From an uncultured Thermomicrobiaceae bacterium (GTDB lineage Bacteria; Chloroflexota; Chloroflexia; Thermomicrobiales; Thermomicrobiaceae): a stretch of DNA of 41,767 bases. The notes under the pieces are model-generated. The model was not told the DNA's origin. It was given only the letters and a program-made list of their open reading frames with translations, and did not search any database. Shown here in pieces: positions 1 to 41,767 of this stretch; the first letter of the stretch is position 1; each line of letters begins with the position of its first letter. The position numbers and the translations under genes were made by a program. The DNA is taken from assembly GCA_938082375.1 (NCBI GenBank), contig CALKCJ010000049.1, forward strand, positions 1-41,767, given 5' to 3'.

Positions 1-867
1 TTGAAACGACCGGCACTGGTCCGAGGCCGTCGACCTCGATATGGTTCCGACAGTACCTATGAGGGCTTGAAACCCAACCAGGTTCGATATCCATCCGGAA
101 GTCACTTTCCTGTTCCGACAGTACCTATGAGGGCTTGAAACCTGCCCGGCTCCGCTGCTGGGCAGACATGCTCCTCCTGTTCCGACAGTACCTATGAGGG
201 CTTGAAACTCCTGCAGCTCCTGAAACTCCCTGATGACCTCGTCGTTCCGACAGTACCTATGAGGGCTTGAAACTCGGGCGTGGCTGCCCGGCGGCCCTCC
301 ACGGACAGCGTTCCGACAGTACCTATGAGGGCTTGAAACTCTCATAAGCCACCACGAGAGCAACCGGGGCACCAGGTTCCGACAGTACCTATGAGGGCTT
401 GAAACCACTCTCGGCCAGCGCCTCCAGCTCCTCGGCTAAGGCGTTCCGACAGTACCTATGAGGGCTTGAAACGAGCGCCAGCCCAATGCTGCTGAGCGTC
501 GTCTGGGGTTCCGACAGTACCTATGAGGGCTTGAAACTCGTCCACACCCGCTGTGGACGGGTGTTGCCGCCGCGTTCCGACAGTACCTATGAGGGCTTGA
601 AACGAACAACAGTTCTGATTGTCACGCGCAGTCCGAAAGTTCCGACAGTACCTATGAGGGCTTGAAACTTCCCCTCCCAAGGGGAGGGCGGGACGGGCGC
701 AACGGGTTCCGACAGTACCTATGAGGGCTTGAAACAAACGTCCCGAGCACCTCGACGCCGGCTGGGATCGGCGTTCCGACAGTACCTATGAGGGCTTGAA
801 ACGCGCCGGCCGAGAACTCGAGCCGGTACCCGCCCTCGTTCCGACAGTACCTATGAGGGCTTGAAAC
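1..867 (+). CRISPR. CRISPR array, 13 complete repeats plus an edge fragment
   Basis: A 30-nt repeat (begins GTTCCGACAG, ends GGCTTGAAAC) occurs 13 times without change, starting at 44, 112, 179, 244, 310, 376, 443, 508, 574, 639, 706, 773 and 838. The last 7 nt of another copy open the window. Spacers are 35-38 nt and all differ. The GTT...GAAAC ends fit the usual orientation with the leader to the left, and repeats are perfect on the left but decay on the right (903 onward), which also places the leader before position 1. The array is therefore cut at its leader side, and no cas gene is in the window. The subtype cannot be fixed from the repeat alone; type I or III is most likely for a GAAAC-ending repeat. 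Confidence 0.98.
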
Positions 868-902
868 AGTCGGGAGGCAAGTCGCGCAGTTCGCGCGCGA
901 CT

Positions 903-1066
903 GTTCCAACAGCACCTCTGGGGGCGTGAACCTCTGGTCGGGAGCAGGCCCCGGTTGCTCCGCGAGGGGTTTCGGCAGGACCTACTGCGCTCGAAATGAC
1001 CGCGTGCGCGGCTGGCGCTTGTGGGGTGACGCTTGGGTGCACTCAGTAGTCATGAGCGCTTAGCGT
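903..1066 (+). repeat. Three decayed CRISPR repeats continuing the array register
   Basis: After the last perfect repeat and a 35-nt spacer, 903-932 matches the repeat at 24 of 30 positions. After another 36 nt, 969-997 matches at about 20 positions if one base is gapped. After a further 39 nt, 1037-1066 matches at 17 of 30, mainly the CAGTA and ATGAG-GCTT blocks. Similarity falls stepwise while spacer-sized intervals are kept, as expected for the oldest, trailer end of an array. The first copy is secure, the second likely, the third tentative. Confidence 0.7.
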
Positions 1067-1124
1067 GGGTAGTCTAGCGATCGGTTGTTCGAGCGTTGGG
1101 TCGTTGCGGGACGTGAGACGAGTC

Positions 1125-1669
1125 ATGAGCGAGAAGAATACGCGAGCACCCACAGTCAGTACCTTCGCGATCCTCGCGATTTGTTGGCTCTTACGGTGTG
1201 GTGTGTTGTCGATCCAATGCTATTCTCGGCGCCCTCGCGGTTCACGTTTGTCGGCTGGGGTCTGATTTTGATAGCAGTGCTTGGTTGGAGGCTTGCGGAT
1301 CGGTGTGTTTGGGTGCGGTGGCTCATCGGTGTTTTGTGGTGTTCCCTCAGCCTTGGAACAGTCACGCTTGCCTAGGCCGATGAGTTACCCGAAGTATCCG
1401 TGCTCTCCGTGGTGCTCTCGGTCGTGTGGATCCTGCTTGGGGGATTGGTTTTCATTGGTCACAAAAGGGTTTTCTGGCTTGCGGTGATCTGGGCAACACT
1501 TTCTCTGGGTGGCTCGGTAACGGGGCTTCTTATGGGCGACCCTGAACAACAGGCGCCCGCGACCATTAGGTCGTTGCCGCATGCTGCCGTTCTGTTCGGT
1601 TTGTTGTACTGTCGGCGATCGCATTTTCGGACTTCGGCAGCTCAACCCTCTGAGTCCCCGAACCAGTAG
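1125..1669 (+). pseudogene. Broken gene for a small multi-pass membrane protein
   Basis: An ATG at 1125 opens a reading frame (MSEKNTRAPTVS...) that runs into a hydrophobic stretch and then loses sense near 1190. The next frame carries on with membrane-like sequence (FVGWGLILIAVLGW, WLIGVLWCSLSLG) to a TAG at 1373-1375. Past that TAG the same frame continues hydrophobic (VVLSVVWILLGGLVFIG, FWLAVIWATLSLGG) to a stop at 1669. Read through, this would be a protein of about 180 residues with four to six membrane spans, broken by one frameshift and one nonsense codon. The bases here are visibly less GC-rich than the rest of the window, which may indicate transfer. The alternative is two separate small membrane-protein genes, the second starting at GTG 1400. 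I do not recognise the family. Confidence 0.4.
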
Positions 1670-1737
1670 TCGAGCGGGATGCGAGGGCATCGAGGAACTC
1701 TCGGCCGGTGTCCACCTCGAGCGAAGGAGGTCCCTTG

Positions 1738-2154
1738 TTGCTGGTAGGGATCCTTGGGCTCGGTCCGATCGATCACATGGTGAATCGTCGCCTAGATCAG
1801 GCAGCCATCAGGGTCACCGCTGCCTGGAGGGCGGCGTGTGCAGCGCTCGAAGCCCAACTCTCTGCCGGTCGTCCTGAGACGTCCGCGCCGGTGTCGGATT
1901 GGACTCCCCCTAGCGAGATTGATTGCGGAGCCGGGACAGTACCGGTGCGACGATTTGCCGCTCCTAGGGTACTTGGCCGGGAGGCCAGCGGGTGGGTTTA
2001 CGCAGCGGAACGTATCGTCGAGTTCCAGAAAGCACCCCCTCGGTTCGAACTCCGCTGGCTCACACCACAGAGAGGTCCGGGTTTGGCACGTTCTAGTAGT
2101 GACCTTCGCAGTGGTCGCGAGCGTGCCGAGCCACTCGTTCGATATGAGCCGTAA
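1738..2154 (+). CDS. Possible unknown gene with strong ribosome binding site
   Basis: A textbook Shine-Dalgarno site (AAGGAGGT at 1724-1731) lies 6 nt before an in-frame TTG at 1738; another TTG sits at 1735. The first 45 residues look protein-like: a short hydrophobic start (LLVGILGLGP) and then an amphipathic Arg/Ala-rich helix (NRRLDQAAIRVTAAWRA). The rest, from about residue 50, is Pro/Arg/Ser-rich with no family resemblance and may be out of frame, so this could be a truncated relic. No function can be assigned. Confidence 0.25.
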   Translation: MLVGILGLGPIDHMVNRRLDQAAIRVTAAWRAACAALEAQLSAGRPETSAPVSDWTPPSEIDCGAGTVPVRRFAAPRVLGREASGWVYAAERIVEFQKAPPRFELRWLTPQRGPGLARSSSDLRSGRERAEPLVRYEP

Positions 2155-2261
2155 TCCGCTGAGACTGGGGAGTCTCCGGTACACTGCACTCGGGGTGCCA
2201 GCGGCGACGAGCGTTCCGTCTCAGATCGGATCCAGCTGCGGTATGGACACAGCCGGTTGCC

Positions 2262-2750
2262 TTGTATCCCTGGACGAGCCTCCTGGTGCTGGCCTTCGCG
2301 GCTTTCGGCGGTGAGCTGCTCGGTCGCGGGTTCCCGGCTAGGGCCTGGCCGGTCTTCCTCGCCCTGCTCCTCTTGAGCCTTGCCGACCTCGCGCTCAACG
2401 GGCTGCCGTCCCCGCTCCCGCCCGCGTCGACGCCCAGTCCACCGCTGCCGGCTGCGCGGCTCTACGGTAACCTCGTCATCCTCTGACCCAATGGCGAGCG
2501 ATTCATGCTGGGCGCACTGGACCTGCTCGTCTGCGCGGCCCTCGCCGTGCACCGGCGTCGCCGGGACGCTTCACCCGCCGCTGCGTTGCTCCCTGGCCCA
2601 GCAGCGATGGTGCTGGCGAGGATCTTCGTCCGCGTCAGCGAGCGGTAGCACTGGTTCTGCTCCTCCTGCTCGGTTGGCTCCTGAGCGACGCCATCAACAG
2701 GGTCCTCGCCTCGCGCACGTTGACAAGTTTTGTGGCGATATCGGTGCCTG
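2262..2750 (+). pseudogene. Remnant of a Leu-rich membrane protein gene
   Basis: From a TTG at 2262 one frame encodes two hydrophobic segments (LLVLAFAAFGGELLG, PVFLALLLLSLADLAL) and a Pro-rich linker, then hits TGA at 2484-2486. The same frame resumes (LGALDLLVCAALAV) to a TAG at 2646-2648. A different frame then gives another membrane segment (VALVLLLLLGWLLSDAIN). Three hydrophobic stretches in collinear order, interrupted by a stop and a frame change, look like one decayed gene. Two or three tiny genes are the alternative. The family is not recognised. Confidence 0.3.
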
Positions 2751-2777
2751 CCGTCCGGCGGCGCCGCTGCGCTGCAT

Positions 2778-2806
2778 GGCACAGAACGGCCTGGGAGTGC
2801 TATACT
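2778..2806 (+). promoter_or_regulatory. Putative promoter for the tRNA-Ser pair
   Basis: TATACT at 2801-2806 matches the -10 consensus well. A weak -35 (GGCACA, 2778-2783) lies 17 nt upstream. The predicted start is about 45 nt before the first tRNA. The -35 box is poor, so this is tentative. Confidence 0.4.
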
Positions 2807-2859
2807 GTGCCTGCGGGCCTGACGGCGACAGCCTCGCGAGTATGTCCCTGTCGGTGCGC

Positions 2860-2943
2860 GGAGAGGTGGCCGAGTGGTTGAAGGCGGCTGTCTTGAAAAC
2901 AGCAGGGCGAGGAGCCCCGGGGGTTCGAATCCCTCCCTCTCCG
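2860..2943 (+). tRNA. tRNA-Ser (anticodon UGA)
   Basis: The acceptor stem GGAGAGG pairs with CCTCTCC at 2936-2942, followed by discriminator G2943. The D-arm has the usual GGCCGAGTGGTTGAAGG form of class II tRNAs. The anticodon stem GCTGT/ACAGC (2887-2891/2899-2903) holds loop CTTGAAA with anticodon TGA at 2894-2896. A long variable arm precedes the T-loop TTCGAAT. CCA is not encoded. The tRNA reads UCA and, by wobble, other UCN serine codons. Confidence 0.95.
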
Positions 2944-2960
2944 CCGCAGATGCCCAGCAC

Positions 2961-3053
2961 GGGAAGGTGCCTGAGAGGTCGAAAGGGGTCGCCTGCTAAG
3001 CGATTGGGGCTGGCGTAAACCGGCCCCCGAGGGTTCGAATCCCTCCCTTCCCG
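2961..3053 (+). tRNA. tRNA-Ser (anticodon GCU)
   Basis: The acceptor stem GGGAAGG pairs with CCTTCCC at 3046-3052, discriminator G3053. The anticodon stem GTCGC/GCGAT encloses CTGCTAA with anticodon GCT at 2995-2997. A long class II variable arm and T-loop TTCGAAT follow. CCA is not encoded. It lies 17 nt after tRNA-Ser(UGA), so both are probably co-transcribed. It reads AGC and AGU serine codons. Confidence 0.95.
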
Positions 3054-3061
3054 CCCATGGG

Positions 3062-3088
3062 GTCAACCTGGGGTCAAACGGTCGTCAA
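3062..3088 (+). repeat. Three GTCAA repeats at exact 11-bp spacing
   Basis: GTCAA begins at 3062, 3073 and 3084, each about one helical turn apart, starting 9 nt after tRNA-Ser(GCU). Phased short repeats beside a tRNA 3' end can be arm-type integrase sites, but no integrase is nearby. ACGGT/ACCGT also forms a small hairpin across the last copy. Confidence 0.4.
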
Positions 3089-3090
3089 AC

Positions 3091-3272
3091 CGTGGTTCGA
3101 CTAAGACAACGCTCCCGCTCGGGTGAGCCAGCGGGGACATCCGTTATCGCACATCGGGCTGCAGCCGAGCCACTGTCCCCCCGGGTCTAAGCCTCAGCCA
3201 GTCCCTGCGTGAACACTTGCACGCCTCGGCTTCCGGCGCAGGCCAGGTGGGCGAGGCGCAGGGAAGCCCGGC
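3091..3272. other. Intergenic stretch with no recognised gene
   Basis: The stretch between the tRNA-associated repeats and the next minus-strand reading frame has no convincing coding sequence on either strand. I looked for a signal-recognition-particle RNA or RNase P RNA core and saw none. Confidence 0.4.
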
Positions 3273-3410
3273 TCACAGTGCCAAGAGAGCAAACAGGCTG
3301 ACGGCTGGCGGCAGGGTTCCGATTGGTGCACCACGTCTGGTGGTGAGAGGCCCGCCTCGCGCCAGGACGAAGCCCAGAGCGCTCAGGTTAGGCCGCAGCC
3401 CGCTAATCAC
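3273..3410 (-). CDS. Possible 45-residue protein downstream of the thioredoxin-fold gene
   Basis: A GTG at 3410-3408 lies 21 nt after the stop of the upstream minus-strand gene and is preceded by an AAAGGAAGG ribosome-binding-like site overlapping that gene's end. The product would be about 45 residues, with Leu/Ala-rich ends (NLSALGFVLA, AVSLFALLAL) and a polar middle. No family is recognised. It may be a small co-translated membrane peptide or chance. Confidence 0.25.
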   Translation of the reverse strand: MISGLRPNLSALGFVLARGGPLTTRRGAPIGTLPPAVSLFALLAL

Positions 3411-3431
3411 CAGCCGGCGCCTTCCTTTCGC

Positions 3432-3965
3432 CTACCGGCTACGGGGCGCTTGCGTGCGATCGACCCAGCACTCCGAGCACTCGTACGACACGAACTCGAG
3501 CCAGCTCCGGATCTCCTCTGGCTCCAGGAGCCGGTGCGCATGGTCGGCAAGCTCGACCTCGTACACTGTACCCACGCGGTCGGCGATGACCACGCCGGCC
3601 AACGGGCTACCATCGTTACCGACTAGCCCAAACCACTCGTGGATCTCGGTGTTGTCCGCCACCGCCACCGGAAACGGCAGCGCCGCCACGTCGCCCAGCA
3701 GCACTTCCGTCCCGAGCGGCAGCACCGCCACGACCTCCGCTGCCTCGGCGCGGATCGCCTCGATCCGCCCGGCGATCGCCCGCAGGTAGTCCAGGCATAC
3801 CGCGCAGGGCCACTGGTGGGTGAAGACCAGCGCCAGGTTGCGCCGCAGGTAATAGCGACGCGTGCTGACTGTGCCCTTACCCGCGGCCAGCGCAGTGAAA
3901 TCCGGGATCCGGTCGCCGCGTGCGACCGGTGGTCGCGTTCCTGTGCCGATCGGCTTGCTGCTCAC
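3432..3965 (-). CDS. Peroxiredoxin/thioredoxin-fold (AhpC-TSA-like) protein
   Basis: The 177-residue product has the layout of a redoxin: a short N-terminal strand with GDRIPDFTA (about residues 18-25), a central beta-strand LALVFTH and then a cysteine pair PCAVC (C54, C57) at the start of the next helix, where peroxiredoxins and thioredoxins carry the active-site thiol. A second pair (C163, C166) sits near the C-terminus and could resolve a disulfide or bind metal. There is no signal peptide, so it probably acts in the cytosol in peroxide reduction or disulfide exchange. The start is GTG at 3965 behind a GAGGAG site. The substrate cannot be told from sequence. The next gene upstream (GIDE-domain protein) is 40 nt away on the same strand. 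Confidence 0.7.
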   Translation of the reverse strand: MSSKPIGTGTRPPVARGDRIPDFTALAAGKGTVSTRRYYLRRNLALVFTHQWPCAVCLDYLRAIAGRIEAIRAEAAEVVAVLPLGTEVLLGDVAALPFPVAVADNTEIHEWFGLVGNDGSPLAGVVIADRVGTVYEVELADHAHRLLEPEEIRSWLEFVSYECSECWVDRTQAPRSR

Positions 3966-4005
3966 AGCCTGCTCCTCGCCTCTGGGTATGTCCCGGTTGC
4001 TCGTG

Positions 4006-4770
4006 TCAAAACAAGGATGCCAGCCACTGAACCACCCCGACGAGGAGTGTGCCAGCGGCTATGAGGAAGCCAGCGACAGCGCCGGCCAGGAGCAGGGACG
4101 ACTTCTGACGCAGATCCCTGGACAATTCTTCTTCCGAGCGAGAACTGATGAGGTAGCGGCGTAGCTGGCTCCCCTCGGGCGGCGGCCCGACGCTCCCGTC
4201 GTCTTGCAGCACGCCAAGCACATACGCCGGGTGGTCGACCAGGACGGCGTGCTCCACCTTCCGGTACCCGAGCGTGCGGCTGGCTCCAGTGCCCAACGCT
4301 ACCGTTATCCCTCCGATTGTCACCGTACCGGCTCCCTCCGCGGAGGGTTCGAACCGGTCGACGAGCTTCCTGGCGTCAATGTCCGCCCCGAACGGGTTGA
4401 CTGTGACCCGGCCGGTGGCGTCTTCCAGCTCGAAGGGCACACGCTGCTCGTTCTGCGAGACGACCTCCGAGCCCCGCTGCCGCGTGGTGCCTCCCTTGCT
4501 GGTGCGCCTCGTCTCCTCGTACTCGCGCGTCGTCACCGATCGAACGTACACGCAGGGGAGGCCAGCGATCTCGCTGGTCAGCGGTGTCGCACAACGAACA
4601 ATCCCTTTCAGTTCGACGAGTTCGCCCGGCAGGCGGTCGCCCAATTCGGCGATCGTCGAGGTCGGAACGAGCCGTACGAGGCTAAACTTGTGCTGCACCT
4701 TCCGGTAGCCGATGGCACAGAGGATGCCGGTACCCAGCGAGACCAAGAAAACGAACGCAACGAGTCCCAT
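4006..4770 (-). CDS. GIDE-domain membrane protein (bacterial homologue of the MULAN/GIDE module)
   Basis: The 254-residue product has one N-terminal membrane helix (residues 2-22) and one near the C-terminus (about 225-247). Between them is a soluble region with features of the GIDE/BAM domain: an early GxLVELKGIVR-like strand, a cysteine-containing LPCVYVRS strand, a basic segment, then FELEDATGRVTVNPFGAD, with two YRKV stretches. In eukaryotes this domain sits in a mitochondrial membrane E3 ligase next to a RING; here there is no RING. The domain is known in bacteria and archaea but its role there is unclear. The start ATG at 4770 has GAGAG 8-9 nt upstream. Family recognition is from motif pattern. 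Confidence 0.65.
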   Translation of the reverse strand: MGLVAFVFLVSLGTGILCAIGYRKVQHKFSLVRLVPTSTIAELGDRLPGELVELKGIVRCATPLTSEIAGLPCVYVRSVTTREYEETRRTSKGGTTRQRGSEVVSQNEQRVPFELEDATGRVTVNPFGADIDARKLVDRFEPSAEGAGTVTIGGITVALGTGASRTLGYRKVEHAVLVDHPAYVLGVLQDDGSVGPPPEGSQLRRYLISSRSEEELSRDLRQKSSLLLAGAVAGFLIAAGTLLVGVVQWLASLF

Positions 4771-4864
4771 GCGGTCGATCTCTCATCGCTCTGCACCGGA
4801 CCTACCTGACCGAGGTTCGGCAGCCTCAGCCACTCGCGAGCGTACGGGGTGACAGCCGCCCGCG

Positions 4865-7603
4865 TCAACTGGTGGCGCTGCGGATGACCGCGCGGATCTG
4901 GCTCCAGTGCTGCGCCTCCCGGGCAATACGGAGCGCGGCGTCGCGCTCGACCGGCGGGCCGAAGAGCTCGCCAGTCCCTAGCGTACAGCCGAGCCGGGTC
5001 AGCGGGACGAACTGCTCGAACACGTCGACCCCTTGGGCCAACGAGGTAAGGCCGAGATCCCGAGCGAGCCCAATCTGCGCGCGGGCAACGACGGACGCGG
5101 GGGAGTCGGTCCCGAACAGAGTGGTCAGCTCGCGGGCGATCGTGACACCGCTGACCTTGAGCTCAATGAACGAGAAGAGCGAGGTGCAGCCCCCGAAGCC
5201 CTCTACGAAGACCGGGCTACCCAGTGCCCGGAGCTGCCAAATCGTCTCCCGGCTTTCCTCGATGCCGAAGCTGAGGGCCGGTTCTGGCAGCCAGAAGCCC
5301 AACGACCCCGCCGGTAACCGCGTCTCGTCGAGGAGGCGAGCTAGGTCTTCGACTAGTCGGGGTTGTATGGTCTCGACGCCCGTAAGGTGGAGCAGGATGA
5401 TCAGCGACCCTGGCGTCTGCCGACTGGCCTCAGTCAGCCAACCGGCGGCTTCCCGGAGCGCCCACCGATCGATGGTGTCGACCAGTCCAGCCTCTTGGGC
5501 TACACTGATGACCTCGCCGACCGGTGCATATCCTCGATCCGGATGTGGCCAGTAGGGCACAGCCTCGAACCCGTAGAGTCGACCTGAACGGAACTCCACC
5601 ACCGGCCGGTAGCGCAAAGTCAGCTGATCGCTCTCGATTGCTTCGCGCAGCCGGGCGGCCAAGAGCGACCGCGTCGACGCTTCTTGGTACATCCACGGCT
5701 CAAAGACGACTGCCCGGTCGCGCCCCAGGGCCTTGGCCCGGTAGAGAGCGATGTCGGCGTCCCGCAGCAGGCGCGTGCCGTCGATCTCCTCTGGCGTGCT
5801 CACGGTGATGCCGATGCTGCAGCGGATCTCTACGACCTGCCCGTCGATTCGGATCGGGCGCCCCAGTTCCCGGGAGATCCGCTCGGCCATCACCAGCGCT
5901 GCGTGCTCGCCGGCACCGCGCGCGAGGACGACGAACTCATCACCGCCCAGCCGGGCGACCAGGTCGTCTGAACGCACGATGCGCAGGAGCCGGCACCCGA
6001 CTTCTTTGAGGAGCGTGTCGCCGGCCGGATGGCCGAGGGTGTCGTTCACGTGCTTGAAGCCGTCCAGGTCGAGCAGGAGCAGTGCCAGGGGCCGAGGAGA
6101 GCGCTGCGCTGCGGAACCGGCTAGCGCTTCGACCTCCTCGAAGAAGTGCGCCCGGTTTGGTAGGCCGGTCAGTGGATCGTAGAGGGCGAGCTGGCGAAGT
6201 CGCTCCTCCATCTGCTGGCGCTCGGTCACGTCGAGGGCGACCCCGATCACGCCGATCACCTGCCCGGACGGATCACGGAGAGGCTCCAGCCGCATCGAAT
6301 AGCTCCGGTCGGTGAAGCCGAACTCGAACTCTTGCGACTCGCCGTCGAGGGCACGGCGGTAGCGCTCGAGCAAAAACGCCTGGTGGTCACCGTCTTTCAC
6401 GATGTCGGCGACTGATTTCCCGATGAGCGTCTGGCTGTTCATTCCCAGGACTCTCAGTCCGGCCCCGCTGGCCGACGTGAAACGGAGATCTCGATCGGTT
6501 GTCCACAGGATCGCTGGTACCTGCTCGAGGACGAGCTGTAAGCGAGCCTCACGCTCAGCCAGCAGCTCTTGCACACGGCGGCGCTGCTCGACCTCCTCCT
6601 CGAGCTGTCGATTTGTGCCCCGAATCTGCGCAGCCGCCGTCGTGACCCGTGCAGTCTGTCGCATGGCGAGGGCAAGAAGGGAAGCCGTGATGATCCCAAA
6701 GGCGAGTGTCAGTTCAGGCAAGGGCGAAGACCTCCGGAGTACGGTGCCAGGTCTCTGCCTAGCAAACTCCTCATCGGCCCACAGCGTGCCAGCGATGGCG
6801 ATGGCGACCCAGGCGCCGAGCAGCAGCGTGACCGGGGCGAGCCAGCGCGGCCAGGGATATCCAGCCAGGCGCTCTGCGCGCCAGGCGAGAAGCAGGAGAC
6901 TGAGCCCCCCGGCGGTGGCTCCGAGGAAGCCAAAGATGAGCGTGCGGTCGTGGACGAGCTCCCGCACCAGTACCTGTTGTTCAGGAATGCTCAGGAGCAT
7001 GCCAGCGAAGCTCCCGCCGATGAACCAGCCGGGGAAGTCGAGAACGAGCGCGAGGAGCAGGTTCGCCGAGATGAAGGTGACAACTGCGCCGATGAGACAG
7101 AGGAGTCCCAACCGGAGCGGGCGTGTCGTCCGCTCCTCGGCGACCAGCAGGCCGAGACCCGCGAGGGCGATCACAACCCGAGACTCAAGGGAGGGTAGCC
7201 AGAGCCAGGCGAGGGTGAACGTTGCCGTCGAGCCACTGGTCAGGTGCCAGAGCGATGCGAGCACGCTCTCGCTGCCGAGGAGGGTGACGAGGAAAGCGAT
7301 TCGCCGAGCAGCTCGCCAGTAGCCGAGGAGCGCAGCGCCCATTCCCACGCCCCAGAGCGCGAGTCCAACGCCAGGCGGAGCCACGAACGACCAGCTAACA
7401 CCCGTGTACACGTCCGTAAGGCGGTGGGCCAGCAGCATGAGGCCGCTAGCGAACGTCAGCAGCGCGAGAGATAGGCCCAGTACCAGGGAGACGCTCTGCC
7501 AGCCACCCCTGCCAGGCCTGATGAGATGTCCCGTTCTGAAGCTGACCTGTGAAACCACGCTGCCCCGCCGTGACGCTCGATGTCCGCTTACGGCGAACAA
7601 CAC
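4865..7603 (-). CDS. Membrane diguanylate cyclase: PAS + GGDEF + degenerate EAL
   Basis: The 912-residue protein has six to eight membrane spans within about residues 35-320, a coiled-coil linker (325-355), a PAS domain (355-465), a GGDEF domain and a C-terminal EAL-like domain. The cyclase core is intact: GGDEF at about 553-557, with an RxxD inhibitory site (RSDD, 544-547) five residues before it. The EAL domain keeps its fold signature but not its chemistry: EAL reads EAV (680-682), the DDFG metal motif reads VEGFG (800-804), the KID motif reads KVSG, AEGVE reads AQGVD and QGY is lost. It should therefore make cyclic di-GMP and probably only bind it at the EAL end. The start is uncertain: TTG at 7603 or an internal GTG about 45 nt later. 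Confidence 0.9.
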   Translation of the reverse strand: MLFAVSGHRASRRGSVVSQVSFRTGHLIRPGRGGWQSVSLVLGLSLALLTFASGLMLLAHRLTDVYTGVSWSFVAPPGVGLALWGVGMGAALLGYWRAARRIAFLVTLLGSESVLASLWHLTSGSTATFTLAWLWLPSLESRVVIALAGLGLLVAEERTTRPLRLGLLCLIGAVVTFISANLLLALVLDFPGWFIGGSFAGMLLSIPEQQVLVRELVHDRTLIFGFLGATAGGLSLLLLAWRAERLAGYPWPRWLAPVTLLLGAWVAIAIAGTLWADEEFARQRPGTVLRRSSPLPELTLAFGIITASLLALAMRQTARVTTAAAQIRGTNRQLEEEVEQRRRVQELLAEREARLQLVLEQVPAILWTTDRDLRFTSASGAGLRVLGMNSQTLIGKSVADIVKDGDHQAFLLERYRRALDGESQEFEFGFTDRSYSMRLEPLRDPSGQVIGVIGVALDVTERQQMEERLRQLALYDPLTGLPNRAHFFEEVEALAGSAAQRSPRPLALLLLDLDGFKHVNDTLGHPAGDTLLKEVGCRLLRIVRSDDLVARLGGDEFVVLARGAGEHAALVMAERISRELGRPIRIDGQVVEIRCSIGITVSTPEEIDGTRLLRDADIALYRAKALGRDRAVVFEPWMYQEASTRSLLAARLREAIESDQLTLRYRPVVEFRSGRLYGFEAVPYWPHPDRGYAPVGEVISVAQEAGLVDTIDRWALREAAGWLTEASRQTPGSLIILLHLTGVETIQPRLVEDLARLLDETRLPAGSLGFWLPEPALSFGIEESRETIWQLRALGSPVFVEGFGGCTSLFSFIELKVSGVTIARELTTLFGTDSPASVVARAQIGLARDLGLTSLAQGVDVFEQFVPLTRLGCTLGTGELFGPPVERDAALRIAREAQHWSQIRAVIRSATS

Positions 7604-7757
7604 GCTGCCCTAAGTAAGACTACGACCAAGTGGACGAAACGCTGAAGTCCGGTCGATGGCCAGGTAGTCCTCTTTGGTTGAGGAAACTCGGCCGACACGC
7701 GCGTCTCGCAGGGCGTACTCGTGAAATCGGGCGCAGCGATTCTGAAAGGGGATTCGG

Positions 7758-9998
7758 CTAGGGGATCCCGGCCTGGATGGCGGCATCGATGACCTGGCGG
7801 GCGATCGGCGCGGCGGTGCGGGAGCCTTCGCCGCCGTGCTCGACCATTACCACCAGTGCCAGCCGGGCGCCGTCGACTGGGCTAAAGGCAGTGAACCAGG
7901 CGTGCGGCTGTTCCTGGCCCGACTCAGCCGTGCCCGTCTTGCCAGCCACCGGCTGCGTCACGCCCTGGAAGGCGGCGAAGGCGGTGCCGTTGGGAGCGGA
8001 GGTCACGTCGTGCAGGGCCGCCCGGATTGCTCCCTGGATCTCCGGGGAGAGGGGGAGCGTGCCACGCGCCCTCGGCTGGGCAGTGTAGAGCTTGGTGCCG
8101 TCGATCGCCACCACCTCCTGCACCAGATACGGCTGCCAGAGCGTGCCTCCGTTGGCCAGTGCTGCGTACGCGTCGACCACCTGGAGCGGCGTGGCGAGAA
8201 AGAAGCCCTGACCGATCGCGAGGTTGACCGCGTCGCCGCGAGCCCAGTAGTCGCCGTGGGTGCGGAGCTTCCACTCCGGGTCGGGCACGATCCCAGCCAC
8301 CTCCGGTACTTCCGGGATGCCAGTTTCCGAGCCGAAGCCGAAGGCGCGGGCCATCTGGGGCAGGAGGTTCGGCTCGCGGCTGTCGAGCTCGGCCCCGATC
8401 TGGAAGAAGACGGTGTTACAGGACTGTACCAGCGCGTTGTGCAGGCTCAGTCTCCCCTGCCCGTGTGGGCTCCAGTCGCGCCAGACCTGCGGGCTCCCCG
8501 GCAGGGAGAAGGTCGCTGGGCAGTCGAAGGCGGACTGTGCCGTTAGCCCGAGGTGCTGCATCCCGGCGGCCATGGTGACCACCTTGAAGGTCGAGCCGAC
8601 CGGGTAGCCGACCTGGGTGGCCCGGTTCAGGAGCGGTCGCCGCTGCTCGTCGTTGAGCGCCGCCCAGTCCTCCAGGCTCAGGCCGAGGATGAACTGGTTG
8701 GGGTCGAAGCTCGGGTTGCTGACCATCGCCAGGATGGCGCCGCTGTTGGGGTCGATGACGACGATGCTCCCGGTTCGGTCGCCGAGCGCCTGGTAGGCGG
8801 CCATCTGGAGGTCGAGGTCGATAGTGGTGACCACGTCGGCTGCTGGCTGGCTGGGCACTTCGGCCAGCACCTTGCGCTCCTGCCCATTAGGACCGACGAT
8901 GACCAGCCGGCCGCCGCGCTTGCCACGCAGGTACTGCTCACCCCAGGCCTCGATCCCCGCGCGGCCGATCCGGTCGCCCGGCTCGTAGCCGCGCTCGGCG
9001 AGCTGCTGGAGCTCGTCGCCGGTGACCTCAGTTAGGTAGCCAGTCACGTGCGCCGCCGCTGGCCCGGCCGGATAGGCCCGCTCCGGCCACTGGCGGACGA
9101 CCACTCCGGGAATGCCGGCCAGCTCCTGGAGGAGGGCCGGGTCGAGCGGGTCGGGCAGGCTCTTGATCGGCATGAACCAGTCCGGCTGGCCGCCCTGGTA
9201 GCGCTGCTTAATCACCTCCGGGGGCAACCGGAGGAGCTGGCTCAGCTTGTCGAGCAGAGTCTGCTCATCCTGGATCTGGCCAGGAATGACGCCCACCTTG
9301 TTGACGGTGCCCAGGTGGGCCAGCGGCCGGCCTTTACGGTCGAGGATGCGGCCTCGCTGGGGAACCGACGGGATCCAGCGGACGAAGCCGTCGGCCAGGT
9401 CAGCGACGATCACCGAGGGCGTCCAGTCAATCCGGTAGCCCCCGTCCTCTTCCACGACTGGGATGGCGTTGTCTTCAGTCAGTGTGCCGACCCGATCAGT
9501 CTGGCGCACGACGTGGACAGGGAGACGAGTCACCGGTGCCGGTGCCTGGCCGATCGTCACCTCGATCGAGCGCTGGCCCATCTCCTGAGCGATGCCCTCG
9601 TAGCGGGCGACGAAGTCTTTCTTGCTGATGTGCGCCTTCGAGGCTTCGGAGAGCAGCTCGTACATGCCGGCGTAGTCGCCGCGCATCCAGCGTTCGACGA
9701 AAGCGTCGACGACGTCGCGCGGCGTCCGGTAGCTCGGCGTCGGGGGAGCAGTCGCGGAGGCGCCGGAGGTCACCCCGGGCTCAGCGGACGGCTGGTTTGC
9801 CTGGCCGAGGCGGTCAGCAAGCAGGAAGAAGCCGATAGAGAGGACGGCTAGCACCAGAGTGCCGGTGAGCAGGGTGGAGGCCGTGTTACGTTGCGGCGGC
9901 CGCTGGGAATAAGGAGAACGATACCCTGGCACCGGCGGGCGTCTCCTATCTCTGAGCCGCTCCGATCCCGGGAGCACAGCAGTCCTCGGTTGGGGCAT
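7758..9998 (-). CDS. Class B penicillin-binding protein (transpeptidase) with MecA-type N-terminal domain
   Basis: Starting from ATG 9998 the protein has 746 residues: a basic Pro-rich cytoplasmic tail, one membrane anchor (TLVLAVLSIGFFLLA), an NTF2-like MecA_N domain (begins PRDVVDAFVERW), a PBP dimerisation region (RGRILDRKGRPLA onward) and the transpeptidase domain. All three catalytic motifs are present: SxxK (S469-TF-K472), SxN (S526-C-N528) and KTG (687-689). It cross-links peptidoglycan outside the membrane and would bind beta-lactams. The MecA_N module is known from PBP2a and related elongation PBPs. An in-frame start at 10085 would add 29 residues, but neither start has a clear Shine-Dalgarno site. 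It lies 101 nt downstream of prs. Confidence 0.93.
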   Translation of the reverse strand: MPQPRTAVLPGSERLRDRRRPPVPGYRSPYSQRPPQRNTASTLLTGTLVLAVLSIGFFLLADRLGQANQPSAEPGVTSGASATAPPTPSYRTPRDVVDAFVERWMRGDYAGMYELLSEASKAHISKKDFVARYEGIAQEMGQRSIEVTIGQAPAPVTRLPVHVVRQTDRVGTLTEDNAIPVVEEDGGYRIDWTPSVIVADLADGFVRWIPSVPQRGRILDRKGRPLAHLGTVNKVGVIPGQIQDEQTLLDKLSQLLRLPPEVIKQRYQGGQPDWFMPIKSLPDPLDPALLQELAGIPGVVVRQWPERAYPAGPAAAHVTGYLTEVTGDELQQLAERGYEPGDRIGRAGIEAWGEQYLRGKRGGRLVIVGPNGQERKVLAEVPSQPAADVVTTIDLDLQMAAYQALGDRTGSIVVIDPNSGAILAMVSNPSFDPNQFILGLSLEDWAALNDEQRRPLLNRATQVGYPVGSTFKVVTMAAGMQHLGLTAQSAFDCPATFSLPGSPQVWRDWSPHGQGRLSLHNALVQSCNTVFFQIGAELDSREPNLLPQMARAFGFGSETGIPEVPEVAGIVPDPEWKLRTHGDYWARGDAVNLAIGQGFFLATPLQVVDAYAALANGGTLWQPYLVQEVVAIDGTKLYTAQPRARGTLPLSPEIQGAIRAALHDVTSAPNGTAFAAFQGVTQPVAGKTGTAESGQEQPHAWFTAFSPVDGARLALVVMVEHGGEGSRTAAPIARQVIDAAIQAGIP

Positions 9999-10099
9999 AG
10001 CAGAGGCGGCGCGACATACTCTCCACCTGCTCGCAGCGGGTGACCGTTCGGCACAATGCTGGCACGCGGGCCGGCGATGCGTCAAGCGCAGCGTGCTGG

Positions 10100-11071
10100 T
10101 CAGCGCACCCGCAAGCGGGCAGCGCTGCGATAGGCCAGACTGACGCTGGCGCCGGTGTGGATGCGCTGGATCGACTCGCCGAGCAGCGGTGCTACTGAGA
10201 GGACCGTGATCTTGTCGATGCGCTTCTCGGGCGGAAGCGGGATCGTGTCGGTGACGACGAGCTCCTGAATCGGGCTGGTAAGCAGGCGCTCGATGGCCGG
10301 GCCGCTGAGCACCGGGTGCGTGCAGGCAGCGTAGATCGCCCGCGCGCCGCGAGCGAGGCAGAGTTGGGCGGCCTGGGTGATCGAGCTGGCCGTATCGATC
10401 TCGTCGTCGATCAGGATGACCGAGGCGTCTTCCACGCTGCCGATCAGGTTCAGCGTCTCAGTGCGGTCATCGTTGCCGAGCCGGCGCTTCTCGATGATGG
10501 CCAGGGGTGCGTTGAGTTCCTCGGCCAGGTTCCGGGCGCGCTTGGTGCTGCCGAGGTCAGGCGAGACCACCACGATATCGTGCAGCGCCTTCTCCTGGAA
10601 GTAGCGGGCGAAGATCGGGAGCGCCGTCATCTCGTCGACCGGGATGTTGAAGAAGCCCTGGATCTGGCCGGCGTGGAGGTCGACAGTCAGGATGCGGTTG
10701 GCACCGGCGACGGTGATCATATCGGCGATCAGTCTCGCCGTGATCGGTACCCGGGGCTGGTCCTTTTTGTCCGTGCGGCCGTAGCTGTAGTAGGGGATGA
10801 CCGCGGTAATTCGACCGGCGGAGGCGCGCTTGAGCGCATCGATGATGATCAGGAGCTCCATGATGCTCTCGTTGACCGGACTGGAGAACGACTGGATGAC
10901 GAAGACGTCGTTCTCTCGCACGCTCTCTCCGATGCGGACAAAGATATTTTCGTTGGAGAACTTAAACACCTCGATGCGTCCGGGCGGGATATCGATGTAG
11001 GCGCAGATGGCGCGCGTCAGCTCCGGGTTAGAATTCCCGCCGAAAATGGTGAGCTGGTCATAGAGCCCCAT
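10100..11071 (-). CDS. prs: Ribose-phosphate pyrophosphokinase (PRPP synthetase)
   Basis: The 323-residue product has the full class I PRPP synthetase pattern: SFSSPVNESIMELL, the flexible PYYSYGRTDKK segment, the metal/ATP motif VDLHAGQIQGFF and the PRPP-binding loop, here IDDEIDTASSI rather than the common DDMIDTAGT form. It makes phosphoribosyl pyrophosphate from ribose 5-phosphate and ATP for nucleotide, histidine, tryptophan and NAD synthesis. It is cytosolic. Its ATG overlaps the 3' end of rnc by 14 nt, so the two are translationally linked on one transcript. Confidence 0.97.
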   Translation of the reverse strand: MGLYDQLTIFGGNSNPELTRAICAYIDIPPGRIEVFKFSNENIFVRIGESVRENDVFVIQSFSSPVNESIMELLIIIDALKRASAGRITAVIPYYSYGRTDKKDQPRVPITARLIADMITVAGANRILTVDLHAGQIQGFFNIPVDEMTALPIFARYFQEKALHDIVVVSPDLGSTKRARNLAEELNAPLAIIEKRRLGNDDRTETLNLIGSVEDASVILIDDEIDTASSITQAAQLCLARGARAIYAACTHPVLSGPAIERLLTSPIQELVVTDTIPLPPEKRIDKITVLSVAPLLGESIQRIHTGASVSLAYRSAARLRVR

Positions 11072-11834
11072 GATCTCGCTCGACCTCCTCTCCGATTAAT
11101 TGGTCGAGAGCCCTTCTGGCCGCCTCCTGCTCTGCGGCACGCTTGCTCGGCCCGTGACCCACGCCGAAAGATCGCTCGCCGATCAGCACCTCAGCCGTGA
11201 AGGTTCGCTGGTGAGCCGGTCCGGATACCGCAATCGTGCGATACACCGGTGTGAGATGCAAGCGCTCCTGAGTGACTTCTTGCAACCGGCCCTTATAATT
11301 GGCCGTCTGGCTGATGCTGATCCGCTCCTCCGCTTCGCTCTGCAGTAGCTTGCTCAGAAACCGGCGGACCGCTCTGATCCCGCGATCCAGGTAGATGGCC
11401 GCCAGCAGTGCCTCGAACCCGCCGGCCAGGATCCGGTCGCGCACTGGCCGGCCCAGCGCGGGCCGCTCCCCGCGACCCAGATAGAGAAGTTCCTCGAGAC
11501 CGAGCTGGCGAGCCCAGCGTGCCAGTGTCGGGGTGCGCACCAGTGCCGTACGGTACGCCGTCAGCTCGCCTTCCGGCGCGTCTGGGTACCGCTGGTAGAG
11601 GAACTCGGCAACCAGCAGGCTCAAGACGGCGTCGCCGAGGAATTCCAGGCGCTCATTCGACTGGTGCACCGCATCCCGGAGCGACGGGCTTAGCTCATTG
11701 ACGTACGAGAGGTGGGTGAGTGCCTGACGGAGCAATTCCGGGTTGCGGAACCGGACGCCGAGCCGTTCTGTGGCCTGCTGGAGGCGGGCATCTAGTTGTT
11801 GCAAGCTCTCTCGAGACTTGGCCGTCGCAGTCAT
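11058..11834 (-). CDS. rnc: Ribonuclease III, with an unusual catalytic-site substitution
   Basis: The 258-residue protein has an RNase III domain with the signature NERLEFLGDAVL and a C-terminal double-stranded RNA-binding domain (NYKGRLQEVTQ to SKRAAEQEAARRAL). It processes rRNA precursors and structured RNAs. The second acidic motif is altered: the family pattern LADxFEA reads LAGGFEA, so the conserved Asp (E. coli D114) is Gly138, while Glu141 is kept. This residue is normally a metal ligand. ATG 11834 is preferred to 11867 because it avoids a 26-nt overlap with the upstream gene. The order is unknown gene - rnc - prs on one strand. Confidence 0.93.
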   Translation of the reverse strand: MTATAKSRESLQQLDARLQQATERLGVRFRNPELLRQALTHLSYVNELSPSLRDAVHQSNERLEFLGDAVLSLLVAEFLYQRYPDAPEGELTAYRTALVRTPTLARWARQLGLEELLYLGRGERPALGRPVRDRILAGGFEALLAAIYLDRGIRAVRRFLSKLLQSEAEERISISQTANYKGRLQEVTQERLHLTPVYRTIAVSGPAHQRTFTAEVLIGERSFGVGHGPSKRAAEQEAARRALDQLIGEEVERDHGAL

Positions 11835-11841
11835 GATCCCG

Positions 11842-12279
11842 TCACGTCGCCGACTTGAGCAGCGCATCGAGGTCGACGCTCGCCTCGTGCGCCAGGGCTG
11901 CCAGCTTTTCCCAGTTGATGGTGATGATGTACGTATAGTGCATCGGCTCGGTTTCCCGGGTTATCGAGCGTGCTAAGCCCGGGCCAACCAAAAAATGGAT
12001 GAGCGCCTCGGCCATCCGATTCTCTTCAGGGTTCCGGTCGTCCAGCGAGATAGCGTCGCCGCCGGCGCGATAGGCTGCGTACGCCCGACGCAAGCCGCGC
12101 TGGAAAGGACGAGCCAGCCGATCGGCCAGCGCCCGTTCCTTGCGCATCACTCGGCGCTGGCCGGCCACGATCTCGTCAGCCGTCTCGGCGGCGGCGCTCC
12201 GCTCGATGTCCTTGGCTTCCTCGCGACCAGTATAGTGCTCGGCTATATAGTGCAGAAGCCGCTGCACCTCGTCAGTCAC
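11842..12279 (-). CDS. Unknown protein co-directional with rnc
   Basis: The product has 145 residues, starting at GTG 12279. The N-terminal two thirds is highly charged and helical (YTGREEAKDIER, RRVMRKERALADRL, FQRGLRRAYAAYRAG), followed by a more mixed segment (MHYTYIITINWEKLAALAHEA). There is no signal peptide or membrane span. It ends 7 nt before the chosen rnc start, which suggests co-transcription. I do not recognise the family. Coding quality (length, clean frame, tight spacing) makes it likely to be real. Confidence 0.6.
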   Translation of the reverse strand: MTDEVQRLLHYIAEHYTGREEAKDIERSAAAETADEIVAGQRRVMRKERALADRLARPFQRGLRRAYAAYRAGGDAISLDDRNPEENRMAEALIHFLVGPGLARSITRETEPMHYTYIITINWEKLAALAHEASVDLDALLKSAT

Positions 12280-12460
12280 GGTCGTCCTCGCTCAGTCTCT
12301 CAGGCGTCATCTTCCTCTCGCGCGATGCGGCTGCCCGTGCGAGCGTGCTCGAGCGACAAGCCGCCAGCCAGGCACGACAATTGTCGCATAGCGCTTTGGG
12401 TACTGTCTGGCCTATCGCCTCGGCGAAGGCCGACAGGTGGGGCTTCGCGGCGAAGCCCAT
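12272..12460 (-). CDS. Doubtful small ORF overlapping the start of the unknown gene
   Basis: An in-frame ATG at 12460 gives 62 residues (MGFAAKPHLSAFAEAIGQ...), with a CDNCRAWLAAC cysteine cluster and a charged tail. Its stop overlaps the next gene's GTG by 8 nt, a coupling-like arrangement. The frame is open further upstream, but that part is Arg-rich and not convincing. The start of this ORF also forms a hairpin (GGGCTTC/GAAGCCC), so the segment could instead be regulatory. Confidence 0.2.
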   Translation of the reverse strand: MGFAAKPHLSAFAEAIGQTVPKALCDNCRAWLAACRSSTLARAAASRERKMTPERLSEDDRD

Positions 12461-12877
12461 CTCGTGCTCAGTTCCACACTCGGCGGTTCTCGTCCTGACG
12501 CTGCCTCGATCTCTGACACCCAGGCGCCGATTTGACTGTGGTGCGCGCGCCGCGATCGTGCGCTCGATCGCGGCGGTGATAGCCACGGTATGGTTCAGCG
12601 CGGGCGCATCTGCCGCCTCCATTTGGTCGACGCGCTGGGGCGCGAGCCCTTCAGCCCTTGAGGGAAGGGGGTGTAGGTTCCATGCTGCGAATGAAGTGAA
12701 TGAAGACCCGTTGACTGGGCGAATCGCTGGCGCTCACTTCGATGTGGCGGGAACCAGTGCCTTTCCACCGAGCGGCCGATACTATACCTAAGGAAGCGGC
12801 GCCGCGCCACATCGAGGAAGGAGAGACCGGCGCCCGGCGGAGCCAGTGGCCGGTCTGGGACGTGAGAGGAGTCACTC
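12461..12877. other. Divergent intergenic region without a clear gene
   Basis: This is the space between the minus-strand rnc cluster and the plus-strand protease gene. Long reading frames on both strands are Arg/Pro/Ser-rich and look like high-GC noise. The notable feature is the inverted repeat near the protease gene, listed separately. Confidence 0.4.
12739..12815 (+). promoter_or_regulatory. 11-bp inverted repeat bracketing a promoter-like element
   Basis: TCGATGTGGCG at 12739-12749 is repeated in perfect inversion as CGCCACATCGA at 12805-12815. Between them ACTATACC (12781-12788) resembles a -10 element. The pair lies 63 nt before the protease start. It could be a two-site operator or a long stem in the leader RNA. 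Confidence 0.35.
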
Positions 12878-14590
12878 GTGCAACCGATGACCGCAGTGAG
12901 CCGGCGACTCGCCTGGCGGCTGGTCACGCTCCCGCTCCTCATCGCTGCGCTCGCCTTGACCGGCAGCCCTGCTGGCGGTGGTCTGGTGGCTGCGTCGGGC
13001 GAGCCGGAGCCTGGTTTCACCCCGGTCTCGTATCGCCCTGCGAACCAGGTACGGGTGGTGCCTCAGCCGTGGAGCGCGGTGGAACCGGCAGCCGGCTACC
13101 AGCGAGTTTTCCCTCCTGATGACCGCGTCCAGCAGTCGCCGACGACTTCCCTCCCTGCCTCTGCCGTGGTGATGGTGGCAGGACATCTGGTGGATGATCT
13201 CTGGATCATCTGTAGCGGCGCCCTCATCGGGCCGGACGTGGTGCTGACGGCCGCTCACTGCCTGTACGACCACGAGAACGGCGGATGGGTTGACGAGGTC
13301 ATGGCCGTGCCGGGCGCTGATGGCGAGACCTGGCCCTATGGCTTCGAGCTGGCAACCAATGCGTTCGTACCACAGGGATGGGTGAAGCTCGGTGATCCCA
13401 AGTTCGACCTCGGGCTGATCGTGCTCGCATCCCCGCTCGGCGAGCACGCGGGCTGGCTCCCGGTGGCGGCGCTCTCGACCGAGGAGCTCGCGGATTCCGG
13501 CTTCTCCTATACGGTCGCCGGCTACCCTGGCGACAAGTCGGAAGGCACGCAGTGGTGGGCGAGCGGCACCGGGTTGCTCCGGGTTACCGATAACTTGCTG
13601 TTCATGGACGCTGACGCGACTAAGGGGATGAGCGGTGGGCCAGTCTGGCGCTCGGCCGATCCAGTCCTCATCGGCGTAGTCTCCCACGAGCGCGCGTCGG
13701 CCAACGTCGCCCGGCGCATCGATGAGAACGCGCTGACGTTCCTCGAGGACGTCTGCGCCGACGCCGGTTGCACGATCGGGAGTGAGCGCGCAAAGGCTCC
13801 ACAGCCTGGGCAGCCTCCTGTGGCCGGCCCGCAGCCGGTTTTCACGGCACTCGAGCCAGCGCGCTACGCTCGCGTGGCGCCGGGCGTGGTGACAGTGCGC
13901 GCGGCGGCGGTGTCGGACACGCCGGTCGTCCAGCTGGTCCTCCGGGTGGCAGGGCAGGAGTTCGCCGTGCAGTCAGGTGAGCTGGCAACAGGTATCGCGC
14001 TCGGCCCCGGGCTCTACACCGCGGAGGCGCTCGCCCGCGACCAGCAGGGCGACACACTCCGGGTGCTCTGGGACTTCGTGGTGAGCGACGACCCTGGCGA
14101 GTCCGTCTGGTTCGACGGAAACGGCCGGCCAAAGACCGAGCGGATCAACGCTACCCTGCGAGCCCTGGTGGAGGCCTTCCGCTGGCACCTCTACGGCATG
14201 AGCTGGGACGGCGTCGACCACCGGGGTGATATGCCGACGCATGCCGAGGCGATCATCCCTGGCGAGCCGGTGCCGATGTGGGTGGACGGCGAGACCTTCG
14301 ACCAGGCGACCACCGAGGCCACGCTGCGCAGCCTCGTCGAGGCGTTCCGCTGGCACTTCTGGGGGATCTCTTGGGACGGCAACCCGCACGGCGAGGTGCC
14401 GACCCATGCCGATCAGGTGCTGCCGCCGGAGCCAGTCGACCCCTGGTTCACACCGGAGGGCCAGCCGATACGCGAGAACATTGAGGCCACGCTCCGCGCG
14501 CTGAACGAGGCCTTCCGCTGGCACCTCTTCGGTGCCACCTGGGACGGCTACCCGCACCCGGAGCTGCCGACGCACGCAGGCACCAGGTAG
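12878..14590 (+). CDS. Secreted trypsin-like (V8/glutamyl endopeptidase-type) serine protease with C-terminal repeats
   Basis: The 570-residue product starts at GTG 12878 with GAGGA about 8 nt before it. A signal peptide covers roughly residues 1-40 (LPLLIAALALTGSPAGG). The protease domain (about 95-290) carries the catalytic triad: H127 in TAAHC, D177 in KFDLGLI and S252 in GMSGGPV. The spacing and GYPGDK-type strand resemble the V8-like S1B group. A short beta-rich region (320-405, Ig-like in character) follows. The last 160 residues are three copies of a 56-residue repeat with TLRxLxEAFRWH...G.xWDG...PTHA. It should act outside the cell. The repeats may bind a cell-surface or substrate ligand, but this is not known. 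It stands alone, without an operon partner. Confidence 0.85.
   Translation: MQPMTAVSRRLAWRLVTLPLLIAALALTGSPAGGGLVAASGEPEPGFTPVSYRPANQVRVVPQPWSAVEPAAGYQRVFPPDDRVQQSPTTSLPASAVVMVAGHLVDDLWIICSGALIGPDVVLTAAHCLYDHENGGWVDEVMAVPGADGETWPYGFELATNAFVPQGWVKLGDPKFDLGLIVLASPLGEHAGWLPVAALSTEELADSGFSYTVAGYPGDKSEGTQWWASGTGLLRVTDNLLFMDADATKGMSGGPVWRSADPVLIGVVSHERASANVARRIDENALTFLEDVCADAGCTIGSERAKAPQPGQPPVAGPQPVFTALEPARYARVAPGVVTVRAAAVSDTPVVQLVLRVAGQEFAVQSGELATGIALGPGLYTAEALARDQQGDTLRVLWDFVVSDDPGESVWFDGNGRPKTERINATLRALVEAFRWHLYGMSWDGVDHRGDMPTHAEAIIPGEPVPMWVDGETFDQATTEATLRSLVEAFRWHFWGISWDGNPHGEVPTHADQVLPPEPVDPWFTPEGQPIRENIEATLRALNEAFRWHLFGATWDGYPHPELPTHAGTR
14099..14590 (+). repeat. Three tandem 56-codon repeats inside the protease gene
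   Basis: The Trp of the FRWH core falls at residues 436, 492 and 548, exactly 56 apart (168 nt). Each unit reads approximately W-[FV]-x-x-x-G, then ATLRxLxEAFRWHxxG, then WDG-x-x-H and PTHA. The protein copies are much more alike than the DNA copies, so they are old duplications under selection. Confidence 0.9.
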
Positions 14591-14666
14591 CGCCGATGAG
14601 CCCGGTTCCGGATGAGTCGCTTTGTTGCCCTTTCGGCTGAGAGGCAGCACGCACGCTCCGGCGGCG

Positions 14667-14940
14667 CTACTCGCCGAGGACGTCATAGGCCGCCGCGTTG
14701 AAGCCGCCGTCGCCGACCGTGAGCGGCGCGCTACCCGCGTCGCGTGGGTTCAGACCGGTGATCGGCCCGCCGTTGATCGCGGTGGCCGGGGTATCGTCAG
14801 TCGCGTCCGCGCCGGTGCGGGTGGCACCGGCTGGCACGCAGCGGAGCGGCGTGATGCCGTGGACGTGGGCGGGAGGCTGGCGCGGCCAGCGCGACCGCTA
14901 GCAGCGCGACCAGAAGCAGCGCGAGGAGAAGCTTGCGCAT
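14667..14940 (-). pseudogene. Small secreted protein gene with a frameshift
   Basis: An ATG at 14940, preceded by GTGAGGA 5 nt away, encodes a clean signal peptide (MRKLLLALLLVALLAVALAA). The frame then becomes Arg/His-rich nonsense and stops at about 14798. A shift of one base near codon 20 gives sensible secreted-protein sequence (AHVHGITPLRCVPAGA... to NAAAYDVLGE) ending in TAG at 14667-14669. The HGITPLRC start of the mature part resembles small secreted proteins I know from Chloroflexota. Either the gene is recently broken, it uses programmed frameshifting, or there is a single-base sequencing error. The function is unknown. Confidence 0.6.
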
Positions 14941-15022
14941 TAGGTCCTCACTCCCGGGAGGATTGTAGACGCCTGTTGCCATCAGTACGCGCGGCGGTGT
15001 CTGCCGGATTGCGGGGAGGGGA

Positions 15023-15982
15023 CTACTCGATGTTGCGCAGGTGTGGGTCGAGCGCGTCGCGGAGCCAGTCGCCGATCATGTTGATCGAGAGTACCGTCAG
15101 CATGATGGCCAGGCCGGGGAAGGTGGCGAGCCACCACGCCGTCGCTACGTAGGCTCGCCCATCGGCCAGCATGTTGCCCCAGGTCGGGCGCGTGGCGCCG
15201 ACTCCCAGGCCGAGGAAGGAGAGTCCTGCCTCGGCGATGATGGCTGCGGCCACGTTGAACGTGCCGAACACGATGATCGGCGTGATGCAGTTCGGCGCCA
15301 CGTGCTTGAAGAGGAGTGCCAGATCGCGCACGCCGATCGCTCGAGCGGCGATCACGTACTCCTGCTCTTTAGCCGAAAGCACGGAGCCACGCATGATGCG
15401 TGCGTATGGTACCCAGGTGGCGATGGCCAGCACAATAATGACGTTGAGCAGGCCGCCGCCGAGCACTGCCACAATGGCGATGGCGAGGAGGAGATAGGGG
15501 AAGGCGAGAAAGACGTCGCCGATTCGCATGATCAATGCGTCGACACGCCCGCCGTAATATCCGGAGACGAGACCGAGGGTGGATCCGAAGCCAGCGCCCA
15601 GGAGGACTGCGGCCAGCCCGACGATGAGGGAAACGCGAGCGCCGTAGACGATGCGGGAGAAGATATCGCGCCCGAGCTGGTCGGTGCCGAGGGGATGATC
15701 GAGCGAACCCCTGACCGGTGTGGCACCGGGCATGAAGGACGGACACCAAGTGAGGACGGGGCAGGTCAGGCGCTTGGTGATATCTCCGATCATTGGGTCA
15801 TAGGAAGTCAGGAAGGGAGCGAGGATGGCAGCGAGCACGACGGTGGACAGGATAGCCGTGCCAAGGAGGCCCAGACGGTTGCGTCGCAGCAGTCTTAGCG
15901 CGCGCTGCATGGCCGATCGCCGCGCCCGCACGTCGGCGAAGGGCGTTAGCAGGGTCGGTACCGATGCCCGTTCGCCAGCCAT
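15023..15982 (-). CDS. Peptide ABC transporter permease, DppC/OppC type
   Basis: The 319-residue membrane protein starts with the typical DppC N-terminal region (RLLRRNRLGLLGTAIL) and the LGTDQLGRDIFSRIVYGARVS segment. It has about six spans and an EAA loop (EYVIAARAIGVRDLALLFKHV) that contacts the ATPase. It forms a heterodimeric channel with the upstream DppB-type protein, 46 nt away. It is the last gene of the minus-strand peptide operon, and no ATPase gene follows before the plus-strand genes. The substrate is probably a peptide, from context only. Confidence 0.93.
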   Translation of the reverse strand: MAGERASVPTLLTPFADVRARRSAMQRALRLLRRNRLGLLGTAILSTVVLAAILAPFLTSYDPMIGDITKRLTCPVLTWCPSFMPGATPVRGSLDHPLGTDQLGRDIFSRIVYGARVSLIVGLAAVLLGAGFGSTLGLVSGYYGGRVDALIMRIGDVFLAFPYLLLAIAIVAVLGGGLLNVIIVLAIATWVPYARIMRGSVLSAKEQEYVIAARAIGVRDLALLFKHVAPNCITPIIVFGTFNVAAAIIAEAGLSFLGLGVGATRPTWGNMLADGRAYVATAWWLATFPGLAIMLTVLSINMIGDWLRDALDPHLRNIE

Positions 15983-16028
15983 CGCTCCCTCCGCTTACCA
16001 GTTGCCAGTGCCTCGCTACTCAGCCTTC

Positions 16029-16973
16029 TCAGGTCAGCCGCACGCGGGGGTCGAGCCAAGTGTACATAATATCTACAATCAGGTTGATCAACACGAAGCT
16101 GACGGCAATGATGAGTACTGATGTCTGGATCACCGGGAAATCCCGACTGTAGATAGCGTTGACGAGCAGTTGCCCGACACCGTCCCACTGGAAAATCTGC
16201 TCGGTAATGATGGCACCACCGAGGAGGACGCCGAAGTCCAGCCCGATCACGGTCACGAGCGGGATAGCTGCATTCTTAAAAGCATGGCGAAAGATGACGA
16301 CCCTCTCCCGCAGTCCCTTTGCCCGGGCGGTTCGAATGTAATCAGAGTTGAGCACTTCGAGCATGCCGGACCGGGTCAAGCGGGTAAGCCGGGCGAGGCC
16401 AGGGGAGGCGAGCGTGATCGTCGGCAAGATGAGGTAGGCCGGCGACAGCTTGTACCCCTGGGAGGGGAGCCAGCCGAGGTTGACCGCGAAGATTAGGATC
16501 AACATGATGCCCAGCCAGAAGTTTGGTATCGACTGGCCGAACAGCGCCAGCAACATGACGACGTTGTCGATCACTGAGTAGCGCTTGACGGCCGAGATGG
16601 TGCCGAACACGACGGCCAACACCACCGATACGAGCAAGGCGGCGAGCGCGAGCACGATCGTGCGCGGGTAGCGGGCTAACACAATCTCGAGGGCAGAGTA
16701 ACCACGGTAGCGTAGCGACTCGGGGAAATCGCCGCGCGCGACGCTGCTGAGGAAGTTGAGGTACTGCACGTAGAGCGGCCGGTCGAGACCGAGCTCCCGC
16801 CGCACCCGTTCGATGTCCTGCGCCGTCGCCGCCTCGCCGAGCATCAACTGGACGGGATCGCCAGTCAGATTTGTGATGACGAAGACCGCGGTCACCACGC
16901 CGAGAACGACGAAGAACGCGTGGACGACCCGGCGCAGGATGTATTGACCCATCCCCGGCTCCGATCCGCTCAC
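16029..16973 (-). CDS. Peptide ABC transporter permease, DppB/OppB type
   Basis: The 314-residue protein begins MGQYILRRV about ten residues in, then a first membrane helix, the characteristic LGLDRPLYVQYLNFL segment and five further spans. The EAA loop (DYIRTARAKGLRERVVIFRHA) is intact. It partners the DppC-type permease downstream and receives substrate from the binding protein encoded 124 nt upstream. The sequence is typical for the family with no missing parts. Confidence 0.93.
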   Translation of the reverse strand: MSGSEPGMGQYILRRVVHAFFVVLGVVTAVFVITNLTGDPVQLMLGEAATAQDIERVRRELGLDRPLYVQYLNFLSSVARGDFPESLRYRGYSALEIVLARYPRTIVLALAALLVSVVLAVVFGTISAVKRYSVIDNVVMLLALFGQSIPNFWLGIMLILIFAVNLGWLPSQGYKLSPAYLILPTITLASPGLARLTRLTRSGMLEVLNSDYIRTARAKGLRERVVIFRHAFKNAAIPLVTVIGLDFGVLLGGAIITEQIFQWDGVGQLLVNAIYSRDFPVIQTSVLIIAVSFVLINLIVDIMYTWLDPRVRLT

Positions 16974-17097
16974 GTGGCCTCAACCGCTTGGCCAGCGTGC
17001 GCGGGGTGTCTGACTCGAGCTCGCGCTGCGAGCCCTCGCAATGGGCTTTCACCGGAATCTGGGCGCTCGCCGTGCCCCGCGCACGCCGGTTCGCCGT

Positions 17098-18873
17098 CTA
17101 CTCGTTCCACTTCATCTCGTGTGCCCAGATCATCTCATCATTGCGTGGCTCCCACAAGACCCAGTTGTTCACGCCGTAGATGTCGACGAGCTGGTACATG
17201 AACAGGGCGCCGGCATCGTCGTAGAAAAAGCGCTGCGCCTCGGCGTAGAGCTGGCGCCGCTTCTCGACGTCCATCTCGACGCGAGCGGCCTGGATGATCT
17301 TGTCGAACTCCTCGTTGCAGTACGGCCGTCGCCAGTCGAAGTTGTAGTCCTTGGCTTGGGCACAACTGAAGAGAGGGAAGAAGGTGTTGTCGGCATCGAA
17401 GAACCAGTTACCCCAGGACGCGAACACAAGTCCGGGGGTTTCTTTATTCTTCTGCATGTCGGTTAGCGTCGCTGCCTCACGCAGCTCCGGCGTGCACCGG
17501 ATGTTGGCCTTGGCCATCTCCTGGGCCATCGCCTCGGCCACTTCCTTGTCCTTCGGGTAACGGCCTTGGATATACCAGATCTTGATATCGATACCGTTAG
17601 GATAGCCGGCCTCGGCCAGGAGCTGCTTGGCCTTCTCGGGATCGTGCGGGTACGGCTCGAGGGTTGGGTCGTAGCCGAAGGCCCAGATCGGTAGAACGGT
17701 CGCGATGCGGTACCCGTTGCCCAGGAGAATAGCGTCGATCACCCCCTGGACGTTGGCGGCGTAATTAATCGCCTGGCGCACTCGCTTGTCGTTATACGGC
17801 GGAACCTCGATGGTGATGAAGTAGAAGGGTACCCGGTTGCCCACCACCCGCAGCGCCCGCGCGCGTCCGCTGGCGTTGATGCTCGCGATCTCTTCCGGTG
17901 GCATGGCCGTGGCCACGTGCACGTCTCCGGCTCGAAGCGCCGAGACGCGCGTTGCCTGCTCAGTGATGGTGACGAGCCGTACGCGCTTAATCTCGGGCGG
18001 GTCGCCCCAATACTCCTCGTTGGCCTCCAGCACCAGGTCCTCGTTGGGGCTCCAGCTCACCAATCGGTAGGGGCCAGTTCCGTTGGCCTCCCGGGAGACG
18101 ACTTCCGGGCCCTGCGACGCCCACTTAGGGGCCACGATCGTCATGTGGAAGCCGGTCAAGCGGGCAAGGAGCGCCGGGTCAGGCCGGCTGGTTTTGATGT
18201 TGACAGTGTAGTCGTCGATGATCTCGACATCCTCGATCACGGCATAGGTGCTGCGCGAGGCGCCAGGAGTCTCGTCGCTAAGCGGGCGCAGGATACTATA
18301 ACGAACCGCCTCAGCGTTGAATGGCTCGCCGTTGTGGAACTTGACCCCCTGGCGCAGCTTGAACTGGATGGTCAGGTCATCGATCCGCTCCCAACTGGTG
18401 GCTAGCGCAGGCACGATCGTCTGAAGGTCACGGTCGAACGCCACCAGCGGCTCGTACATGTGCCGCAATTGCGACTCTGCAACCGTCCCCACATGCCGCT
18501 GGGGATCGATCCCGTAGGTCGTCAACTGGTTGACGCCCCAGGCGATCACCAGCTCCTCCGGCTTGCTCCCCGATGGGCGGCCAGGGGGCGGATTGTCGAA
18601 CTTCGGGATCTCGACGCCACGAACCGCTTCCTGTCGAGGCGTCGGTTCGGCAGGCGCCGGAGATGGTCCTGCGGTCTGGGCAGCGGCTGGCGTTGGAGAT
18701 GGCCCTGGGGTCTGGCCGGGTGCCGGTGGGCCAGCTTGCTCAGCCTCGCGGCGGCAGGCAGCAAGGAGCGCCGAGGTCACGGCGCCGGCCGCCAAGCCAA
18801 GGAAGGTGCGGCGGCTCAAGTTCCGGCTCATTGAGCCGTACGGCGTCCGGAGGTCCTGTCGGGGATCGGCCAT
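17098..18873 (-). CDS. Extracytoplasmic peptide-binding lipoprotein (SBP family 5), Tat-type signal
   Basis: The 591-residue product starts at ATG 18873 behind GGAGGAG. Its leader has a twin-arginine motif (SRRTFLG, R21-R22) and a lipobox ending in C40 (LLAAC), so it is probably exported folded and anchored as a lipoprotein. A Pro/Ala-rich linker (45-95) precedes the SBP5 domain (DLQTIVPALATSWE, QFKLRQGVKFHNGEPF, and the ANVQGVIDAILLG region). It delivers an oligopeptide or similar ligand to the two permeases downstream. It shares an operon with a gamma-glutamyltransferase and a PLP desulfhydrase, which hints at a gamma-glutamyl or sulfur-containing peptide. Confidence 0.93.
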   Translation of the reverse strand: MADPRQDLRTPYGSMSRNLSRRTFLGLAAGAVTSALLAACRREAEQAGPPAPGQTPGPSPTPAAAQTAGPSPAPAEPTPRQEAVRGVEIPKFDNPPPGRPSGSKPEELVIAWGVNQLTTYGIDPQRHVGTVAESQLRHMYEPLVAFDRDLQTIVPALATSWERIDDLTIQFKLRQGVKFHNGEPFNAEAVRYSILRPLSDETPGASRSTYAVIEDVEIIDDYTVNIKTSRPDPALLARLTGFHMTIVAPKWASQGPEVVSREANGTGPYRLVSWSPNEDLVLEANEEYWGDPPEIKRVRLVTITEQATRVSALRAGDVHVATAMPPEEIASINASGRARALRVVGNRVPFYFITIEVPPYNDKRVRQAINYAANVQGVIDAILLGNGYRIATVLPIWAFGYDPTLEPYPHDPEKAKQLLAEAGYPNGIDIKIWYIQGRYPKDKEVAEAMAQEMAKANIRCTPELREAATLTDMQKNKETPGLVFASWGNWFFDADNTFFPLFSCAQAKDYNFDWRRPYCNEEFDKIIQAARVEMDVEKRRQLYAEAQRFFYDDAGALFMYQLVDIYGVNNWVLWEPRNDEMIWAHEMKWNE

Positions 18874-18968
18874 GGTGCTCTCCTCCTTCCGGCGCGCGGG
18901 CGCCCATGAAAGCGGTCTACGGGCTGATCACGGCCTCCACTCCAAACCCTCTCTCAAGCTCTCTGCGT

Positions 18969-20024
18969 TCAGGCGCTGGCCAGGCCGGCCAGGATCTCCT
19001 CGCTATAGGCGAAGGTGATCGGGATACCACCGGTGTGGACGAACACGATCGTCTCGTCCGGGCCGATCGTCCCCTGCCGGACCTGGTCGATCAGCGCCGA
19101 GAACGCTTTGGCGGTGTACACCGGATCCAGGATTAGCCCCTCGGTGCGGCCGGCCAGCCGGATCGCCTCCAGGCAGGCCGGTGTCGGTACCCCGTAGCGC
19201 TCGCCGACGTACTCGTCGTGGATGGTGATGTCCTCCGGCTCCAACCGGGTGTCCAGCCCCAGCCGCTCCGCGGCTCCGTTGGCAGCGCCGAGGATCAAGG
19301 TCTCCACCTGCCGGTGGCTCCCGCCGACGCTCACCGCGTGTACCCGGTATGGCTCGCCGAGAAGCTTGCCGGCCAGCGCCAGCCCGCCCGAGGACGTGCC
19401 GGCAGCTAGGAACAGGTGATCCGCCTGCAGGCCTCGCGCATCAAGCTGTTCCAGCAGCTCGACCGCGGCCGCCAGGTAGGCAATGCTGCCGTCCGACTTG
19501 CAGGCGGGGTTCTTGGGCACGTTGTAGACGGTGCGGCCCTCGGCTTCCAGCCGGGCGGTCAGCTCGTCGAGCTCCCGGTCGACCACCGCCGGGTCGGCGC
19601 TGGAGGCCTCGACGATCCGCGCGCCCACGATGTGGTCGAGCAGCAGGTTGCCGTTGACCGGGCTGTCCTTGTGGCTGGGAATCTTCAGGATGTAGGTCGT
19701 CAGCCCGAAGCGGGCGGCCAGCGCCGCGTGCAGCCGGGCGTGGTTCGACTGGGCGACGTTGGCCACGATGATTGTGTCGGCCCCCTGGGCCCGGATGTCG
19801 GCCAGCCGGTACTCCAGGTGGCGCACCTTGTTGCCGCCGAGCGCGAAGCCGGTCAGGTCATCGCGCTTGACCAGGAGGCGTGGCACCCGCGGGCCGAGCG
19901 CTTCGCGGAGCCTCGGCATCTCCTCCAGCGGGGTCGGCAGGTGGGCGAAGGGGACCCGCGGCAGCCGGTTGACGTGCTCGAGAAGCTCTCCCCGGCTAAT
20001 GACCGGCGCGGTTCGCTGTGCCAT
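18969..20024 (-). CDS. PLP-dependent D-cysteine desulfhydrase / ACC deaminase family enzyme
   Basis: The start ATG 20024 (351 residues) has AAGGAGGG just before it. It is a fold-type II PLP enzyme: LLVKRDDLTGFALGGNKVRHLEY contains the PLP lysine (K66), and ANVAQSNHARLHAALAA and AAGTSSGGLAL fit the substrate- and phosphate-binding segments. The family includes 1-aminocyclopropane-1-carboxylate deaminase, D-cysteine desulfhydrase and L-cysteate sulfo-lyase, which sequence alone cannot separate. Next to a gamma-glutamyltransferase and a peptide importer, release of sulfide and pyruvate from a cysteine derivative is the more likely job. It lies 35 nt after ggt and 95 nt before the binding-protein gene, so it is in the operon. 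Confidence 0.85.
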   Translation of the reverse strand: MAQRTAPVISRGELLEHVNRLPRVPFAHLPTPLEEMPRLREALGPRVPRLLVKRDDLTGFALGGNKVRHLEYRLADIRAQGADTIIVANVAQSNHARLHAALAARFGLTTYILKIPSHKDSPVNGNLLLDHIVGARIVEASSADPAVVDRELDELTARLEAEGRTVYNVPKNPACKSDGSIAYLAAAVELLEQLDARGLQADHLFLAAGTSSGGLALAGKLLGEPYRVHAVSVGGSHRQVETLILGAANGAAERLGLDTRLEPEDITIHDEYVGERYGVPTPACLEAIRLAGRTEGLILDPVYTAKAFSALIDQVRQGTIGPDETIVFVHTGGIPITFAYSEEILAGLASA

Positions 20025-20059
20025 AGCTCCCTCCTTTGCTGCTCCAGAAAACACGCACC

Positions 20060-21694
20060 TCAAAACGCCAGTGCGTAACCGTCACGGCGCGGGTCGGCCC
20101 CAGCGAAGAACGCTCCCGTATCCGGGTCGACCAGGATCCCCTGACCGCCGCCGACGAAGGGCGTCCAGGGCTCGAGGAGCTGGACGTCGTGCCCGCGGCG
20201 GCGCAGCTCCTCGACCACCGTCGGCTCGATCCGGTTCTCGATGGCGAGCTCCGTACCGGTTAGCGTGCGGAAGCGCGGCGCCTCGATCGCGGCCTGGATG
20301 CTGAAGCCGTGGTCGAGCACGTTGATGATCATCTGCGGCGTCGTCTCCATGATGCCGAACGAGCCCGGCGTGCCGACCATCAGGAAGAGCTGGCCGTCTC
20401 GCCAGACCTGCGACGGCGAGAGGCACATCTCTACCTTCTTGTTGGGCGCGATTACGTTGGGGCTTGCGGGGTCGAGGTCGAACCAGTGCACGAAGTTGTT
20501 GAGTGCCAGCCCAGTGTTCCCGTGGACGATCCCGCAACCGAAAGCGCCACCGAGCGTCTGGGTGCAGGCGACCGCGTTGCCGGCCCCGTCGATGGCGACG
20601 AAGTGGGTCGTGCTTTCGCGCAGGATGGACTCGGGGCTGCCGGGCAGGATCTCCTGGGGGTGCTTTTTCGACGTAAAGCGCTCGCCGCCGCTGTAGCCGG
20701 CCCGCTGCGGATCGATCAGCCGCCGCCGGAGGGCGGCGTACTCCTTTGAGAGGAGCCCGGCGACCGGTGGGTTCGGCGCTGGGGCGTAAGTGGTACGGTC
20801 GGCGACGGCGAGCTTCATCGCCTCGGCCAGGTGGTGGATATGGTCAGCCGATCCCTGCCCCATGGCCGCCAGATCGAAGCCCTCTAGGATGTTCAGCGTG
20901 ATTAGGTACTGGATTCCACTGCAGGGCGGCGGTGGGCAGAAGATTCGATAGCCCCGGTAGTCGGTGAAGATTGGCTCCAGCCAGGCCGGCTCGTAGGTCG
21001 CGAGGTCGGCCCCGGTGAGCAGGCCGCCGTGGGCCTGCGAGAAACGGGCGATCTCGGCACCGATTGGCCCTCGGTAGAAAGCCTCGGCCCCACCCTCGAC
21101 GATGAGCCGGAACGTGCGCGCGAGGTCCGGCTGGCGCAGGATCGCGCCCGGCTTGGGAGCCTCGCCGCCGTGTAGGTAGGCCCGGCTGGAGGTCTCCCAG
21201 CGCCGGAGCCGCTCGACCGACTGGGAGAAGAACCAGTGGCCCTTGATCGTCATCGGGAAGCCGTGCTCGGCGTAGTAGATTGCCGGGGCGAAGACGGTAG
21301 CCCGACCCAGCGAACCGTAGCGCTCGAGCGCCGCCAGCCAACCGGCGACTGCGCCAGGGACGAGCGGCGAGCGGATGCCGTCGTCCTTGCTCCCCTCTTT
21401 GGCGAAGGCGTCGGGCGTGGCGGCCGCCGGCGCCCGGCCGGTGTAGTCGAGTACCACCGGGGCCGGTGCCCCGGGCGTGGTGATGACCATGTAGCCCACC
21501 CCACCGGCACCGGACATGAACGGCTCGACGACGTTGAGTGTCGCCGCGATTGCCACGGCGGCGTCGACCGCGTTGCCGCCCTGCTGGAGCATGCTGAGGC
21601 CGGCCAGCGAGGCCAGCGGATGAGCCGAGGCGACGGCCCCGCGTGCTCCAGTCACCGCCGGGCGGTGTGCGAGACCCAGGTTGGGCCAGGCCAT
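20060..21694 (-). CDS. Gamma-glutamyltransferase family protein
   Basis: The 544-residue product starts at ATG 21694 with AAGGAG upstream. It has the Ntn-hydrolase pattern of gamma-glutamyltranspeptidases: HPLASLAGLSMLQQGGNAVDAAVA near the N-terminus, PGAVAGWLAALERYG, and the self-cleavage/nucleophile site STTHFVAIDGAGNAVACTQT with T362 as catalytic threonine. The late GTPGS segment is also present. There is no signal peptide, so unlike classical periplasmic GGT it should act in the cytosol on imported substrate. It is directly downstream of lacI (96 nt). Some family members are acylases or act on other amides, so the exact substrate is inferred. Confidence 0.9.
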   Translation of the reverse strand: MAWPNLGLAHRPAVTGARGAVASAHPLASLAGLSMLQQGGNAVDAAVAIAATLNVVEPFMSGAGGVGYMVITTPGAPAPVVLDYTGRAPAAATPDAFAKEGSKDDGIRSPLVPGAVAGWLAALERYGSLGRATVFAPAIYYAEHGFPMTIKGHWFFSQSVERLRRWETSSRAYLHGGEAPKPGAILRQPDLARTFRLIVEGGAEAFYRGPIGAEIARFSQAHGGLLTGADLATYEPAWLEPIFTDYRGYRIFCPPPPCSGIQYLITLNILEGFDLAAMGQGSADHIHHLAEAMKLAVADRTTYAPAPNPPVAGLLSKEYAALRRRLIDPQRAGYSGGERFTSKKHPQEILPGSPESILRESTTHFVAIDGAGNAVACTQTLGGAFGCGIVHGNTGLALNNFVHWFDLDPASPNVIAPNKKVEMCLSPSQVWRDGQLFLMVGTPGSFGIMETTPQMIINVLDHGFSIQAAIEAPRFRTLTGTELAIENRIEPTVVEELRRRGHDVQLLEPWTPFVGGGQGILVDPDTGAFFAGADPRRDGYALAF

Positions 21695-21790
21695 GCGTTC
21701 TCCTTCCCTTTGACCGAGTGTGCAGCGCGCACCACGAGTCAATGTTCGACGCAGCGTCGCGCCCCTTGGACGGGGGCGGCACCCGTTCCG

Positions 21791-22858
21791 CTAGAGGTCG
21801 CTCGCACGGGGCGGCGCGCGTTCCACCTCCTCTCGACTCGACCGCGGCGGGGCTGTCGTCTCGCGGATCAGGAGCCTAGGCTGCAAGACGCGGGTCTGTG
21901 CCGGCCCTTCGGGCTCGGCGATCCGCTGCAGCAGAAGCTCGACCGCGGTCATGCCCGCCTCCGCGATCGGGAGATCGACAGTCGAGAGCGCCGGGGTGGC
22001 GTAGCGAATGTAGTCCGGGTTGCCGAACGCGACCAGCGAGAGGTCGCGCGGTACCTGGAGTCCAGCGTCGCGGAGCGCGCGCAGGGCGCCAGCAGCCATC
22101 GCGTCAGTGCCGACGAAGAGCGCGGTCGGTTGTTGCTCGAGCAGAGAAAACGTCGCCTCGTAGCCGCTCTCGAAGCTGTAGTGGCCCGTGACGACGAGCG
22201 AGACGTCGGCCTCCAGACCCGCCTCGGCGAGGGCGGCGGTGTAGCCGGCCCGCCGGCTGATTGCGGTAAACCGGTTCAGCGGATGAGTGAGGTGCGCGAT
22301 CCGGCGGTGGCCAAGCTCGATCAGGTGCTTGGTGGCGAGGTAGGCGCCGCGGAAGTTGTCGAACTGCACCTGGGAGATCGGTGCCGCGGCGGGCAGGTCG
22401 CGGTTGATGGCGACGACTGGGGTGCCTCCGGCCTGGGCGTGAAAGAGGTGCTCGTTGGCGATCCCGATGAGGGAGATCGAGAAGAGGATGAGGCCATCGA
22501 CCTGCTTGCGGAGCATCAGCTCGACAGCCCGGTGCTCCGACTCGAGATCCGGCGCGTCGGCGAGCAGCAGGCTGTACCCTGCCTGCCGGCAAGCGGCTTC
22601 GGCTCCGAGGATGACCAGCGGGTAGAGCGAGTTGGTGAGGCTGCTGATCACCAGGCCGATGGTCGCTGTGCGTCGCCGGGCCAGGCTGCGGGCCAGCTCG
22701 TTCGGGCGGTAGCCGAGCCGCTCGATGGCGGCGCGGACACGCTCGCGGGTGGCCTCGCTCATCTCCGAGAAGCGGCCGTTGAGATAGTGCGAGACCGTGG
22801 CGACCGAAACGCCCGCCTCCTGGGCGACTTGCCGGACGGTGACGTGTCTCTGGTTCAT
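21791..22858 (-). CDS. LacI-family transcriptional regulator of the peptide operon
   Basis: Start ATG 22858 gives 355 residues, the usual LacI length. The N-terminal helix-turn-helix (TVRQVAQEAGVSVATVSHYLNG) and hinge helix (LARSLARRRT) are intact. The periplasmic-binding-like effector domain follows (IGLVISSLTNSLYPLVILG, FVGTDAMAAGALRALRDAG). It should bind a small ligand and repress until induced. It is the first gene of the operon running through to the DppC gene. An 18-bp palindrome directly after the -10 of its promoter is a plausible autoregulatory operator. The effector is not predictable; a peptide-derived compound or sugar is possible. Confidence 0.95.
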   Translation of the reverse strand: MNQRHVTVRQVAQEAGVSVATVSHYLNGRFSEMSEATRERVRAAIERLGYRPNELARSLARRRTATIGLVISSLTNSLYPLVILGAEAACRQAGYSLLLADAPDLESEHRAVELMLRKQVDGLILFSISLIGIANEHLFHAQAGGTPVVAINRDLPAAAPISQVQFDNFRGAYLATKHLIELGHRRIAHLTHPLNRFTAISRRAGYTAALAEAGLEADVSLVVTGHYSFESGYEATFSLLEQQPTALFVGTDAMAAGALRALRDAGLQVPRDLSLVAFGNPDYIRYATPALSTVDLPIAEAGMTAVELLLQRIAEPEGPAQTRVLQPRLLIRETTAPPRSSREEVERAPPRASDL

Positions 22859-22882
22859 CACTCGCTGATGCGTGCCTCGCTC

Positions 22883-22900
22883 GGCTGAACCGGTATAGCC
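22883..22900 (-). promoter_or_regulatory. Putative LacI-type operator
   Basis: GGCTGAACCGGTATAGCC is palindromic at 14 of 18 positions with a central ACCGGT, matching the size and CG-centred symmetry of LacI-family operators. It lies immediately after the -10 hexamer and 25 nt before the lacI start. Confidence 0.65.
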
Positions 22901-22943
22901 ATCGTAGAGGAGCGCCGGACGCCTGTCAAGACCCGACGTCGGG
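22901..22943 (-). promoter_or_regulatory. Promoter of the lacI-ggt-peptide operon
   Basis: On the minus strand a perfect -35 TTGACA (22929-22924) is followed by 17 nt and TACGAT (22906-22901, four of six -10 positions). Just upstream of the -35 lies a perfect 12-bp palindrome CCCGACGTCGGG (22932-22943), a possible second regulator site. Confidence 0.65.
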
Positions 22944-23240
22944 GTCACGTCCACTCGTGGGGTCAGCCGCGTCCTTGAGGCGCAGGCCTCGTGAGGTAGC
23001 GCTGGGCGGCTCAGCTCGACGCGGCGATGACCGGTGCTGCCGAGCTTCCCTCCAGAGATGCCACTGGCGGGGGCTTCGCGACGATCGCCCTGAGCCACGG
23101 ATAGGGCACCCACTGCTTCGAGGTGTTCGTCTGGACTAGCTCGTATGGCCGCAACGCTTGCCTGTCATCGTGCCATACTTGAGTAACAGTCGAGGCGAGC
23201 GCACTCCACGCCCGCATCGAGGGAGCACTGGGAGAGGTCG
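22944..23240. other. Divergent spacer between lacI and gltX
   Basis: No gene is seen. The last bases contain the gltX ribosome binding site (GGGAGAGG). I found no T-box or other leader structure and no convincing -35/-10 pair for gltX. Confidence 0.4.
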
Positions 23241-24752
23241 ATGACGGATCAGGTACGCGTGCGCTTTGCGCCCAGCCCGACGGGAGATCTGCACGTCGGC
23301 GGGGCGCGCACGGCGCTGTTCAACTGGCTCTTCGCCCGCCAGCACGGCGGGGCCTTTATCCTGCGCATCGAGGACACCGACCAGGTGCGCCTGGTCGGCC
23401 AGAGCATCGCCGGGATCATCGAGTCCCTCCGCTGGCTCGGCCTGCACTGGGACGAGGGGCCGGATATCGGCGGGCCGTACGGGCCCTACGTGCAGAGCCA
23501 GCGGCTTCCCCTCTACCGGGAGCACGCCGAGCGGCTGGTGCTGGCGGGGCAGGCTTACTACTGCTTCTGCACGCCCGAGCGGCTGGAGCGGGTGCGCCAG
23601 GAGCAGCGCGCCCGCGGCGAGCCGCCCGGCTACGACCGCCACTGCCGCTACCTGCTGCCGGCCGCGGTCGAGGAGCGGCTCGCCCGCGGTGAGCCGGCGG
23701 TGATCCGCTTCAAGATGCCGCTCGAGGGCGAGACGACCATCGTCGACCTGCTGCGCGGCGAGATCACCTACGAGAACCGGCTGCTCCAGGATCTAGTGCT
23801 GCTCAAGTCCGACGGCTTCCCCACCTATCACCTGGCCAACGTGGTGGACGACCACTACATGCGCATCAGCCACATCCTGCGTGCCGAGGAGTGGATCCCC
23901 AGCGCGCCGCTGCACTACCAGCTCTATCACGCCTTCGGGTGGGAGATGCCCGTCCTCTGCCACTTGCCGCTGATCCTCAGCCCGGACGGCAAGGGCAAGC
24001 TGAGCAAGCGGCACGGCGCCACCGGAGTGCTCGAGTTCAAGCGCCAGGGTTACCTCCCAGAGGCGATGATCAACTATCTGGCGCTCCTCGGCTGGGCCTA
24101 CGACGCGGAGCAGGAGATCTTCTCCCGCGAGGAGCTGATCGAGAAGTTCCGGCTGGAGGAGGTCAACCCGCACCCAGCCCGCTTCAACTTCGAGAAGCTC
24201 CTCTGGATGAACCAGTACTACATCAACCACGTCCTCTCGCTCGACGATCTGGCCCGGCGTTGCGTGCCGCTGCTCCAGGAGGCCGGGCTGGTGCCGCTCG
24301 AGGCCAGCGATCCGTCCACCCCGGCCTATGCCTACGTCCGCGAAGTGGTGGCCCTGGTCAAAGACCGCCTCAAGCTCCTGACTGAGGTCGTCGATCTCAC
24401 TCGTTTCTTCTTCACTGAGGTCGAGGACTACGACCCTGAGTTGCTGCTCGCTCGCAAGGTGGAGCCGGAGACGATGCTCTACGCGCTGGAGCGAGTGATC
24501 GAGACACTGCGCACTGCCGACTTCAGCGATGAGGCCGATCTCGAACGGCGGCTGCGAGGACTAGCGGAGGAGCTGGGATTGAAGACCGGCCAGCTCTTTA
24601 TGCCCATCCGGGTGGCGGTGACCGGCCGCACAGTCTCGCCGGGTCTGTTCGAGACGCTGCGGGTGCTTGGCCGGGAGTGCTCACTCACACGGCTGGCCGC
24701 AGCGCGGGAGAAGCTGGCAGAGTATCTCCCCCGCAGAGCAGCGGCTGGTTGA
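23241..24752 (+). CDS. gltX: Glutamyl-tRNA synthetase
   Basis: The 503-residue class I synthetase starts at ATG 23241. The HIGH motif is in FAPSPTGDLHVGGARTAL (H18) and the KMSKS loop is KLSKR (253-257). Other family marks are RIEDTD near residue 45 and LPEAMINYLALLGW after the KMSKS loop, with an anticodon-binding helical domain at the C-terminus. It charges tRNA-Glu, and in bacteria without GlnRS also tRNA-Gln for later amidation. It is monocistronic, with hairpins before the convergent next gene. Confidence 0.97.
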   Translation: MTDQVRVRFAPSPTGDLHVGGARTALFNWLFARQHGGAFILRIEDTDQVRLVGQSIAGIIESLRWLGLHWDEGPDIGGPYGPYVQSQRLPLYREHAERLVLAGQAYYCFCTPERLERVRQEQRARGEPPGYDRHCRYLLPAAVEERLARGEPAVIRFKMPLEGETTIVDLLRGEITYENRLLQDLVLLKSDGFPTYHLANVVDDHYMRISHILRAEEWIPSAPLHYQLYHAFGWEMPVLCHLPLILSPDGKGKLSKRHGATGVLEFKRQGYLPEAMINYLALLGWAYDAEQEIFSREELIEKFRLEEVNPHPARFNFEKLLWMNQYYINHVLSLDDLARRCVPLLQEAGLVPLEASDPSTPAYAYVREVVALVKDRLKLLTEVVDLTRFFFTEVEDYDPELLLARKVEPETMLYALERVIETLRTADFSDEADLERRLRGLAEELGLKTGQLFMPIRVAVTGRTVSPGLFETLRVLGRECSLTRLAAAREKLAEYLPRRAAAG

Positions 24753-24800
24753 GCGCCAGCGCTTGCGGGTGTGCTCTGTCCTAGCTCATTTCGAGACTCC

Positions 24801-24817
24801 CGTGGCGTGACGCCACG
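24801..24817. terminator. Hairpin between convergent genes
   Basis: CGTGGCG-TGA-CGCCACG forms a 7-bp stem, followed by a second stem TACCGG/CCGGTA at 24826-24846. They lie between the ends of gltX and the dienelactone hydrolase gene. There is no U tract, so intrinsic termination is uncertain. Confidence 0.4.
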
Positions 24818-24943
24818 TGGTATCGTACCGGAACACGGGCCCGGTATCGATGCCAGTGCTGGGGCGAGCGATCAATCCACTCTAGCCGTGCCGGGTCTCT
24901 CTGCTGGCTCGTTGCTCGCTGTCCTTGTGCTGTTCCCTTGCCT

Positions 24944-25627
24944 TCAAGCCGCGCCCAAGTGCTGGCGAAAGAACGCCAGCGTGCGACGCCAGGCGTCGAT
25001 AGCCGCCTCCGGTCGGTAGCTGGCCCGGGTATCGTTGAAGAACGCGTGCGGAGCGTGCGGGTAGATGTAGAGCTCGAACTGCTTGCCGGCCTCGCTCAGC
25101 GCCTGGCGCAGCCGCTCCACCTCCGAGGGTGGGATGCCCTGGTCTGCCTCTCCGTAGAGGCCGAGCAGCGGGCAGGAGAGGTTCCGCACCTGTTCGATTG
25201 GGTTCGGGTTGCGACCATAGAAGACCACCGCCGCTCCTACCTGATTGCTCCGGCAGGCGGTCAGCAGTGAGAGGCCACCGCCCATACAGAAGCCGACTAC
25301 TCCCACCTTCGGCCCGCGCACCTCTGGCCGGCTCAGCAGGTAGCGCGCGGCCGCGTCGATCTCGACCACGGCCCGGTCGTGTTCCAGTTCCATCGCGAGC
25401 TTGCGGGCTTCGTCCGGCTCGCTCGCGACCTTGCCGTGGTAGAGATCGGGTGCCAGCGCGGCGAACCCCTCGGCGGCGAAGCGGTCGACCACGTCTTTGA
25501 TGTGCGGCTCCAGTCCCCACCACTCCTGGATCACAACGATGCCTAGCGCCGGAGCCGTGCCCGGAAGCGAGAGGTAGCCCGGCACCTGCCCACCGTTGCC
25601 GGGAAATTCGATCATCCTGCCTGCCAT
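24944..25627 (-). CDS. Dienelactone hydrolase family protein
   Basis: Start ATG 25627, with GAGGGAGG upstream, gives 227 residues, the usual size. It has the alpha/beta hydrolase fold of carboxymethylenebutenolidase: VIQEWWGLEPHIKDVVDRFA near the N-terminus, nucleophile Cys114 in GFCMGGGL, the acid in YGEADQGIP and the histidine in YPHAPHAFFND. Cys instead of Ser as nucleophile is typical of the family. It hydrolyses lactone or ester bonds, often in aromatic compound breakdown. No pathway genes are adjacent, so the true substrate is open. Cytosolic. Confidence 0.92.
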   Translation of the reverse strand: MAGRMIEFPGNGGQVPGYLSLPGTAPALGIVVIQEWWGLEPHIKDVVDRFAAEGFAALAPDLYHGKVASEPDEARKLAMELEHDRAVVEIDAAARYLLSRPEVRGPKVGVVGFCMGGGLSLLTACRSNQVGAAVVFYGRNPNPIEQVRNLSCPLLGLYGEADQGIPPSEVERLRQALSEAGKQFELYIYPHAPHAFFNDTRASYRPEAAIDAWRRTLAFFRQHLGAA

Positions 25628-25832
25628 CAACGTACCTCCCTCGACTCGCGCTCGCCCGTGGAAGGCGAGGCAGCCTATTCGCGCCGGTGCGCTGACGCTG
25701 GCCGAGCCGGTCAGCCGCGTCAACCGGTTGCTGCCAGGGCTCGAGCGCCCATCTATGGTGTGAGTCGGCCCGCTCGCTCCTGCCCCGGCTGGCCATCGCG
25801 GTCTGCTGGTCAGCGGGCACGCCCTCCAGGGC

Positions 25833-26834
25833 TCAGCTCACGAAGGCGACCGACTCGACTCGGGCGGAGGTGCTGGCTGGTACGGCCGATCGCCAGTGCC
25901 ACTCGCCCGGATCGGCCCGCAGCAGCCGACCGCCGGAGCAGATGGCCCAGATCGACCCATCAGGCGCGGCCACGAACCGCTCGACCATGTCCTCCATCGG
26001 CGTCTCGAGGCCGCGGTCGACTGGCTCCCAGCTCTCGCCGCCGTCGGCCGAGACCACAATCCGGCCCATCCGCCCGACGTGGGGCGCCGGGCCGGCGAGC
26101 ACTAGGTGCGGGTGCGTCGGTGGGACGATAGTCGCCCGGGTGTAGTCGGTGAGCAGCTTCCTCCAGCTTAACCCGCCGTCGCGCGAGCGTGCCACCCCGC
26201 CCAGCCGCGGCCCGCCCTCGCCCCGCGGCTGCGACCGCAGCGCGGCGTAGCCGAGCGAGACGTAGAGCACGTTCGCCTCGGACGGATGGCCAGTGATATG
26301 GTGCACGTCGTGGTCTGGGCCGACATCGATGTAACTCCAGGATTCGCCACCGTCGCGGCTCTCGATCAGGCCGCCGACCTCGACCGAGGCGAGCAGCCGC
26401 TGCGGCTGGCCGGGCGGCGAGTAGACGTTACGCACCGCGCCAGCGCGTGGCGAATAGGGGAGGTACCACTCGTCGCAGCCAGGCAGCCGGCGGACGCCCT
26501 CGAGCTCCTGCCATCTCCGCCCGTGGTCGAGGCTACGGAAGATGCGCCCCGGCTCAGAGCCGCAGAGCAGTGCGCCGGGAGAGGTCGGGTCGGGCGCGAT
26601 AGTTCGCAGCACCGGCGTGGTCAGGCCATCGTTAGCGGGCAGCCAGGTGCGCCCACCGTCCTCGCTGCGGAAGATGCCGTCGCCGTAGGTGCCTGCGAGG
26701 AGAAGGGTCTCGCCGCTCGGCGCGCGCTCGGCGTAGAGCGCGCTGACGCGCCGTCTCTCAAGGTCCAGCGGCTCCAGCCGGTCATCGGCGAGGCGGAAGA
26801 CTCCGGAGTCCGTGCCCAGGTAGGTCTCGAACAT
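25833..26834 (-). CDS. BNR/Asp-box beta-propeller protein
   Basis: The 333-residue product contains at least five Asp-box motifs of form S-x-D-x-G-x-x-W (SEDGGRTW, SLDHGRRW, SRDGGESW, SRDGGLSW, SADGGESW) spaced 40-70 residues apart. They predict a six- or seven-bladed propeller like those of sialidases, YCF48 and VPS10-type proteins. The catalytic residues of sialidases are not evident, and there is no signal peptide. It is probably a cytosolic binding or scaffold protein of unknown ligand. ATG 26834 is the start; the gene lies about 200 nt upstream of the dienelactone hydrolase gene on the same strand. Confidence 0.8.
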   Translation of the reverse strand: MFETYLGTDSGVFRLADDRLEPLDLERRRVSALYAERAPSGETLLLAGTYGDGIFRSEDGGRTWLPANDGLTTPVLRTIAPDPTSPGALLCGSEPGRIFRSLDHGRRWQELEGVRRLPGCDEWYLPYSPRAGAVRNVYSPPGQPQRLLASVEVGGLIESRDGGESWSYIDVGPDHDVHHITGHPSEANVLYVSLGYAALRSQPRGEGGPRLGGVARSRDGGLSWRKLLTDYTRATIVPPTHPHLVLAGPAPHVGRMGRIVVSADGGESWEPVDRGLETPMEDMVERFVAAPDGSIWAICSGGRLLRADPGEWHWRSAVPASTSARVESVAFVS

Positions 26835-27220
26835 GGCTCGCTCCTATTGGCTCGTACCCCAGCGTACTCCAAACGGGGGTAGAGAGCCAGGCCCCGGTAG
26901 CCGTACCAGAGAGTTCCTCATCCAACCGAGCAAACGAGGCGCGACAGGCGACCTCGTCGGCAATGATCCAGCATCCGCGTGGCGGGAAGGAGCAGGGCCG
27001 CCGGCCGCGAGGGTCGCGATCGCTCAGCACATCCGCTGGCACGAACCCACTTCCGAACGTCCGGAAGGGGGAAGCGAGTGTGAGGGTGGGAGAATGCGGA
27101 CGACCTTCGGTAGCTGTGGCCGTTGAGCTGGGAGCAGTAAGGCTGAAATACGTGGCACCTCACTCGCGTGGGAGACCATTCGCGCACGGCGGCTGCGCCG
27201 GGCTTGTATGGGGATAGGCC
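26835..27220. other. Intergenic region with one hairpin, no recognised gene
   Basis: No convincing reading frame on either strand. CTTCCG-AACGTC-CGGAAG at 27050-27067 forms a 6-bp stem in a CCC...GGGG context. Otherwise nothing was recognised. Confidence 0.4.
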
Positions 27221-27657
27221 ATGTCACGTAGGTACTATTTCGCCTATTGGTCAAGCATGGACGAACAGCAGATGTACCGTCGATGTGTGTGCCCTGAACT
27301 TGTGGGTCTAGCCACACTGCCGGGATGGAGGTTCAGGATCAACTGCCTTGGGGTTGCCACCGTCGTGTCCGATGAAGGCAGCACGGTATACGGCGCGCTC
27401 TAAGTCATCGACGAGGAGGACGAGAAGCGCCTGGATTTCTACGAGGTCGTGGATGCCGGATCTTGCGTGAAGCGCACGGAGACGGTCTATGGCGAGGGTG
27501 AGGTCGCTCTCGAAGCTCTGCTCTACGTGGCCACCGTGGACGAGCCCAGTTCTCCCAAGGAGGGACACCTAGAGCGTCTCGTGGCTGCCGCGCGCCGCCA
27601 CGGCCTGCCCCCTGGTACATCGAGGAGCTGCGCGCATGGGCGAGGGCTGGCGGCTGA
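27221..27657 (+). pseudogene. Gamma-glutamylcyclotransferase-like gene, broken by a stop and a frameshift
   Basis: The first 60 codons (MSRRYYFAYWSSMDEQQM..., LATLPGWRF, GVATVVSDEGSTVYGAL) match the start of the AIG2/GGCT family, whose usual FAYGSNM motif here reads FAYWSSM. A TAA at 27401-27403 interrupts the frame just where family members continue Y-x-I-x-E. The same frame resumes with IDEEDEKRLDFYE and runs to HGLPPG near 27620. A one-base shift then restores a typical C-terminus (PWYIEELRAWARAGG) ending in TGA at 27655-27657. With the active-site loop, the frame and the end all damaged it is almost surely dead. An intact copy would release 5-oxoproline from gamma-glutamyl amines. Confidence 0.8.
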
Positions 27658-27680
27658 GTCCTGTGCTGCCACAGACAGCG

Positions 27681-27696
27681 CGGCCAGACCTGGCCG
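27681..27696. terminator. Possible hairpin terminator between convergent genes
   Basis: CGGCCAG and CTGGCCG form a tight stem between the broken cyclotransferase gene and the end of the L,D-transpeptidase gene. There is no U-run, so it is weak evidence. Confidence 0.25.
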
Positions 27697-27765
27697 AGGC
27701 GACAGGCACGACTGGTCATCATGGGCAGCGAGGAGCCGGCAAGCACGCGCTCGCCCGTGCGCTCA

Positions 27766-29142
27766 CTAGTAGTGGATGCTCACCACCGAGCCGACGCTCA
27801 GGAAGTTCCAGAACCACTCGGCATCCGGGTTCTGCAAGCCCACGCAGCCGTTACTGGTGAACCCGCCGAACTGTGAGGGCGGTGTCCAGTAGTTGCCGTG
27901 CAGCGCGTATCCCCCGTACTTGAAGTACTGCGTGAACTGCACGTTCTCCAGGTAGTAGTAGCCCGGAGCCCCCCGCGGGATGCCGACCGTCGCCGCGTCC
28001 ATCGTCTCGTTGCGAACACGGTAGAGTATCTGGAACACGCCGATGGGCGTCTTGCCGTCGCGCCCGGCAGTGATGATCGCCACGTAGACCGGGCGATAGC
28101 CGTCGTAGGCGACCGCGTAGAAGGTGCTCAAGCTCACGTCGACCCAGTGGCCGCCGTAGATCTGCGGTGGCGTGTGCGGCACCAGCGGCTCGACCCAGGC
28201 GGAGGAGACGTACCGCGCCGGCCCCAGCTCGTACCAGATCGATGTGCCGTACATCTCCTCGCCCTGCACCACGCCACGGATGGCCACCGGGTGGCGGCGC
28301 CAGGTGGTGCCGACGACCGGCGCGTCGGCGCGCGGGGCTGACCGGATCAGGAGCTCGTTGGTCGTCACCACGCCGAAGACTGCGCCGTCGTCGGTACTAA
28401 CCGCGCGCGACCAGCGTGGGTCGACCAGCCCCGGCGGGATGGGCATCGCATCAGCTGCTTGGGATACCGGCTCCGTCTTTACCCGCCGGGCCTGGGCGTA
28501 CTGGGCACCGAGCCGCCCAAGGAGTACCTCGTAGTCGGTTCCAGCATACTCTGGGTGGTACTCGAAACGAGCCCGCTCGAAGTACTGCACGGTGTAGACC
28601 TGGCCGGTGTCGGGATTGACTTCGCTGAACTCTTCGGAGATCGGATAGCCAAAGGTGTATAGACCGCCGTGCTGCTCCCAGTACCGCTTGAAGCCGTAGG
28701 CCAGCGTATGGCCGGTCTCCGGGAAGAAGATGCGATCCGGGTCTCCCGCGACCCACTCCGCCGTCTGCGGCGGGAGGGGCCGGAATGGGAGCTCGTTCCG
28801 GCGTTCCTCCGTCGCCCAGTTACCGAGCAAGGTCGCCAGTACCTGGTATGGTGTGCCAGCATACTCCGGGTGGTACTCGAAGCGAGCCCGCTCGAAGTAC
28901 TGGACAACTAGGCCGTCCTGGGTGAACGGCTCGCTGATCGGGTAGCCGAAGACCATCAGGCCGCCTCGCGTCAGCCAGGCTTGCAGGAAATCGCCGCTGA
29001 CGTGATGCCCGGTCTCGGGGAAGTAGAGCTTCAAGGCCGTCCAAGGTGCCGCGGCGGCAGGGTGGGGAGTCTGGATTGCCCATCCAGCCAGGGTAAACGC
29101 GAGCATGACGATCACGAGGCCCCACCGCCGGAGAGGTCGCAT
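27766..29142 (-). CDS. Secreted L,D-transpeptidase (YkuD) with two N-terminal repeats
   Basis: The 458-residue product has a signal peptide (residues 1-32). Two copies of a roughly 70-residue repeat follow (38-107 and 137-213), each with FFPETGH or YFPETGH, GGLxxFGYPIS and VQYFERARFEYHPEYAGT. A middle SH3-like region (about 250-315) leads to the YkuD domain (330-458), with H415 in ALHGN and catalytic C433 in TSNGCVGL. It should form 3-3 peptidoglycan cross-links or attach proteins outside the membrane, a penicillin-insensitive route that complements the class B PBP encoded earlier. The repeats are probably wall or ligand-binding modules; the next upstream gene encodes a related motif. Confidence 0.92.
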   Translation of the reverse strand: MRPLRRWGLVIVMLAFTLAGWAIQTPHPAAAAPWTALKLYFPETGHHVSGDFLQAWLTRGGLMVFGYPISEPFTQDGLVVQYFERARFEYHPEYAGTPYQVLATLLGNWATEERRNELPFRPLPPQTAEWVAGDPDRIFFPETGHTLAYGFKRYWEQHGGLYTFGYPISEEFSEVNPDTGQVYTVQYFERARFEYHPEYAGTDYEVLLGRLGAQYAQARRVKTEPVSQAADAMPIPPGLVDPRWSRAVSTDDGAVFGVVTTNELLIRSAPRADAPVVGTTWRRHPVAIRGVVQGEEMYGTSIWYELGPARYVSSAWVEPLVPHTPPQIYGGHWVDVSLSTFYAVAYDGYRPVYVAIITAGRDGKTPIGVFQILYRVRNETMDAATVGIPRGAPGYYYLENVQFTQYFKYGGYALHGNYWTPPSQFGGFTSNGCVGLQNPDAEWFWNFLSVGSVVSIHY

Positions 29143-29323
29143 GTCTTCCTTCCCTTTCTCCTAAGGCGACAAAAACCGGATCCTACAAATCGAGCCCAAT
29201 CCAGCCCACCACGAGGCGAGAGGAAGTCGATCCTGCAGCGAAGTCGCCGACGGGGTCACACGAGTCACCCTCTCCCTGTCCATAGAAGATAACGGCGGGA
29301 GGTGGGCGGAAGTTTCATCCACC

Positions 29324-30853
29324 TCACTGCCCTACCGTGGAGACTGACCTGAGCTGCGCCGCGTACCCGTTGCCGATCCACTGGGCGATTCCGAGGCCCG
29401 GGCTGAACCACAAGACGAGCATCTTCTGAGCGCCTGCCTCATCGTGCTCAGTCACAGTAAGCTGCCAGGCCGGCACGATCCCGTAGGTCGTGCTGACGAG
29501 CTGGGCGCCTTGCACGGCCACCTCCACAGTCGTGCGTCGGGGCGTGGATCGGGTCGAGAGGACGGTGGTCTCAGTCGACCAGCTCGCTCCCTCGCTCAGG
29601 TCTGCGGCACCCAACAGGCGAATCGGCGGCCAGAAGAGCTGGAGCTCGACGCTGTTCCCGCGCTGGTCGAGCGTGTCGACGCCGTAGAGGAAGATGCCGT
29701 CGTCGGTAATGCCCCAATAGGTGGTGCGTGCACCGGTGGGGCCACGTTCCGAGCGCGGGATCAAGGTCGATCCCGCGACGAAGCGCTCGGTCGGCTGACC
29801 GGTCTCCCAGATCTCCTGGCTACCCAGGCTCGTGCCGTAGACCCACCGGGTACCTGGCTTGAGCCCATAGTAGCTCGCACCGCTCCCCAGAGGGATCGGC
29901 GGTGTGTACCGGTAGCGCCAGCGGTAGTAGTGCAGGCCGATGTTGCCCATCTCGACCTGCCAGCCTGGCGGATTTGACGGGGTATAGGTAAGTACCCGGC
30001 GCTCGAACGGCTGGATCAAGACCCAGGTCGATGCTCCTTTGAGTCGAACCTGTGCCCAGAAGGGGTCGGCGATCGGATAGCCGAGCACGAAGATCCACTG
30101 GAAGAGCGGGTCGGCCGGCTGAAGCTGGCCGTCCTGCCAGGCTGGGCCGCTCTGGGTCATGAAGTCCCAGAACGCGCGTGGAATGTTGTAGCCGACGGTC
30201 TGCCCCAGCGGGCCGAGGTACTGCACGTACTGGACAAGCTGCGCGTTTGGATCCTCAGCGGCGTCGGGCCAGGTTCCCAGACCCTCCGGGGAGAGTACGG
30301 CCGTGGCAAACTCGCCGGTTCGATCGGGTTGGGACTGGTCAACCAGCCGGCCGAGATCTGCGTAAGTGGGGAACGTATTGTCCGGGTCGCCAGCGACCGG
30401 GATCGGCGCTCCGCTGCCAGTGTCCAGAAACTCGGTGTCTCCGACCTGAATCCGGCCACTGGTCAGCTCGCGGGTGAGGAGGCCGCCGGTAACGTACCAG
30501 AGGTTGCTCGGGTCGCCGGACGGGTCAGTAAGCTCCATGCGTCCCTTATCGAAATACTGGACGAGCCGCGCGTGCTCGGGCGACTCTCGATACCGCTCGT
30601 GCAGTGCCTGGGTGAACGCGGATGGCCCCCAGAACCATGTCCGCGCGACGAGGCCGAGCAGCACCGGTCGATCGGTCGACTCCCAGCGCCGGGCAAACGC
30701 ATCGCTTGCGAACTGCTGCTCCTGCGCCTGGGCCCTAGCTCCGGTGATGGCCGTCGATACAACGAGGGCCATCGTCAGAGCGAGCAGCACAGTCGCAGCT
30801 CGCTGGAGGAGCATGACGCGTGACCGCGATTTCCTCTCAGGCGCAATCTTCAT
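29324..30853 (-). CDS. Large secreted protein sharing motifs with the L,D-transpeptidase repeats
   Basis: ATG 30853, with GAGGGGGAAG upstream, gives 509 residues. A signal peptide spans about residues 1-42 (AATVLLALTMALVVSTAITGARA). Right after it comes RRWESTDRPVLLGLVARTWFWGP, then LVQYFDKGRMELTDP, a form of the VQYFERARFEYHP motif of the neighbouring transpeptidase. Later segments (FVLGYPIADPFWAQV, IQPFERRVLTYTP) look like divergent copies. The last 200 residues are beta-rich (YYGLKPGTRWVYGTS onward). I know this W..TDRPV..G arrangement from secreted Chloroflexota proteins but not its function. A surface or wall-binding protein is the best guess. Confidence 0.75.
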   Translation of the reverse strand: MKIAPERKSRSRVMLLQRAATVLLALTMALVVSTAITGARAQAQEQQFASDAFARRWESTDRPVLLGLVARTWFWGPSAFTQALHERYRESPEHARLVQYFDKGRMELTDPSGDPSNLWYVTGGLLTRELTSGRIQVGDTEFLDTGSGAPIPVAGDPDNTFPTYADLGRLVDQSQPDRTGEFATAVLSPEGLGTWPDAAEDPNAQLVQYVQYLGPLGQTVGYNIPRAFWDFMTQSGPAWQDGQLQPADPLFQWIFVLGYPIADPFWAQVRLKGASTWVLIQPFERRVLTYTPSNPPGWQVEMGNIGLHYYRWRYRYTPPIPLGSGASYYGLKPGTRWVYGTSLGSQEIWETGQPTERFVAGSTLIPRSERGPTGARTTYWGITDDGIFLYGVDTLDQRGNSVELQLFWPPIRLLGAADLSEGASWSTETTVLSTRSTPRRTTVEVAVQGAQLVSTTYGIVPAWQLTVTEHDEAGAQKMLVLWFSPGLGIAQWIGNGYAAQLRSVSTVGQ

Positions 30854-30919
30854 CGATCGCTTCCCCCTCTCGTCGTCAGCCGGCGCGAGCACCGCCGTTG
30901 CCGGTAGTGGCGGCTCGAA

Positions 30920-31702
30920 TCAGCGGGCACGAGCACTGCCAGCGCAGAGTGACAACCCATCGTAGGCGAGCTCGATGCCCTGGGGCAAGCGTGCGTTGAT
31001 TACCGCATGGGAGACCTCGTGGCTGATGTGCGTGAAGTAGGCACGTCGAGGCCGGATCTGCGCGACAATCGCGAGGGCCTCTTCCAAGCTCAGGTGTGTC
31101 GGGTGTGGGCGCTCGCGCAGGGCGTTCAGTACCAGCACCTCGACCCCGGCGAGGAGTTCGAGCGATTCGGGCGGGATCTCCTTCGCGTCAGTGACGTAGG
31201 CCAGCGAGCCGAAACGGAATCCCAGGACTGTCCCGCGGCCGTGACGCACTGGGATCGGTACGATCTCCTGTCCGAAGAGGTGGAATGGCCCAGTAATCTC
31301 GTGGAGCAACAAGTCGGGTTTACCACCGTAAAATGGAAACTGATTGACGAAGGCGTAGCCGAAGCGAACGCGGAGCTCCGCCGCTGTCTCCGGGTCCGCA
31401 TAAACGGGGAGATGCGACTGGGCCAGGTAATTGAACTGGCGCAGGTCGTCGAATCCGCCGACGTGGTCGGCGTGAGCATGGGTGAAGAGGACGGCGTCGA
31501 CCCGAGTGAGGCCGGTCGCCAGGGCCTGGAACCGTAACTCAGGGGCTGTATCGATCAGGATGTTGTGATCGGCGAGGTGGACGACTGCCGAGCTACGGGT
31601 GCGCCGGTCTCGAGGATCGTCGGAGAGGCAGACCGGGCAATCGCAGCCGATGACCGGGATGCCGTTAGAGGTACCGGTTCCGAGGAACGTCAGTCTGATC
31701 AT
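30920..31702 (-). CDS. Metallo-beta-lactamase-fold phosphodiesterase, PhnP-like
   Basis: The 260-residue product begins MIRLTFLGTGTSNGIPVIGC and carries the HxHxDH motif as H75-A-H77-A-D79-H80. An N-terminal Cys cluster (C20, C22, C25; GCDCPVC) matches the structural zinc site of PhnP-type cyclic phosphodiesterases. Further metal ligands are in VRHGRG, VTDAKE and FTHISHE. The family hydrolyses cyclic phosphates or phosphodiesters in the cytosol; no phosphonate operon is nearby, so the physiological substrate is unknown. It starts at ATG 31702, divergent from the kinase gene. Confidence 0.85.
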   Translation of the reverse strand: MIRLTFLGTGTSNGIPVIGCDCPVCLSDDPRDRRTRSSAVVHLADHNILIDTAPELRFQALATGLTRVDAVLFTHAHADHVGGFDDLRQFNYLAQSHLPVYADPETAAELRVRFGYAFVNQFPFYGGKPDLLLHEITGPFHLFGQEIVPIPVRHGRGTVLGFRFGSLAYVTDAKEIPPESLELLAGVEVLVLNALRERPHPTHLSLEEALAIVAQIRPRRAYFTHISHEVSHAVINARLPQGIELAYDGLSLCAGSARAR

Positions 31703-31854
31703 CGAGCCCCTTCGGTCGCACTCCTGTCCGTTACTGGAAAGTCATTCTACCCTGAAGGGGAGCTGGTTGACTGGGGAAACAGGACTTCTGGTTAGTTGCC
31801 GGGCGAACTGGCATCACCGATAGTCATCGGCGAGAAGAATCGAGACTCCTTGAC

Positions 31855-34179
31855 ATGGAGCAGTCGTCGAGGATGAGCGAATCGCCGGGTCATCGGGCAG
31901 GATCTCGAGGCTGGTTTCGTCGGAAAGCTGCGACGGAGTCTCAACCGTCAGCCGACCGGCGAGGTGACGTGCTCCGTGTCCTGGAACTGATGGCCCAGTC
32001 CCTGCAGACAGGAGATTCCACGGCCGAAGTTCTGGCAAAGCTTGCCGAGCATGCCAGGCTGGTATTGGAAGCCGACGTGGTCGTTGTCCGCCGCTTGCTC
32101 CCCGCGCAGCAGAGCTTGCTCACTGAGGGAGTCGCTGGGGTGGTGCCGGAGCAATTGGGCGGAGTGCATGGTGCGGTCGTGCCGGCTCCCCCCGGGTTCG
32201 GAGCGGTCGCCCCGGGCACGTTTGCCAGCGCCGGACTACCCGGTGAACTGCCAGAAGCGTATCTCGGCCGAACCGATGCCGCCGAGTTGGCCGAACTGGG
32301 GATCAAACAGGTGCTTGTGCTGCCTCTCTATGCCCGCGGCGTCCTTGTCGGGCGCTTAGATATCGGGCGGCGAGTCGATGCGCCATTCACGCTCGACAAG
32401 CGAGCGCTTGCCCCGCTGATCGCTTTTCTGGTCGCCAGCGTGCTGCTCCCTGGGGCAGGGCCAGAGGATGAGCGCCAGGCGAGAGCGCTCCGGGCGCGCG
32501 CCGCCGTGATCGAGGCATTGGACCCGGCCGGACGTCTGGATCAGGTGCTGGTGCGCATCGGCGAGGCAGCAGATGCCGTCGCTCCGACTGGGCTGGTACT
32601 CAGCCTGCGCTGGCAGCCTGAAGAGGGCGGTTTCCTGCCGGTGGGAGTGGCTGGGGGGCCGCCTTACGTGCTGGAGGTGGCGAAAAGTATCCCCTTTCAG
32701 CCGGCCGCGATCCCAGCGCTGCAGCTGGTGGCGCAGCAGGCAGAACCGGTCGTCGTACCGGAAGCGGAAGCGCGGCAGATGCTGGGGCCAGCGCTGGCGC
32801 AGCAACTTGGCGTCCGCCTGGCTGTACTGGTTCCGCTGCGCGATGGACAGGGGCGATTACTCGGGGCCCTTCTCGTGCTCAGTCCACGCGGTGGGTTAGA
32901 ACTCGAACCAAATACCGTCTTCACGCTCTCAGAGCTGGCACGGGCCATTGCGCCAGCGCTGACCCTGACAGCGAAGGTCGAAGCGCTTCACCAGGAGGCC
33001 GAGCGACGTCGCCTCTTTGAAGGTCTTGCTCGTAACCTGGCCAAAGCGGAGGACGAAGCCGCAGTAGCGCACTCGCTGTGCGAGCGCCTTCGGTTCTCCC
33101 TCGACACGTCGATCTGTTGCGTCGGCGTGGTGTCGGAAGGGAAAGACAACATCACGTGGTATGGGCGGGCGACTGGCCAGCAGATCGGCCCGGTGACGAC
33201 CGCCCTCGGAGGAGACGCTGTCGCGCGGGTGGTGCGCCTGCACCTACCGGTACGTCTCACCACGGGCGATGTGCCTGAGGTCGAAAGCTGGCTTCCGGCA
33301 GAGCTTGGCCTGCCGCCAGCGCAGTCAGCGCTCATTGTACCGGTGACAGCCAACGGCCGGCTCGTCGGGGTGCTGGCGTTGGCGAGCCCCAAACCCGATG
33401 CGTATCGCGTATCTGACGAGGAGGTTGCCACCGAGGCAGCGCGCTGGGTGGCGCTTTCGGTCGTTCGGCTCCAGCACTTGCGGTTAGCCCGGGAGGCCGG
33501 CGAACGCCGTGCCTCACTCCTCGGCCAGTTGCTGGCCCGTCAGGAGGCCGAGCGCAAACGGTTGGTCGACGCGGTGCACAATGTGACGTTGCAGGGACTC
33601 GCGAGTGCGCTGTACCGCATCGAGCTTACCGCGCGCCGGGCTGACCAGCAGCCCATCGAGGCGACGGTCGCCGAGCTGCGTCATGTGCGCGATCTCCTGG
33701 CGCAGCAGATCGCTGAGCTGCGGGAGTTCGTCTTCCGCCTGCGCCCGGCCACGCTCGACCATCTGGGGTTGGAGGCCGCACTGCGCGAGTATCTGCACCA
33801 CCTCAAACACCAGGCAGGCGTCGAGGCTGCCCTCGACGCCGATTTACCGAAACGTCTACCGCCCGAACTGGAGACGACGATCTATCGGGTGGTGCAGGAG
33901 GCGATCGACACAGTGCGGCTGAAAGCCGGAATCACCCGGGTACTGGTGCGACTGCGCCAGCGCCCGGACGAGGCAGTGGTGGTGACGATCGCGGACGATG
34001 GCCGTGACTTTGCCGGGCTAACAGAACCAGCCGCGGGCGAGACCCCGCTGCCGGCCGACCTCAGCCTGCTGGCCTTGCGCGAGCGAGTCGCGCTGGCTGG
34101 CGGCGCGATGCGGTTCACCGGGTTACCCCAGGGGGGTGCGGTGATGCAGATCGTGCTGCCGAATCCACGCGATTCCTGA
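31855..34179 (+). CDS. NarL-type sensor kinase with three GAF domains and altered catalytic motifs
   Basis: The 774-residue protein has no membrane span. Three GAF-like domains lie at about 55-200, 217-360 and 389-542. A HisKA_3-type dimerisation region follows (562-630) and then an HATPase_c-like domain (660-770). The phospho-acceptor motif is AVHNVTLQG with H575, where the residue after His is Asn576 instead of the usual Asp/Glu. The N-box normally reads E-x-x-x-N; here E682 is followed by T686, so the Mg-binding Asn is missing. G1 is ADDGRD, and the G2 box (usually GLGLxGMRERV) reads LSLLALRERV. It may be a weak or pseudo-kinase controlled by soluble ligands. The NarL regulator gene lies 205 nt downstream. 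The start could also be ATG 31873. Confidence 0.85.
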   Translation: MEQSSRMSESPGHRAGSRGWFRRKAATESQPSADRRGDVLRVLELMAQSLQTGDSTAEVLAKLAEHARLVLEADVVVVRRLLPAQQSLLTEGVAGVVPEQLGGVHGAVVPAPPGFGAVAPGTFASAGLPGELPEAYLGRTDAAELAELGIKQVLVLPLYARGVLVGRLDIGRRVDAPFTLDKRALAPLIAFLVASVLLPGAGPEDERQARALRARAAVIEALDPAGRLDQVLVRIGEAADAVAPTGLVLSLRWQPEEGGFLPVGVAGGPPYVLEVAKSIPFQPAAIPALQLVAQQAEPVVVPEAEARQMLGPALAQQLGVRLAVLVPLRDGQGRLLGALLVLSPRGGLELEPNTVFTLSELARAIAPALTLTAKVEALHQEAERRRLFEGLARNLAKAEDEAAVAHSLCERLRFSLDTSICCVGVVSEGKDNITWYGRATGQQIGPVTTALGGDAVARVVRLHLPVRLTTGDVPEVESWLPAELGLPPAQSALIVPVTANGRLVGVLALASPKPDAYRVSDEEVATEAARWVALSVVRLQHLRLAREAGERRASLLGQLLARQEAERKRLVDAVHNVTLQGLASALYRIELTARRADQQPIEATVAELRHVRDLLAQQIAELREFVFRLRPATLDHLGLEAALREYLHHLKHQAGVEAALDADLPKRLPPELETTIYRVVQEAIDTVRLKAGITRVLVRLRQRPDEAVVVTIADDGRDFAGLTEPAAGETPLPADLSLLALRERVALAGGAMRFTGLPQGGAVMQIVLPNPRDS

Positions 34180-34217
34180 TGGCAGCACGATGGGCTGGTA
34201 CTGGTGTGCTTGACCCA

Positions 34218-34268
34218 ATGCAGTACTCCTGCCCAGGACTCCTGGGGGATTGAGGGGGGATGCAGTAC
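34218..34268 (+). repeat. Direct repeats around a palindrome between kinase and regulator genes
   Basis: ATGCAGTAC occurs at 34218-34226 and 34260-34268, 42 bp apart (four helical turns). Between them CCCAGG-ACT-CCTGGG (34232-34246) is a perfect palindrome around a 3-nt centre. A TAGAAT -10-like box lies further on, near 34316. The site could control the response regulator gene. Confidence 0.4.
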
Positions 34269-34384
34269 GAGAGTAGGTAGAGTCGAAAAATGCCGTTAAC
34301 CCAGTGTCCGGCCCGTAGAATGAAGGAAGCCGGAGATAGGCGACATCGCGTATCGAGCCGGGGTCGAGCAGGAGTGGGGCCGCT

Positions 34385-35062
34385 GTGGTGATGAGCCGAC
34401 CGATTCGTGTCCTGATTGTTGACGACCACGATCTGTTCCGTGAGGGGTTGCGCCAACTCATCGAGACCGACGATGACATCGAGGTTGTCGGCGAGGCCGC
34501 TGATGGCCAGCAGGCAATCGAGCGGGTCAAGGCGCTCAACCCCGATGTGGTGCTGATGGACATCAGCATGCCAGGGCTGGACGGGATTCGCGCCACTGAG
34601 TACATCGTCCGCCACCATCCGAACGCTCACGTGATCATGTTGACGATGTACCAGGACGATGAATACGTGATCCATGCCATCCGTGCCGGTGCCAAGAGCT
34701 ATCTGGTCAAGAGCAGCAAGCCGGACGAACTGCTGCGTGCTATCCGGGTGGCTGCCGAAGGGGGGGCGAGCATCGACCCGGCGCTCGCGCCGGTGCTGAT
34801 GCGTGAGTACCAGCGGTTACTGACGAAAGCACCTTCCCGTACCCAACACCAGCTTACCGAGCGCGAGCTGACCATGCTTCGGCTGCTGGCTCAGGGCTAC
34901 AACAACAAGCAGATCGCCGATCAGCTCCAACTGGCTGAAAGCACGGTCAAGAACAACCTCTCCGCGCTGTTTCAAAAGCTTGGCGTCCGCGACCGCACCC
35001 AGGCGGTGATTTACGCCATCTCGCACGGCCTCGTGCCTCGCCCCACCGACCAGCGCGCCTGA
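34385..35062 (+). CDS. NarL/LuxR-family response regulator
   Basis: The 225-residue protein has a receiver domain with acidic pocket D13-D14, phospho-acceptor D59 (VLMDISMPG), T87 and K109, all intact, and a C-terminal LuxR helix-turn-helix (LTERELTMLRLLAQGYNNKQIADQL, then STVKNNLSALFQKL). It is the natural partner of the GAF kinase encoded just upstream. Because that kinase lacks key residues, the regulator may also be phosphorylated by another kinase or by acetyl phosphate. GTG 34385 has AGGAG 10 nt before it; ATG 34391 is an alternative. Confidence 0.95.
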   Translation: MVMSRPIRVLIVDDHDLFREGLRQLIETDDDIEVVGEAADGQQAIERVKALNPDVVLMDISMPGLDGIRATEYIVRHHPNAHVIMLTMYQDDEYVIHAIRAGAKSYLVKSSKPDELLRAIRVAAEGGASIDPALAPVLMREYQRLLTKAPSRTQHQLTERELTMLRLLAQGYNNKQIADQLQLAESTVKNNLSALFQKLGVRDRTQAVIYAISHGLVPRPTDQRA

Positions 35063-35288
35063 GGCTTCCGGGGAGCTGCCCGCCGGGTTTCGCCCACTCG
35101 CTCGGACGTGTCCCCCGTGCCCGGCGCGGCATGTGGCGCGTCGGGGCTTCCCCTTCTGTTTCTCTCCTCGAGCGCGATCGAGTGCCTGAGGTCTCGCCGC
35201 GTGCCTGCCGGCTGTGGCAGAGTACGCCTGGCGGGAGACTCGCGGGCCGCCGCGCTGGGATGAGCTGACGACGAGGTGAGGAGTGGTG

Positions 35289-36479
35289 ATGAGCACGCAG
35301 CCACTGAGCGGGATTCGGGTCGTTGATCTCACCCGAGTGATGGCAGGGCCGTTCTGTACCATGTTGCTCGGCGACCTGGGCGCCGACGTGGTCAAGATCG
35401 AGCGTCCAGGAACCGGCGACGATACCCGCTCCTGGGGGCCGCCTTTTATCAACGGTATTAGCGCCTATTACCTCTGTGTCAACCGGAACAAGCGCAGCGT
35501 CACGCTCGACCTCAAGCACCCGGCGGGGCAGGAAATCCTCTGGCGGCTCATCGAGCGGGCCGATGTCCTGGTCGAGAACTTCAGCCCGGGCACGATCGAG
35601 CGGTTGGGCTTCGGATATGAGCGAGTGCGCAAGCGGCGTCCCGAGATTGTCTACTGCTCGATCTCCGGCTTCGGCCAGACCGGGCCAGGCAAGGATCGGA
35701 CGGCATACGACCAAATCGTGCAGGGCATGTCCGGGCTGATGAGCGTGACCGGCTTCCCTGACGGCGAACCGACCCGCTTCGGTGTCCCGATCGCCGACAT
35801 CGGGGCCGGGATGTTCGCCGCCTACGCAATCGTGGCTGCCCTGTTCCATCGCCTGCGGACGGGCGAGGGCCAGTACATCGATACCTCGATGCTCGGCGGG
35901 CAGGTGGCGCTGCTGACCTATCAGGCCGGGATCTACTTCGCGACCGGTGAGGCGCCGAAGCGCACCGGCAATGCCCACCCGATCGTCGCGCCGTACCAGA
36001 CGTTTCACACGGGCGATGGCTACGTCAATATCGCGGCCGGCAACGATGCTATGTTCGCCCGTCTCTGTCGGGCACTGGGCCTCGACCACCTGGCAGACGA
36101 CCCGCGCTTTGCGACCAACGCCAGCCGGATTACCAATCTGCCAGCGCTCGTCGCGGCGATCGAAGGCGCCCTAGCCAAGTACCGGACGGCCGAGGTCGTC
36201 GCGCTGCTCGATGCCGCCGAGGTGCCCTGCGGGCCGATCTACACGGTGCCCGAGGTGTTCGCCGATCCCCAGGTACAACACCTCGAGCTGCACCAGCGGG
36301 TACCTCACCCGGTGCTGGGCGAGGTTGACCAGCTCGGCTTCCCCTACCGCTTCTCTACCTCGCCGGCCTCGATTCGGCGCCACCCGCCACTGCTCGGCGA
36401 GCACACCGAGGAAGTGCTGGCCGAGCTCGGCGTCAGCTTGGCCGAGGTCGCCGAACTCCGCCGATCGGGAGCGGTCTGA
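35289..36479 (+). CDS. Class III CoA-transferase (CaiB/BaiF family)
   Basis: ATG 35289 (GTGAGGA upstream) gives 396 residues, the normal family length. It opens with LSGIRVVDLTRVMAGPFCTMLLGDLGADVVKIE, has the VENFSPGTIERLG and SISGFGQTGP signatures and the catalytic aspartate D170 in FGVPIADIGAG. It moves CoA between carboxylic acids in the cytosol via an enzyme-bound anhydride. The family covers formyl-, carnitine-, succinyl-benzylsuccinate and other CoA transfers, so the substrate is open. It stands alone and converges with the ECF gene 11 nt away. Confidence 0.95.
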   Translation: MSTQPLSGIRVVDLTRVMAGPFCTMLLGDLGADVVKIERPGTGDDTRSWGPPFINGISAYYLCVNRNKRSVTLDLKHPAGQEILWRLIERADVLVENFSPGTIERLGFGYERVRKRRPEIVYCSISGFGQTGPGKDRTAYDQIVQGMSGLMSVTGFPDGEPTRFGVPIADIGAGMFAAYAIVAALFHRLRTGEGQYIDTSMLGGQVALLTYQAGIYFATGEAPKRTGNAHPIVAPYQTFHTGDGYVNIAAGNDAMFARLCRALGLDHLADDPRFATNASRITNLPALVAAIEGALAKYRTAEVVALLDAAEVPCGPIYTVPEVFADPQVQHLELHQRVPHPVLGEVDQLGFPYRFSTSPASIRRHPPLLGEHTEEVLAELGVSLAEVAELRRSGAV

Positions 36480-36490
36480 CCCAGGCGCGG

Positions 36491-37345
36491 TTACGCCGAA
36501 CGACCTCGCACGGCGCGGCCCTGCGCCGGTTCCGGCGCCGGCTGAAGGGGCACCCACGGTTGCCAGGTGAAGCGTTGGCGGTAACGGTCGAGCACGGCGA
36601 TCACCGGGTGGCCGAGCAACAGGACGAGCGCGGCGTTCCCCAGGGCGCGCGTCCCGTCGAAGGCCAGGGAGGTGGTGAGATAGAAGCGCGCGTACGTCCG
36701 TACCGTTTCGCTGAGCGACATGCCCGGATGCCAGTAGAGCCCGACCGGTTGGTCGATCCCCGGCGCGACGAAGGGCCAGAACCAGAGGTTCATCAGGGCG
36801 CCGAAGAGGAAGCCCCAGGCTGCCCCGAACGCGGCCAGCAGCGCCACCTCCCACCGGCTATGCAGGCGCGGCAGCCAGCCGGCGGTCATTCCCACCCAGC
36901 CGGCCGCCAGCATCTGGTACGGGAGCCAGGGGCCGATCCCACCGGTGATCAGGGCTGAGAACAGGAGTGTGAGCGAGCCCATCAAGAAACCGAATTCGGC
37001 TCCGTAGCAGTAGCCGGTCAGGATGATCAGCAGGAAGATCGGCGAGGCACCCAGCAGGCTGGGGATCAGCCGCAGCGCGGCATCGAAGGCCACCAGCACG
37101 CCAAGCAGCGCGACGAGGCGCGAGCGCGAAGGGCCCGACGCCCACCCCTGAAGCTCCGAGAGGAGCAAGGCAAGGCAAGCAGCCGCGAGCGCCGCAAAGA
37201 GCAGCGGGATAACGACGCCCTCTCGGTTGTCACTTCCCTGCCTGTGGAAGAGCGAGAGGAGAAACGGGTAGACAAAGGCAACCGCTCCTAGCGTGCTCGC
37301 GACCGCCAGGACGATCGAGCTGGTGCGCTGTGATCTCCTGCTCAT
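36491..37345 (-). CDS. ECF-transporter S component, probably for cobalamin
   Basis: The 284-residue protein has about six to eight membrane spans (VLAVASTLGAVAFVYPFLLS, IFLLIILTGYCYGAEFGFLMGSLTLLFSALI and others). The middle resembles ECF S components such as CbrT, with AFDAALRLIPSLLGASPIF, GGIGPWLPYQMLAAGWVGM and GFLFGALMNLWFWPF. Its ATG overlaps the 3' end of the BtuF-like gene by 4 nt, so the two are translationally coupled. That partner makes vitamin B12 or a related corrinoid the likely substrate. The shared EcfA and EcfT subunits are not in the window, as is usual for group II ECF systems. Confidence 0.75.
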   Translation of the reverse strand: MSRRSQRTSSIVLAVASTLGAVAFVYPFLLSLFHRQGSDNREGVVIPLLFAALAAACLALLLSELQGWASGPSRSRLVALLGVLVAFDAALRLIPSLLGASPIFLLIILTGYCYGAEFGFLMGSLTLLFSALITGGIGPWLPYQMLAAGWVGMTAGWLPRLHSRWEVALLAAFGAAWGFLFGALMNLWFWPFVAPGIDQPVGLYWHPGMSLSETVRTYARFYLTTSLAFDGTRALGNAALVLLLGHPVIAVLDRYRQRFTWQPWVPLQPAPEPAQGRAVRGRSA

Positions 37346-38277
37346 CGCACTCCCTCAGGGGCCAGCCAGCGAACTGGCGCGACGCTTTGGGGCGGGCCGA
37401 CGGGAGCAATCGCCGCCGGATGTAGGATGGCTGCGAGCAGCTCCAGGCCAGTTATCAGCCGTGGCCCGGGTCGGCTGAAGTAGCTGCTGGCATCGACGGC
37501 GTAGACTCGGCCGCTCGCCGCTGCTGGCGTCGCTGGCAGGCCGGGTACCCGATTCAACTCGGTCGCCACCGCGCGAGCGCCAGCGAGGTCGTAGCCGCAC
37601 GGCATCAGCACTAGTACCTCGGGCCAGGCAGCCACGACATCGTCCCAAGTGACCGTAAACGACGGAGCGCCCGCCTGGCCCAGGAGGTCGCGACCTCCCG
37701 CCAGCTCGACCATCTCCGGTACCCAGTGGCCTGCGACCATCGGCGGATCGAGCCATTCGAGGCAGACGACGCCGGGAGCCTCTCGCTCCACCTCAAGCCG
37801 TTGCCGCACGTGCTCGATCCGGTGCCGCAAGCTGGCGACGACGGCCGCAGCGGAGGCACGCCGGCCCGTGTGCTCACCGATCAGCCGGATCGAGTCGAGC
37901 ACATCGAGCAGCGTGTGGGGCTCCACGGAGAGGACTTCAGGCCGCTGGGGAAAGGCACTCGTGATCTGCACCACGTCCTCGTAGGAGACGGCGCAGACCG
38001 GGCAGAGTGCTTGGGTGAGGATGAGGTGTGGGCGGAGCTGGGCCAGGCGTTCGGTATCGAGCTGGTAGAGTGGCCGGCCGGATCGCACGAGCTCGCGGAC
38101 GGCGCGGTCAATCTCGGCGTGGCTCAAGCCGGGTGGCAGAACACTGCGGGTAATCTTCGGCTTGACACGCACCGGCGGCGGGTAATCGCACTCGTGAGTG
38201 ACCGCGATCAGCTCGTCGTCCAAACCCAGAGCACAGCATATCTCAGTGAGACTCGGCAGGAGCGAGACGATACGCAT
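37342..38277 (-). CDS. BtuF-like cobalamin-binding protein without signal peptide
   Basis: The 311-residue product starts MRIVSLLPSLTEICCALG, the first strand of the BtuF/FhuD fold, and contains VTHECDYPP, LILTQALCPVCAVSYEDV and WDDVVAAWPEVLVLMPCGYDL, all typical of BtuF-type cobalamin-binding family proteins. There is no signal peptide or lipobox, so it should be cytosolic, unlike classical BtuF. Coupled to an ECF S component, it may take up or store corrinoid on the inner side of the membrane. No cobalamin riboswitch was seen in the 58 nt between it and the HxlR gene upstream. Confidence 0.82.
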   Translation of the reverse strand: MRIVSLLPSLTEICCALGLDDELIAVTHECDYPPPVRVKPKITRSVLPPGLSHAEIDRAVRELVRSGRPLYQLDTERLAQLRPHLILTQALCPVCAVSYEDVVQITSAFPQRPEVLSVEPHTLLDVLDSIRLIGEHTGRRASAAAVVASLRHRIEHVRQRLEVEREAPGVVCLEWLDPPMVAGHWVPEMVELAGGRDLLGQAGAPSFTVTWDDVVAAWPEVLVLMPCGYDLAGARAVATELNRVPGLPATPAAASGRVYAVDASSYFSRPGPRLITGLELLAAILHPAAIAPVGPPQSVAPVRWLAPEGVR

Positions 38278-38335
38278 TGTCGGCTGCTTTCGCTACCACG
38301 GGCCATGCGCTTTCAGCTCGGCCAGGATGTGCCCT

Positions 38336-38716
38336 TCACTCGCCAGGCTTGGACGGCTGCGCGCTGTTCCCGGCCTCGAGTGGCGCTTCAGGCATGGTGG
38401 CCAACCAAGTCTCGCCGAACTGCCTCAGTTGCTCGACCAGCGGCAGCGCGGCCAGGCCCATCTCAGTCAGCGAGTATTCGACCCGCGGTGGGATCTCGGC
38501 GAATTGACGGCGGGTCACCATCCCCGCGCTCTCGAGATGACGCAAGCGACTGGAGAGCACCGCCGGGCTCATGCCGGTCGAGTGGAGCAGCTCCTGGAAA
38601 CGACGGCTTCCGTGGCTGAGGTCGCGCAGCAGCAGCAGGGTCCAGTGATCCCCGAGGAGCTGGGCGGCGCGGGCGATCGGGCACGCCTCACGTTGTGCTG
38701 TGTCGCTACGTCGCAT
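38336..38716 (-). CDS. HxlR-family winged-helix regulator
   Basis: ATG 38716 gives 126 residues, the normal size. It has the family pattern CPIARAAQLLGDHWTLLLLRDL with the N-terminal cysteine, then FQELLHSTGMSPAVLSSRLRHLESAGMV (recognition helix) and PPRVEYSLTEMGLAALPL (wing). HxlR proteins often sense electrophiles or redox state through that cysteine. The gene is divergent from yceI, with 116 bp between the two starts, so it may regulate both. It is followed, 58 nt on, by the BtuF-like gene on the same strand. Confidence 0.93.
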   Translation of the reverse strand: MRRSDTAQREACPIARAAQLLGDHWTLLLLRDLSHGSRRFQELLHSTGMSPAVLSSRLRHLESAGMVTRRQFAEIPPRVEYSLTEMGLAALPLVEQLRQFGETWLATMPEAPLEAGNSAQPSKPGE

Positions 38717-38758
38717 AGCTGGCTCCAAGCTAGAGGTGCATTGTAGCGCACTTGCGGG

Positions 38759-38787
38759 TTGACATGGCGGCTCCCGATCAGTATTGT
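38759..38787 (+). promoter_or_regulatory. Strong sigma-70-type promoter for the yceI gene
   Basis: A perfect -35 TTGACA (38759-38764), a 17-nt spacer and TATTGT (38782-38787; four of six -10 bases). Downstream, GTAGTC is directly repeated 12 nt apart in the stretch before the ribosome binding site, a possible HxlR-family site. Confidence 0.7.
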
Positions 38788-38832
38788 AACAGTAGTCGAT
38801 ATGAATTACGTAGTCAAGGGAGGATCGAGGCC

Positions 38833-39408
38833 ATGCAGCAGGCAACCGTCGCTCCTGAGGTAACCGGCGTCGCCCGCTGGGAGATCGACCCGGTTCACAG
38901 CGAGATCGCCTTCTCGGTGCGCCATCTGATGGTGGCGACCGTACGTGGCCGGTTCAATCGGTTCCAGGGGGTCATCGAGTTCGACCCGGCTCACCCGGAG
39001 AGCGGTCGCGTCGAGGTGACGATCGACGCGGCGAGCATCGACACCCGCAACGAGCAGCGGGACAACCACCTGCGCTCGCCTGACTTCCTCGATGTGGAGA
39101 AGTATCCGACGATCACCTTCGTCAGCAAGCGTATCGAGCCGCTGGGGGACAACCGGTTCCGGGTCGTCGGTGACCTGACACTCCGCGGCATGACCAGGGA
39201 GGTGGCGCTCGAGGCCGAATTCCTGGGAGTGAGCAAGGATCCCTGGGGTGGCGAGCGGGCCGGCTTTAGCGCCAGGGCGAGGTTGAACCGGCACGACTTC
39301 GGCGCGAGCTGGAATGTCGCACTCGAGACCGGTGGTTGGCTCGTGGGCGATACCCTCGATGTCACTTTGGATATCGAGGCGGTGCGCAAGGCTGAACAGG
39401 CTTCCTGA
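38833..39408 (+). CDS. YceI-family lipid-binding-like protein, cytosolic
   Basis: ATG 38833 follows AGGGAGG and gives 191 residues. The beta-barrel lipocalin-like YceI pattern is clear: VHSEIAFSVRHLMVATVRGRF, then IEFDPAHPESGRVEVTIDAASIDTRNEQRDNHL, FLDVEKYPTITFVS, GDLTLRGMTREVAL and RARLNRHDFGASW. Family members bind isoprenoid quinones or amphiphiles. There is no signal peptide, unlike E. coli YceI. It has its own promoter and a strong terminator and is divergent from the HxlR regulator, a pairing that suggests control by it. Confidence 0.95.
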   Translation: MQQATVAPEVTGVARWEIDPVHSEIAFSVRHLMVATVRGRFNRFQGVIEFDPAHPESGRVEVTIDAASIDTRNEQRDNHLRSPDFLDVEKYPTITFVSKRIEPLGDNRFRVVGDLTLRGMTREVALEAEFLGVSKDPWGGERAGFSARARLNRHDFGASWNVALETGGWLVGDTLDVTLDIEAVRKAEQAS

Positions 39409-39422
39409 GGCCGATGCTCTGC

Positions 39423-39464
39423 GACAGCGGGCTGGAGGGGCAGCCCTCCGGCCCGCTGTCTTTT
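39423..39464 (+). terminator. Rho-independent terminator of the yceI gene
   Basis: GACAGCGGGC (39423-39432) pairs perfectly with GCCCGCTGTC (39451-39460), with an inner GGAGGG/CCCTCC stem, followed by TTTT at 39461-39464. It begins 15 nt after the yceI stop. Confidence 0.9.
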
Positions 39465-39517
39465 GTCCGCCCACGCCGCGCGGGTCATGCCTGAAGAAGT
39501 GCTGGTGCGCGGACGGC

Positions 39518-40222
39518 TCACTCCAGATCGACCGCGAGAAAGGCCTCAGCCAGCGCCAAGCCGGCCGGCCGGCCTGCCTCCTCTGCCCGCCGGCGTAGCC
39601 GTGTCTCCAGGCCACCGGGGAACGCGCTGGCCTGCGTCACATGCAGGCGTAGTGCGGCGAGCTTGCGCTCGAAGACCGGCGCGATGTCGACGAACGTATC
39701 GGGCTGGTCGGTACCGAAGAGCAGGACGCGGGGGACGACGTGTGGGGATAACCCTTGCTGAAGGTGATCGGGAAAGAAGGTTGCGAGCCGGCACGCCGGG
39801 AAGGCGGCGGCCAGTGTCGCGGCTCCGACGACCCGGTGATCCGGGTGCTGACGGTACAGCCGGGTCAGTGGGTCATGGGTCAGCAGCAGGTCGGGACGGA
39901 AGCGCCGGATCTCGGCGGTCAACCGTTCACGGAGCTCCAGCGTGTCGAACACCTCCCCGTCGGTGAAGCGGAGGAAGGTGACGCCCTCGACGCCGAGCAG
40001 GCGCGCAGAGGCTTCCTGCTCTGCCTCGCGCACCTGGGTGAAGCTCTCAGGCCGGTTCCACTCCGGCGGCTGCCCTTTATCGCCTGAAGTCACGACGACG
40101 TAGTGGACGACGATGCCGGCAGCGCTCCAGCGGGCGACCGTGCCGGCGCAGAAGAAGTCAGGATCGTCGGGGTGGGCGCCAACGATCAGCACGCGGCGCG
40201 CGTCCGGCAAGGCTCCGCTCAT
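39518..40222 (-). CDS. PIG-L/LmbE-family N-acetylglucosamine-type deacetylase
   Basis: ATG 40222, behind AGGGAGGACA, gives 234 residues. The zinc site is clear: AHPDDPDFFCAG near the N-terminus and LLTHDPLTRLYRQHPDHR in the middle (HPDH). Family members remove acetyl groups from N-acetylglucosamine-linked compounds such as mycothiol and bacillithiol precursors. Which glycoconjugate is used here cannot be told. Its start overlaps the stop of the beta-lactamase-like gene by 4 nt (ATGA), so the two are co-translated. Cytosolic. Confidence 0.92.
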   Translation of the reverse strand: MSGALPDARRVLIVGAHPDDPDFFCAGTVARWSAAGIVVHYVVVTSGDKGQPPEWNRPESFTQVREAEQEASARLLGVEGVTFLRFTDGEVFDTLELRERLTAEIRRFRPDLLLTHDPLTRLYRQHPDHRVVGAATLAAAFPACRLATFFPDHLQQGLSPHVVPRVLLFGTDQPDTFVDIAPVFERKLAALRLHVTQASAFPGGLETRLRRRAEEAGRPAGLALAEAFLAVDLE

Positions 40223-41037
40223 TGTCCTCCCTTTCGCGCTGCTGATCCGACCTGGTCGACCCAGGCCCGATAACACGCCAGGGCGAGGTCGCACAGCGCG
40301 CGCCGGCCTCGCTCCTGATCGACCAGGCTCTGGGAGAGTAGGACGATGACGAGGCGACCGGCGGGCGCCCAGATGATGGCGGTGTCGTGCACGTGGCCTG
40401 GCAGGCTACCGGTCTTGTTGCCGATCACGGCTTCCGCTGGCAGGCGTGCAGGAATGACATCCCGGAACTGCTGTGCCCTCAGGATCTGGCGCAGGTCGTC
40501 GAGCAGCGGCCCCTCCGGCACGATTTGCCCAAGCTCCAGGGCCGAAAGCAGCTCGGCCAGGTCACGGGCGCTGACCAGGTTCTCCGGCTCACCCGCCTGC
40601 GCCGCCCGCCCGAGGAACTTGCGAGCGAGGACGGTCTGTTCCAGCCCGAGGCGTTGTGCCAGGCCGTTGATGCGTTCGAAGCTGAGCCGGTCGATCAGCA
40701 GGTTCGAGGCGGTGTTGTCGCTGACGATGACCATCAGTACTGCCAGGTCGCGCAGGGTGAGCCGCAGACCCGGCTGCAGCCAGCGCAGCACGCCGCTGCC
40801 ACCGACCCAGCTCGCCGGCTCGACCCGCATCGGCTCCTCAGGGTGGGCCTCTCCGGTCTCGAACTGCCGGTAGGCCTCAGCCAGGATCAGCAGCTTGATC
40901 ACGCTAGCGGCAATGACCGGGATCCCGGCCCGATCGCTGATCTCCCAACCGCGGTCGAGGTCGCGAGCGACCAGGCTCACCTTCCCTGGGACACGCTCGA
41001 TCGCTTCCCTGACCACCGTCGGCGTCGTCTCCGGCAT
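40219..41037 (-). CDS. Class A beta-lactamase-like serine hydrolase without signal peptide
   Basis: ATG 41037, behind GGGAGGTGCGC, gives 272 residues. The serine-hydrolase motifs are intact: SxxK (S45-VI-K48), SDN (106-108) and KTG (208-210), with an E-N pair (E152-N153) where class A enzymes have the omega-loop Glu. There is no signal peptide at this start, and the open frame upstream does not supply one either. That is odd for a beta-lactamase and suggests an intracellular amidase or peptidase of the wider family. It is the first gene of a two-gene unit with the PIG-L deacetylase. Confidence 0.85.
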   Translation of the reverse strand: MPETTPTVVREAIERVPGKVSLVARDLDRGWEISDRAGIPVIAASVIKLLILAEAYRQFETGEAHPEEPMRVEPASWVGGSGVLRWLQPGLRLTLRDLAVLMVIVSDNTASNLLIDRLSFERINGLAQRLGLEQTVLARKFLGRAAQAGEPENLVSARDLAELLSALELGQIVPEGPLLDDLRQILRAQQFRDVIPARLPAEAVIGNKTGSLPGHVHDTAIIWAPAGRLVIVLLSQSLVDQERGRRALCDLALACYRAWVDQVGSAARKGGQ

Positions 41038-41119
41038 GCGCACCTCCCGCGCGGCAGTATAGGCCCACCGCGTCGCTGGCGGGAGTATGCTGGAGGTGAA
41101 GACGAGGGGAGGCGCGGCG

Positions 41120-41767
41120 ATGCAGGTGCGGGCGATAACCGTGGGCGCGGAAGTCACCTTCGCTCACGAGGCGGTTCGACTGAACGATCGGCTGGAGAGC
41201 TTCGGGGAGCGAGCGCGCCAGCGCTTCACGGCGGCCGGCCTCGCAGTCCAGACGCTCCGGCTGGCCAGCCAGCCCTTCCCCGAGATCGTGCCGGCCGATC
41301 CAGGGGCCGTGCTCGCGCTGGCCTGCGGGCTGGAGCAGGCTGCCCTAGACGCGGGCTATGAATATGTTTCGCTCGGCCCGGCCGGTCCGCAGCAGCTCGA
41401 CTGGGTGCCGCCGCTTGCCGAGGCGCTGGTGGCGACCGAGCGCGTCTTCGGCACGGTTGCGGTGGCAGACCGGCCCTGGGGCATCTCGCTGCCGGCCGTG
41501 GTGGCCGCTGCCTCGGTCATCCGGACGCTGGCCGAGCGGACGCCGAGCGGGTTCGGCAACCTGCGCTTCGCCGCGTTGGCAAACTGTCCTCCGGGCATCC
41601 CCTTCTTCCCCGCCGGCTACCACCGTGGGCCGAAGCCAGTCTTCGGTGTGGCCTGGGAAGCGGCCGACCTGGCGGTCGAAGCGTTCAGCACGGCCGGGAC
41701 GCTAGAAGAGGCCGAGCGACTCCTGGTCGAGCTGGTCACGCGCCAGGCACGCCGGGTGGCGGAGGTG
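41120..41767 (+). CDS. DUF711-family protein, cut by the window edge
   Basis: ATG 41120 follows GAGGGGAGG by a few bases. The 216 residues in the window have no stop. The start MQVRAITVGAEVTF, the RFTAAGLAVQTLRLASQPFPEI segment and AALANCPPGIPFFPAGYH with its Cys match the DUF711 family of uncharacterised proteins, which are usually 400-450 residues, so about half is visible. It is divergent from the beta-lactamase-like gene with 82 bp between the starts. The function of the family is unknown. Confidence 0.75.
   Translation, partial: MQVRAITVGAEVTFAHEAVRLNDRLESFGERARQRFTAAGLAVQTLRLASQPFPEIVPADPGAVLALACGLEQAALDAGYEYVSLGPAGPQQLDWVPPLAEALVATERVFGTVAVADRPWGISLPAVVAAASVIRTLAERTPSGFGNLRFAALANCPPGIPFFPAGYHRGPKPVFGVAWEAADLAVEAFSTAGTLEEAERLLVELVTRQARRVAEV

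Follow-up and report, generated by a model that had tools for sequence, protein, structure and literature searches.

We propose that the minus-strand gene pair at positions 36,491 to 38,277 of the stretch analysed here (the window, 41,767 nucleotides from an uncultured Thermomicrobiaceae bacterium) encodes the S component of a split cobalamin ECF importer together with a cytosolic corrinoid handler that is not tied to any one importer, and that the two are translationally coupled within one bacterial family. We give this reading, which is drawn from sequence comparison, a probability of about 0.62. The BtuF-like gene (37342..38277, minus strand, 311 amino acids) comes first, and its stop codon is joined to the start codon of the S gene (36491..37345, minus strand, 284 amino acids) in an ATGA overlap (37342..37345, minus strand). 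An earlier note had described the pair in these terms, and its coordinates and its account of the overlap hold, both products scoring above their Pfam cut-offs and the overlap being legible in the sequence itself. That note went on to suggest that incoming corrinoid is captured on the inside of the membrane, as a division of labour peculiar to ECF uptake. From this interpretation the missing export signal, the corrinoid context of both genes and the conserved coupling are retained, whereas the ECF-specific role is not.

By fold the BtuF-like protein belongs with the class III binding proteins, and it matches PF01497 at 51.6 bits (cut-off 27.5). Its first residues, MRIVSLLPS, already form the first strand of the fold, and the open reading frame of 316 codons leaves at most five codons above the start, so that a signal peptide does not fit. 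A contig scan found 339 relatives, and in 75 of the 80 best loci the position homologous to Met1 is occupied by a start codon. On open reading frame length and start-codon homology, with leaders judged on hydropathy, the protein thus lacks the signal peptide and extracytoplasmic location of a BtuF, and the earlier statement that it has no export signal is borne out by this inspection of possible upstream starts. It also falls far below the cut-off of the NCBIfam BtuF equivalog (26.4 of 234 bits). The AlphaFold2 model is confident (pLDDT 93.3, pTM 0.91), and structure comparison places heme-, iron-chelate- and B12-binding proteins of class III nearest to it. The heme binder 2r79 (Z 25.5) and BtuF 1n2z (Z 23.5) illustrate that heme binders are at least as close to the model as BtuF, which is tied or slightly lower. 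Conceivably, then, the cytosolic ligand of the protein might be heme or an iron chelate, its corrinoid-gene neighbourhood being incidental; PF01497, too, spans several ligands. We nevertheless hold this to be improbable, given that a BtuF gives the best alignment over the GHW and RPxPR stretches and that riboswitches and corrinoid genes accompany the family in several phyla. The best PDB profile match is the BtuF of Vibrio cholerae (E 3e-27).

Four cysteines are nearly invariant in the family alignment, which comprises 121 rows with redundant ones retained. Cys30 (codon 38188..38190) is a cysteine in 117 of the 121 rows, Cys92 and Cys95, the first and second cysteines of a CxxC motif (codons 38002..38004 and 37993..37995), in 120 and 119, and Cys227 (codon 37597..37599) in 117, with one further row gapped; all four codons lie on the minus strand. 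The exported BtuF paralogues encoded in 12 BtuFCD operons of this family present the opposite picture, with a hydrophobic leader in every case and a mature part that is free of cysteine in 11 of the 12. This difference bears on the idea that the BtuF-like protein is exported independently of a classical signal and works outside the cell as an ordinary BtuF does. Its fold is indeed that of an extracytoplasmic binding protein, but a sequence that opens directly with the first strand, the recurrence of that start across the loci and the four conserved cysteines, which set it apart from the exported paralogues of the same operons, make such export very improbable. Across the same 12 operons, mean pairwise identity is 0.74 for the cytosolic BtuF-like protein and 0.61 for the exported BtuF, next to 0.69 for BtuD and 0.80 for BtuC. 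The stronger conservation of the cytosolic protein relative to its exported paralogue would suggest that it does more than scavenge.

The BtuF-like gene is preceded on the same strand, at a distance of 58 bases, by a gene for an HxlR-type regulator (38336..38716, minus strand; PF01638, 79.4 bits). Among 10 related loci, six have a gene for an HxlR-type homologue as the immediate upstream neighbour of the BtuF-like gene, and a seventh has one at a distance of 0.8 kb on that side. In the window the two genes possibly share a transcript. A promoter search of the pair returned one promoter-like site, on the opposite strand, and a terminator search one terminator-like site on the minus strand within the S gene, which is the level expected by chance.

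What surrounds the family elsewhere? Among the 80 best loci, the BtuF-like gene is followed by genes for an exported BtuF, BtuD and BtuC in 12, all in records named Dadabacteria, Thermodesulfobacteriales, Thermodesulfobacteriota or Deltaproteobacteria. A cobalamin riboswitch is present in all four of those operons that have enough upstream sequence, and wherever the sequence reaches far enough, genes for a TonB receptor and one more secreted protein lie upstream. Taken over all 80 loci, a cobalamin riboswitch lies in the stretch around the gene in 10, nine times on the BtuF-like strand (L069, L080, L090, L093, L104, L107, L111, L125 and L128) and once on the opposite one (L078); in L104 it is downstream of the gene. 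None was found in the stretches around the other 70. Cobalamin biosynthesis genes are neighbours as well, with CobQ-type, CbiB, CobT and CobS genes preceding the BtuF-like gene in L084 and a CobQ-type gene following it in L104. In Chloroflexota the copies are mostly lone genes, as seen in 40 loci that form part of those found in 98 of 251 genomes. On this distribution the BtuF-like proteins appear as a widespread family that is not specific to ECF systems.

Three of the riboswitch operons (L107, L111 and L128) join the BtuF-like gene to a gene for a DUF6580 membrane protein, which may itself be a corrinoid transporter, as suggested by its position; no paper naming DUF6580 was found in the open-licence literature. 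An S-like fold for DUF6580 was considered and rejected, since profile comparison with the S component gave a probability of 3 percent and the sole PDB profile match, to CbrT, was not significant (E 8). L107 and L128 additionally carry, in the same operon, DUF71-type genes whose assignment was tested with Pfam. Two further observations concern riboswitches in relatives of the window's genome. In one of them a cobalamin riboswitch and a gene for an exported BtuF-like protein are closely preceded by a DUF71-type gene (PF01902; locus L315 of genome G010, 1656-2309, minus strand), and a strong cobalamin riboswitch (91.2 bits) stands above the genes for the large and small chains of ribonucleotide reductase in another genome (locus L320 of G008, 2344-6002, plus strand).

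The coupling to the S gene is confined more narrowly. An S homologue adjoins the BtuF-like gene in 10 of the 80 best loci, and these are the ten nearest relatives, in records named Thermomicrobiaceae, Thermomicrobium, Thermalbibacter, Sphaerobacter, Sphaerobacteraceae and bare bacteria HR26-HR28; the stretches around the other 70 gave no S match at E 1e-3. For whole genomes, we compared the window's own with 60 relatives, several of them incomplete, and compiled the presence of S, of the T component discussed below, of the BtuF-like protein (strong matches, E 1e-70 or better) and of riboswitch-linked BtuF by reading the search results genome by genome. The 21 genomes of the own family hold the BtuF-like gene in 17 cases, S in 16 and both in 16. 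In those 16 the two genes are always closely coupled: 12 pairs overlap by four bases (8 ATGA, 4 GTGA), two meet in TGATG, one overlaps by 17 bases, and in one the nearest S start lies one base past the stop. Such recurrence exceeds chance.

This conserved junction is an argument for an obligate partnership in which the BtuF-like protein would dock on the inner face of the S component as a necessary step of uptake, and a second instance of proximity comes from another family, where the genes are divergent and 37 bases apart (G030). Against it speaks how often the two genes occur apart. All 61 genomes together contain the BtuF-like gene in 20, S in 48 and both in 19, so that S is without the BtuF-like gene in 29 of the 61 (29 of the 48 that have S), and seven-eighths of the best BtuF-like loci (70 of 80) have no S neighbour; one member of the own family (G010) even has the BtuF-like gene and an exported, riboswitch-linked BtuF but no S match. 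By Fisher tests that ignore kinship, co-occurrence across the 61 genomes is weak for the BtuF-like gene and S (p 0.04) and not significant for the BtuF-like gene and T (p 0.13), which weighs against the reading that we prefer. We regard an ECF-specific role as rather unlikely. Phylogenetic co-occurrence, which the earlier note had named as a check, favours coupling wherever the family has both genes but not mutual dependence, and a division of labour special to ECF uptake is not borne out in that form, the more so as the BtuFCD operons place the same protein beside another importer. Since corrinoid genes accompany the family in several phyla and its associations extend beyond a single type of importer, the most economical role for it is that of a receiver or processor independent of the importer.

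The S protein matches PF12822 at 49.9 bits (cut-off 30.7), and its S-type core spans residues 70-260 approximately. The model, which shows two extra N-terminal helices, has the six-helix S fold over these residues, with FolT, PanT, ThiT and RibU leading the list of structural neighbours (VIA; Z 12.3 to 11); this likeness is to be read with the modest confidence of the model (pLDDT 71.4), a best Foldseek E value of 0.012 and Z scores below 13, which are modest for helical proteins. No sequence match to solved S components, CbrT included, was found in the PDB, the lone match being an unrelated entry (E 0.93). The model and CbrT (6fnp) nonetheless share a fold class (Z 8.6 over 147 residues, rmsd 3.6).

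How might the S component be linked to B12? The window's contig has no EcfT of the Pfam CbiQ type, and no cobalamin riboswitch reaches the gathering score in the window or in ten related loci (L049-L058), so the link must come from other contigs and other genomes. In the own genome, a riboflavin-type S with ATPases and T is encoded on contig C55, an S-like ABC_cobalt protein with ATPases, T and TenA on C38, a 229-residue membrane protein (an S component by reading, with no Pfam match) with T and two ATPases on C19, and a PF12822 S with T and ATPase on C18, which also carries CbiM with a CbiQ-type T gene. Contig C26 encodes a toroid protein, a cysteine-rich anchored protein, a T-like protein and a double ATPase (L013, that is C26:28000-42000, at 3937-9243, minus strand) and no recognisable S. 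By this inventory, the window's S is the sole S found without its own T and ATPase, and C26 is the sole T/ATPase cluster found without an S.

The C26 cluster lies under a match to the cobalamin riboswitch that, at 31.1 bits, narrowly misses the cut-off of 31.5; it is located about 9337-9468 on the minus strand and 2.8 kb upstream of T. The T protein itself is only weakly related to CbiQ (E 1.6e-4 in one search, no match at 1e-3 in another), and its counterpart in G024 scores just above the CbiQ cut-off (25.8 of 25 bits). T of this type is present in 43 of the 61 genomes; counted by eye, 40 of these have a cobalamin riboswitch upstream of T on its contig, at a distance of a few kb. The exceptions are G028, G050 and G024, whose cluster lies close to the start of its contig. 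Among 11 further clusters of this kind, the toroid gene, T and the ATPase occur in all, the cysteine-rich gene in 10 and S in one: in G024, toroid, cysteine-rich, T-ATPase and S genes form a single same-strand cluster in which S overlaps the end of a fused T-ATPase frame. S and T also go together across the 61 genomes (40 with both, 8 with S only, 3 with T only, 10 with neither; Fisher p 9e-5, ignoring kinship). Conversely, of the eight genomes with a riboswitch-linked classical BtuF (riboswitch confirmed for seven, FecCD tested in one), six lack S (p 7e-4) and seven lack T (p 5e-4), again ignoring kinship; G040 has S, T and riboswitch-linked BtuF, and G060 has S and riboswitch-linked BtuF. 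The own genome yields no CobS match, and it encodes a PduO-type adenosyltransferase and a B12-binding domain above the cut-off, from which it probably relies on B12 uptake. The window's S thus probably serves as the substrate subunit in an ECF importer under cobalamin control, the T and ATPase genes for which likely lie elsewhere in the genome.

In relatives outside the family, S stands by itself (L163, L165, L169, L171, L172, L173, L175 and L176). A divergent gene for a PucR-type regulator adjoins it in about 8 of 20 loci from other families, as assigned by reading; four of these regulators tested with Pfam gave PucR-type matches, partly under the cut-off. This neighbour has no obvious link to B12 and, along with the lack of sequence similarity to CbrT, might indicate that S carries another solute, for example a purine-type compound, and that it came to lie next to a gene for a B12-like protein by accident. 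The clustering of S with cobalamin-type T and ATPase genes in G024, its co-occurrence with T and its avoidance of riboswitch-linked BtuF all argue the other way, and leave this alternative a low probability.

The toroid and cysteine-rich proteins of C26 are apparently secreted and may form an external B12-binding pair. For the toroid protein, the matching models are those of squalene-cyclase and prenyltransferase toroids (alpha/alpha-toroid) and the PDB matches are cyclases; it may resemble intrinsic factor. A DUF4430 domain (the transcobalamin C-terminal type) in the cysteine-rich protein was considered and rejected, because none of 10 members tested with Pfam matched it; those 10 match no Pfam family, one weak cell-wall anchor motif aside, and no PDB match was convincing. 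If the two proteins do bind B12, the first contact with corrinoid may still take place outside the cell.

We envision the following scenario for split importer and cytosolic handler. S would be the substrate-binding subunit, with T and ATPase supplied from the other contig under the cobalamin riboswitch. The BtuF-like protein would take up the corrinoid just across the membrane, hold it or prepare it chemically, and hand it on to the adenosyltransferase and the B12 enzymes, serving whichever importer a species has; corrinoid binding and hand-over are what we infer for it, and direct contact with S may or may not be involved. The four cysteines and the conserved histidine and tryptophan residues are candidates for contacting the cobalt. 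In the window's family, translational coupling to the S gene would keep receiver and importer in fixed proportion. More tentatively, and at well below even odds, the family might be a thiol-based corrinoid-processing chaperone, that is, a binding protein relocated to the cytosol that gained four cysteines around its cleft and, on newly imported corrinoids, strips off or swaps the upper ligand of the cobalt ahead of the adenosyltransferase. Such a chaperone might, with the same reserve, correspond in function to CblC and operate in bacteria alongside ECF, BtuFCD and possibly DUF6580 importers.

Searches of the open-licence literature turned up no description of this cytosolic BtuF-like family, and the nearest described cases are ECF-CbrT, BtuM/BtuR and DUF71-B12. 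With BtuF of the BtuCDF systems of E. coli and V. cholerae the protein shares the class III fold and the GHW and RPxPR stretches, but it differs in lacking a signal peptide and, in the window, adjoining BtuCD genes and in having the four cysteines. ECF-CbrT of Lactobacillus delbrueckii contains the S component of a cobalamin ECF importer (PMC5997447), of the same fold class as the window's S but with no detectable sequence similarity; the additional N-terminal helices of the model, the T/ATPase cluster with secreted proteins and the coupled cytosolic BtuF-like protein set the present system apart. BtuM is an S-component-like cobalamin transporter that needs no ECF module and whose gene co-localises with the adenosyltransferase gene BtuR (PMC6072759). 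Both arrangements thus put an S-type gene beside a gene for cytosolic corrinoid handling (proposed, in our case), although the neighbour is an adenosyltransferase in one and a binding-protein fold in the other, and the thiol chemistry of BtuM on cobalamin offers a precedent for the conserved cysteines. Human CblC/MMACHC is described as a cytosolic cobalamin trafficking and decyanating protein (PMC6072759); by analogy it would act at the stage proposed here, between import and the adenosyltransferase or enzymes, but with a different fold and flavin-based chemistry. The DUF71-B12 subgroup is cytosolic and was predicted to serve B12 salvage from its clustering with BtuCDF (PMC3541065); it is an ATP-pyrophosphatase-type enzyme of unrelated fold, and DUF71-type genes share the two operons mentioned above.

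Corrinoid handling between importer and enzymes is a poorly described step in bacteria, and a widespread cytosolic BtuF-fold family with conserved cysteines, associated with at least two types of importer, is a candidate protein for it. The coupled S gene offers a simple system in which to test the role of the BtuF-like protein, while an S family without a sequence match to CbrT gains a probable role in B12 uptake. For the organism itself, the prediction is that its cobalamin ECF importer is encoded in two pieces. The overlap of the two genes, in turn, suggests that in some bacteria a dedicated cytosolic protein receives B12 after import.
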